Shown in pieces: positions 1 to 40,895 of a stretch of DNA of 40,895 nucleotides. Below the pieces are notes generated by a model that saw only the letters and a list, made by a program, of their open reading frames with translations, was not told the origin of the DNA and ran no database searches. Made by a program: the position numbers and the translations under genes. Source of the stretch: a virus; the IMG/VR virus record IMGVR_UViG_3300028392_000124, positions 1-40,895 of that record; one strand, given 5' to 3'. Each line of letters begins with the position of its first letter. The stretch's first letter is position 1.

Positions 1-107
1 ATCACACCAGTCTTAGGTAGGTTTTTTAATCCTGGAGCAGGAAACCTCCAAAACTTCCACCACTCTAATAACATCGGATAATCTTCCTCAGTAAAATATC
101 TTGTCAT
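1..107 (-). CDS. Partial gene, acetyltransferase-like phage protein
   Basis: The 3' part of this gene lies beyond the left edge; only the first 35 codons are present. The visible peptide begins MTRYFTEEDYPMLLEWW and continues with a W-rFPAPgLknLP pattern. From memory this resembles the N-terminus of small GNAT-fold proteins found near tail genes of marine and gut phages, but no acetyl-CoA site is visible in this fragment, so the name is tentative. The ATG lies 24 nt downstream of a TATCTTTG box on the same strand, so it probably has its own promoter as well as read-through from the structural operon. Confidence 0.6.
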   Translation of the reverse strand, partial: MTRYFTEEDYPMLLEWWKFWRFPAPGLKNLPKTGV

Positions 108-130
108 ATATTAAATTAAAATTAACTATG

Positions 131-138
131 CAAAGATA
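131..138 (-). promoter_or_regulatory. Bacteroidota -7 box TATCTTTG
   Basis: On the minus strand the gap between the 250-aa gene and the partial gene contains TATCTTTG, which fits TAnnTTTG. No convincing -33 TTTG is seen 19-21 nt upstream. The following leader is A/T-rich and ends at the ATG at 107. Confidence 0.45.
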
Positions 139-144
139 ATGAAA

Positions 145-897
145 TTATTGAAACGACTTGAATACCTCTGTATTAACCGTAAATAGAGTGGCTTCATTAC
201 CGCTATCTATAGTTGTTAGCTTTATTGTTGCGTGGTTTCCTTTAAGACCATTGCTTTCGGCAGTAGGACTTTTAGCTACAAAATAAAAAGTATTAGCATC
301 TCCTTGATTTGTGAATGGATAAACTACTTCTATAGTTGTTGCACTAAAGTTTTGTACCCTCCCAATTTCAAGAGGTTCTCCATTTCCATCTAAAGTAAAT
401 AATGTATCGTCTGTAGATAAGAAAGAAGGTACTTCATCAAATTCATACAAACTTCCATCTACGTTAATAGAATTTCCAACACCTTGTATTGATAGGTGAG
501 TGAAGTCTAATATTGAAGAATCATTCCTACTTATCGTTGCGTAATGTTCTCCCTCTCTAGTATCAAAATTACCCCAATATATATGTCCGCTATCAAGATT
601 GGTCTCAACTTCTACATCCCATTTATTAGTATTGCTCTCTAATGATATTGTTTTAAAATGTTTTATATCACTAGGAGTTTGATTAAATGAAACTGTTACT
701 GATGATTCTTGAACTCCCATACTTCCAAAATCATTATAGAAATAATTTCTAGGTGCTGTTTCTGAGTGGTGTACATATAGTTGTCCTTTTTTAAAAGAAA
801 AGAAACTACGGTTAAGTCTAGTCATACACTCAGGGTTGTATCCCCAACGAGATGTCCAAGTATTTGTTTTTTCATCAAATGATAATGTCTCTGCCAT
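145..897 (-). CDS. Virion protein, detached muzzle C-terminal domain candidate
   Basis: 250 aa. It opens with the pattern LSFdEktntWtSRWGYnPEcm followed by N-rSFFsFKKGQLYvHhs. I recall this pattern from the C-terminal part of the long stabilisation (muzzle) proteins of crAss-like and related podoviruses. Here it is a separate gene 37 nt after the 1587-aa muzzle gene, so it may be a split-off domain that still assembles with it at the tail tip. The rest looks like beta-rich structural protein without signal peptide or membrane segment. The spacer before its ATG is almost pure A/G on the coding strand, typical of late genes here. Role in the tail is inferred from order and motif only. Confidence 0.6.
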   Translation of the reverse strand: MAETLSFDEKTNTWTSRWGYNPECMTRLNRSFFSFKKGQLYVHHSETAPRNYFYNDFGSMGVQESSVTVSFNQTPSDIKHFKTISLESNTNKWDVEVETNLDSGHIYWGNFDTREGEHYATISRNDSSILDFTHLSIQGVGNSINVDGSLYEFDEVPSFLSTDDTLFTLDGNGEPLEIGRVQNFSATTIEVVYPFTNQGDANTFYFVAKSPTAESNGLKGNHATIKLTTIDSGNEATLFTVNTEVFKSFQ

Positions 898-934
898 TTT
901 TATTTCTTTTTTTCTTTTTCTTTTTCTTTATTTA

Positions 935-3900
935 TTAAGGACAATTCCCAACTTTAACTACATTTATTGTAGGCTCTATTATTGTTCTAGCGCAGAAGAA
1001 ATCTTCCACATAACCTGAAGTTCCATCTACACTTATTGATTGTACATTATTTGAAGTATCTACATATAGACAAGAATTAACACCTTCGCTACTATATATT
1101 TTATATTGCTTGTAGTATGCTTGATTACAACTTCCTAAATCTGTAATTGTTGCAGAAGGAGTTGAACTAGGTATTATAGAAGTTCCACAAAAGTTAGATG
1201 TAGATAATGCTAGAGTTAAAGACCTAAAAGATTTAATCCCATCACAATCTATATAGTCTATGGTTTCTACTTGATCTGGGTCTCCATAATCTACCCAATT
1301 TGCTCTAAAACTTCTACAGTCTACAAAGTCTCTCATATTTATATCGACTCTTATTAATTCAGAGCAACTTCCACTAGCTACAATATATTCAAAATAGTCA
1401 GGTAGATAATCATTGCCAGTGCTTAGGTAAGTAATAAGGTCTCCTATAACTTCAACTTCTCCAAGAGGAGGATATGTATCAATAGTTATAGTATATGGTG
1501 AGTTTACAAAAATATTATCTAACGCATTGAAGGTAAAACTTTCTTTTTGATTTATGTAATATAATTTGTTTTTAATGGTTGCATACACATCATCTATGTA
1601 ATCCCATACAATATATAATTTTGCGTTTAAATCTCCATCTCTATCAAATAGAAACTCAATGTAGTTGTCATCTCCATCTGTTGTTATAGCAGGATAAGAA
1701 GCTCTATCTCTTATTTGTTGAGCATCTAAAATATCTCTAGTTACTATATAACCTATTTTGTTACAAGAAGTAAATACTCCACTTATTTTACTAGAATAAA
1801 CTCTAATTGTAGAACCTTGAAATGGGATACCACCATCGGATTCATTTCCTACAATGGTTTCAAATCTAGTAAGACCAGAAGACTCAAATGTATCATCATT
1901 AGAATATTCCCCACTAAATCCATAAACAGAATCAGTCCAAGTGTATCTATTTCTCATAGACTTGTTGGCATCAGATAAATCATTTACAACTAATGAAACT
2001 ATTTCTAATTGAGGTGTCTCAGGAATAGTATTATATAATGAAATATTAACTACATCAGATAATGAATTGTTTGTGATATTCACTGTAATTATTTCTGCTG
2101 TAGTATTTTTAGTAAAGCTAAAGTTTCCTATTCCAGCCCTAGCTATACCATTATAAGTATCTCCATCAAACAATACTTCTATATCTAAATCATTATCGCA
2201 ATCGTAATCTATTATAAAATCTCCTACTTTTTTACCTGCATTTATTTCATAAGTATATGTATTATTTTTTAATATAGGTAAATTACTTAGTCTTTGATTA
2301 GGTTTAACTCTTGGAATAGCTAAAGTACGAGACTCTCCTGTAATTGAAAAAATATAGTTGTCATAAGAAGGGTCGTAACCTCCAGAGAAAAACTTTCCTT
2401 TATTTATTCTTAAATTATCTCTAAACCAATCTCTCATTCCGTATCTTGAGATAGGCTCTAAGCCATCAGGACCTAATCTTAAAATAGCCCCCCTTCTTTG
2501 GTCTGCAAAATAAATGTTATTAGCAAAATTAGAGAAACTCTCAGGGTCTAATCCTATTCCATATTCTCCAGAGAAAGGAATCTCTTGACCTAAAACATTT
2601 TCAACAGATGTTATTTGACCTCCTCCAACAGCATCAGAAAGTAAGTTTTTATTATAAAGAACTTTATGCACCTTATCTTCTTGAAAAACTATTAAATCCG
2701 TATCCCTTGAAAATATCTTTTGAATGCTTCCGTATTTATCATCTAAGTCTTTATAGTTTGCTCTTGATAGATTAAACTCATTTAAAGAGTTATAAACTGT
2801 GGTTTTATCATAACCTCCACTATAAGTCAAAGAAGATATATTCCTTCTTTCTTTATACTCATCTAATAAAACCGCATTAGGTCTTGTATTTGTAGATAGG
2901 AAGTTTGAAGAGAATAAATCCCTAACTCTATAACTCTCCGCACCATTTCCTTGAGTATAACAATTAAAAAAAGATAGATTTAATTTGGCAGGAGTGCTAG
3001 ACGTTTGGTCTTGGTCTCCATTATCAATTCCATTTGATAAATGATTACCATTAAGGTCTATTAGGTAAGTATCAGGTGTCTCATAGTAAACTTGAGATAC
3101 TTTATCTTTAGGTTCTGTTTCAAATATAAGAAGTTTTGCTGCATTTGTTATTGTTATATTAAACCACATCCTAGAAAAAGTCTGTCCATTACCAGCGTGT
3201 ATTCCATACCCTTCCATATACAATGCCCCATTAGGGTTTGGGGTATAAACAGTATATGGCTGACCAGCAAAATACTGAACTTGAGCAGTAAGTCTTAAAA
3301 AACCATAACCAAAAGGACCTAATCCATTTGCTTCACTTTGAAACCAACTTTGAAAATTAAGGTAATCATCTCCTACCGTATAACTTTTAGAATGAGTAGT
3401 CCGCTCAGCATTATCTCCAACAGCATTAAGAACATATATATCTATCTTACTTCCAGCCGTTATAGGAAAATCTTCATACAATCCAGTTGTTGCATTTAAT
3501 TTACTAAATGATGGAGTTAATCTAACTCCTGGTATTCCGCTAGTTTCACCATCGCTTATTTGTTGAAAATAAAGAGTGTTACTGGCTGAACTTTCGTTAA
3601 TTATTCCTCCAACATCTTTAAGTTTTATATAATTTCCAGCTATTTCAGTAGGTGTTCCCTCGATAAAATTTGAGAGTTGTTGTTTATATTCTAACACTTC
3701 TATCTTCTCTAAAACATCTAAAGGACCGTTTAAGTTTCTTTTAAGAATTAAGAAATCACCTTGCGCTACTTTATTTTTGTCTTGCCCTTCTAGTTTTATC
3801 CATACATTATTTTCTTCCTTATATTGCACAAGTCCATATATGGTTTGATAATCTAGTTTATTATCTTTTACAAAAATTTTATATTTAGTAGCCCAAATAG

Positions 3901-5698
3901 GAGCTTTATGATTTATTTGTAATTTTAAAGTATTCTTTGTTTTTGAATATGTTATAGGAATAAAATGATTGTTTGTTCCTGTTTGTTTTGCATTAGTTAT
4001 AACCGTAGAATATCTACCTTCAATATCTAAATAAACAATGCCAACCTCATAACTCCTATTACTTTTAACACTAGAATAAGCATTCCCATTTGATAAATTC
4101 GCATAAAGACTTCCATCAAATATAGAGAAATATTCTTGACGATAAATAGTTCCGACCTTATACTCTATGTATGGTATTTTAATTTTTATTTTATTAACTG
4201 ATGCAGATGGTAACACTTCAAATGGTTTGTATTTACCTGCATATAAAGGGTCTTCCCCTAAAGGAGCGTTACTTCCTGTTAAGTAATTTTTAAAGTTATT
4301 TGAAGCTATGTTTATGAAATTAGCAAACTCTGGAGATACTTGTAATGCTTCTGCATTTGTATAATTAGAGTCTATATATGTAAATAAAGAAAATACATAA
4401 TTTCCTCCATAATTATAAGGAGTTATTGGACTTGTGGCTCTAAAGTTTAATCCTAATACCTCTCCTGATTTAATGGGTAAATTTGTAAAATCTAACTCTA
4501 TTACGTTAAAAATAGTACTTGTAATTGGAGTTGTGTCGGTAGTAGTTACTGAATTAGATATTCTATTAGAAGGAAGTGTAGCTGAACTTAATGGATTGTT
4601 TACTGATGATAAATTATAATCTATTTTTATAAAAGCTCCAGAGTTATCTATTAAATCTCTACCTTCTACATAGTTTCCATATATTAATCTATTCCCAATG
4701 AAGTCTTGAGATTTTGCTTTAATAGGTACATTATCAAATAATCTATTAACCTCATCTTCTGGAAGCACTGAGTATATTTGATTGTTAGAGAATGTGTATG
4801 ATTGATTTACATTATTTGTCCATCCAGATTTCCATTTATTAAAAGTGTCAATTATCCAAATAGTATTACTATTACTCTCTTTAAATAATAGTTGAACATC
4901 TGTAACATTTTTATCTCCTGTATCGAATTTTATATTTACTGCATTAAATTTATTTACCATCCCAAGGTTTTCATTAGTTTGAAAATCTATTCTAAACTTA
5001 CCAGGGTAAAATTGTGGGTTTGAAAAAGTAGAGATAGCTGAATATTCTCCATCTAAATATTTCCATCTATAACCAAAAGAAAGGAATCTCTCTTTAATAT
5101 TATTTTCAAGACCACTTCCGTATATTGTTGGTGTGCATACAGGAGGGAAATGAGGTTGTACTTTATATAAGTTTATGTCTTTACTAGAAAATGTATCTGC
5201 TGAAGGAGATGCAGGTCCATATCCTTTTGCTCTATTAATATTTATACATCTAATAGGGTTTAAATCATCAGTCCAAACTAATAGCTTTTCTTTATTAAAT
5301 GAATTGTATATTACATTAGCTCCTGTTATTTTATAATTTTTTTTAAAATTTAATACATTTGTATAACCTCTGGTATCTTCTAAAACAGTAGACACAGTTC
5401 CTGCATTGTTTAATTGGTCGTACTCAAATATATAATTTCCTGTAGATGATGTTACAAACCAATAAATACATTCATTACCCTCATCAGTAACACTACCTAT
5501 TGTTTCAGAATCAGAAGGTATAAATACATTACTTATTTTATCAAGACCAAAAGAGTTTTGTACACTTCCAACTTGAGAACCCTCAGAATTTGAAACCAAT
5601 ACATTAAAAGCATCTATATATTCACCTTCAGGTATTAAACGGACATCAAAGTCCTTGTTCATTTTACCTTGTACAAAATTCTTTTTTAATTCACTCAT
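935..5698 (-). CDS. Tail stabilisation / muzzle protein (crAss gp44-like)
   Basis: 1587 aa, the largest protein in the window. The N-terminus has the signature NFVQGKMNKDFDvRLIPEGEY followed by iDAFNVLVSNSEGSQVGSVqNsfG, which I recognise from the stabilisation proteins of crAss-like phages; in the phicrAss001 structure the equivalent forms the muzzle that closes the tail. A beta-propeller-like body follows (repeated short YWF, VHKVLYN and IYFADQRRGAILRLgPDGL-type blades), with Cys-containing beta modules near the C-terminus. Its ATG overlaps the preceding stop by one base (TAATG), indicating translational coupling with the 291-aa protein. Location in the virion: distal tail. Length and order (ring proteins, then muzzle) agree with the family. 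Confidence 0.8.
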   Translation of the reverse strand: MSELKKNFVQGKMNKDFDVRLIPEGEYIDAFNVLVSNSEGSQVGSVQNSFGLDKISNVFIPSDSETIGSVTDEGNECIYWFVTSSTGNYIFEYDQLNNAGTVSTVLEDTRGYTNVLNFKKNYKITGANVIYNSFNKEKLLVWTDDLNPIRCININRAKGYGPASPSADTFSSKDINLYKVQPHFPPVCTPTIYGSGLENNIKERFLSFGYRWKYLDGEYSAISTFSNPQFYPGKFRIDFQTNENLGMVNKFNAVNIKFDTGDKNVTDVQLLFKESNSNTIWIIDTFNKWKSGWTNNVNQSYTFSNNQIYSVLPEDEVNRLFDNVPIKAKSQDFIGNRLIYGNYVEGRDLIDNSGAFIKIDYNLSSVNNPLSSATLPSNRISNSVTTTDTTPITSTIFNVIELDFTNLPIKSGEVLGLNFRATSPITPYNYGGNYVFSLFTYIDSNYTNAEALQVSPEFANFINIASNNFKNYLTGSNAPLGEDPLYAGKYKPFEVLPSASVNKIKIKIPYIEYKVGTIYRQEYFSIFDGSLYANLSNGNAYSSVKSNRSYEVGIVYLDIEGRYSTVITNAKQTGTNNHFIPITYSKTKNTLKLQINHKAPIWATKYKIFVKDNKLDYQTIYGLVQYKEENNVWIKLEGQDKNKVAQGDFLILKRNLNGPLDVLEKIEVLEYKQQLSNFIEGTPTEIAGNYIKLKDVGGIINESSASNTLYFQQISDGETSGIPGVRLTPSFSKLNATTGLYEDFPITAGSKIDIYVLNAVGDNAERTTHSKSYTVGDDYLNFQSWFQSEANGLGPFGYGFLRLTAQVQYFAGQPYTVYTPNPNGALYMEGYGIHAGNGQTFSRMWFNITITNAAKLLIFETEPKDKVSQVYYETPDTYLIDLNGNHLSNGIDNGDQDQTSSTPAKLNLSFFNCYTQGNGAESYRVRDLFSSNFLSTNTRPNAVLLDEYKERRNISSLTYSGGYDKTTVYNSLNEFNLSRANYKDLDDKYGSIQKIFSRDTDLIVFQEDKVHKVLYNKNLLSDAVGGGQITSVENVLGQEIPFSGEYGIGLDPESFSNFANNIYFADQRRGAILRLGPDGLEPISRYGMRDWFRDNLRINKGKFFSGGYDPSYDNYIFSITGESRTLAIPRVKPNQRLSNLPILKNNTYTYEINAGKKVGDFIIDYDCDNDLDIEVLFDGDTYNGIARAGIGNFSFTKNTTAEIITVNITNNSLSDVVNISLYNTIPETPQLEIVSLVVNDLSDANKSMRNRYTWTDSVYGFSGEYSNDDTFESSGLTRFETIVGNESDGGIPFQGSTIRVYSSKISGVFTSCNKIGYIVTRDILDAQQIRDRASYPAITTDGDDNYIEFLFDRDGDLNAKLYIVWDYIDDVYATIKNKLYYINQKESFTFNALDNIFVNSPYTITIDTYPPLGEVEVIGDLITYLSTGNDYLPDYFEYIVASGSCSELIRVDINMRDFVDCRSFRANWVDYGDPDQVETIDYIDCDGIKSFRSLTLALSTSNFCGTSIIPSSTPSATITDLGSCNQAYYKQYKIYSSEGVNSCLYVDTSNNVQSISVDGTSGYVEDFFCARTIIEPTINVVKVGNCP

Positions 5699-6573
5699 TA
5701 TTTAATCCAATTTGTTTGACCACGAAGAGATTGTAATATTTCATCATAACGAATATTCATCATTCTTATCTTGGTATTATTTCTTATTGCTCTAAATTCT
5801 GTCTTAGCTCTTTGAACTATATACTCTTGAACTCCATATTTGTTTGAGAGTATCTCATATTTAATGTACTGATATAAAAACTTCTCACATAATTTATTTA
5901 CTTTAATTTCATCCTCAGCTAAATCAGAGAGACCATCAGATACATATTCTATTACGATAGTTTTTGTTTTAACATCACTACTAAATCTTATAACCCCTAA
6001 GTTTTTATCTATAATAAATTTTCCATTTTGATTTGCTATTTTACCATCAATACCAAATCTACTTCCATACTGATACAAACTACCGCTATCGTATAAATTA
6101 TTTGATTTAGGATTAGCACTATTAATTTCTGTCATAGAAGTACCTTCTAAAGCATCTCCATTTTGATCAAACATTACGTTGTAGTTATTGTCTTGTAAGT
6201 AAGCAGTGGCTATTGTGCTTTGATTGTTTGTAACCATTGGTCTTAAATTACCATCATCATCTACCCAACTAATCCTAACATAGTTAATATAATCTTTAGG
6301 AAGTATCATTGTAAGGTTATCAGGAAGGTCTAACTCTAAAGCTTTAACTTCTTTTGCTACATCATAGTTTAATTCTTGCAAACCTCTCTTAGCGTGGAAT
6401 ATAACCTCATATCTTTTACAATCGCTTATTACTTTGTCATCTCCTACATACATTAAATAAAACTTATTTATAATGTCTTTTAAAAGTACATATTGATAGT
6501 TCCCCCAATTTTCATCTCTAGGTGAAGTACCTGCATTCTCATAGTATTGATAATCTGTTAAGTTATTACTCAT
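5698..6573 (-). CDS. Tail/neck ring protein candidate
   Basis: 291 aa. It has the recognisable block kRYEViFHAKRGLQELNYDV around residues 52-71, followed by LdLPDnLtMiLPkDYInYVRISWVD. This pair of motifs is common in a structural protein directly upstream of the muzzle gene in crAss-like phages and other Bacteroidota podoviruses, where neighbours form the ring stack between portal and muzzle. The C-terminal third is helical and basic (LCEKFLYQYIKYEiLsnKYGVQEYIVQRAKtEF). Coupled to the muzzle gene by a one-base TAATG overlap and separated by 5 nt from the 228-aa gene. Which of the ring positions it occupies cannot be told from sequence. Confidence 0.65.
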   Translation of the reverse strand: MSNNLTDYQYYENAGTSPRDENWGNYQYVLLKDIINKFYLMYVGDDKVISDCKRYEVIFHAKRGLQELNYDVAKEVKALELDLPDNLTMILPKDYINYVRISWVDDDGNLRPMVTNNQSTIATAYLQDNNYNVMFDQNGDALEGTSMTEINSANPKSNNLYDSGSLYQYGSRFGIDGKIANQNGKFIIDKNLGVIRFSSDVKTKTIVIEYVSDGLSDLAEDEIKVNKLCEKFLYQYIKYEILSNKYGVQEYIVQRAKTEFRAIRNNTKIRMMNIRYDEILQSLRGQTNWIK

Positions 6574-6578
6574 ATATA

Positions 6579-7265
6579 TTATTGTTGCTGTTGTTTATCT
6601 TCTGCCTCAAATGCTGTTGCTGCTTGAACTATATCAGCTTCTCTTATGTTTAATCCTGCGTATTTTAAAATCTTCATTATAATCTCAAATTTATCATCAA
6701 AACCAATTTCTAAATCTTGGTATCCTGGAAGAGACTGATTAAATACAGGGTTATCGTTTATCACTGTGTATGTCCAGTTAGGGTCTTTAGGTGTTCTAAA
6801 ATAAGTTAAGAATACACCACTAATTATAGTTGAAGGGAATACTTTATAAGTATTTGCATATTTTATGTATGTTGGGTAAAATACACTATTCCCTGAGAAG
6901 TCATCTTGTAAATGATAGTTTAATTTATCTCTATCTAACAACTCTATCTCTCTTCCATTATATGTAAAATTAATAGTGGTGTACATATCGGAAGGTTGAT
7001 TGAATACTTGAGCCATTCCATCATAAGATAACTGAGTAGGTTGGCTAATAAACACATCCATATTCTCTCTGGTCTTTCTCAATATCTGCTTGTCATTTGC
7101 TCTAGCTACCCTAGATACAGATGCTTTGTTATATTCATAAAAGTAACCATCTACAATTTCTTGCTGTGCTTGCTTTGCAAATGTATTAAACTGTAAAGGA
7201 GTTATATAACCACGACTTTCTTTGTTAAGAATAAACCTAGTTATATTGTAAATATCGTTTATCAT
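6579..7265 (-). CDS. Neck/adaptor protein candidate
   Basis: 228 aa. N-terminal helices (IYNITRFILNKESRGYITPLQFNTFAKQAQQEIVDGYF) followed by a beta-rich core with tyFRTPKDPNWTYTV near residues 163-178, and a short helical, Gln-rich tail. The N-terminal pattern (few residues, helix, G-Y-I-p-qFN) is one I associate with a conserved neck protein encoded before the ring and muzzle genes. First gene of a transcription unit: a strong terminator and then a TAACTTTG box lie just upstream. Predicted to connect portal and tail; function inferred from order. Confidence 0.6.
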   Translation of the reverse strand: MINDIYNITRFILNKESRGYITPLQFNTFAKQAQQEIVDGYFYEYNKASVSRVARANDKQILRKTRENMDVFISQPTQLSYDGMAQVFNQPSDMYTTINFTYNGREIELLDRDKLNYHLQDDFSGNSVFYPTYIKYANTYKVFPSTIISGVFLTYFRTPKDPNWTYTVINDNPVFNQSLPGYQDLEIGFDDKFEIIMKILKYAGLNIREADIVQAATAFEAEDKQQQQ

Positions 7266-7282
7266 TTTTTATGTATTTTGTG

Positions 7283-7290
7283 CAAAGTTA
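7283..7290 (-). promoter_or_regulatory. Bacteroidota -7 box TAACTTTG
   Basis: TAACTTTG on the minus strand, 17 nt upstream of the ATG at 7265 and directly after an intrinsic terminator. Its -33 region is the terminator's own T-run, with no TTTG. It would restart transcription for the neck, ring and muzzle genes. Confidence 0.5.
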
Positions 7291-7292
7291 CT

Positions 7293-7323
7293 AAAAAAAA
7301 AGCACCCCTATTGTAGAGGTGCT
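7293..7323 (-). terminator. Intrinsic terminator after 263-aa gene
   Basis: On the minus strand a 9-bp stem (AGCACCTCT with AGGGGTGCT, one G-T pair), a 5-nt loop ACAAT and an uninterrupted run of T follow the stop codon at 7347. Confidence 0.88.
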
Positions 7324-7346
7324 TTGTATATAATACTTGATAGTTC

Positions 7347-8138
7347 TTAGTATAAACTATTTGAGATGTTGCTTAATACATCCATTCCTTCGTCAGTCAT
7401 AAAAAAAGAAGCCAATGCGCTATAAGCATTTTCACCAAAAGGAACAGTAATTATTTTACCACCTCCTTGACTCTCACTCCACGATACGTTTCTTCCATCA
7501 TTACTTAAAGCTATAATACCCATATCAACCGCTCTAATAGCAATATTTCTTAATTTCAAAGACTCATCATTAACTAATGACATCAACTCTTTAGGATTGT
7601 TTCTTGCATATAACAACATATCTCTTCTGATTTCAGATGATGTCATTCTATCTACTTTACCTTTCAATACCACTCTTGCTACAGCTTCAAGGTCTCCAAT
7701 AGGCATTTCTTTAACCGTAACCTGAGCATCTAATTGAGTTGTTAAAATATCATACTCTTCGTTTGCTACTTCTTCCGCATCAAACTCATAATACTTAACA
7801 TTTCTTGCAGGATGATAAAATGAAAGGAACTTTTGCAACTCTACATTTTCTTTAGTTACATATAACTTTCCATCTTCAAAAGTAATTGGAGGACAAATAG
7901 CATATCCATCTTGCTCATCTACAAATGGGGATTGTTGGTTATCACTCCATCTTAAAGCTCTATTGCTTTTCCCATCAAAGTACAAGAGGGGTCTGTTTTG
8001 AGTATGCTTTGTTTGTAGCATAAAAGTGATTGGAGTCTCATTACCTTTTAAAAGATATAGTCTATCTTTAACTTCAAAGTCGTTTACTGATGGTTTAGAA
8101 ACCACAGTAGGTTTTTTAGGGATTGCTTTAGTAGCCAT
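7347..8138 (-). CDS. Conserved virion protein of unknown role
   Basis: 263 aa with a Lys/Pro-rich start. Recognisable motif: KGNETPITFMLqtKHTqNRPLLYFD, then NRALRWSdNQqSPFVDEQDG around residues 59-78 and PPITFEDGKLYVtKENveLQKFLsfHP. I recall the pattern ALRYa.NQkSPFeDEQDG from a widespread protein next to capsid genes in marine and Bacteroidota phages, probably a virion component. The C-terminal half is helical and resembles part of a DNA- or protein-binding bundle. It forms a monocistronic unit: promoter at 8164-8171, terminator at 7293-7323. Independent control directly downstream of the capsid gene suggests it is needed in an amount different from its neighbours. Confidence 0.6.
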   Translation of the reverse strand: MATKAIPKKPTVVSKPSVNDFEVKDRLYLLKGNETPITFMLQTKHTQNRPLLYFDGKSNRALRWSDNQQSPFVDEQDGYAICPPITFEDGKLYVTKENVELQKFLSFYHPARNVKYYEFDAEEVANEEYDILTTQLDAQVTVKEMPIGDLEAVARVVLKGKVDRMTSSEIRRDMLLYARNNPKELMSLVNDESLKLRNIAIRAVDMGIIALSNDGRNVSWSESQGGGKIITVPFGENAYSALASFFMTDEGMDVLSNISNSLY

Positions 8139-8163
8139 ATTAAATTAAATTTTAAATTCTTTG

Positions 8164-8171
8164 CAAAATTA
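8164..8171 (-). promoter_or_regulatory. Bacteroidota -7 box TAATTTTG
   Basis: TAATTTTG on the minus strand lies 25 nt upstream of the ATG at 8138, between the capsid-gene terminator and the 263-aa gene. A weak TTTA is present about 19 nt further upstream. Confidence 0.5.
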
Positions 8172-8201
8172 CATAAAATAATTATATGGTTTTTAAACAA
8201 T

Positions 8202-8232
8202 AAAAAAAGGGGAAGAAATTAATCCTCCCCTT
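8202..8232 (-). terminator. Intrinsic terminator after capsid gene
   Basis: Minus-strand hairpin with 9 bp (AAGGGGAGG with CTTCCCCTT, one G-T pair), an 8-nt loop and a T7 run, placed 21 nt after the capsid stop codon. It would fix the 3' end of the capsid mRNA. Confidence 0.88.
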
Positions 8233-8253
8233 ATTATTAAAAGTCTTGTAAGA

Positions 8254-9666
8254 CTATAACAACATAAAGTTATTTGCTCCAAGAACTACTAAACATCTTT
8301 CAGATAAGAAGTTTACGCTCATGCTATCTACTTCACTATTAGTTGCTCCACCAGCAGAACCAATAATCCAAGATTTGTATTTACGGTCTTCAGTTTCAGA
8401 TTTTCTGTAACGAGTGTGTAAGAATGGTCTCTTAGCATTTTTACCTAATACTTGGTCGTATACGGTTAAAGTACCAGCAGGAACTAAAACTCCATTTACT
8501 GAGTTAATCAATCCACCAGTTGTAGCATCATTAAGATATTTCCAATCTGTTTTGTAGAAATCGTAACCTAAGTTAAATCCTTTAAATCCTAAATTTAATG
8601 CCATATCTTGCTCGTTGTCAAAAAGACCGTAAGAAGCTTGCATTACAGAAGAGTTAGAGATAGAAGCTAATACTTTATCAATATCAAAAGATAATTGACG
8701 ATTAACAAAAAGAACATTCTCTTGAATAGCTCCCTCTTTGTCTAAGATTTTGATAATGTTTTCAAGGTCTTCTCTCTCAGTAATTGTACCTGTTCCGATA
8801 TTACCTCTGTTTCTGATTTCGTAGAATAAACCTTTAGTACCTTTGTAACCTTGTCCTAAAGCAGCAGAACTAGCTACAGCAGGCTCACCTTCAATCATAG
8901 AAGTTTCTAAGTAATCTTCAAAACGTAAACGAGTTTCGTGCTCTGATTTTAAATACCACAAGTAACCTGTAGCACCATTTTCAGTTGTAACTTCAATCCA
9001 TCCGATTTGAGCCATATCTGAACCACTAACCTCGTATTTATCTTTGATAATAATTGGAGTGGTATCTAAGATTTGAGATTCAGCTTCGTTTGAACCAACC
9101 ATACCAGCAGATCCTTTTATAAACTCAGAACCATACACAAAAAATCTTAATGCAGATGCAGTAGCGGACAAAGCAGATATGTTAGCAGCAGAGTAAGCAT
9201 CTACAGTAATAACATCACCTCCAGCATTTACGCTTCTAACTATAGCTTTAATAGTAACGCCAGCAGTGTCTCTAATAATAATAGTTTGATTAGCTCTTAC
9301 GGCAGGGTATTTAGTTTGAGAACCTGAACCTGTTGAAGGTTGAACTATGCTTTGGTTAGAATCAAAAGTAATTTGGTTTGTACCTGTTTTAGTACCTGTT
9401 CCAAATATGTGAAGACGACCTTGCTCACTCCATTTAATCATATCTGAAGTAGAAGGCATTTCAGCTCCTACCATTCTCAAGAATGATGCAACAGAACGAT
9501 TACCAAATCTTTCAAATTCTTTTTCATAAAGATCTGGAAGTTCGTGTGATAAGAAGTCAAATGTACCTACATAGTTTGTATTTAGTGTTGTTTTGACTGG
9601 CGCAGGAGTCAATAATGGTGCTCCTGTAATTGTGTTCGATGTAAAATTTGCAGTATTTAATGCCAT
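8254..9666 (-). CDS. Major capsid protein
   Basis: 470 aa, near the 490 aa of the crAss-like capsid protein. After a disordered start it reads LsHELPDLYEKEFERFGNRsVaSFLRMVGAEMPSTSDMIKWSEQGRLHI (about residues 40-90), the block I associate with capsid proteins of Bacteroidota podoviruses. The middle (about 245-330) contains a helical E-loop/spine-like segment (LRFEDYLETSMIEGEP). It is predicted to form the HK97-fold icosahedral shell. It sits between the scaffold-like gene (28 nt upstream) and an intrinsic terminator (21 nt downstream), as expected for the most abundant late product. A phage chaperonin pair at 26-27.6 kb may serve its folding; that is inference. Confidence 0.85.
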   Translation of the reverse strand: MALNTANFTSNTITGAPLLTPAPVKTTLNTNYVGTFDFLSHELPDLYEKEFERFGNRSVASFLRMVGAEMPSTSDMIKWSEQGRLHIFGTGTKTGTNQITFDSNQSIVQPSTGSGSQTKYPAVRANQTIIIRDTAGVTIKAIVRSVNAGGDVITVDAYSAANISALSATASALRFFVYGSEFIKGSAGMVGSNEAESQILDTTPIIIKDKYEVSGSDMAQIGWIEVTTENGATGYLWYLKSEHETRLRFEDYLETSMIEGEPAVASSAALGQGYKGTKGLFYEIRNRGNIGTGTITEREDLENIIKILDKEGAIQENVLFVNRQLSFDIDKVLASISNSSVMQASYGLFDNEQDMALNLGFKGFNLGYDFYKTDWKYLNDATTGGLINSVNGVLVPAGTLTVYDQVLGKNAKRPFLHTRYRKSETEDRKYKSWIIGSAGGATNSEVDSMSVNFLSERCLVVLGANNFMLL

Positions 9667-9694
9667 TTTAAATTTGTTTTAATGTTTGTTTGTT

Positions 9695-10744
9695 TTATTT
9701 TTTCCTAATTCGTAAACCACCATCAAAATCATCATTACTCATTACTCTCATTTTAGGACCATCACTATTATTTGTAACTTCTTTAGAATCTCTAACATTC
9801 ATATCAATGTTTTTCATTCCTTTAATCACATTATTAGTAGAATCTGCTTTACCTTGTTCATAAAAAAACTTAGCAAAACCATCTGGGTCTCTAAACATAG
9901 CCAAAGCTTTGTGATAACTATGAGCGTCTTTCAACACTCCATTCTCATCTAAATGTTTTTGAATCACCGAAGATATATCTGATTGAACCGTTTTGGTTTC
10001 ATTTACATCTTTAGGTTTATAAACTTGTTTTTTATCTCCTAAGTTAAATTCAAATCCTTTGAACTCGTTAGAAAATAACTGCGAAGTTTTATCATCAAAC
10101 ACTTTTGCTTTAGCTTGAGCAATTTGCTCCGCTTGTTTTGATTGTGTTTCATATTCTTGATAGAAACTAAATGCTTTTTTATAATCTTCTGTAACTTCAG
10201 CTGCTTTAGACCCTAAATCAACCTTATATTGTTCCTTCAGACCATTTAGATACTCTTTAGCTCTAAACAATTCTTCTTTTAAAGCCACCTGCTTTTTTTT
10301 AATTTCTCTGTCGTCATCAATTTCTTCATCAAAAGAATATTCTTCTTCTAGTAAGTAATCAATATCAGCATCGTCAAGATGTGGCTTTGTTTGTTTGTAG
10401 TACTCTTTTAATGTTTCAGTACTATTTGCTTTATCCCAGTCTTTGTTAATTTTAATGTAGTTGTCTACACCATACTCCATTAACTTTTTTACATCCTCTG
10501 GAAGCTCAGCTTGTTTTTCATTCTGTGTAAGAACTTCGTCTAATGACTGGTATTCTTTTTGATACCTATCTTTTAAATAATTAAGGACTCTAGCATCGTC
10601 AATATCATTTACTACAGGTTCAACTACATCTTCATTCGTACTCTCATCTTTTAAACCATTTTCAAAATCTGCTTGAATCTGTGCTTCTTGCTCTTGAATT
10701 GAAGCTGGTTCTTCAGCATCAACTACTTTAAATGTCATTCCCAT
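9695..10744 (-). CDS. Scaffold-like acidic coiled-coil head protein
   Basis: 349 aa, acidic, with long helical stretches rich in Glu, Lys and Gln (for example the segment from about 145 to 215). The start is MGMTFKVVDAEEPASIQEQE and the end is a basic tail GGLRIRKK. Position between portal and capsid genes, composition, and the short basic C-terminus that could bind capsid protein are all typical of phage scaffolding proteins, which guide shell assembly and then leave. No protease gene is seen next to it. The gene has a TACCTTTG box 30 nt upstream of its ATG. Sequence identity to a named family was not recognised. Confidence 0.65.
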   Translation of the reverse strand: MGMTFKVVDAEEPASIQEQEAQIQADFENGLKDESTNEDVVEPVVNDIDDARVLNYLKDRYQKEYQSLDEVLTQNEKQAELPEDVKKLMEYGVDNYIKINKDWDKANSTETLKEYYKQTKPHLDDADIDYLLEEEYSFDEEIDDDREIKKKQVALKEELFRAKEYLNGLKEQYKVDLGSKAAEVTEDYKKAFSFYQEYETQSKQAEQIAQAKAKVFDDKTSQLFSNEFKGFEFNLGDKKQVYKPKDVNETKTVQSDISSVIQKHLDENGVLKDAHSYHKALAMFRDPDGFAKFFYEQGKADSTNNVIKGMKNIDMNVRDSKEVTNNSDGPKMRVMSNDDFDGGLRIRKK

Positions 10745-10773
10745 AATGTATTTGTATTAAATTAAATTTTTTG

Positions 10774-10797
10774 CAAAGGTATATAAATTATTTTTAT
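10774..10797 (-). promoter_or_regulatory. Promoter candidate for scaffold and capsid genes
   Basis: On the minus strand the -7 box TACCTTTG lies at 10774-10781. A TTG that overlaps the end of the portal gene is about 17 nt upstream. Spacing is slightly short for the Bacteroidota consensus. It would drive extra transcription of scaffold and capsid. Confidence 0.5.
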
Positions 10798-13217
10798 TCA
10801 ACTTTAAACAAGTCATCCATACCACCTAGACTATCTTCCTCATTAAAATCTATAGGACTTAAATCTTGTTGTCTTTGATTTATCATCTTACTTTGCTGAG
10901 TAGCTTGTAGTTTAGTTCTGGTATCTTTCCTATCCTCTTTATCCATATCTTTTTTATGAATTAAATCCATCTCAGCTTGTTTTACTTGACCTTGAAAACC
11001 TTGTTGTAACTTGATAAGTTCTGATTTATATTGAAACTCCATCTGCATTTTTTCCATATCCATTTGATGTTTCATTTGTTCTAATTGTGCATCACCTTGA
11101 GAAGTTGCTTGTATAACTTGAAGTTTACCTTGAGATGTAGCTTGAGCAAGTTGAGCTTGACTTTGAGCCTGGCTTTGCATTGTCTTAGCTTGTAACTCTT
11201 GGTCTCTTTCCTCTTTACGTTTCTTCTTAACTTTTAGTAACTGAGATGCTATTTTAATATTCTTCACATTACGAATATCTATTGCATCATCTATATCAAT
11301 TTTACCTGCTGCTAATGCTGCTTGAATGTTTTGATTTAACAACTGAGTTTCTTCTTCGTCTGGCATTAAATTAATGTATATACCAAAGTTGTACAAGTGT
11401 AGGTCTTTAATTTTATTAATTACATCTATACTTCCTCCTCCAATCATTAATGCAAAATCATCACGCATATCAGAGTACTCAAGAAGGTCTGACATTCTAT
11501 AACATATACATTCAGCAATCCTTCTAGTCATAAATAAACCACTTTGAAGAATATGTCTTGTAGCTGTGTTAGAGTTTAAAGCTGCTAGTTTTTGAAGACC
11601 TACTAAACTATTCTCATCTGGCATACTTCCATCACGAGCCTCATTAAGACCTGTGCTTTGACGAATCATATCTAGGTAGTGATTATACATACCAAGAAGA
11701 CTTTGTAGCTTAGCGTTAGCTCCTGAAGCTGTAAGCTCTTGAATTGGCATACGAGCATTATTAAACTCTCCATCTTCTGTGTAACTTCTTCCTACAACTG
11801 ACCCTGTTTGAAAATATAAATTTAATGCTTGTTCTGGACTATATGTTTGACCATTTCCTAAATTCACACCATTTAATCCATCTATATCTAAGAATACACC
11901 ATCAGGTTTCATTCCAGAGATAACTTGCTGTAGCTTTAAGTGTGTAAGTTGTATTTGGTCTGCAAAAGGAATCATTCTTTTAACTAATGAATCTATTGCT
12001 CCTCTGTACATTCTTGGAGCTGACATAACGTATGGAGGGTAAACTTTAGATATAGCAGATTTAGGTCTAACCATATTTTTCATTACCTCCCACTTTAGCA
12101 AGTAATTTGTACCCATAACCAATATTCCCTCAAACCAAACATCTATTCTTTTAGATATTTTTTCAAATTGAGCATCATCAGTTTTAGGTCCTTGAAAGCT
12201 ATCATCTCTCTCAATTACTTTATCTCCACCGTTAGCATTTCTTTTTTTCTTATAAACTACATTCAAATCACTTTTGTATGAGAAGAACAATAGTGTTGCT
12301 GAATTGTTTCTAATGTTTCCTCCTAATATTGTACCTCCTTGAATGTTTTGGTAAGCATCCCATTTAGAAGCTAACTTAGAAATTTCTTTAATCTCTTCTT
12401 GAGTTAAATTAGGATTTAATTTTTTTAGCTCTGTAATAGGCACATTTTTAACCTCTCCAAAATAATAACAATCTTGAAAAGTAGGGTCTTCAGTTGGACT
12501 AAATACCATATTTGCAGGATCGCAATATTCTATTCTAACTCCATTGTGTGTATCAAAAGAATGTCTAACTGCTGAAACACCTAATATAACTTGGTCTTCA
12601 TCTGTTCTTCTTTTAATTAAATCGTAGTTATTTATATTTAAAACATTCTCAATAGCTTTTTCCTCAGCAATCTCAATCTCATCCTTGTAGAACTCCATGT
12701 GCAAATCAAGCTCTTGCTTGTTCTGTGGCATTTCTTCTTCAGGAATTGGATACATATCAATACCTAATAAATTCTTAGCATCTTTCAATAGAGGAGCAGC
12801 TACCATAGCTTTCTCTACCTCTGTCTTATATCTATTCTTTTTATCTGAAGATATGTTATCTACTGCCTCTGCTTTAACTTCATATTGCCTAGTAGACATT
12901 CCATTAACAACTATATCAACAAACTTAGGTATAATTGGAAGTGGTGTCCAATCTAAATTAAGGTAAGAAATATCTCCATTAACAGACATCTCTTTCTTAT
13001 ATTTTTGAACTGATTGTTCTCCTCTTGCGTATAATCGCAATTTATGGAAGTGGTCTCTTGTAGTATAAAACCTTGAACCGTTTAATGATGTTTTTCTGAA
13101 CCATTCCGCTGTAATTGCTTGCCCCACGCTCCTACCATAATCCTCACTTTTCTTTATCTCATCAGTAGCTAGTTGATCAGGAAAATATATGTTAGGCATA
13201 GTTAAATCTTGATTCAT
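10794..13217 (-). CDS. Portal protein
   Basis: 807 aa, in the size range of crAss-like portals. The block isYLNLDWTPLPIIPKFVDIVVNG at about residues 84-107 is a portal signature of this phage group. The centre is alpha-helical, with a stem and wing region and DgsmPDENSLVGLQKLAALNSNTA near 528-551. The C-terminus (about 660-760) is a long coiled coil rich in Gln, Met and Ala with the repeated short unit Q-A-T-S-Q-G. The dodecameric portal forms the DNA channel at one capsid vertex and docks TerL. It lies 12 nt downstream of TerL and before scaffold and capsid, the usual order. Confidence 0.85.
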   Translation of the reverse strand: MNQDLTMPNIYFPDQLATDEIKKSEDYGRSVGQAITAEWFRKTSLNGSRFYTTRDHFHKLRLYARGEQSVQKYKKEMSVNGDISYLNLDWTPLPIIPKFVDIVVNGMSTRQYEVKAEAVDNISSDKKNRYKTEVEKAMVAAPLLKDAKNLLGIDMYPIPEEEMPQNKQELDLHMEFYKDEIEIAEEKAIENVLNINNYDLIKRRTDEDQVILGVSAVRHSFDTHNGVRIEYCDPANMVFSPTEDPTFQDCYYFGEVKNVPITELKKLNPNLTQEEIKEISKLASKWDAYQNIQGGTILGGNIRNNSATLLFFSYKSDLNVVYKKKRNANGGDKVIERDDSFQGPKTDDAQFEKISKRIDVWFEGILVMGTNYLLKWEVMKNMVRPKSAISKVYPPYVMSAPRMYRGAIDSLVKRMIPFADQIQLTHLKLQQVISGMKPDGVFLDIDGLNGVNLGNGQTYSPEQALNLYFQTGSVVGRSYTEDGEFNNARMPIQELTASGANAKLQSLLGMYNHYLDMIRQSTGLNEARDGSMPDENSLVGLQKLAALNSNTATRHILQSGLFMTRRIAECICYRMSDLLEYSDMRDDFALMIGGGSIDVINKIKDLHLYNFGIYINLMPDEEETQLLNQNIQAALAAGKIDIDDAIDIRNVKNIKIASQLLKVKKKRKEERDQELQAKTMQSQAQSQAQLAQATSQGKLQVIQATSQGDAQLEQMKHQMDMEKMQMEFQYKSELIKLQQGFQGQVKQAEMDLIHKKDMDKEDRKDTRTKLQATQQSKMINQRQQDLSPIDFNEEDSLGGMDDLFKVE

Positions 13218-13229
13218 ATATGTTTTTCT

Positions 13230-15497
13230 TTATTTTAGTAATTCGCTGTGCATTCCTTTATTAGAATATCTTGCAAAATTAAACATTATTTCGGTATTAT
13301 TTCGTATGGGTTTTGTAACGTATGTTTGATTAGCCATAATAGCAAGACCACTACTGATGGTTGCATCAAATTTTGTACGGTTAGCAATATCAAAATTAGC
13401 CCAATCTAAAAGAGTTCTATTAAAATACATATTACCAACACTACCTTCTTCTCTAAACTCGCCACTATAATCTACTCCTACATATTGATTTATATATGCC
13501 TCAATAGCATTTGCTTGTAACTCAATAGTTTGCGTAGATGATGGAATCCCTCCTAATTCTTTTTCTGAGGAAGACAAATCATTCTTATGTTTGTCTGGTC
13601 TATTCAAAGAGAAACCACGATACCCTCTATTGGAAAAATACTTTAACTGACCTACTTTGTTATTCTCAATTAAAATTGGCATACCATAAAACACACAAGC
13701 CATTAAACAATTCTCATAAAACTCCTCTGAAGTTCTTGGTCTTGCAATGTATTCTAAAAAAAAATGATTACTAGGTGCGTCATCCATATTAAATTTTGTT
13801 AGTCCGTGAAAAGAACCTTTAGATCCTCCTCCTCCAACTACACCTGATATGTCATAAGTATCACAACCAAAGCTCCCAACGTGTGCGTTACCTGCATATT
13901 TCCTCCCATTTTTTATCTCTATGTTATTACGCATTCCAGGCTTAGGTAGCCAAGTGGTTTTAAAATCTCCATCATTACAAGGTGTCCATATAACCTCTGT
14001 ATCTTTTATACCATTCTTCCAAGAAAACTTACCTGTTGTAATTACTCTTGAGTGTTCTAAACCATCATTATAATCTATCTGTTCGTATATCTTTGAAAGG
14101 TCAAACAAACTATTCTTAGCTTCATCACGAAATGCGTGTCCTTCTGTTCTAGGATTTTGTCTGTAAAACTCATTTAACGCATCAGAATCTTTTTTTAAAC
14201 TCTCTACGCTATTCTCAAAATAATCTAATACTCCATCAAGAATATAACCTCCTTGAATATCTTTAATAGGTTTCTCAGGAGTTCTAAATACAGGGAAACC
14301 ATAAATATCAATGTACCCCTCAAAGTTCCACTCCATAGGTATGAATAAAGCATAAAGACCACTCATAGTCCTTCCGTTCTTATCTCTCTTGGTTACATCA
14401 CTATTGTAGTATAATTTTTTAAAGTTATCACCTCCATTTGCTTGAGAATTACAAGTACTTCCCATCATACACTTCCCTATAAGTTTACGACCAACTCTTA
14501 AACAAGTTTGTGTTACTTTCCAGTTATTTGAAATGTTATTTGGTCTTAACCATTTCCCACTTTCATCGTGCACAAGTAGTTTTAATTTTTCCCCATCATA
14601 AGAGTTATCTCCTGTGTTAGCCCAGTCAATAGAAGTATCTAATCCTTCCATCTCATCTTGAGCATCAGACATATTATTCTTTGTGATTTTAGACGCTGGA
14701 ACACGGTAAGATATTTCTGTTTTAGGTTTATCCATACCATCCATAATCGGTTTAAAGAAAAAAGGGTAATTACTTGAGATTGGAACTACTTTATCAGTAA
14801 ACATTTTCTTAGCATCACCTCCTGTTTTAGAAAGGATACCAAGCCTACTATCTTTAGATATTGTAGCTACATTTACAAGTTCAGAACTACCCATAAAAGA
14901 AAATCCAGAACGTCTATTCTTTAAGTAACAAATACCAAAACTCCTATCATCTGCTTTACAAGCCTCCCAAAATATCCAATAAATTCTATTGCTCTCTCTA
15001 AATTCAGGAAGACCAATATCAATCTTTGTCCATTGAAGGTACATATAGTGAGAACCTGTAATGTAAGAGGGTTTTCCATTATTCATAAAAAACATTCCTT
15101 CATCTCTCTTATTAAATTCTTCTTCTATGTAATCTACCCATTTACCTTTAAATTCTTTAGGCATACTATTCCATTGAAAGATAGTCTTGATTTTTGATAG
15201 TTCTTTAGGGTATTCATCAGCTTCCCAATATTGCTCTTCAGGTTTTTTGTCTCTAATTTTTACTTTATTTGGGACAGAAGGTAATGCAACTTTAAGACCT
15301 TGTATGTTATATATCTCTCCTATAGTTCCATCTTTGGATATTACAACTACATCAAACTCTTGATTATATCCATATTCCCACCCCTTCTTTTTATTTCTTT
15401 TATCTATTTCTTTTTGAGGAATTAAATCTATTACAGTGTAAAGACTACTTTCCTTTGTTGCTTCGTTTTTCAGCAAAGCTTTCAAATTTTGGCTCAT
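13230..15497 (-). CDS. terL: Terminase large subunit (TerL)
   Basis: 755 aa from the chosen start MSQNLKALLK. The ATPase has a degenerate Walker A-like segment KNRRSGFSFMGSSE (about 193-206) and Walker B LLVHDE with the acidic pair at about 311-312. The RNase H-like nuclease begins with FGCDTYD, whose first Asp (about 546) is the expected metal ligand. Length and motifs match crAss-like TerL. It drives DNA into the prohead at the portal and cuts the concatemer. An upstream in-frame ATG at 15524 would add nine residues and deepen the overlap with the preceding gene from 53 to 80 nt, so I prefer 15497. Portal follows after 12 nt. Confidence 0.87.
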   Translation of the reverse strand: MSQNLKALLKNEATKESSLYTVIDLIPQKEIDKRNKKKGWEYGYNQEFDVVVISKDGTIGEIYNIQGLKVALPSVPNKVKIRDKKPEEQYWEADEYPKELSKIKTIFQWNSMPKEFKGKWVDYIEEEFNKRDEGMFFMNNGKPSYITGSHYMYLQWTKIDIGLPEFRESNRIYWIFWEACKADDRSFGICYLKNRRSGFSFMGSSELVNVATISKDSRLGILSKTGGDAKKMFTDKVVPISSNYPFFFKPIMDGMDKPKTEISYRVPASKITKNNMSDAQDEMEGLDTSIDWANTGDNSYDGEKLKLLVHDESGKWLRPNNISNNWKVTQTCLRVGRKLIGKCMMGSTCNSQANGGDNFKKLYYNSDVTKRDKNGRTMSGLYALFIPMEWNFEGYIDIYGFPVFRTPEKPIKDIQGGYILDGVLDYFENSVESLKKDSDALNEFYRQNPRTEGHAFRDEAKNSLFDLSKIYEQIDYNDGLEHSRVITTGKFSWKNGIKDTEVIWTPCNDGDFKTTWLPKPGMRNNIEIKNGRKYAGNAHVGSFGCDTYDISGVVGGGGSKGSFHGLTKFNMDDAPSNHFFLEYIARPRTSEEFYENCLMACVFYGMPILIENNKVGQLKYFSNRGYRGFSLNRPDKHKNDLSSSEKELGGIPSSTQTIELQANAIEAYINQYVGVDYSGEFREEGSVGNMYFNRTLLDWANFDIANRTKFDATISSGLAIMANQTYVTKPIRNNTEIMFNFARYSNKGMHSELLK

Positions 15498-15738
15498 CTT
15501 TAGTTGAATTAGGATTATCTTCAAGAATGTCTTGTTCTCTTTGTATCTTATCTAAAATATAAAAAGCATCATCAAGAGCTGTTTTCTTTGCAAGTACAGC
15601 ATTACGCATTTTGTCAGCTGTTATATCTACATCGTCATTGTCGGATATAATTTCATCAGCAAGAACTTTTATAAGTTCTGTAACAGATTTATAAGCAGCT
15701 TGAATAATCTGCTCTTTTAATTCTTTATGATTATACAT
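15445..15738 (-). CDS. Small terminase-like protein candidate
   Basis: 97 aa, helical and Asp/Glu/Lys-rich. The region dDVDITADKMRNAVLAKKTALDDAFYIL (about 35-62) resembles small proteins encoded just before TerL in other Bacteroidota phages, which makes a TerS-like or TerL-partner role the best guess. No classical HTH can be pointed out with confidence. Its 3' end overlaps the TerL start by 53 nt in another frame, so the two are probably translationally coupled. The C-terminal tail is charged and likely disordered. Confidence 0.6.
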   Translation of the reverse strand: MYNHKELKEQIIQAAYKSVTELIKVLADEIISDNDDVDITADKMRNAVLAKKTALDDAFYILDKIQREQDILEDNPNSTKDEPKFESFAEKRSNKGK

Positions 15739-16314
15739 TTAATTTAATTTAATTACTATATCATTGTCTGTCATTCTATATAGCTTCTCATCATCTATCT
15801 CGAAAGCATACTCACTATTCTTTTTAAAACCGACTATATCTCCAGGTTTAAAACCTAACGCTATTAAAGCAGGACATCCATATATCAATTCTCCAGAATG
15901 TTTCTCTTCTTTTTCTGTGTCGTAAAGCATTTCTCCTTGTTTGTTTTCTATTGGTCTCACGAAACAATAATTTAAGTTTGAAGACCATTCACTGCCCTCC
16001 TCATCTTTTCTTTTTAAATATATTCTTTCAGGACTAACCACATAATCACCATCTCTAAAATACTCTGGACTTTGCGTTTGTCTTCCCTTCATGTCGTAGT
16101 AAGTTCTAAATACATTGTGGTGTAACACTACTATATCTCCAACCTCAATATTTCCTTGATAATTTATAGGAAGTTCTTTTACTTTACCAAACCTATTAAC
16201 GTGTTTTGATGATTCTAAAGAAGTGTTTACTGTAAACTGTAAACCATCAACTATTTTAAAATTGTTGTATTTTTCCCCATAAGGAGAAATTATAAAATTG
16301 TATGGACTCCTCAT
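15739..16314 (-). CDS. GroES-fold-like protein (two-domain)
   Basis: 191 aa. Two segments read like co-chaperonin domains. The first has IEVGDIVVLHHNVFRTYYD (about 56-74) and then dGDYVVsPERIYLkR. The second, near the C-terminus (about 151-189), has FKPGDIVGFKKNSEYAFEIDDEKLYRMTDNDIVI. It reproduces the GroES order G-D-x-V-x-F, I-D-x-E-x-L, M-x-x-x-D-I. I infer a duplicated or elaborated GroES fold, distinct from the canonical GroES at 25.8 kb. It may help fold head proteins or be a structural component; the fold call is mine from pattern reading. Coupled to the 75-aa gene by a TAATG overlap. Confidence 0.55.
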   Translation of the reverse strand: MRSPYNFIISPYGEKYNNFKIVDGLQFTVNTSLESSKHVNRFGKVKELPINYQGNIEVGDIVVLHHNVFRTYYDMKGRQTQSPEYFRDGDYVVSPERIYLKRKDEEGSEWSSNLNYCFVRPIENKQGEMLYDTEKEEKHSGELIYGCPALIALGFKPGDIVGFKKNSEYAFEIDDEKLYRMTDNDIVIKLN

Positions 16315-16541
16315 TAGTAATTTATATTAAATTCAACAAGGATTGGTAGGTTTTTATTTGGATTTTTCCATACCACTATTTCTTTACTCGCATTCTCTAT
16401 CCATACATAGTATCCATCACCAATATCTGTAATAGCGTGTATGACATTAGACCCTCCTAATACTTCTTGTCCAACTATATAGTGCATTGAGTTTTTATAA
16501 TCAAGACCAATAGTTATCTTTCTTATTTCATTTTTATTCAT
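16314..16541 (-). CDS. Small conserved protein before packaging genes
   Basis: 75 aa, beta-rich, with KITIGLDYKNSMHYIVGQEVLGG at the N-terminus and VEFNINY at the very end. I do not recognise a named domain. It is the first gene of the packaging unit: a TAAATTTG box lies 26 nt upstream, and its stop overlaps the next start (TAATG), so it is co-translated with the GroES-like protein. Confidence 0.6.
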   Translation of the reverse strand: MNKNEIRKITIGLDYKNSMHYIVGQEVLGGSNVIHAITDIGDGYYVWIENASKEIVVWKNPNKNLPILVEFNINY

Positions 16542-16567
16542 TTTATTTTATTTTATTTAATTCCTTG

Positions 16568-16575
16568 CAAATTTA
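16568..16575 (-). promoter_or_regulatory. Bacteroidota -7 box TAAATTTG
   Basis: TAAATTTG on the minus strand in the 45-nt gap before the packaging genes. A TTTG occurs about 16 nt upstream, a little closer than the consensus. It probably starts the packaging and head transcript. Confidence 0.55.
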
Positions 16576-16586
16576 TGCTTTTTATA

Positions 16587-16856
16587 TTAAACAAAACTTT
16601 TTACTAAAATAATTTCTTTTTCTTCTTCAATAGGAATATTGTTTTTAAATAACTCTTTAAAATCAATTTTTTTATTTAACCAAGTCTTTAAAATGTCAGT
16701 TGTTATCAATTCAAAATCAATAAAACTACTCTCTATAGGGTTTTCAAGTTCTAAAGTTCCAGAAGTATCTCCACAAATCCACTCAATAGATTTTATTACA
16801 TTGGTTAATCCTTCAAATAGCTCAACATAATAAACATTTAATATTTTTAATTCCAT
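16587..16856 (-). CDS. Small fibre-associated protein (DUF7936-like)
   Basis: 89 aa. The pattern vIKSIEWICGDTSGTLELENP then SSFIDFELITTDILKTWLNKK resembles a small phage protein usually encoded beside tail-fibre genes (W-x-x-x-g-x-x-g-x-v-x-L, then fi-f-x-x-L-t-x-x-v-l-x-W), listed from memory as DUF7936. It could be a fibre chaperone or baseplate-attached protein. It follows the 976-aa fibre gene with 4 nt between them, which supports a shared job. Confidence 0.55.
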   Translation of the reverse strand: MELKILNVYYVELFEGLTNVIKSIEWICGDTSGTLELENPIESSFIDFELITTDILKTWLNKKIDFKELFKNNIPIEEEKEIILVKSFV

Positions 16857-16860
16857 AATT

Positions 16861-19791
16861 TTAGTTATTTGCTATTATTATCCAGTTTGCTCCTGTAGAT
16901 ACAACATTTATATATTTATTCAATGTAGCACCTAAAGCTACTGTTGTAAGTCCATCTATGGTTTGAGAAGATGTAGTTGCTACTGTTACAAGTGATGCTC
17001 CAGTATTTTTTATTATATAATTTTTTCCAGCACATCCAACAGCTGTTGGTAATGTTGCAGTAACTACTCCAGTTGTTACATGAATCAAATAATCAGATGT
17101 TTTTATTGAATAACTACTTGTAATTGCTAAATAAGGTAACACAACACTACCTGATACAATTTCTATTCCTCTAAAATCTTGAGCAGATGTTAAAGTAGGA
17201 TTTATATATAAACCTCTTGTTATACCTGTGGCGACTCCTGCTGTTTGATTTATTATATTTGCAAGTGTTATACCATTGTAAGTTGCTAATCCAGTTGTAG
17301 GGTTAAAAGTTTCAATAGTTTTAAATACACCACATTCATTACTTGTAGCTGTTCTTGATCCTGTAACGCTACTTGCGAATATACCATAACCTTGCTCAGT
17401 TGTAAGATTATGAAATAATCCTATTGCTTTTCCACTTGTTGAAGTTCCTGATGTTATTCCTCCTGATAGACCTATTGTTGGAGAATATACTGGAAGCCCA
17501 AATGCAATAAAACCATCCTTTGAAATTGAAAATTTAGGTGTTCCAGAAACTTGAAATTGAAAAGGTACTGCATTATATAAACTTGCGGTATTTGTAACAT
17601 TTATTTTTAATGTAATAGGATTTCCTGAAGCGTTGTTCCAAGTTTGTTGCAAATCTAACAAAGAACCTTGTAATCCTGTTCCTGCTAAAGTGGTATCTAT
17701 TAATGTTACTTTACTTGTTGTAGAAATTCCTCCTACTCCAAGAGTTGTTCCATTATCTTGAATTAAACTATCTCCTAAAGTAGAAGTTCCTGTTGCTTTA
17801 GGTATATATCCTGATGTTAATGATAATGTTGCTTGTTTGCCATTTAATTGTGTTTGTATACTACTTGTTGCACCTTTTAGCCAAGTTAATTCAGAGAGTG
17901 AAGGATATGTTGCAGTATCTAATGATTGAATGTTTTTGCTTGCATCTAAAGCTAATATTTGAGATGCAGTTAATGAATTTAATATTGGTGCTGTAGAAAA
18001 TGTTTTAGCTCCTGCTATTGTTTGACTACCTGTCGTTATTACTCCTCTTGCTGTAGCAGAAGCATCTGGAAGATTAAATTTATGGTCAGTTCCTGAATCA
18101 ACTATTGCAAAGTCATTTCCAGTAGTTCCTGTAGTTAATGTTTGAGTAGCTCCTGTTAAAGAATTTATGGCTGTTAATCCTGTACCTGCCATTATACCAC
18201 TTTGTTGTGTAACTGTTAATATAACTGATGGTATTATTGGATGAGCAAATGGAGAAGTTTGTGCTGCCTCATATAACAATCTAACGTGTGTATCTGGTGT
18301 ACTCCACATTAATTGATAATAATACCCACCAACTACATTTAATACATAATTCCAAGAAGCTATTGTTTGTGAAGCAGTTGCGCCACCAGTCATTACTATT
18401 TTACCACCACTTCCTGGAACATCTACTCCGTTTTCTCTTAACCATATATCAATAGAATCAGTACCACTATTTGTTCTATCAAATTGTGCTGAAAACTGAA
18501 TATTATAAACTCCTGTATTAGCAATAGTAATTCTTGTTAAATTACTGCCATCACTTACAACTGTTACTCCGTTGTTTAAATCAGTCATACCAAACTTTAT
18601 TGCATAAGGTGTATTTATAGCAGCAGCAGTTTGTATAGTTCTATCTTCAAATGCTCCATAATAACCTGTTGGTGTAGGAGTTGCTGTATTAGTTAATATT
18701 CCACCTGATAGCGTAAGACCTGAACCAATAGTTATTTGTTCCATTACTCCTGTACCAGCCGTACTTCTACCTATCAACTTGTTAGTTGCCATAGATGTAG
18801 ATATTACAGGTGTAGTTCCTCCACTTGAAGTTATAGGACTTGTTGCTGTAACACTTGTAACGGCTGTAGTTAAATATGTATTGCTATCTAAACTACCATC
18901 AGCTTTAACAAATTGAGAGGATGTTCCTGATATATAGGATATAGTTCCTGAAGTTGATTTTACTATTCCACTTCCTGATAAAGGAGCTTGATAATTTGTG
19001 GATACTGATATTGTTCCATCTGATGCTATTGAAACTCCATCTCCTTTTTTAACACCTCCTAATACTGATGATGTTGCTACAGGTAAAGTGTATGCACTTC
19101 CTGTACTTAAATAAGTAGCATCTGCATATCCTTTGTCTATAAGAGTTCTTGCATCAAAAGTGCCTGATAAATCTGTTTTATATTTAAACAATGTTGTACC
19201 TAAGATAATGCCATCTTGCTGTATTCTAAGTCTTTCGTATGGAGACAACCCATTTGGTTGATTTGTTGCAAAAACAATATCAGGTCTTCCTTCACTATTT
19301 GATATAAAATATATACCTGCTCTAACATTACCAGCGTTATAATCTTGACTTTGTATTCCTGATACTGATCCTTCAACTGGATAATTGTCAGGTGTTGGGT
19401 TTGGTATAAAATTTATTATAGCAGGATTTTCTGAATTATTACAACCATATTTAGTAGAATTTCTTCCAAATATATTTAATCCAGCATTTGTGTTTGTTGC
19501 ACTTGTTCCAAATAATAAAACTTTTCCAGAGTTGTTATTATAAATATCGTCAGCTACTTTAGTCCAATCAGTTATAAATGTTTTTTCTACTAAATCTCCA
19601 TCTCCAATTCCTGTTTTATACCAATATTCTTTTCCTGCAATATTTACAGTAAGTCCTCTATGCCTTACAGAAGATAATATTGAAGTGTTAGCTTCACTAA
19701 CAGTTGCATAAGGAGATAATCCATTAAAATATTTATCGTCAAGAGGTTTTTGTTGTCCAACTCTTATACTGTCTGTTAAATTAATTGCCAT
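16861..19791 (-). CDS. Tail fibre protein
   Basis: 976 aa, rich in Thr, Ser, Gly and Ala, with the repetitive beta composition of phage fibres. The N-terminus INLTDSIRVGQQKPLDDKYF followed by PYATVSEANTSI is a fibre-start pattern known from Bacteroidota phages and probably anchors to the tail. A central stretch (about 375-530) beginning YGAFEDRTIQTAAAINTPYAI reads like a C1q/TNF-type jelly roll with WLRENGVDVPGS. The end has IIKNTGASLVTVATTSSQTIDG and ANWIIIANN, typical of a receptor-binding or trimerising tip. It should determine host adsorption. It sits 3 nt after the 535-aa fibre gene and before the DUF7936-like gene. Confidence 0.72.
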   Translation of the reverse strand: MAINLTDSIRVGQQKPLDDKYFNGLSPYATVSEANTSILSSVRHRGLTVNIAGKEYWYKTGIGDGDLVEKTFITDWTKVADDIYNNNSGKVLLFGTSATNTNAGLNIFGRNSTKYGCNNSENPAIINFIPNPTPDNYPVEGSVSGIQSQDYNAGNVRAGIYFISNSEGRPDIVFATNQPNGLSPYERLRIQQDGIILGTTLFKYKTDLSGTFDARTLIDKGYADATYLSTGSAYTLPVATSSVLGGVKKGDGVSIASDGTISVSTNYQAPLSGSGIVKSTSGTISYISGTSSQFVKADGSLDSNTYLTTAVTSVTATSPITSSGGTTPVISTSMATNKLIGRSTAGTGVMEQITIGSGLTLSGGILTNTATPTPTGYYGAFEDRTIQTAAAINTPYAIKFGMTDLNNGVTVVSDGSNLTRITIANTGVYNIQFSAQFDRTNSGTDSIDIWLRENGVDVPGSGGKIVMTGGATASQTIASWNYVLNVVGGYYYQLMWSTPDTHVRLLYEAAQTSPFAHPIIPSVILTVTQQSGIMAGTGLTAINSLTGATQTLTTGTTGNDFAIVDSGTDHKFNLPDASATARGVITTGSQTIAGAKTFSTAPILNSLTASQILALDASKNIQSLDTATYPSLSELTWLKGATSSIQTQLNGKQATLSLTSGYIPKATGTSTLGDSLIQDNGTTLGVGGISTTSKVTLIDTTLAGTGLQGSLLDLQQTWNNASGNPITLKINVTNTASLYNAVPFQFQVSGTPKFSISKDGFIAFGLPVYSPTIGLSGGITSGTSTSGKAIGLFHNLTTEQGYGIFASSVTGSRTATSNECGVFKTIETFNPTTGLATYNGITLANIINQTAGVATGITRGLYINPTLTSAQDFRGIEIVSGSVVLPYLAITSSYSIKTSDYLIHVTTGVVTATLPTAVGCAGKNYIIKNTGASLVTVATTSSQTIDGLTTVALGATLNKYINVVSTGANWIIIANN

Positions 19792-19794
19792 TTT

Positions 19795-21402
19795 TTATGA
19801 ATTTCTTAATTGTATATTAGTTGATTCTGTTATTAATCCTGGACTAACGTGTATTTTGTAATTTACATTTGACCATAAACTAGTTGTACAAGCTAAAATT
19901 GTAGCAGAGCCAAATACTCCTCCAGGAATACTACCATTACTTAAAGCTGTTACATACCATACTGTTTTAGTTGTTGATGTACTTGGATATGCTACAGCTA
20001 AATATTGTCCAGTAGCAGCAAAAGGAATACTAATTGTACCTGTTGAATCACTCACAACTTTATTTGCTGTTCCTGAGTTAATTGCAGATTGCATATTTGC
20101 AGCAGTAATTGGTGATGATGATTTATACCAAAAATATGGATATATACCTTGCACTGTTGTTGATTGCGTTGTTGAAGTTGCTCCTGCTAAAGGAATATCA
20201 AAATTCCCTCCTTTACTATTTAATGGTTGAATACCTGTTGCGTAAGTAACAGTTGCATTAAATGTATTGCCAGTTTCTAAAAGCGTAGGTGTTATTGATT
20301 TTGTATTGCTACCTTGTGCAACTCCATCAAATGAATAACTTGACGCAGTGCCAGCTCTATATCCTTGAGTAACTGTAGGTTGCCAAATGCCAGATACTAT
20401 GTTTCCTAATATGTTGCCTTGATTAAAATTAAATGTTAATGTAATAGCTGATGAACTTCCAATTTCTCTGACACCTGCATTATTAGTCAATGAAAAACTT
20501 GGAGGAGTTAAAGTAGGATTAAAAGTTTTAGTTAGTAAGTCTTCTACAAATGTTTGTAAAGTAGTTCCAATAGGTATTACTTGTTGGGCTGCTACACCAC
20601 CAACTTCGACATCCGCAGTTACAGCAGCTGTTGTTACAGAGGGAACAGGAGAAGTTATTGTTGACCATGAATAAGAAACATCGTTTAATGTAATTGCGTC
20701 AAGGTCTATTGTTAAATTATGACTTGAATCAAAATTATCAATAATTTTTATTGTTGGAAATTCGTCTTTGTTTAAATATAATTGTCTATTATTTACAAAA
20801 TTTGTTGATTGTATAAACGCTGTACCAGTACCACGATAATTAGATATGCCATTTCCACTATTAACTACACTTTGTAAAGTAGGAATTGAAGATGAAGAAG
20901 GAGAAGAATAAAGAGATATTAAATAATCTTTATCTTCTAATATACTTCCATTTCCTTGAATAAATTCTAAATCAACAACAAAAAAATTATTATCAGGAAT
21001 ATAAGGAGTGATATTTGTTATTTTGTAAACACCAAATTCATTTATATTCTCACCTCTTGAAAGTATTATTTTATCACCATTTATGAAGTTTAAATATTGA
21101 GAAATAGAATTTCCTTTTAAACTTTTATTACTCATTAAAAATGTAGAGATAGAAGAAAATAAAACTGAAGGTCCTCTTTCTGTAACAAAAGATATAGTTC
21201 CATCACTTCTTTGTTCTCCTATGTTTAATGTTTGATAAGTAAATTTTAAAAATGGAGAGTCTATAACTTGAGAATGATTATAATATTCAGCTAAAGAAGT
21301 AGGTGTAAAATTTTTTGTTTCGTTATTATTATTAGAGTCAGTTCCTATCCACTTATCAGTAGCAGTTACATTGGTATCTTTAATATAATTATTTATCCTC
21401 AT
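19795..21402 (-). CDS. Tail fibre / spike protein with anchor domain
   Basis: 535 aa. The N-terminal anchor (first 40 residues) reads iNNYIKDTnvTatDKWIGTDsnnnneTKNFTptsLAeY, and a related anchor is found in the 222-aa protein at 23.8-24.5 kb. The C-terminal half has an immunoglobulin-like segment (SFSLTNNAGVREIGSS) followed by a YPYFWYKSSSPIT module, which I associate with flavobacterial phage fibres. No enzymatic motif is seen. Overlaps the spanin gene by 4 nt (ATGA) and is followed at 3 nt by the larger fibre gene, so lysis and fibre genes are on one transcript. Confidence 0.68.
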   Translation of the reverse strand: MRINNYIKDTNVTATDKWIGTDSNNNNETKNFTPTSLAEYYNHSQVIDSPFLKFTYQTLNIGEQRSDGTISFVTERGPSVLFSSISTFLMSNKSLKGNSISQYLNFINGDKIILSRGENINEFGVYKITNITPYIPDNNFFVVDLEFIQGNGSILEDKDYLISLYSSPSSSSIPTLQSVVNSGNGISNYRGTGTAFIQSTNFVNNRQLYLNKDEFPTIKIIDNFDSSHNLTIDLDAITLNDVSYSWSTITSPVPSVTTAAVTADVEVGGVAAQQVIPIGTTLQTFVEDLLTKTFNPTLTPPSFSLTNNAGVREIGSSSAITLTFNFNQGNILGNIVSGIWQPTVTQGYRAGTASSYSFDGVAQGSNTKSITPTLLETGNTFNATVTYATGIQPLNSKGGNFDIPLAGATSTTQSTTVQGIYPYFWYKSSSPITAANMQSAINSGTANKVVSDSTGTISIPFAATGQYLAVAYPSTSTTKTVWYVTALSNGSIPGGVFGSATILACTTSLWSNVNYKIHVSPGLITESTNIQLRNS

Positions 21403-21878
21403 TTAATGTATTTTTTATATAAAACATAACCTACAATAATTAAAACAAGTATCCACCAATAAGACAAAATACTTTCTATTCTCTCAGATTTTTTTATAGA
21501 TGTTTTTTTTGAAGAATCTTTCCTTTCTTTTTTTGCAAATACAATATGTTTTTGATTGATTTCAGACACTTTTTCTATCTTGTCTATAGCAATATTGTTC
21601 TTGTGTTTTTTAATCCTTAAAATAGCATTTTTTACAGTGTCTCCTTTATAGATAAATGGTTTTGTTTTATCTATAGGGGATATTTCTATTTCAGAACCTT
21701 CAGAACTATCAATTACTTTTGTTTCTATATTGGTATTTTTAATTGCTTTAGAAGAATCTACTTTTTTTATTTCAACAACTTCTTTTTTTATTTCTTCAAC
21801 TTCTGTTTTATGTACTTTTCTTGAACCACAAGATATAAGACTTACACATAAAATTACTGCAAACATTATTTTTTTCAT
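21399..21878 (-). CDS. Unimolecular spanin candidate
   Basis: 159 aa. A lipoprotein signal peptide ends in the lipobox L14-I-S-C17. A long Lys/Glu-rich, probably extended helical region follows, and the C-terminus has one clear membrane segment (about 137-155, YWWILVLIIVGYVLY) and a basic end. An outer-membrane lipid anchor plus an inner-membrane C-terminal helix in one chain is the architecture of u-spanins such as T1 gp11, which fuse the two membranes at the last step of lysis. Its ATG overlaps the endolysin stop by 4 nt (ATGA), the expected place. The homology is by architecture, not by sequence family. Confidence 0.78.
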   Translation of the reverse strand: MKKIMFAVILCVSLISCGSRKVHKTEVEEIKKEVVEIKKVDSSKAIKNTNIETKVIDSSEGSEIEISPIDKTKPFIYKGDTVKNAILRIKKHKNNIAIDKIEKVSEINQKHIVFAKKERKDSSKKTSIKKSERIESILSYWWILVLIIVGYVLYKKYIK

Positions 21879-22375
21879 TTTGGAAGTCTTTTAATTACTG
21901 AGTTCATAACTGATTTTAATTGGTCTGCATAATCTGGAGCTGTTGCATATCCAGCTTTACTTATCTCTTCAAAAAATTTAACTGGATTATTTTTAACCAA
22001 TAAAGCTTTAGAGTATCTAGGATTTTTTAAAAAAAAACTTATGTGGTCCTCAAATCCTTCAGCTGGTGTTTTGTATTTTCTAAACCAATCTTTGACTGTG
22101 TATTTAAAAGTGCCGTTAGTTTGTTTTACTATGCTTATAACTTCAGGATATTTAACAGAGTCTTTTGAATGATACTCTGTTGTCGTAATTAATTGCTTGT
22201 CTTGTTTATTTCCTTCACTCCATTTAATACCAAAGAAATTATTTCCCAAAGCTTTCTTACCCCAACCACTTTCAAGCGCTCCTTGAGTAAGGGTTATTAA
22301 ATAATTAAACCCTGTTTCGTTCTCTACTTTTTTTGCTTCTGGTAAATATGTTTTAACAAATTCTTCTGGAGTCAT
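21875..22375 (-). CDS. Endolysin, GH73 glucosaminidase
   Basis: 166 aa, a single FlgJ-type glucosaminidase domain. The region ITLTQGALESGWGKKALGNN carries the catalytic Glu at residue 35; NFFGIKW follows at once, and vKDWFRKYKTPAEGFEDHISFF and GYATAPDYADQLKSV are further family motifs. It should cut the glycan backbone of peptidoglycan between N-acetylglucosamine and N-acetylmuramic acid. No signal peptide is visible, so it depends on the upstream holin candidates to reach the periplasm. Gene order is membrane protein, holin, endolysin, spanin. Confidence 0.87.
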   Translation of the reverse strand: MTPEEFVKTYLPEAKKVENETGFNYLITLTQGALESGWGKKALGNNFFGIKWSEGNKQDKQLITTTEYHSKDSVKYPEVISIVKQTNGTFKYTVKDWFRKYKTPAEGFEDHISFFLKNPRYSKALLVKNNPVKFFEEISKAGYATAPDYADQLKSVMNSVIKRLPK

Positions 22376-22383
22376 ATATTTTT

Positions 22384-22578
22384 TTATTTCTTAAATATTT
22401 TTTCAAATGCTGTAGCGGTTAAAGCCGTACCTGCTAATGCCGTAACAGCCTCTACTAATATATCTGTGTGAAATATAAACATAGCAACTATTAAAGACAA
22501 TGAACTTATGACCCCAATAAATCTCTTTGAACTATTAGGGTCTTGTGTGTTCAATAATGATTTTAAAAATTCAATCAT
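22384..22578 (-). CDS. Holin candidate (two membrane segments)
   Basis: 64 aa from MIEFLKSLL. Two hydrophobic segments, about 22-37 (GVISSLSLIVAMFIFH) and 41-58 (VEAVTALAGTALTATAF), and a basic end EKIFKK. Size, topology and position immediately before the endolysin suggest a holin. The chosen ATG lies inside the stop region of the preceding gene (8-nt overlap), which implies coupling. An in-frame ATG at 22602 would add eight residues. Confidence 0.65.
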   Translation of the reverse strand: MIEFLKSLLNTQDPNSSKRFIGVISSLSLIVAMFIFHTDILVEAVTALAGTALTATAFEKIFKK

Positions 22579-22732
22579 CTTTTTTTCCGTTTTTCCAATC
22601 AATTAACTTTAACAAAGTATATATTATAGATGCTACTAAAAGAAAAATTCTTAAAAATGTTTCTAACTTAGAAAATGACAATGTAAATGCTAACAAATTG
22701 ACCGAGTATATCCTTAAATCTTGTATATTCAT
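22571..22732 (-). CDS. Small membrane protein of the lysis cassette
   Basis: 53 aa, too short for a routine ORF cut-off. N-terminal MNIQDLRIYSVNLL, one hydrophobic helix (about 28-45, LRIFLLVASIIYTLLKL) and a charged end NGKKDD. It overlaps the holin candidate by 8 nt and follows the 94-aa gene by 4 nt. It may be a second holin component or an antiholin; this is inferred from position and topology. Confidence 0.55.
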   Translation of the reverse strand: MNIQDLRIYSVNLLAFTLSFSKLETFLRIFLLVASIIYTLLKLIDWKNGKKDD

Positions 22733-22736
22733 TATT

Positions 22737-23021
22737 TTATGCACCAGTATTAGTTCTTAAAAAAGTAAGAAGCTGAGCATAAGTTAGAGTATCAAAATTA
22801 TCTCCTCCAGCTGAATCATAAATATCAAAACCCCCAGTTTTAATAATACCTCCCATTCCTCCTAAAACATAAAAATATAAATTTGGAGAAGGGTCTCCAT
22901 CTACATTTTCTATTCTATAGTATATGTATTTTGCTGGAAGGCATAATACTTCTTGTGATGTTACAAGATCTGTTACTACTATATAATTATTTGTTTTTGC
23001 TATTGAATATTGTGCTGCCAT
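22737..23021 (-). CDS. Hypothetical virion-associated protein
   Basis: 94 aa, beta-rich, no membrane segment. It contains YIVVTDLVTSQEVLCLPAKY, then NLYFYVLGGMGGIIKTGGFDI. No family recognised. It lies between the Lys-rich small proteins and the lysis genes in the same late operon; a structural or assembly role is a guess. Confidence 0.55.
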   Translation of the reverse strand: MAAQYSIAKTNNYIVVTDLVTSQEVLCLPAKYIYYRIENVDGDPSPNLYFYVLGGMGGIIKTGGFDIYDSAGGDNFDTLTYAQLLTFLRTNTGA

Positions 23022-23048
23022 TTTTTTATTTTTTGTTTTTAGTATTAT

Positions 23049-23300
23049 TTACTTTTTCTTTCCTCCACCTCTTGCTCTATTAGCTTTAGCACTCTCTAGT
23101 TTAGTTACCTTACCACCAAAATGAGATGCGTCTAATCCATCGCCATTTCCGTAAGTTCCTTTTTTTCTATTATAAGCATTAGCTTCCTCTCTTTTTTTTA
23201 TAGCAGATGGTTTTGAAGCAGCTTCTCTTGAGGTATCTCTATGTTTTTTTTTAGCCTCTGGATTATCTCTATAATACTTAGCTGTTCTTCCTAAAGGCAT
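23049..23300 (-). CDS. Small very basic protein (possible DNA-binding)
   Basis: 83 aa, rich in Lys, Arg and Ala. Starts MPLGRTAKYYRDNPEAKKKH and ends ARGGGKKK. The pattern tAKYYRdNPEAkkKH...kkREEaNayNRkkGTYGNGDGlDAsH is one I have seen in short proteins of aquatic phages and giant viruses, function unknown. High charge suggests binding to packaged DNA or RNA. Part of a run of tiny basic genes. Confidence 0.6.
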   Translation of the reverse strand: MPLGRTAKYYRDNPEAKKKHRDTSREAASKPSAIKKREEANAYNRKKGTYGNGDGLDASHFGGKVTKLESAKANRARGGGKKK

Positions 23301-23302
23301 TA

Positions 23303-23605
23303 TTACTTCATTTTCTTTTTAGCTACAACTATTGCAACTTTACCTTGCATTTTTTTAGCAGCAACTTTTTTAGCCATAAATTTAGCCTCTTCATTTTTCT
23401 TTACAGTTTTGCTCTCACCTTTCTCGTGTTTCATCATAACTGCTTTAGAAGGATATTTCTCTCCTGTTTTTTTCTCAACAATCATTGCTGTTTTTTTTGT
23501 ACTTGTTGTTTTCATTTTTTTGTTTTTGTCTAGGTTTTTTAATATATTAACTTGAGTTTCATTGAATCTCATTACTCTATGGTTTAAGGATAATCCTACA
23601 TCCAT
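23303..23605 (-). CDS. Lys-rich small protein
   Basis: 100 aa, extremely Lys-rich and with many Met residues, likely disordered apart from an N-terminal helix. The start is set by a one-base TAATG overlap with the 59-aa gene. Its C-terminal part (KKVAAKKMQGKVAIVVAKKK) looks histone-tail-like. Function unknown; a DNA-condensing cargo role is speculative. Confidence 0.55.
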   Translation of the reverse strand: MDVGLSLNHRVMRFNETQVNILKNLDKNKKMKTTSTKKTAMIVEKKTGEKYPSKAVMMKHEKGESKTVKKNEEAKFMAKKVAAKKMQGKVAIVVAKKKMK

Positions 23606-23784
23606 TATTTTTTTTTGTTTTGAGGCATTGATTTTTTAGGAAGTTCTTTTGGTCCTTTTCCTTTTACCTTTGATTTACCAGCTACTGATAATGCAATAGC
23701 AATAGCTTGAGCTTTAGACTTTCCATGAGACATTTCAGTCTTGATGTTTTTCCCTACGTTTTCTCTTCCTTTTAATAGTGGCAT
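23605..23784 (-). CDS. Small conserved phage protein, KAQAIAIALS motif
   Basis: 59 aa. MPLLKGRENVGKNIKTEMSH followed by GKSKAQAIAIALSVAGKSK is a pattern I recognise from many unrelated phages as a short late protein of unknown function encoded near structural genes. Lys-rich C-terminus. Stop overlaps the next start (TAATG). Confidence 0.65.
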   Translation of the reverse strand: MPLLKGRENVGKNIKTEMSHGKSKAQAIAIALSVAGKSKVKGKGPKELPKKSMPQNKKK

Positions 23785-23804
23785 AATTTTTATTTTTATA
23801 TTTT

Positions 23805-24473
23805 TTAATTGTAAACTCTAATTTCTATAGATTTATTTACTAAACCATTTGTTCTTCCATTTTTGTCACATAAAAGAAATTCTATGTAATCAACAAATTG
23901 TTCTTCTCCATAGACTGTTAATTGTGCTATTTGTGGTGATTCTGTAATGTTATAGTTTTCAGGACCTATAAATACAATTGTTTTTCCAATTGTAAATAAA
24001 TTATTGGAATTTAAAACATAATCTCCAACATTATTATATATCCACCATACATTACCAATAGTATTTTCTAATACTTTTACAGTTGGAGATCCTGTATCAT
24101 ATCGTAAATATACATTTATTCCCCAACTACTAGGAACTTCTCCTGTTGCTACAAAATAAGTTCCAAAAGCATTACTTGGAGCACCAACATTTGTAAAGTC
24201 GTGATTAGCTCCTCCTCCATCATCTATAATTTGATATGTAGTACCAATAGTTAAATTGGTTTGATATAAAGGTTGTAAAGAACTTGTTCCACTCTGTGTT
24301 AATAAAGCTGTAAATACTTTATACTTTAATTCTCCACTTCTAACATAGTTTCTAAGATCTCCTAAAGTAAAGTTTTTAGTTTTATTCAAATCATTACCTA
24401 TTGATCCATCTGTTCCAATCAATGTATCGGCATCATTTAATTCAGTATCTAATAAATAGTTTTGTATCTTCAT
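23805..24473 (-). CDS. Virion protein sharing the fibre anchor domain
   Basis: 222 aa. The first about 40 residues (iQNYLLDTelnDaDTLIGTDgs...KTKNFTLGDLRNYV) match the anchor of the 535-aa fibre: NY-x-x-D-T, D-x-x-I-G-T-D, T-K-N-F-T, L-x-x-Y. The rest is beta-rich and has one segment (about 80-130, TIGTTYQIIDDGGGANHDFTNV) of a kind I recall from phage tail appendages. It is probably a second tail-attached protein. Its ATG is 3 nt from the 52-aa gene stop. Confidence 0.6.
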   Translation of the reverse strand: MKIQNYLLDTELNDADTLIGTDGSIGNDLNKTKNFTLGDLRNYVRSGELKYKVFTALLTQSGTSSLQPLYQTNLTIGTTYQIIDDGGGANHDFTNVGAPSNAFGTYFVATGEVPSSWGINVYLRYDTGSPTVKVLENTIGNVWWIYNNVGDYVLNSNNLFTIGKTIVFIGPENYNITESPQIAQLTVYGEEQFVDYIEFLLCDKNGRTNGLVNKSIEIRVYN

Positions 24474-24476
24474 TTT

Positions 24477-24635
24477 TTATTTTTTATATGGGAACTTTTT
24501 ATTTAAAACTTTTTTTCTTTTTTCGCAATCTCCACAATCTTTTCCTCCATTCATTTTTTTAACCAATGGTTTAATTCCAGTGAATTTAGTTAGTTTTTCT
24601 ACAGTATCACCCAATCCTTTACTTTTTTTTGCCAT
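24477..24635 (-). CDS. Small conserved late protein with CxxC
   Basis: 52 aa. MAKKSKGLGDTVEKLTKFTG then IKPLVKKMNGGKDCGDCEKRKKVLN: a short protein I recognise from many Bacteroidota phages, typically near structural genes. Two cysteines in D-C-G-D-C could bind metal as a dimer, but that is not established. Tightly packed: 2 nt from the gene before it and 3 nt from the gene after it. Confidence 0.65.
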   Translation of the reverse strand: MAKKSKGLGDTVEKLTKFTGIKPLVKKMNGGKDCGDCEKRKKVLNKKFPYKK

Positions 24636-24637
24636 AA

Positions 24638-24946
24638 TTATTTTTTATTTTTAAATCTTTCTCCAACTCCAGAAGTCCTTCCTTCTCTATATACTTTAGA
24701 TTTAGGACTCCACAAGTCGTGCATAGACCAATATCCAGCTGTCAATTTAGATTGCTCTCCTTCTCCAGCGTGTCTCTTTCTATATTGCTTTCTTGCTTCA
24801 GAACTATAGTTTGAACTATATCCTTTAGCTCCATATCTAACTATTTTTTCTTCTCCTCCAGAACAAGCCTTAACTACTCTTTTGTGCTTACCATCGTTAG
24901 CAGGTCTAGGTTTGTTGCAAGGCATATTCTTTTTATCTATTGGCAT
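24638..24946 (-). CDS. Small basic conserved protein
   Basis: 102 aa, basic. MPIDKKNMPCNKPRPANDGK, then KVVKACSGGEEKIVRYGAKGY and nYSSEARKQYRKRHAGEGEQSKLTAGYWSMHDLWSPKSKVYR. The ARKqfRkRHA...S-x-LTAgYWa-d-LWSP region resembles a small protein I recall next to other virion genes of aquatic phages, unknown function. First gene after a divergent promoter region; a TAACTTTG box lies 23 nt upstream of its ATG. Confidence 0.6.
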   Translation of the reverse strand: MPIDKKNMPCNKPRPANDGKHKRVVKACSGGEEKIVRYGAKGYSSNYSSEARKQYRKRHAGEGEQSKLTAGYWSMHDLWSPKSKVYREGRTSGVGERFKNKK

Positions 24947-24968
24947 AAATATGTTTTTTTAATCTGTG

Positions 24969-24976
24969 CAAAGTTA
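24969..24976 (-). promoter_or_regulatory. Bacteroidota -7 box TAACTTTG
   Basis: Minus-strand TAACTTTG in the 75-nt divergent gap. It probably starts the transcript for the tiny basic proteins, lysis and fibre genes. No clear -33 TTTG. Confidence 0.5.
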
Positions 24977-24991
24977 CATATTTTTTTATTT

Positions 24992-24999
24992 TACATTTG
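24992..24999 (+). promoter_or_regulatory. Bacteroidota -7 box TACATTTG
   Basis: Plus-strand TACATTTG, 22 nt upstream of the ATG of the winged-helix gene and 15 nt from the oppositely directed box at 24969. The two promoters face away from each other and would compete or be co-regulated. Confidence 0.5.
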
Positions 25000-25021
25000 C
25001 ATATAAATTTAATTCAATAGT

Positions 25022-25567
25022 ATGGGAAGAATAGCAGGAAGAAGAAGAATGTACAAAAAAGGAGAGAGAAAGTACACCGTTCAAAAATTAAAAACAGTAG
25101 CAAGAAAACCTAATTACTTATACTCAGAGAAGGCATCTACATACCTAAAGTATATTCGTGTTGTAAGAAAGTACATACAGAAAAAATATGAGCTTAGCAT
25201 ATCTGAATTAGAGTTGGTCTTATATCTTTATGATGAGAGTATATTTGATAATAAAACTTTTGTAGAGTATTCTTCTATACTAGGTTTCTCAACTATAGAT
25301 TGGTTACACCGTTTGAAAGAAAGAGGGATAGTGAAGAAGTGGAGAGATGAGCCTGGATATAAAAGATTATATACATTAACTCACAAATATAAGATTGCTT
25401 GTAATAAACTATATAAACACCTTGAAGGAGAGCCTATACCTACTAATGTAAATCAAAACCCTTTGTTTAAAGTGTCTGCATCTTATAGTGATAAATTGTA
25501 TGCAAGGTTAATAAAACAGATGAATAGAAAAAGAGAGGAAGGAAAAAAGAATCCAGACCTCTCTTAA
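25022..25567 (+). CDS. Winged-helix DNA-binding protein
   Basis: 181 aa, the only plus-strand gene inside the minus-strand structural half apart from the 69-aa gene at 27.9 kb. A basic N-terminus (MGRIAGRRRMYKKGERK) precedes a MarR-like winged-helix region: ELELVLYLYDESIFDNKTFVEYSSILGFSTIDWLHRLKERGIVKKWR with a wing before LYTLTHKYKIACNKLYKHL. Such a fold usually reads DNA, so this is a candidate transcriptional regulator of the late genes. It has its own TACATTTG box in a divergent gap, consistent with autoregulation or control of the neighbouring late promoter. It converges on the 53-aa gene with 21 nt between stop codons. Confidence 0.7.
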   Translation: MGRIAGRRRMYKKGERKYTVQKLKTVARKPNYLYSEKASTYLKYIRVVRKYIQKKYELSISELELVLYLYDESIFDNKTFVEYSSILGFSTIDWLHRLKERGIVKKWRDEPGYKRLYTLTHKYKIACNKLYKHLEGEPIPTNVNQNPLFKVSASYSDKLYARLIKQMNRKREEGKKNPDLS

Positions 25568-25588
25568 TGATACCAACTTCAGAAGAAA

Positions 25589-25750
25589 CTATTTATCTTC
25601 TAACACCTCTTCTGTAGGTTGTGTTTTCATAGCTAACAAAACATTCAATGCGTCATTAACCACCGCAGAGTCTTTTAAATTAAAAACTCCTTTTTGAGCA
25701 GATATATTTAATGCTTGCTCGATAACTGTAATTGCTTGATCTAAATTCAT
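25589..25750 (-). CDS. Small helical protein downstream of groES
   Basis: 53 aa, missed by length cut-offs. MNLDQAITVIEQALNISAQK then GVFNLKDSAVVNDALNVLLAM: two amphipathic helices. Similar short proteins, with the pattern Q-A-l-x-x-I-E-Q-A-L...KGvFnLqDa, are familiar to me from Bacteroidota phages, function unknown. Third gene of the chaperonin operon, 21 nt after groES. Confidence 0.6.
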   Translation of the reverse strand: MNLDQAITVIEQALNISAQKGVFNLKDSAVVNDALNVLLAMKTQPTEEVLEDK

Positions 25751-25771
25751 TTTTATTTATTTATTTATTAA

Positions 25772-26032
25772 TTAAAGTACTATTCTAATGTCATTCTCGC
25801 TAATGACTAGGTATTTTCCGCCTTCTATTCTTAATTCACTAGCATTAGTTTTATCGTAGTAAATTTTATCTCCAGGTTGAATACCTTTAACCAAATCACC
25901 TGTTAGAAATACATCGGCAAGTTTATACCGTATCTCTCTATCGTTTGCTTCAGTTATTACTAAACCAACTTTGTTTTTAACCTCCTCTTTAATTGGGGAG
26001 ATAACTATTGTTCTTCCAAATGCTTTTGCCAT
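25772..26032 (-). CDS. groES: Co-chaperonin GroES
   Basis: 86 aa, slightly shorter than the usual about 95 aa. Starts FGRTIVISPIKEEV; the mobile-loop region has VGLVI where host proteins have GGIVL, and the C-terminus keeps GDKIYYDKtnaSELRIEGGKYLVISENDI with the G-D-x-I and D-I landmarks. A heptameric lid for GroEL is expected, with the short loop chemistry suggesting tuning to the phage or host GroEL. Its ATG shares one base with the groEL stop (TAATG), and the order groEL then groES is the reverse of the normal bacterial operon. Confidence 0.85.
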   Translation of the reverse strand: MAKAFGRTIVISPIKEEVKNKVGLVITEANDREIRYKLADVFLTGDLVKGIQPGDKIYYDKTNASELRIEGGKYLVISENDIRIVL

Positions 26033-27630
26033 TACCCTTGTCTTTTATTAGTTATTGTAGCCTCTGTAGTCAATAAAATAGAGGAAACAGATACTGCATT
26101 CTCAACAGCATTACGAACAACCTTAGTCGCATCAATAACACCCATTTTAAACATATCCCCACATTCTTCTGTAATTACGTTATATCCATATCCTTTGGTA
26201 TCCTCTTTAAATATATCTGCTAATATTTCATCTACACCAACACCAGCATTTTTTAATATTTGGTCAAATGGAGAATGTAAAGCAGACATTATTGAAAAGT
26301 ATCCTTTATTGAAATCGCTTTGAGAATTTAATTCAAATGGGTCTTTAAACATTTTTAAGCCATTAAAAACATCAATCAATGCTATTCCTCCTCCAGGCAA
26401 AATTCCTTCTTCTAACGCAGCCTTTGTAGCTTTAATCGCATCATCAACTCTATCTTTCTTCTCCTTCATTTCAACCTCGCTATTAGCCCCTACTTTTACT
26501 ACAGCAATCCCACCACATAATCTGCCAAGTCTGTCTTCGTAGTGCCATAGGTCTAGTTTGTTTTCAGAGAGTGAGATAGATTCTCTTACGTTAGAAACAC
26601 GAGCCTCAATATCATCTATGTACTTCTCTCTATCTGTAATAAGAATAGTTTGGTGTACATCAGAAATACATTTAAAAGCCTCTCCTAAGTAAGATGCGTC
26701 AATAGTAGATAAATCATTCCCTGTTTCATCAGATGCAAGTGTAGCTCCTGTTAATGCACATAGGTCCTCTAGTAATTCAAACCTTTTGATACCAAATCCT
26801 TCAGGTGAAACCACATTAACTTTAATTACTCCTTTAGCTTTGTTTACGTTCAAAGTATTCATAACACCATCTTCAACATCAGAGATAATCAAGAGGCTTC
26901 TTTTGTTTTGCATAGCAGCCTCACATATTGGAAGAATATCCTCAAGACTTTTAATTTCTTGGTCTGAGATAAATACTAATGGGTTTTCTAACACACACTC
27001 TTGTTTCTGTTGGTTTGTTATTAAATAAGGAGAGTTATACCCCTTCTTAATTTTAGTTCCATCAATAACTTCAACGTATGTTTTAGAAGACATACTTTCC
27101 TCCATAGTTACAACACCATCAACACCAACTTTTAAGTAAGCACTTGCAATAATATCACCCAGCTCACTATCATTATTAGCTGAGATTCTAGCTACGCTTT
27201 TAAGGGTCTTGTTGTTTACCTTCTTACTTTGTTTTTTCAACGCTTCAACAATGTCGTTTGAAGCCATCTGCATACCCTTTTTAAACTGAGAGATATTTGT
27301 CTTTTCATCAATTAATGTAATTGCTTTGTTTACAATGCTTTGTGTTAATACTGCTGTGGTTGTAGTTCCATCGCCTGCGTTATCAGCACTTCTTATAGAT
27401 GCTTGCTTGATAATACTTGCTCCTAGATTTTCTGTGGGATCAGATAGATTAATAGACTTTGCTACTGTAACACCATCTTTTGAAAGGTGAGGAAGACCTC
27501 TCTCATCTTCTATTGCAACATTTCTTCCTGCTGCACCTAATGTAACTTTTACTGCGTTTGCAACAATGTTTACACCGTTAATTAATTTTTCTTTGGCATC
27601 ATCTCCAAAGAGGATTTCTTTTTCAATCAT
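26032..27630 (-). CDS. groEL: Chaperonin GroEL
   Basis: 532 aa. Nucleotide-site residues match E. coli numbering: KDGVTVAK with Asp52 and GDGTT with Asp87; further on, GGIAVVKVGANSEVEMKEKK then DRVDDAIKATKAALEEGILPGGG keeps the second ATPase region. The apical domain is present, so full cage function is plausible. The C-terminus ends TITNKRQG without the Gly-Gly-Met repeat tail of host GroEL. Phage-encoded GroEL usually serves folding of virion proteins, possibly the capsid protein here; that link is inference. It lies second in an operon started by a 44-aa gene under a TATATTTG box. Confidence 0.9.
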   Translation of the reverse strand: MIEKEILFGDDAKEKLINGVNIVANAVKVTLGAAGRNVAIEDERGLPHLSKDGVTVAKSINLSDPTENLGASIIKQASIRSADNAGDGTTTTAVLTQSIVNKAITLIDEKTNISQFKKGMQMASNDIVEALKKQSKKVNNKTLKSVARISANNDSELGDIIASAYLKVGVDGVVTMEESMSSKTYVEVIDGTKIKKGYNSPYLITNQQKQECVLENPLVFISDQEIKSLEDILPICEAAMQNKRSLLIISDVEDGVMNTLNVNKAKGVIKVNVVSPEGFGIKRFELLEDLCALTGATLASDETGNDLSTIDASYLGEAFKCISDVHQTILITDREKYIDDIEARVSNVRESISLSENKLDLWHYEDRLGRLCGGIAVVKVGANSEVEMKEKKDRVDDAIKATKAALEEGILPGGGIALIDVFNGLKMFKDPFELNSQSDFNKGYFSIMSALHSPFDQILKNAGVGVDEILADIFKEDTKGYGYNVITEECGDMFKMGVIDATKVVRNAVENAVSVSSILLTTEATITNKRQG

Positions 27631-27654
27631 AGTTTTAATTTAATTTAATTTGTT

Positions 27655-27789
27655 TTATTCCCAAGTAAGTTTTAATTTAAAAATAAAGAAGTAAACTCCT
27701 ACTTCGTTGTAATCATATTCTTGGTCTTTGTAGTAAAAGTCAAAACCAAATAGGCAAAGTTGTGGGGAGATTTCTAATTCTATTTCCAT
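27655..27789 (-). CDS. 44-aa leader gene of chaperonin operon
   Basis: MEIELEISPQLCLFGFDFYY then KDQEYDYNEVGVYFFIFKLK and LTWE. The peptide is short, aromatic and beta-like. The start follows a TATATTTG box by 27 nt, and groEL begins 24 nt after its stop. I recall a similar short I-E-x-S-P-q-l-x-x-G-x-x-y sequence from other Bacteroidota phages but know no function. Confidence 0.55.
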   Translation of the reverse strand: MEIELEISPQLCLFGFDFYYKDQEYDYNEVGVYFFIFKLKLTWE

Positions 27790-27816
27790 ATTTATATTTA
27801 ATTTAATTTAACCTTG

Positions 27817-27824
27817 CAAATATA
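27817..27824 (-). promoter_or_regulatory. Bacteroidota -7 box TATATTTG (chaperonin operon)
   Basis: Minus-strand TATATTTG, 27 nt upstream of the 44-aa gene that leads into groEL-groES. The -33 element is not clear. It lies 15 nt from an oppositely directed identical box at 27840. Confidence 0.55.
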
Positions 27825-27839
27825 TATAATTTATTTCAA

Positions 27840-27847
27840 TATATTTG
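27840..27847 (+). promoter_or_regulatory. Bacteroidota -7 box TATATTTG
   Basis: Plus-strand TATATTTG, 25 nt before the ATG at 27873. A TTG occurs 23 nt further upstream. Back-to-back with the chaperonin promoter. Confidence 0.55.
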
Positions 27848-27872
27848 TGTTTTAATATCAAACCAAATAAAA

Positions 27873-28082
27873 ATGTACCAACAATTCATAGATAAGTGTG
27901 AAGAATTACTTTTAAACTTCAAAGAAACAGGAGAGATTGAATCATTATTACTCTTAGAATCATATTTATCAAACTTCTTAGATTACGCTGTAGATGATTA
28001 CTTAGATGAAATCAATGACTCTAATACCACTCATTCAGTACCTGCCTCACATTTTAATTGGAACTCAAATAACACTTTATAA
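27873..28082 (+). CDS. Small acidic protein
   Basis: 69 aa, helical and acidic (yQQFIDKCEELLLNFKETGE, then DYAVDDYLDEIND). No family recognised. It has its own TATATTTG promoter box and runs into the 3' end of the opposite 81-aa gene, with a 29-nt convergent overlap of coding sequence. Confidence 0.55.
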   Translation: MYQQFIDKCEELLLNFKETGEIESLLLLESYLSNFLDYAVDDYLDEINDSNTTHSVPASHFNWNSNNTL

Positions 28083-28299
28083 ACTTCCCATCTTTATCAT
28101 ACAGTTTATCTAGTTTAAACTTATCATCAATGTGTTCTATGATATTATCTAGGTTAATTGTTTGAAACAACATCTGAAACTTGTTTACATTCATATCTGG
28201 GTCTTGAGAGTTATCCATATAGTGTTTGTAAAACCACATAAGGTCGTAATTACCTGTGTTACGCATCTCAATGTATTTTTCTATTTCTTGTGTTTTCAT
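28054..28299 (-). CDS. Small hypothetical protein
   Basis: 81 aa, mixed charge. MKTQEIEKYIEMRNTGNYDL then MWFYKHYMDN; ends KCYLSSN. The pattern (I-e-x-Y-I-x-m-r-n-t-x-x-Y-D-l-x-w-f-y-x-y-y) is familiar from small Bacteroidota phage proteins, function unknown. ATGA overlap with the gene before it; last of a four-gene operon. Confidence 0.6.
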   Translation of the reverse strand: MKTQEIEKYIEMRNTGNYDLMWFYKHYMDNSQDPDMNVNKFQMLFQTINLDNIIEHIDDKFKLDKLYDKDGKFIKCYLSSN

Positions 28300-28544
28300 A
28301 GTTTTTCTATTTCTTCTCTAACGTTATACCAAAACCCTTTACCCAATCCAACTTCAGGCAAACCATTTATTAATGATTTTATTATTTCATTAACACAAAT
28401 TAAAGCACATTGTTTAGAATTAAATCTACCTATTTCCATAGTCATTTTATCAAATAACTCTTGTGCTTTTTCTTTTGCTTTCTCTCTTGCTTTTTCAAGT
28501 CTTATTTCGTGAGCTTTAATAAACTCTTCTTTGTCTTTATTCAT
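28296..28544 (-). CDS. Small coiled-coil hypothetical protein
   Basis: 82 aa. A charged N-terminal helix (EFIKAHEIRLEKAREKAKEK) leads into IGRFNSKQCALICVNEIIKS. No family recognised. It overlaps both neighbours by 4 nt (ATGA), so translation of the operon is coupled. Confidence 0.6.
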   Translation of the reverse strand: MNKDKEEFIKAHEIRLEKAREKAKEKAQELFDKMTMEIGRFNSKQCALICVNEIIKSLINGLPEVGLGKGFWYNVREEIEKL

Positions 28545-28801
28545 AGGTTTTCTATTTTATCTACGTCTATTAATGCTCCCATTTTTATTTCTCCATCAAC
28601 AATATTAATTATTAAATCGCAATTATTTTCTTTTTTAAAAGCTTTTATTTTATAATTAAACATATCTTGTAGATATACTGCGTTAGTAAATATTGACTCG
28701 TATTTTTCATCAATATTATTCAAATTGTTTTTTTCTCTCCATTCTTTCACTCTTGCGTTGTGAGTTTCTATAAAATGTTTTTCGTGCTCTTCTATATTCA
28801 T
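28541..28801 (-). CDS. Small hypothetical protein
   Basis: 86 aa. MNIEEHEKHFIETHNARVKE then WREKNNL; ends with DGEIKMGALIDVDKIENL. Its N-terminal helix resembles that of the following 82-aa protein in spacing (E-x-F/I-x-x-H-x-x-R), so the two may be distant duplicates. 3 nt after the HTH gene stop. Confidence 0.6.
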   Translation of the reverse strand: MNIEEHEKHFIETHNARVKEWREKNNLNNIDEKYESIFTNAVYLQDMFNYKIKAFKKENNCDLIINIVDGEIKMGALIDVDKIENL

Positions 28802-28804
28802 AAT

Positions 28805-29716
28805 TTATTTATTTAATTGTTTTAACCATTTGTTATATTCGTCTAAAGCATTTTGTACATCATCTTCATCCCATAAATTGTAAACCGTATTGATGTGCAA
28901 CTCTGATTTTTTAGATACACTTCTTTTAGTTAATCTACTTTCTAAAACTTCTTTGAATGATGATATAGCGTGAGTTATTTTCATTACGTTACATCCCTTT
29001 ATAAATTCTTGGTATGAGTGCGTTGAAAACATAGAGTAGTTGTAGTTGTCTATATCTTTTTTAAACATAAAGTACAATCTTTTAACTGTTGATTCAGAAA
29101 CCATACTAACTTTAGATATATCTTTTATAGTTAAGAAAGTATTATCATCATTACCTAATTCAATTAATAAATCAATAGCTCTCTCTATATTGTGTATTGA
29201 TTCTATTCTTTTAGACTTATTGTAATGAGACATTACTACTTTTGATTTTCCATCATATATCTTTCCCTCAATCTCCCTATCTTTCTTACCAATCTTATCA
29301 TAAGGTTTAACCCAAAAGAATTTTTTTGTTACAGGAGATATTTCATATAAACCTTCTCTAACCGTATTTATGTTGTCTAGTATTACTCCTCTATCAGCTA
29401 TCAATTCTTTGGTATCAAAAAACTCCACACACAACAAATTCATATACTTAAAAAGAATAGATTGTTCTATGTCTGGATTCAAATAAGACAATACACCAGC
29501 TATTCTAAAAGCATTAGAGAAATTACCCCTTGATAATGATGTGTGAGCAGAAAATGAATCATACCCATCTTCTATGTAATAAGAGACCAGAGTGCCATTA
29601 TGTATTACTTCTTTACCAACTCTTTTAGCTTCCTCTAAATCTATCCCATCCCATCTTAATACCAATTTGTATTTAGATAAATAATCTCCACTAGTTTTTA
29701 ATTCTTCTGTTTTCAT
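28805..29716 (-). CDS. HTH DNA-binding protein candidate
   Basis: 303 aa from MKTEELKTSG. Residues about 185-215 hold a helix-turn-helix-like FLTIKDISKVSMVSESTVKR, and near the C-terminus (about 255-290) RLTKRSVSKKSELHINTVYN looks like a second one. The N-terminal half has no motif I recognise. It could be a repressor or replication initiator facing the control region at 29.7-30.5 kb. The longer reading from 29755 would translate through the TATATTTG promoter box, so I chose 29716. The box ends only about 6 nt before the ATG, so the mRNA may be nearly leaderless. It heads an operon with three small genes. Confidence 0.6.
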   Translation of the reverse strand: MKTEELKTSGDYLSKYKLVLRWDGIDLEEAKRVGKEVIHNGTLVSYYIEDGYDSFSAHTSLSRGNFSNAFRIAGVLSYLNPDIEQSILFKYMNLLCVEFFDTKELIADRGVILDNINTVREGLYEISPVTKKFFWVKPYDKIGKKDREIEGKIYDGKSKVVMSHYNKSKRIESIHNIERAIDLLIELGNDDNTFLTIKDISKVSMVSESTVKRLYFMFKKDIDNYNYSMFSTHSYQEFIKGCNVMKITHAISSFKEVLESRLTKRSVSKKSELHINTVYNLWDEDDVQNALDEYNKWLKQLNK

Positions 29717-29721
29717 AGGTA

Positions 29722-29729
29722 CAAATATA
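29722..29729 (-). promoter_or_regulatory. Bacteroidota -7 box TATATTTG of HTH gene
   Basis: Minus-strand TATATTTG separated from the ATG at 29716 by 5 nt (TACCT). A start site at the usual distance gives a leader of a few bases at most. Confidence 0.6.
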
Positions 29730-29783
29730 CAACATATTTTCCACATTATATACATAAGTTACTAATAAATAAAAAGTATACAA

Positions 29784-29797
29784 GAGTGGTATCACTC
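29784..29797. repeat. Inverted repeat, operator candidate
   Basis: GAGTG-gtat-CACTC, a perfect 5-bp inverted repeat about 55 nt upstream of the HTH-gene promoter. It could bind a dimeric regulator. Confidence 0.4.
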
Positions 29798-30031
29798 ATC
29801 ATATAAGTTAGCCTTATAGAATGGTTGAGACCTATGTTGTATGTTTTTTTAGAATACCACATATCAGTAAGTTTTAGGTTATACCCCATTCTCCACCCTC
29901 TCACCTCTCCCCATAACCGAATATATTTAACCCCCCCATAATTATAATTACATTTTGATTTTAAACTTTTTGCCTTTTTTCCTCCTATATATGTAACCGT
30001 AAATAAATAACCCTGTTTTAATTTTATAGGT

Positions 30032-30087
30032 TTTTTTTAGTAGGTCCATTTTGCGATACCTTGAAAAAAGTTTTTTTAGATGGTCCA
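30032..30087 (+). repeat. Pair of direct repeats TTTTTTTAGnnGGTCCA
   Basis: Copies at 30032-30048 and 30071-30087, identical except that the two middle bases are TA in one and AT in the other; start-to-start distance 39 nt. They lie in the non-coding control region. Confidence 0.6.
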
Positions 30088-30363
30088 AAAGGTTGTGTTA
30101 AACCAGCTCTAAATTCTAAAAACAGTTAATTTGTTTAAATAATCAATTTACATTATTATGTTTTCATAGTTTATATATTATGCTGCAATAGTTTAAATAG
30201 TGTTTATATTACATTATATATATGTTTTCGTTGTCCTTATATATATACGTGTTTTAATAGTTTTATATGTTAATTATTTTAAATTGGATTAAAAAATTAT
30301 ATCCTTGATACTCAACAACTTACAAAATACTTTTATTTAATTATGTTAAAGTTTTGTTAAAAA

Positions 30364-30396
30364 TTTGGAAATAACATTTTAACCGCCGTATATTTG
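30364..30396 (+). promoter_or_regulatory. Strong Bacteroidota promoter (early)
   Basis: TTTG at 30364-30367, 21-nt spacer, TATATTTG at 30389-30396: a full match to the Bacteroidota -33/-7 consensus. It drives the rightward transcript starting with the 140-aa gene. Confidence 0.75.
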
Positions 30397-30399
30397 TAC

Positions 30400-30472
30400 C
30401 GTTGCAATGAAGCAACAAAAAACATATTATAACTAAATTAGTTTTCGGAGCTTTTTAAAACCGACTAAAAAA
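30400..30472 (+). promoter_or_regulatory. Structured 5' leader of first early gene
   Basis: About 70 nt between promoter and ATG. It includes the hairpin GTTGC-aatgaa-GCAAC at 30401-30416 and a possible second stem TTAGT...ACTAA with inner CGG...CCG. Such a long leader is exceptional in this compact genome and suggests control of stability or translation. Confidence 0.45.
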
Positions 30473-30895
30473 ATGAATACAACAGTAAAAAACACCAGTA
30501 CAAAAAAAGTAGCTACAAAATTGAGCGTTACTGAATTATTAAAAGCAACTACCGAAAAAATCGCAACCCCTAAAAAAACAAATTTAGAGAGACAAAACGA
30601 CCTTATAAATAAAGAGGACAAAACTACTTTTGACTGGGTAAAACTGGCAAATGTAACCGATAAAATAGAGGACAAAACTATTTCAAAGGTTTACAAAAAT
30701 TGTATAAAAAACGTTTATTTAAAAAATATAACGGGACTAACTAAAACACCTACTTTTGAGGACTTCAAAGCTAAAATGTCAGTAAAAGAAACTTATTCAA
30801 ACTGGGACGGATACAAAGCACTGGCTAAATTTAACGTAAAAAATAACACAGCTGCAAAGGTGAAAAGACAAAACAAAAAAGAGGCTAAAAAATAG
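30473..30895 (+). CDS. Basic early protein, unknown
   Basis: 140 aa, strongly basic. N-terminal half rich in Lys and Thr and probably disordered (MNTTVKNTSTKKVATKLSVT); C-terminal part helical (TFEDFKAKMSVKETYSNWDG) and ending KRQNKKEAKK. First gene after the strongest promoter of the window, so probably expressed immediately on infection; nucleic-acid binding or host takeover are guesses from charge and place. Its stop codon lies inside a hairpin that may end part of the transcription. Confidence 0.65.
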   Translation: MNTTVKNTSTKKVATKLSVTELLKATTEKIATPKKTNLERQNDLINKEDKTTFDWVKLANVTDKIEDKTISKVYKNCIKNVYLKNITGLTKTPTFEDFKAKMSVKETYSNWDGYKALAKFNVKNNTAAKVKRQNKKEAKK

Positions 30896-30901
30896 CCTTT
30901 A
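30882..30901 (+). terminator. Weak terminator hairpin over the stop codon
   Basis: AGGCTA-aaaaa-TAGCCT followed by only TTAAA. The stem contains the TAG stop of the 140-aa gene. The short T-run suggests partial termination or mRNA end protection. Confidence 0.45.
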
Positions 30902-30905
30902 AATA

Positions 30906-30955
30906 GGTGTAAAAGACTTGGCTTTTTTATCGGGTTCAATTTGCCCGATACACCA
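30906..30955 (+). ncRNA. Minimal tRNA-like fold 1
   Basis: A closing stem (GGTG with CACC, then A) encloses two hairpins: AAAAG-acttgg-CTTTT and TATCGGG-ttcaatttg-CCCGATA. The second loop begins TTCAATT, matching the T-loop consensus TTCRANY, and the 3' end reads CACCA. There is no D-arm. It resembles a reduced or decayed tRNA of about 50 nt; no standard tRNA can be drawn. Confidence 0.4.
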
Positions 30956-30956
30956 C

Positions 30957-31303
30957 TAATAAATGTAAGGAATACACCAAAAACAAACGTTTTGAGGTCG
31001 TTAACTGGCGAAATGCGAGGACTTCAAAAAAGGCGAAACGCTATGTTTGTTATAACGTGCAAAAATTCTGGAAATATTTAGTAACCTTTAATATGAGGGA
31101 CTGGCAAAGGTCTTGCCTACTAAATTTGACACGGAATACAAGAAACAACTACACTGAACCGTCAAGGGTGTAAGGCTATAAAAGTAGTCAGGTTTGAACT
31201 GCGAGGAAATTTATAGGGCTTTTTAAATACATTTAGAATGTATTATTTTAGTCAATACCATATTTGAAATATAGGGCAAAAAATAAAGATAATTATATAT
31301 TTT
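30957..31303 (+). ncRNA. Candidate structured RNA of unknown class
   Basis: No gene is visible in about 350 nt of a genome that otherwise has few gaps. Helices found by eye: P1 30982-30988 with 31045-31051 (7 bp); inside it P2 30990-30999 with 31020-31029 (10 bp, one G-T); P3 GCG-aaa-CGC at 31033-31041, so P1-P3 form a three-way junction; P4 GGCAA-aggtc-TTGCC at 31103-31117; P5 TTGA(ca)CGG 31126-31134 with 31159-31165; a helix 31150-31155 with 31167-31172 that interleaves with P5 as a pseudoknot; P6 AATACATT-tag-AATGTATT at 31226-31244. It ends at a perfect terminator. I matched it to no known RNA (not tmRNA, RNase P or 6S). Probably read from the 30364 promoter. Confidence 0.5.
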
Positions 31304-31337
31304 AGGCACACCTTATAAAATAGGTGTGCCTTTATTA
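31304..31337 (+). terminator. Strong intrinsic terminator
   Basis: A perfect 10-bp stem AGGCACACCT / AGGTGTGCCT with the 8-nt loop TATAAAAT, then TTATTAT. It closes the structured RNA region and sits 3-9 nt before tRNA-like fold 2. Confidence 0.8.
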
Positions 31338-31339
31338 TA

Positions 31340-31405
31340 TGGTATGTTGCAAGGTGCAAAGGGCAAAATTATTTTGTCTTATGGGTTCGATTCCCATCAT
31401 ACCAA
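31340..31405 (+). ncRNA. tRNA-like cloverleaf, 66 nt
   Basis: Acceptor-like TGGTATG pairs perfectly with CATACCA (7 bp), with A as the discriminator and no encoded CCA. Contiguous arms: TTGC-aaggt-GCAA (D-like); AGGGCAA-aattatt-TTGTCTT (7 bp with two G-T pairs, 7-nt loop); ATGGG-ttcgatt-CCCAT (T-arm with canonical loop). The arms use every base: 7+13+21+17+7+1 = 66, so positions 8-9, 26 and the variable loop are missing. The middle loop would present UUA, but the base before it is A instead of U33. It is either a degenerate tRNA or a tRNA mimic. Confidence 0.55.
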
Positions 31406-31453
31406 CAACTGCAATAGTGCAGCCAAACAATAAAATAATATAAAAAAAAGAAA

Positions 31454-31651
31454 ATGAAAAATTTAAGTCAATCAACTTGGGAGATGTGGTTTATTACATC
31501 AGTAACGGTATTTTTAGCAATGTTTTTTATCGGGGCGTTGCCAGGCAGTGTGGTCTTCTTCCCTTTATTCTGGTGGATGTTCGGGCCTGTAATCCTTAAT
31601 TTAGTAGCGTGTATTTATGTTGGTCTTAATTCACAATCACATGAGGAATAA
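31454..31651 (+). CDS. Small membrane protein with two helices
   Basis: 65 aa. Two hydrophobic helices (about 11-30, WFITSVTVFLAMFFIGAL, and 33-58, VVFFPLFWWMFGPVILNLVA) separated by a Gly-Ser turn, then the end GLNSQSHEE. Predicted early inner-membrane protein; possible superinfection exclusion or host-envelope role, not shown. The C-terminal Ser-Gln-Ser is encoded by the repeated DNA motif TTCACAATCA. Overlaps the next gene by 11 nt. Confidence 0.65.
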   Translation: MKNLSQSTWEMWFITSVTVFLAMFFIGALPGSVVFFPLFWWMFGPVILNLVACIYVGLNSQSHEE

Positions 31652-31808
31652 TAAAAGGTATACGGAAAGCAAGGCAAAATCGAGTGATGCCGTTAAACAA
31701 ATGGAAGGGTTTTACTCTTGGATGCTAAAAATAAAGAGCATACACCTAGCCGACAACGAGAGGATGTCAAGGGCATACCAAAACATATATAATAATGCAG
31801 TAAAGTAA
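31641..31808 (+). CDS. Small basic early protein
   Basis: 55 aa from MRNNKRYTESKAKSSDAVKQ. Helical C-terminus IHLADNERMSRAYQNIYNNA. No family recognised. The start lies immediately after the TTCACAATCAC motif at the end of the preceding gene, and an upstream ATG at 31617 would overlap that gene more deeply. Confidence 0.55.
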   Translation: MRNNKRYTESKAKSSDAVKQMEGFYSWMLKIKSIHLADNERMSRAYQNIYNNAVK

Positions 31809-31825
31809 AATAATATAAAGAAAAC

Positions 31826-32053
31826 ATGAGAAAACGTATATCAATAAAAATAGACATTAACGCAATAGGCTTAGAGATAAAAAATAATCAAGACAGAAAA
31901 AGGTCTTTATTTAGAGAGGCTTTAAGAGACGTTTGTGAGAGAGATAATATTCGTATAGGCGAGGCAAAAAAGACGCTTAAAAGTGAGCTTAAATGGCAGT
32001 GTATTAAAAGAAGTATTAATATTTTACATACAGAAAACTATATTATTAATTAA
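31826..32053 (+). CDS. Small basic early protein with GEAK motif
   Basis: 75 aa. The segment RDVCERDNIRIGEAKKTLKS resembles EDNLKYGEAKRLYQM in the 66-aa protein at 36.2 kb: D-N-(I/L)-(R/K)-x-G-E-A-K-(K/R). The two are probably paralogues. Helical and basic; no function known. Preceded at 7 nt by the TAAAATAATATAA element. Confidence 0.6.
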   Translation: MRKRISIKIDINAIGLEIKNNQDRKRSLFREALRDVCERDNIRIGEAKKTLKSELKWQCIKRSINILHTENYIIN

Positions 32054-32059
32054 ATTTTG

Positions 32060-32067
32060 TATATTTG
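32060..32067 (+). promoter_or_regulatory. Bacteroidota -7 box TATATTTG of small RNA
   Basis: TATATTTG 5 nt before hairpin 1 of the kissing-loop RNA. No TTTG at -33, so strength is uncertain. It lies 7 nt after the preceding stop codon. Confidence 0.5.
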
Positions 32068-32071
32068 CAGT

Positions 32072-32157
32072 GAGCAATCCACTACTTGCTGCATACTTAT
32101 TTATAAAAACATATACAAACCCTTATTGAGTGTAGTGGCTCAGTAGGGGTTTTGTAT
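32072..32157 (+). ncRNA. Candidate small RNA with complementary hairpin loops
   Basis: About 86 nt between a TATATTTG box and a terminator-like stem. Hairpin 1: AGCAA-tccactac-TTGCT (32073-32090). Hairpin 2: AAACCC...TGAG-tgtagtgg-CTCA...GGGTTT (32117-32152). Loop 1 contains CCACTAC (32079-32085) and loop 2 contains GTAGTGG (32132-32138): seven consecutive Watson-Crick pairs filling both loops. They could kiss within one molecule or dimerise. A T-rich TTTTGTATTTT follows hairpin 2, consistent with a terminator. The homing endonuclease gene starts 9 nt later, so it may instead be the endonuclease leader. Confidence 0.55.
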
Positions 32158-32160
32158 TTT
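32117..32160 (+). terminator. Terminator-like hairpin before homing endonuclease
   Basis: Outer stem AAACCC/GGGTTT and inner stem TGAG/CTCA, then TTGTATTTT. If it terminates efficiently, it isolates the endonuclease gene from upstream early transcription, as is known for some phage homing endonuclease genes. Confidence 0.5.
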
Positions 32161-32165
32161 AAATT

Positions 32166-32786
32166 ATGATAGGAATATACAAAATAATCAGCCCTAGTAA
32201 TAAAGTGTACATAGGTCAGTCCGTAAACATTAGAAAAAGATTTAATGCTTATAGATATGCTAAATGCAAAGGACAAATAAAACTATATAGATCATTCATT
32301 AAATATGGCGTAGAAAAACATATTTTTGAAATTATAGAAGAATGTAATATTGAAGAACTAAATAAAAAAGAAAGATATTATCAAGATTTATATAATGCTA
32401 TTTGTCCCAAAAACGGATTAAATTGTTTATTGACCGCAACTGAAACTAAAAGTAAAGTTTTTAGTAAGGAAACTAGAGAAAAAATGTCAATATCAAGAAC
32501 AGGTAAAACTCAAAGTAAGGAAACTAGAGAAAAAGTATCTAAAGCAAATAAAGGTAAATTGTTTAGTAAAGAAACTAGAGAAAAATTATCTATAGCTGCA
32601 AAAGGAAGGATTAGGACAGAAGAACATTTAAAGAATAGATGTAAAATAATATTAGATACAAATAACGGAGTGTTTTACTTCGGATTAAAAGACGCATCTA
32701 AATATTCAGGAATAAATGAGCATACACTGAGAGCTAAATTAAATAATAGATTTGGACCAAACAATACCAGTTTAAGGTATGTATAA
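32166..32786 (+). CDS. GIY-YIG homing endonuclease
   Basis: 206 aa. Catalytic domain: G3-I-Y ... Y15-I-G, Arg23 in NIRKRF, and Glu69 in NKKERYYQDLYNA. Then three NUMOD3-type DNA-binding units of 17 residues, each starting S-K-E-T-R-E-K, encoded by near-identical 21-mers at 32463, 32514 and 32565, and a C-terminal helix-turn-helix-like FGLKDASKYSGINEHTLRAK. It should cleave a specific site in related phages that lack it and so spread itself. It is free-standing between early genes, not in an obvious intron. It follows a structured RNA and ends at a TAAAATAATATAA repeat. Confidence 0.87.
   Translation: MIGIYKIISPSNKVYIGQSVNIRKRFNAYRYAKCKGQIKLYRSFIKYGVEKHIFEIIEECNIEELNKKERYYQDLYNAICPKNGLNCLLTATETKSKVFSKETREKMSISRTGKTQSKETREKVSKANKGKLFSKETREKLSIAAKGRIRTEEHLKNRCKIILDTNNGVFYFGLKDASKYSGINEHTLRAKLNNRFGPNNTSLRYV
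32463..32585 (+). repeat. Three 51-nt-spaced repeats within endonuclease gene
   Basis: AGTAA(G/A)GAAACTAGAGAAAA at 32463, 32514 and 32565, one per NUMOD3 unit. Near-identity at the DNA level suggests recent duplication of the module. Confidence 0.8.
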
Positions 32787-32855
32787 TAAAATAATATAAA
32801 CAAGTAAAGTAAAATAATATAATCAAATAGGTTGTGCCTTACCACTAAATCAAAA

Positions 32856-33050
32856 ATGTATTCAAATTTAACAAAAGAGCAATTAATCGCACATTTAGAA
32901 GCAAAAGATGATATAATAGAACTTCAAGAAAGTACTATTGAAATGTATCTATCAGTAGTTGAATTAATAGAACATAAACTAAAAATGGTATTAGAATTAC
33001 AAGAAATTCAAGAAGACAAATTAAATAAAATAGAACAATCAATAAAATAA
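32856..33050 (+). CDS. Small coiled-coil early protein
   Basis: 64 aa from MYSNLTKEQLIAHLEAKDDI. Heptad-like Leu/Ile spacing (IIELQESTIEMYLSVVELIE, then HKLKMVLELQEIQEDKL) predicts a continuous coiled coil. No family. The upstream ATG at 32832 is possible but lacks the A-rich context seen at 32856. Confidence 0.55.
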   Translation: MYSNLTKEQLIAHLEAKDDIIELQESTIEMYLSVVELIEHKLKMVLELQEIQEDKLNKIEQSIK

Positions 33051-33062
33051 TATAAAAAAAAG

Positions 33063-33830
33063 ATGAAAGCAAAAAACAAAACAACAGACGTACAAAGATT
33101 AGTATTTAGAATGGTTACAGAAAATACAGGGATTCACTTCTTAGATAGTGGTTTCTCAAATGGTCGTATGTGGCAACGCAACGCAAAGAAAACAATACAA
33201 GACTTTATTAGAGAGCCTGAAGAGTCATACACCTTTGACAATACCTACGGCTACATAGAGCGGACCGTATCTGTATTTCATTACTTATGTGGTCTTGAAT
33301 TAGACGAGGTGTGCGAGAAATTCAATAGGAGAAACACTAATCCAGCCGATCACGATGGGAACACAGGAGTTCTAGAAGATACATACGGAGTTAGTGAACG
33401 TGCAGGCAACTGGCTAAAAGATAACCACGAAGTAGAAGTAGAGTACACCTTTAATACATACAATGGAGATAGCGACCTATCACAGATATTGCAAGGCAGT
33501 ATAATGGAAATTGATGGAGATACTTACTACTTAATTCAAGTACACGGAGGGGCAGATGCTCGTGGAGGTTACACTGATGCAAAGTTATTTAAAAGAAGTC
33601 ATTATTCAGGAGGCATACACGAATACTTGCAAGAGTATAGAGATAGTAGTGAGATTATGGATGACTTAAATGATGGGTATTTAGATGAGGTGGTAGATGA
33701 TGGAGACAAAACCATTATATACACCTCACAACAAATATTAGATAGAATGCAAGAGATTAAAGATGAGGAACATAACAAAAAAGTTATGCAAGAACTTATG
33801 GATGAATGTACAAAAATTAAAAACTCATAA
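33063..33830 (+). CDS. Conserved early protein, unknown function
   Basis: 255 aa. N-terminal IHFLDSGFSNGRMWQRNAKK; central YGVSERAGNWLKDNHEVEVE and then IDGDTYYLIQVHGGADARGGYTDAKLF (about 150-177); acidic C-terminal helix. I recall similar proteins with L-D-S-G-g-x-x-G-R-x-w-q-r-N in Bacteroidota phages and integrative elements, without a known role. No enzymatic motif stands out. Preceded at 7 nt by the TAAAATAATATAA element. Confidence 0.65.
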   Translation: MKAKNKTTDVQRLVFRMVTENTGIHFLDSGFSNGRMWQRNAKKTIQDFIREPEESYTFDNTYGYIERTVSVFHYLCGLELDEVCEKFNRRNTNPADHDGNTGVLEDTYGVSERAGNWLKDNHEVEVEYTFNTYNGDSDLSQILQGSIMEIDGDTYYLIQVHGGADARGGYTDAKLFKRSHYSGGIHEYLQEYRDSSEIMDDLNDGYLDEVVDDGDKTIIYTSQQILDRMQEIKDEEHNKKVMQELMDECTKIKNS

Positions 33831-33833
33831 CCT

Positions 33834-33974
33834 ATGAAAACAATTAAAGAAAGATTATCAAAAGAATTTGGATACATGCCGACAGACAGTGAAGTTATAA
33901 ACCTTTACAGATGTGGCGAATTAATATTAACAGATAAAGAGGAAGACTCTATATTAGAACATTTAGACCTATGA
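33834..33974 (+). CDS. Small early protein
   Basis: 46 aa, below usual cut-offs. MKTIKERLSKEFGYMPTDSE then VINLYRCGELILTDKEEDSI. The start context CCTATGAAAA is the same as at several other early genes. Stop and next start overlap by 4 nt (ATGA). Confidence 0.55.
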   Translation: MKTIKERLSKEFGYMPTDSEVINLYRCGELILTDKEEDSILEHLDL

Positions 33975-34150
33975 AAACACAAGTAATTAAAAAAGAGGTG
34001 GTGTATACAATGCCGTACACCACCGAATCGGATATTAAAAAAGCCTCACAGAAAAGAGAAAGGCTTTACGAGAAATGGAATAACGTGCAAGTATATCCTA
34101 ATGGAATGCACGAGGTAAGAATAGTTTGTTCACAATCACAAAACATATAA
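33971..34150 (+). CDS. Small early protein ending in SQSQNI
   Basis: 59 aa. MKTQVIKKEVVYTMPYTTES and then DIKKASQKRERLYEKWNNVQ, a helical and basic middle; the C-terminus VCSQSQNI is encoded by the repeated DNA motif TTCACAATCAC. The pattern R-E-x-L-Y-e-K-w-n-n-V-x-V-y-P-n-G is familiar from small phage proteins of unknown role. Coupled to the preceding gene by ATGA. Confidence 0.55.
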   Translation: MKTQVIKKEVVYTMPYTTESDIKKASQKRERLYEKWNNVQVYPNGMHEVRIVCSQSQNI

Positions 34151-34154
34151 AGCT

Positions 34155-34772
34155 ATGAGAACAGTTATAACAGAAGAAGTTATTTACTCTTGGGAAGACG
34201 TAAAAAACAATGCGGAATTATTAGAGGTGGTCTTAGATAAAAATAGAGACATCAACATCGATCACGGTATGGAGTGGTGGGATATGGTATATGAAGACTG
34301 GACCGAGAAGTTGGAGGAGTTTGGCTACAGAAACATAGATATTTGTTTTAGTGGTTTCTATTCTCAAGGCGATGGAGCAAGTTTTACTGGCAATGTAGAT
34401 GTATTGGAATGGATTAAAACCAATGATAAAGAAGGGAAGTATAAACGTATTGCAAAGCTAATGAGTGATGGTATTATAGACATTAACGATGACAGAATAG
34501 TAAGAGATAGGTGGCACAGCTATGTACACGAGAATACAACTACATTTCACTTCTCAACCGACTACCAATACGGAGCTTGTCAAGACTACATAAATATAGA
34601 GATGATTTTAAACGATTTAGAGAGCGATATTTATCTGCACCACAAAAACCTTAATAGAGAGATTTATTCTTCTTTAGACGAGAGCTATAACTACCTACAA
34701 AGCGATCAAAGTGTATCAGATACATTAGAAGTAAGCGATTACGAATTTAACATTAACGGAGATATAGTATGA
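34155..34772 (+). CDS. Conserved early protein with SQGDGASF motif
   Basis: 205 aa, acidic. Block YRNIDICFSGFYSQGDGASF followed by TG (about 58-79) is a motif I recall in hypothetical proteins of many phages; its function is not known to me. Upstream the segment WWDMVYEDWTEKLEEFGYRN is typical of the same family, and WHSYVHENTTTFHFSTDY follows. Stop overlaps the next start (ATGA). Confidence 0.65.
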   Translation: MRTVITEEVIYSWEDVKNNAELLEVVLDKNRDINIDHGMEWWDMVYEDWTEKLEEFGYRNIDICFSGFYSQGDGASFTGNVDVLEWIKTNDKEGKYKRIAKLMSDGIIDINDDRIVRDRWHSYVHENTTTFHFSTDYQYGACQDYINIEMILNDLESDIYLHHKNLNREIYSSLDESYNYLQSDQSVSDTLEVSDYEFNINGDIV

Positions 34773-35038
34773 TACACACAACGCAAGACTTTTATAATAA
34801 AGTCGCAACAAAATTAAGAGGAAAGTTTTTTAAAGAAGAGAATCACGGATGTACACAGAATCCTAACTACCACAAAACAAGCCACACTCTTGAGTTATTT
34901 AATAATGGTTGCTTAACATATAGGCAAATGATAGGAAGACTAGCAAAGAGTTGTAATCAATCCACTAAAAATATACATTCTATTGTAGAGAATTATGTGG
35001 TATCATTCGGAGAATATAAATATAAACCTAAAAAATAA
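34769..35038 (+). CDS. Small basic early protein
   Basis: 89 aa. HGCTQNPNYHKTSHTLELFN then NGCLTYRQMIGRLAKSCNQS; Cys and His present but no complete metal-site pattern. The segment LTYRQMIGRLAKSCNQSTKNIHSIVENYV looks helical and could be HTH-like. Coupled to the preceding gene by ATGA. Confidence 0.55.
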   Translation: MIHTTQDFYNKVATKLRGKFFKEENHGCTQNPNYHKTSHTLELFNNGCLTYRQMIGRLAKSCNQSTKNIHSIVENYVVSFGEYKYKPKK

Positions 35039-35045
35039 AGAATCT

Positions 35046-35219
35046 ATGAAAATAATAGTATTAGACTTTCAAACAGAAGAAGTTCTTATATTCAACTACT
35101 CTCCTGATTTTGGAGATGCAGAAGAATATATGTACCAGCTTGAGCAAGACGGCAGTATTTCTAAAGTGAGTGATTGTCAGTGGATGGTAGTAAATGAATT
35201 AAAATTACAAATAATATAA
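35046..35219 (+). CDS. Small early protein
   Basis: 57 aa from MKIIVLDFQTEEVLIFNYSP. A compact alpha/beta pattern: VLDFQTEEVLIF, then AEEYMYQLEQDGSISKVSDC and QWMVV. Similar short proteins with I-x-V-L-D-F and V-s-D-C-q-W-M-v appear in my memory of phage genomes as hypotheticals. Start chosen by the CTATGAAAA context; a longer frame from 34995 overlaps the gene before. Confidence 0.55.
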   Translation: MKIIVLDFQTEEVLIFNYSPDFGDAEEYMYQLEQDGSISKVSDCQWMVVNELKLQII

Positions 35220-35240
35220 ACAATTAAAAATCAATTAGTT

Positions 35241-35600
35241 ATGGGGCGCTATTTTACAGGAATGATCGAAGGAAAGTTTTGGTTTGGAGTACAAAACAGT
35301 ACAGCTGCTGATAGGTTTGGGGTATCATACACTGAGCCAAATTATGTAGAGTATTACTACAATACAGAAGACCTTGAAGGGGTTGAAAACGAGATAAAAG
35401 TTATTGAGGATAGTTTAGGAGATAAGATAGGGGTTATGGAGAAGTTTTTTAATAGTGTAAACGGTTACAATGACAAGCAGTTAGAAGAACTTGGAATATC
35501 AAGAGACGACCTGAGCGAGTATGCCGATTTAAAGTTAGGTATAAAGATTAGAGATTGTATAAAAGAGAATGGAGAATGTACATTTGAAGCAGAGTTATAA
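35241..35600 (+). CDS. Conserved early protein
   Basis: 119 aa. MGRYFTGMIEGKFWFGVQNS followed by TAADRFG and a predicted helix; later YNDKQLEELGISRDDLSEYA. A pattern (Gr-Y-x-G-d-I-e-G-K-F-x-F-G-v-Q-x-S-x-a-a-d-r-F-G) that I recognise from phage hypotheticals; function unknown. Preceded by an AATAATATAAA element 21 nt before the ATG. Confidence 0.6.
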   Translation: MGRYFTGMIEGKFWFGVQNSTAADRFGVSYTEPNYVEYYYNTEDLEGVENEIKVIEDSLGDKIGVMEKFFNSVNGYNDKQLEELGISRDDLSEYADLKLGIKIRDCIKENGECTFEAEL

Positions 35601-35625
35601 ATATAATATAAAACAAGAAAAACCT

Positions 35626-36144
35626 ATGAAAACAAGAGTAGAATTGATTGAAGATTTTTTAGCTACGATTAAAGTAGAGAATTTAGACATCCCTTATTAT
35701 GTGGATGCAAGTGAGGTTAATAGCTTTGAAGAGATGTTTGAGACCATTGAAGATAACAGAGGGTTTGAGGTAGAGATAATCTACTACGCAAGTGCTATGG
35801 ACTATCTAAGAGAAAACGATCCATCCCTTAGTGAAAGTATGGAGATTGCTGAGGAGTATGGTTACACCCCTAAAAAAATCAACAGCGAGTTATTAGCTAG
35901 TCTATTAGCCTCAAAAAATTGTCGTGATGAGTTTGAAGAGTATAGAAGTGAGATAGAAGACTTCTTTGAAGAGTTAGAAGATAACGAGGATTTATTCAGA
36001 GGGTATATGGAAGGGAAGGATTACGATGTGGATGATGTAGACAACTATATCATTGACGATTTTGATGATGACCTATCTATGGAAGAGAATGAAGAAAGAC
36101 TAATTGATTACATAAGAAAAAGTAAAGAAGGAGAGAAAGAATAA
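35626..36144 (+). CDS. Acidic early protein
   Basis: 172 aa from MKTRVELIEDFLATIKVENL, very acidic in the C-terminal half (for example DDVDDVDNYIIDDFDDDLSM). One segment, IYYASAMDYLRENDPSLSES followed by MEIAEEYGYTPKKINSELLASLLAS (about 53-97), matches a pattern I recall in small phage proteins. High acidity raises DNA mimicry as an untested idea. The next gene starts directly after its stop (TAAATG). Confidence 0.6.
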   Translation: MKTRVELIEDFLATIKVENLDIPYYVDASEVNSFEEMFETIEDNRGFEVEIIYYASAMDYLRENDPSLSESMEIAEEYGYTPKKINSELLASLLASKNCRDEFEEYRSEIEDFFEELEDNEDLFRGYMEGKDYDVDDVDNYIIDDFDDDLSMEENEERLIDYIRKSKEGEKE

Positions 36145-36345
36145 ATGAGACCAAGAACAAATAGAGTTTGTATAGAATTAGTTAGTAATCTCCTTGAGGC
36201 TGAACACCAAGAGGAGATTAATGGTATTAGAAAGATACAAAAAGAAGATAACTTAAAGTATGGTGAAGCAAAGAGACTATACCAAATGAGGAGAAATCCA
36301 ATAGCAATGCTAGAACACAAATTATTTAAAAATTCACAATCATAA
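36145..36345 (+). CDS. Small basic protein with GEAK motif and SQS end
   Basis: 66 aa. It contains KEDNLKYGEAKRLYQMRRNP, related to the 75-aa protein at 31.8 kb, and ends KNSQS, encoded by TTCACAATCA. Begins directly at the preceding stop. Function unknown. Confidence 0.6.
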   Translation: MRPRTNRVCIELVSNLLEAEHQEEINGIRKIQKEDNLKYGEAKRLYQMRRNPIAMLEHKLFKNSQS

Positions 36346-36349
36346 AACT

Positions 36350-36580
36350 ATGGAAAACAAAATGACAAAAGCAGCAGAAAAATTAAACGGATTAGAACTT
36401 AACCTAGATGATTTCTTCTGTATAAGTTTATGGGGAGAAAATGAAATATCGCTACACGCAAAGTTCTCTAATGAACTATTCGACAATTTAGATAGTAAAG
36501 GCTTCGACCTAGAATTTGACAAGTCAACTAAATTTTTTAGAGCGGAAAACGATGGAGTTAGAATAGTATTAGGTATGTAA
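36350..36580 (+). CDS. Small early protein
   Basis: 76 aa. NGLELNLDDFFCISLWGENE then ISLHAKFSNELFDNLDSKGF and DLEFD: beta-rich, single domain. The pattern I-s-L-h-A-k-f-s suggests a small conserved phage protein, unknown role. Two nt before the next gene. Confidence 0.55.
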   Translation: MENKMTKAAEKLNGLELNLDDFFCISLWGENEISLHAKFSNELFDNLDSKGFDLEFDKSTKFFRAENDGVRIVLGM

Positions 36581-36582
36581 CT

Positions 36583-36819
36583 ATGGGAGTAGTAAATAAA
36601 ACAATACAGTACAAAGGAGTAGAGCTTGACATCGAGTTCTACTTCTCTCCTGCTGAACCTGAAGTTAGGTATTACGCAGATGGTAGTGGTTATCCTGGAT
36701 GCGGTGAAGAAATAGAGATTTATTCTATCGGACATCGTGGGGAAGATGTTACGGAATTACTAGAGGATAACTTCTCAGATATTGAGGAGAAATTAATTGA
36801 AGAAATACATAATGATTAA
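36583..36819 (+). CDS. Small conserved protein, zinc-free beta fold
   Basis: 78 aa, acidic. VELDIEFYFSPAEPEVRYYA then DGSGYPGCGEEIEIYSIGHR: I recognise d-v-x-f-x-y-x-P-a-x-x-x-x-x-y-x-d-g-s-G-y-P-G-x-x-e-e-v-e-I as a short hypothetical found in many phages. Function unknown. Confidence 0.6.
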   Translation: MGVVNKTIQYKGVELDIEFYFSPAEPEVRYYADGSGYPGCGEEIEIYSIGHRGEDVTELLEDNFSDIEEKLIEEIHND

Positions 36820-36823
36820 TACT

Positions 36824-37537
36824 ATGAAAAACATACACATATTACCAACAGATAAACCAAGTAGGGTTTATAAAAATTTACTTACTGATAAGTTATTTAT
36901 TTTAGAAAATTCATTTATGGATGTTTCTGAATGTAATAGAGAATATCAAAACATCTACATCACTAATTCAGAAGAAATTAATCAACAAACTGAACCTTGT
37001 TGGTGTATTAACACTATTAAAAATACTTGGGATGATGATTTGATTTATTATCAAGGTTCAATGCCACAGTATCATTATGTAGGATTTAAAAAAATCATCC
37101 TAACAACAGACCAAGACTTAATCAAAGATAATGTACAAGCTATTGATGATGAGTTTTTAAAATGGTTTGTTAAGAATCCAAGTTGTACGGGGGTTGAGGT
37201 AAGACAAATAGAAGATGAACTTATTTCTCCTAAAAATCCAAAAATAAGATTTAATGCTTTACAAGACCCTCCAAGTTTTATTTCAGCCAATTCTTTAAAT
37301 GATATGATTTTAACGTACAAATACAAAATCATCATCCAAAAAGAAAAACCTAAACAAGAAATACTTGAAAATAGTATTAAGTTATTAGTAAATAAATGGC
37401 AACAACAACAAATAAATTACGAGACTTTAGCAGAACATTATATTGATGACCAACACAACAATAGAAAATTCACTTACAAAGCAATGGCTACAAGAGATTA
37501 TTGGAAAGAACTATTAAAACTCATAGAAAATAAATAA
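36824..37537 (+). CDS. Conserved Bacteroidota phage protein
   Basis: 237 aa from MKNIHILPTDKPSRVYKNLL. Blocks IYITNSEEI and KKIILTTDQDLIKDNVQAID then DEFLKWFVKNPSC are highly characteristic of a protein that I recall as recurrent in flavobacterial phages and metagenomic contigs, with no known function. Its C-terminus contains KWQQQQINYETLAEHY. I rejected the longer start at 36797, which overlaps the gene before it. Confidence 0.7.
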   Translation: MKNIHILPTDKPSRVYKNLLTDKLFILENSFMDVSECNREYQNIYITNSEEINQQTEPCWCINTIKNTWDDDLIYYQGSMPQYHYVGFKKIILTTDQDLIKDNVQAIDDEFLKWFVKNPSCTGVEVRQIEDELISPKNPKIRFNALQDPPSFISANSLNDMILTYKYKIIIQKEKPKQEILENSIKLLVNKWQQQQINYETLAEHYIDDQHNNRKFTYKAMATRDYWKELLKLIENK

Positions 37538-37559
37538 AAAAATTTAAAAACAAATAAAA

Positions 37560-37904
37560 ATGAAAAAAATAACAAAATCAGTAATTAAGCTTTCAGAATT
37601 ACCAATAAGATTACAAAAAAATGAAATTTTCAAAGGTCATAAATTACATACTTATGCAGAGTTTCATATTGATGAATCAGAAAAAGATGAACTATCATTA
37701 TGGTTAATTGAAAATTATCCTACTATAAAAATGAAAATCAGTTTTTTAATTCATATCGATTCTGATGAAGAAATTGATTATCCAGTTGATAAAATAAAAC
37801 AACAATGTTATAATGAAGAAGATATGATTAATTTTCTAAAATCAGTTTTTGGTATGGAAGATTTTGATTATGAAAAAGCTCTTGAACAATTTAAAAAGAA
37901 ATAA
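37560..37904 (+). CDS. Small early protein ending EQFKKK
   Basis: 114 aa. An alpha/beta pattern with no family recognised (YAEFHIDESEKDELSLWLIE, IKMKISFLIHIDSDEE). Its last codons and stop, ACAATTTAAAAAGAAATAAA, are repeated exactly at the end of the next gene. Confidence 0.55.
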   Translation: MKKITKSVIKLSELPIRLQKNEIFKGHKLHTYAEFHIDESEKDELSLWLIENYPTIKMKISFLIHIDSDEEIDYPVDKIKQQCYNEEDMINFLKSVFGMEDFDYEKALEQFKKK

Positions 37905-38139
37905 AAATGACAATAGAAAGAATAAAAGAAATTCAAAAAGAAACAGCATATCCAGATAGTATAAGTGTTCAACAAGCATTACTTCAAGTTTGGAATGAAT
38001 GCCAACAACAACAAAGTTATAGTGATTTAGATATTGAAAATATTATTGCTGAAACTTGGATAAAATGTGTAGGTAATGACGGCAATAATTTTAAAGAGAC
38101 CAGAGATAATATACTGAAACAATTTAAAAAGAAATAAAG
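37884..38139 (+). repeat. Twin 3'-end repeats ACAATTTAAAAAGAAATAAA
   Basis: Exact 20-mers at 37888-37907 and 38121-38140 approximately, covering the codons for Gln-Phe-Lys-Lys-Lys, the stop and the following bases of two adjacent genes. Confidence 0.6.
37907..38137 (+). CDS. Small early protein, QQALLQVWNE motif
   Basis: 76 aa. MTIERIKEIQKETAYPDSIS then VQQALLQVWNECQQQQ is a pattern that I associate with small proteins of flavobacterial phages. It ends KQFKKK like its neighbour. Two nt after the preceding stop. Function unknown. Confidence 0.6.
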   Translation: MTIERIKEIQKETAYPDSISVQQALLQVWNECQQQQSYSDLDIENIIAETWIKCVGNDGNNFKETRDNILKQFKKK

Positions 38140-38146
38140 AAACAAT

Positions 38147-38326
38147 ATGATGGAAACACAAATAATGCAAGAACTAAATTTAGTTTTAGATTGCCTAGAA
38201 CAAAGCGAGAATACATTTCTATTTAATAAAGTTAAAAAGGTTATGGAAGACCTAGAGTTTTACTTCGGAAGTAGCGAGTATTACGCACAAGAAATAAGAA
38301 AAATAATTAATGATTCACAATCATAA
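38147..38326 (+). CDS. Small acidic early protein ending in SQS
   Basis: 59 aa, below usual cut-offs. MMETQIMQELNLVLDCLEQS and then LFNKVKKVMEDLEFYFGSSE; helical; ends INDSQS, encoded by TTCACAATCA. Either of two adjacent ATGs (38147, 38150) could be used. Confidence 0.55.
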   Translation: MMETQIMQELNLVLDCLEQSENTFLFNKVKKVMEDLEFYFGSSEYYAQEIRKIINDSQS

Positions 38327-38346
38327 ACTATAAAAAAAATAAAACT

Positions 38347-38748
38347 ATGGAAAAAGAAATATTTGAAATGTGCACGACAAGAGGTATGCAAGTGCATAAG
38401 TTCACTAACAATACAAGGTGTATATTTTACAAGGGATTTAAGTTTGAAGAAGTAACCGATGTTAATGGTGATTTATCATACAACTGTTACAATGTAAGGT
38501 ATGTTAATTACAAGAGATTAACCAATGAAGAGATGAGAATGCTCTTAGACTTTGGAGTGATAGTATCATCTGATGTATTGTCTTTTAAAAACTATAAAAG
38601 GTTAGTAGAGGTTAGTAGGTTGGCAATAAATAATCCAAAGAACGGATACAAAGTAATAGAGAAGTCTAATAAGATGGCTGAACACTATGAAAAATTGTGT
38701 AATAATTTAATCTCTCTACATAAAAAACACACAGAATTATTTGTTTAA
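38347..38748 (+). CDS. Hypothetical early protein
   Basis: 133 aa. N-terminal beta segments (VHKFTNNTRCIFYKGFKFEE), then helices (RLTNEEMRMLLDFGVIVSSD and RLVEVSRLAINNPKNGYKVI). No family recognised. Its start region AAACTATGGAAAA repeats that of the gene at 36350. The -33 element of the ERF promoter lies over its last codons. Confidence 0.55.
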   Translation: MEKEIFEMCTTRGMQVHKFTNNTRCIFYKGFKFEEVTDVNGDLSYNCYNVRYVNYKRLTNEEMRMLLDFGVIVSSDVLSFKNYKRLVEVSRLAINNPKNGYKVIEKSNKMAEHYEKLCNNLISLHKKHTELFV

Positions 38749-38771
38749 GTATAAAGTAATTAGTAAATTTG
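38740..38771 (+). promoter_or_regulatory. Strong Bacteroidota promoter for recombination genes
   Basis: TTTG at 38740-38743, 20-nt spacer, TAAATTTG at 38764-38771: a complete consensus. The ERF gene starts 34 nt later. Confidence 0.75.
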
Positions 38772-38804
38772 TTAATAATTAAAATCAAGTAAATTAAATT
38801 AAAA

Positions 38805-39359
38805 ATGGGAACAACAGCAAAAAAAGAATCGGTAGAAGTAAAATCATTATCTCAAAAACTAAGCGAGATACAAGTTGGTTTTAAAGCAAAGAAGAGTAGG
38901 TTTAATTCTTTTGGTAAGTATAACTTCAGAAGTGCTGAGGATATATTAGAAGGATTAAAACCATTCAATAAAGAACACGATGTGTACTTTAAAATAACAG
39001 AGAGTTTAATTAATACAGATCCTCTTATATTAGAGAGTGTTGCATCTATTGTAGATTGTTCTACAGGAGAAACCATAGAAGCTAAAGCAATAGTAGGTAT
39101 TGACTTGATGCAGAAGGGGATGCAAGCTGCACAATGTTTTGGTAGTTCTTCTTCTTACGGTAAAAAGTATTCATTAGGGAATCTATTACTTATAGATGAT
39201 ACTCAAGATGCTGATGCTAATAACGACCACACTAAACAACCAATCCCTGATGCAAGGTTTCAAGCAGCACTTAAAGCTATAGCTGGAGGTACATTCACTA
39301 AAGAACAATTACTTAATGGTTTTGAACTTACACCTGAACAAATAAAACAATTAGGATAG
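38805..39359 (+). CDS. erf: ERF-family single-strand annealing protein
   Basis: 184 aa. Signature regions: KSRFNSFGKYNFRSAEDILE (about 28-47), where K-Y-x-F-R-s is typical of ERF, and QCFGSSSSYGKKYSLGNLLL then IDDTQDAD (about 111-138), the G-S-x-x-S-Y-x-x-(K/R)-Y-x-L signature with an acidic Asp cluster. ERF proteins anneal complementary single strands in phage recombination and genome circularisation, usually with an exonuclease and SSB, both of which follow here. It begins a transcript with a consensus promoter. The start is supported by the 34-nt A/T-rich leader. Confidence 0.88.
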   Translation: MGTTAKKESVEVKSLSQKLSEIQVGFKAKKSRFNSFGKYNFRSAEDILEGLKPFNKEHDVYFKITESLINTDPLILESVASIVDCSTGETIEAKAIVGIDLMQKGMQAAQCFGSSSSYGKKYSLGNLLLIDDTQDADANNDHTKQPIPDARFQAALKAIAGGTFTKEQLLNGFELTPEQIKQLG

Positions 39360-39360
39360 T

Positions 39361-39432
39361 ATGGGAGTGGGTATAACACTCCTTGTACTAGGAATAATAA
39401 TGATAGCTTATAACAAAAAACAAGACCTATGA
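39361..39432 (+). CDS. 23-aa single-helix membrane microprotein
   Basis: MGVGITLLVLGIIMIAYNKK then QDL. One hydrophobic helix and a basic end. It starts one base after the ERF stop, and its TGA overlaps the next ATG (ATGA), so the frame is fully embedded in the operon. Size makes this tentative, but the double coupling supports translation. Confidence 0.45.
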   Translation: MGVGITLLVLGIIMIAYNKKQDL

Positions 39433-39647
39433 AAAAAATACTATTAGTAGCTATAATGTTATTTAGTTTGTCTAGTTGTTATTGTACAACTGAATCTCAA
39501 GATTTGCAAATGCTACAGAAAAAATACCCTAAAGCTGGTATTATGAGAGTAAGAGGAAGTCAATATATTGTAGCAGATACTTTGCATACATATAGTATTA
39601 TATTAAGTGATAATGGAGATGTATTTACAACAATTAAAATTAAATAA
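39429..39647 (+). CDS. Small lipoprotein
   Basis: 72 aa. Type II signal peptide MKKILLVAIMLFSLSSC with lipobox L14-S-S-C17, then a short beta-rich domain ending VFTTIKIK. Expected at the cell envelope after lipidation. Early phage lipoproteins often block superinfection, but that is only an analogy. Overlaps the 23-aa frame by 4 nt. Confidence 0.68.
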   Translation: MKKILLVAIMLFSLSSCYCTTESQDLQMLQKKYPKAGIMRVRGSQYIVADTLHTYSIILSDNGDVFTTIKIK

Positions 39648-39651
39648 CTCT

Positions 39652-39906
39652 ATGAAGACAGCTGTAGAATATTTATACGAAAATTATTTAGACAATCCTT
39701 TATCAAATGAAGATATTATATACAACATAAATGTATTTGAACAAGCTAAAGAAATAGAAAAGCAACAGATTATTAATTTTACTAATGAATTTATTAATAA
39801 ACATACTTTTGGAGATTATGATAGCAGAGTTCAAGAAAATAAAACAATAGAAGAATACTACAACGAAACATTTAAAAATAAAAACAATGAAAACACAACA
39901 ATTTAA
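39652..39906 (+). CDS. Small early protein
   Basis: 84 aa from MKTAVEYLYENYLDNPLSNE. Then an acidic, helical region FEQAKEIEKQQIINFTNEFI and TIEEYYNETF. Similar short proteins starting T-A-v-E-w-L in Bacteroidota phages are familiar to me as hypotheticals. Its 3' end overlaps the exonuclease start by 20 nt. Confidence 0.6.
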   Translation: MKTAVEYLYENYLDNPLSNEDIIYNINVFEQAKEIEKQQIINFTNEFINKHTFGDYDSRVQENKTIEEYYNETFKNKNNENTTI

Positions 39907-40567
39907 AGCCAGGTGCTCATCTCTAGGAAAGATATTCACTAACCCTCGTAGCAAGGCAGAGACTATCTCAGAGACCACCAAAACATACCTAGAAGAATGG
40001 GTATTAGAAGCAAAGTACGGAATCAAGAAAGAGATTACATCAAAGTATCTTGATAAAGGTTTACAAATGGAAGACACCGCTATTCAAGAGTACTCAAAGT
40101 TATTCAATGTAGAATGCTTTAAGAATGATGAGTGGTTTGAGAATGATTATATAACTGGTACTCCAGATTTAATACTTGACAATAAGATTGTAGATATTAA
40201 GTGTAGCTTCTCTTTATTCAGCTTCCCTATGTTTGACACCAAATTAGACAACAAGGCTTACGAATATCAGTTACAAGGGTATATGTACCTCACAGGAAAA
40301 ACAGATGCTGAAATAGCTTATTTCCTTCTTAACTCTCCAGAGAACATTATCCTTAGTGAAGCTAAAAGTATTATGTACAAAGAAGCATTAGGACAAGAGT
40401 GGTTGGATATATTAGTTGAGGAGGTTAGAGCAAACCATACTTACGATCATATCCCTATTAAAGATAGATGTAAGGTGTTTAAAGTTGAGAGAGATGAGAG
40501 TATCATATCCGAGATTAAAGATAGGGTAGAAAATTGCAGGGTACATATCAAAACGCTTGGATATTAA
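39887..40567 (+). CDS. YqaJ-type exonuclease (PD-(D/E)XK)
   Basis: 226 aa. Core motifs: Glu62 in KGLQMEDTAIQEY; GTPDLIL with Asp94; VDIKC with Asp103-Ile-Lys105; and QLQGYMYLTG with Gln130. These match the PD-(D/E)XK nuclease fold of lambda-exonuclease-like YqaJ proteins, which resect a DNA end so that an annealing protein can load. The ERF gene 0.5 kb upstream is the likely partner. The C-terminus carries a Cys-containing helix (VENCRVHIKTLGY). Overlaps the 84-aa gene by 20 nt. Confidence 0.82.
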   Translation: MKTQQFKARCSSLGKIFTNPRSKAETISETTKTYLEEWVLEAKYGIKKEITSKYLDKGLQMEDTAIQEYSKLFNVECFKNDEWFENDYITGTPDLILDNKIVDIKCSFSLFSFPMFDTKLDNKAYEYQLQGYMYLTGKTDAEIAYFLLNSPENIILSEAKSIMYKEALGQEWLDILVEEVRANHTYDHIPIKDRCKVFKVERDESIISEIKDRVENCRVHIKTLGY

Positions 40568-40571
40568 TTTG

Positions 40572-40579
40572 TATATTTG
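40572..40579 (+). promoter_or_regulatory. Bacteroidota -7 box TATATTTG before SSB-like gene
   Basis: TATATTTG directly after the exonuclease stop, in the context TTTGTATATTTG that is also seen at 32056. No -33 TTTG at the right distance. The leader of about 55 nt holds a stem GCTG/CAGC. Confidence 0.5.
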
Positions 40580-40637
40580 TATAGCTGAATAGCCGACAAC
40601 AGCAGTAAAAAGGTAGGCGACACTAAATTATTTTATT

Positions 40638-40895
40638 ATGGGACAGCTATTAGCTATCAGTATTGATGTAACAAAACTTGACAAAAGTAAATTCGTTACA
40701 GGAAAAAAAGGAACTTACGCAAACCTTACAATTAGCGTAAATGACACAGACGATCAATTTGGAAACAATGTTTCTATTTGGGAAGGTCAAAGTCAAGAAG
40801 AGAGAGAAGCTAAGGCTGATCGTAATTTTCTAGGGAATGGGAAGGTTGTATGGAAAGGTGAGGACAAAGGTTCACAATCATCAAAACCAGCAAGT
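40638..40895 (+). CDS. SSB-like DNA-binding protein (partial)
   Basis: First 86 codons; the gene continues past the right edge. MGQLLAISIDVTKLDKSKFV then TGKKGTYANLTISVNDTDDQ and FGNNVSIW, with the conserved-looking LGNGKVVW. I recall the pattern D-v-t-K-I-d-K-s-k...G-K-K-G-x-Y-l-n-l-t-v-s-v-N-d-x-x-D-x-x-G-n-N-v-s-v from single-strand-binding OB-fold proteins of Bacteroidota phages. Downstream of ERF and the exonuclease it completes a recombination set. Near the break, codons for Gly-Ser-Gln-Ser contain TTCACAATCA. Confidence 0.72.
   Translation, partial: MGQLLAISIDVTKLDKSKFVTGKKGTYANLTISVNDTDDQFGNNVSIWEGQSQEEREAKADRNFLGNGKVVWKGEDKGSQSSKPAS

Follow-up and report, generated by a model that had tools for sequence, protein, structure and literature searches.

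The window analysed here, a stretch of 40,895 nucleotides, holds most of the genome of a tailed phage that is akin to both uncultured and cultured phages of Bacteroidota. Its terminase is 82-88% identical to those of the nearest environmental relatives, 62% to that of MW202828 (Manatee Spring), 42% to those of the elemo phages of Flavobacterium and 39% to that of Cellulophaga phage phi19:3. The minus strand carries the late genes, the plus strand the early ones. The window also encodes a GroEL (26032-27630, minus strand) whose counterparts in large Flavobacterium phages are about 43% identical. Directly 3′ of the first early gene is a gap of 558 nt (30896-31453), in which the original prediction had placed a large structured RNA of unknown class, gene-free and set between two tRNA-like folds. 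Its location just downstream of the first early gene was correct, and a Bacteroidetes-type promoter-like site stands ahead of that gene; we call this site because of its position and not its rarity, since the pattern matches 7 times in the window against 3.75 expected. The features of the locus are collected in Table 1. An identical copy of the gap, present on a 63.5-kb contig with coordinates offset by one, brings nothing independent to the analysis; G001 is the same phage as the window, identical over the gap, and was left out of the count of independent genomes. Farther downstream, the gap before a GIY-YIG gene (32054-32165) folds with a z of -6.0 against shuffles into two hairpins whose loops carry the complementary sequences CCACUAC and GUAGUGG, a possible kissing pair, and these hairpins stand 3′ of a TATATTTG promoter-like box.

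Table 1. Features at and around the gap between the first two early genes (window coordinates).
Feature	Position	Strand	Basis or remark
Promoter-like site, Bacteroidetes type (TTTG-N21-TAnnTTTG)	30364-30396	+	Upstream of first early gene
First early gene, 140 aa	30473-30895	+	Without family match
TLS1, tRNA-like: acceptor GGUGUA/UACACC, small arm AAAG/CUUU, T-arm UCGGG-UUCAAUUUG-CCCGA	30905-30956	+	z -2.88; descriptor
Gene-free interior	30957-31303	+	Frame, fold and shuffle tests
Three-way-junction-like fold: outer helix, 30990-30999/31020-31029 helix, GCG-aaa-CGC arm	30982-31051	+	Minimum-free-energy fold
Core common to G002: P1 31176-31182/31210-31216; lower stem GGCU/AGUC 31217-31220/31250-31253; symmetric U-rich internal loop; P2 hairpin 31226-31232/31238-31244	31174-31253	+	Fold, compensatory pairs
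A-tract GGGCAAAAAAU	31274-31284	+	Identical in G002; candidate third strand
Intrinsic-terminator-like hairpin, 10 pairs, weak U-tract	31304-31331	+	Different hairpin at same place in G002 and G009
TLS2, anticodon-less: acceptor UGGUAUG/CAUACCA, mini-D GCAAGGUGC, T-arm AUGGG-UUCGAUU-CCCAU	31340-31405	+	z -3.26; tRNA model; descriptor
Short hairpin CUGCA-AUAG-UGCAG	31409-31422	+	G002 equivalent AUGCA-AUAU-UGCAU
Second early gene, 65 aa	31454-31651	+	G002 homologue 35% identical

No gene was found in 30896-31453, as had been claimed, and a BLAST search of the gap against INPHARED phages gave no match. The claim that the region resembles no known RNA class also held: in covariance-model searches no Rfam family matched it, GOLLD and ROOL included, and an identity with either of these was rejected. 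The Rfam scan of the window returned no match at the gathering cutoff, and in 30000-31500 only tRNA was relevant by E-value. A tmRNA in the window was rejected, since neither the tmRNA model nor ARAGORN calls one, as were hammerhead and pistol ribozymes, for which no Rfam-model or core match was obtained.

The helices named in the original prediction occur together in the minimum-free-energy fold, namely the 30990-30999/31020-31029 helix (9 of 10 pairs), the outer helix at 30982-30989 and the GCG-aaa-CGC arm; the resulting three-way-junction-like fold was absent from every relative examined. The terminator hairpin was likewise recovered with its ten pairs; it is G+C-rich and is followed by the tail UUAUUAUAUG, in which the U-run is interrupted. 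When compared with shuffled sequences, 30896-31410 folded better than chance (z -4.35), with most of the signal contributed by the two tRNA-like folds and by the stretch 31285-31335 that holds the terminator hairpin (z -5.65). The expectation that the interior is more structured than chance was not borne out (30957-31303, z -1.54, with 9 of 100 shuffles as good), the 5′ half (30957-31190) being modestly better than chance (z -2.7, 1 of 200 shuffles). What stands of the predicted large RNA is thus a structured non-coding early locus, and what was not established is a single large class, given that the interior alone folds like shuffled sequence and that only about 110 nt (31174-31284) are recognisably common with a relative.

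The two tRNA-like folds that flank the interior were assessed with a tRNA-elbow descriptor that asks for Watson-Crick pairing at six acceptor and five T-stem positions and for a loop of the UUCRA type. The strict descriptor matched the whole 40.9-kb window twice (30906-30954 and 31341-31403), both times on the plus strand and inside the gap, against a background of 4 matches in 9.8 Mb-strand (120 shuffled windows; 0.03 expected per window), which places both folds far above chance; as the descriptor was designed after TLS1 and TLS2 had been seen, the count is a guide and not a clean test, and recurrence in relatives is the stronger argument. TLS2 scored 28.3 bits against the Rfam tRNA model (RF00005), 0.7 short of the cutoff of 29, with an E-value of 1.4e-5 in this genome. 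It has the acceptor stem and T-arm of a tRNA, with 7 of 7 and 5 of 5 pairs formed. Its middle arm is predicted to be a long stem ending in a 3-nt loop in place of the 7-nt anticodon loop, and TLS2 is therefore without a usable anticodon; ARAGORN called no tRNA here or at any of the tRNA-like elements of the relatives. If acceptor and T-stem stack, as we assume, they would form a continuous helix of 12 bp in TLS2 and 11 bp in TLS1, close to the approximately 12 bp of an RNase P or RNase Z substrate.

Early regions were read, where contigs allowed, in G002, G009, G012, G013, G015, G017, G018, G019, G022, G023, G024, MW202828, elemoE, phi38:1 and phi19:3; the contigs of G008 and some others lack the gap region, and absence was not scored there. 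A tRNA-like element was present 3′ of an early gene near the operon start in five of these relatives (G002, G012, G009, MW202828 and G024), whose TerL identity runs from 82% down to about 62-64%, while the strict descriptor had a background of 1.0 match per Mb-strand in shuffled early regions. The acceptor sequences are all different and all still pair, several elements have the mini-D motif GCNNGGUGC, or one close to it, at the D position, and the distance from element to next start codon is 25-48 nt. In G012 the element lies 8 nt after the early-gene stop, and the element of MW202828, with the T-loop CUCGCGA, was found with a looser descriptor. The G009 element (L104 12229-12369) carries a 95-nt insert between the D-like arm and the T-arm, which could hold a pseudoknot and gives it a tmRNA-like topology, without a tmRNA call. 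A terminator-like hairpin stands 5′ of the element in the window, G002 and G009. Rfam matches obtained in relatives by an E-value threshold were mostly chance. True tRNAs occur in G022 and phi38:1, and those of G022 head the early strand. As a separate observation, an operator-like near-palindrome lies just ahead of several early genes, GTGTCGTTAACGACAC in one phage and TGTCGGAGTCGACA in the other (L101 13541-14170, MW202828; L114 8175-8695, G012).

In six other relatives, early genes are separated or immediately preceded by hammerhead ribozymes, four in G017 and one each in G019, G022, G023, elemoE and phi19:3, mostly within a few tens of nucleotides of the following start codon. Their scores are all below the Rfam cutoffs, the best being 44.7 bits against 48.5 (G022); those that were inspected had complete cores and stems, and the G019 hammerhead was found only by a custom descriptor. 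The four hammerheads of G017 (L106 6603-8095, minus strand) divide successive early genes, and Rfam hammerhead models weakly match three of the four sites. The cultured Cellulophaga phage phi19:3 (KC821608) has both a pistol and a hammerhead ribozyme between its early genes (L130 2370-2437 and 3776-3812, both minus strand), the pistol scoring above its Rfam cutoff, and the cultured Flavobacterium phage elemoE (NC_055854) has its hammerhead-like element (L128 10098-10154, minus strand; RF00008, E 8.5e-8) upstream of the first early gene. Among the genomes examined, none contained both a tRNA-like element and a hammerhead; this either-or pattern is suggestive, coming from about a dozen non-independent and partly fragmentary genomes. 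Phage hammerheads have been proposed to cut long transcripts into gene-length mRNAs (Perreault et al., 2011; PMC3088659), and our literature search found no description of an exchange between ribozyme and tRNA mimic.

Of the relatives, the divergent G002 alone has a comparably long gap (566 nt). For 31174-31259 of the window and L102:4337-4437 (minus strand) of G002 the same two-part structure was predicted independently, namely P1 and, after it, a hairpin whose internal loop is symmetric and U-rich. Pair counts were restricted to this block because MAFFT misaligned the two sequences 3′ of CAAUACC. Among the 18 core pairs, 3 were changed on both sides, 2 were broken and 13 were invariant between the two distinct sequences. 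Shifting the partners dropped the paired cells from 94% to at most 42%, and the covariation, drawn from two sequences only, was equalled in 53 of 500 shuffles. The internal loop reads UUUUA/AUUUU in the window and UUUUA/GUUUU in G002, with a pairing probability of at most 0.15 for its U residues, and lies in a stem between two helices, as in an ENE; the A-tract GGGCAAAAAAU, conserved in both sequences, is a possible third strand for it. Upstream of 31174, in the 5′ half, nothing aligned convincingly with G002. IMG/VR scans with the neighbouring genes gave the identical copy and G002 only. A search with the 316-aa gene also brought up a 95% relative, on a contig that stops before the gap, and nothing in genome_contigs. 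The only related sequences recovered by DNA patterns from the common core were the identical copy and G002; other hits were unrelated, and many of these were transcription terminators. G002, the one partly similar relative, points to a new class of large RNA as a possibility.

Taking these observations together, we propose, with about even confidence, that the gap is an RNA-processing site that punctuates the early operon. We favour this reading because both descriptor matches in 40.9 kb fall within the 558-nt gap and because in relatives tRNA mimics or, alternatively, self-cleaving ribozymes stand right before early genes; the elements, their excess over chance, their position and their recurrence are observed, and from them we infer recognition, cleavage and purpose. 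TLS1 and TLS2 would be tRNA-elbow mimics recognised by the tRNA-maturation enzymes of the host. RNase P would cut where the acceptor stem begins, on its 5′ side, and the 3′ side would be trimmed by RNase Z or by exonucleases. Such cuts would leave gene 1 and the downstream genes on separate mRNAs, the latter beginning about 48 nt before the next ATG, and if both elements were cut, the stretch of about 380 nt between them, containing the interior 30957-31303, would be released. The terminator-like hairpin before TLS2 would close the upstream product at its 3′ end and might terminate a fraction of the transcripts. The hammerhead and pistol ribozymes found at comparable intergenic positions in relatives would achieve an equivalent cut through self-cleavage. 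Several features speak against processing. Bacterial RNase P favours a 3′ CCA, and CCA is encoded after neither element, ACAA following TLS2 and none standing at the expected place after TLS1. In addition, the T-loop of TLS1 has 9 nt, and TLS1 has no counterpart in G002.

The elements might instead have no present function and be true tRNA genes in decay, left from a time when these stood at the head of the early operon. An origin from decayed tRNAs is plausible because G022 and phi38:1 also hold true tRNAs, which in G022 still occupy that position, and TLS2 falls just under the tRNA cutoff with its middle arm kept. However, six genomes with unrelated acceptor sequences show complete or nearly complete pairing in acceptor and T-stems, and in each of the six the anticodon arm is either lost or unusable; random decay should break the stems too, and we therefore regard simple decay as unlikely. 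A further alternative is that the whole interval makes up a single functional RNA, some 380-500 nt in length, that acts in trans and belongs to a new phage class; the tRNA-like elements would then be its ends, either processed or stabilising. The similar-sized gap of G002 with its P1, U-rich-loop hairpin, A-tract and three compensatory pairs would fit such an RNA, as would the folding of 30957-31190. It is harder to reconcile with the near-chance fold of the whole interior, the 5′ half that cannot be aligned with G002, the tRNA-like elements without a long RNA in G012, MW202828 and G024, and the pattern search of IMG/VR that gave no further copy, and we hold this explanation to be rather doubtful.

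An ordinary intergenic region, made up of a 3′ UTR, an intrinsic terminator with partial termination and chance helices, would account for the near-chance interior and for the terminator-like hairpin, which by position is also found in G002 and G009. It leaves the two tRNA-like matches and their recurrence at the same place unexplained, which makes it distinctly unlikely. The gap could also conceal a small protein gene in its longest stop-free frame, of 86 aa (30913-31173), which is longer than in 97.5% of shuffles (equalled in 49 of 2000). This frame has no ATG, GTG or TTG near its start and no standard start codon in its first half, gives no PHROG match and overlaps TLS1, and the syntenic gap of G002, where a conserved frame would have contradicted the original prediction, contains none comparable; a missed gene is accordingly very improbable.

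Beyond the single locus, the processing-site reading admits a broader and rather speculative extension, to which we give little credence at present, in which this clade of Bacteroidota phages would use interchangeable RNA-cutting elements, tRNA mimics or ribozymes, in its early operons, the mimics in the window excising an early RNA of about 380 nt with an ENE-like stability element. If true, related phages would perform one processing job with two unrelated RNA devices, in a natural swap of a self-cleaving ribozyme for a host-enzyme substrate. It would assign a definite role to the tRNA-like fragments of phages, which annotation leaves aside, and likewise to the hammerheads for which such cutting was put forward in 2011, and the idea is testable in cultured Flavobacterium and Cellulophaga phages.

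Compared with canonical tRNA (RF00005), TLS2 shares the 7-bp acceptor stem, the T-arm with a UUCGAUU loop and a small D-like arm with GG, but it lies below the model cutoff, has no 7-nt anticodon loop and no ARAGORN call, and its variable region is very short. GOLLD and ROOL resemble the gap as phage non-coding RNAs near tRNA-like sequence, but they are longer, and the gap has neither an Rfam match nor a demonstrated common elaborate structure. In mitochondrial transcripts, intergenic tRNAs mark the sites at which RNase P and RNase Z cut. The gap likewise has tRNA-shaped elements between genes, but these are not functional tRNAs, and their cutting is our proposal. The human lncRNA MALAT1 ends in an ENE-type triple helix followed by the tRNA-like mascRNA. 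The gap presents a U-rich internal-loop hairpin, an A-rich tract and a tRNA-like element in the same order, but with a terminator hairpin between the A-tract and the tRNA-like element; a triple helix here is hypothetical, and the resemblance would be convergence at most and serves as a lead only. Phage hammerhead and pistol ribozymes (PMC3088659; RF00008, RF00163, RF02679) take up comparable intergenic positions in early operons, before the next start codon, but they cut themselves; the window lacks them, and cutting there would depend on host enzymes. Known substrates of RNase P include phage M3 RNA, C4 RNA and the tRNA-like structures of plant viruses (PMC11143913), and among these M3 RNA and the C4 antisense RNA, although from different phages, are phage transcripts cut by RNase P, as we propose for the early transcript here.
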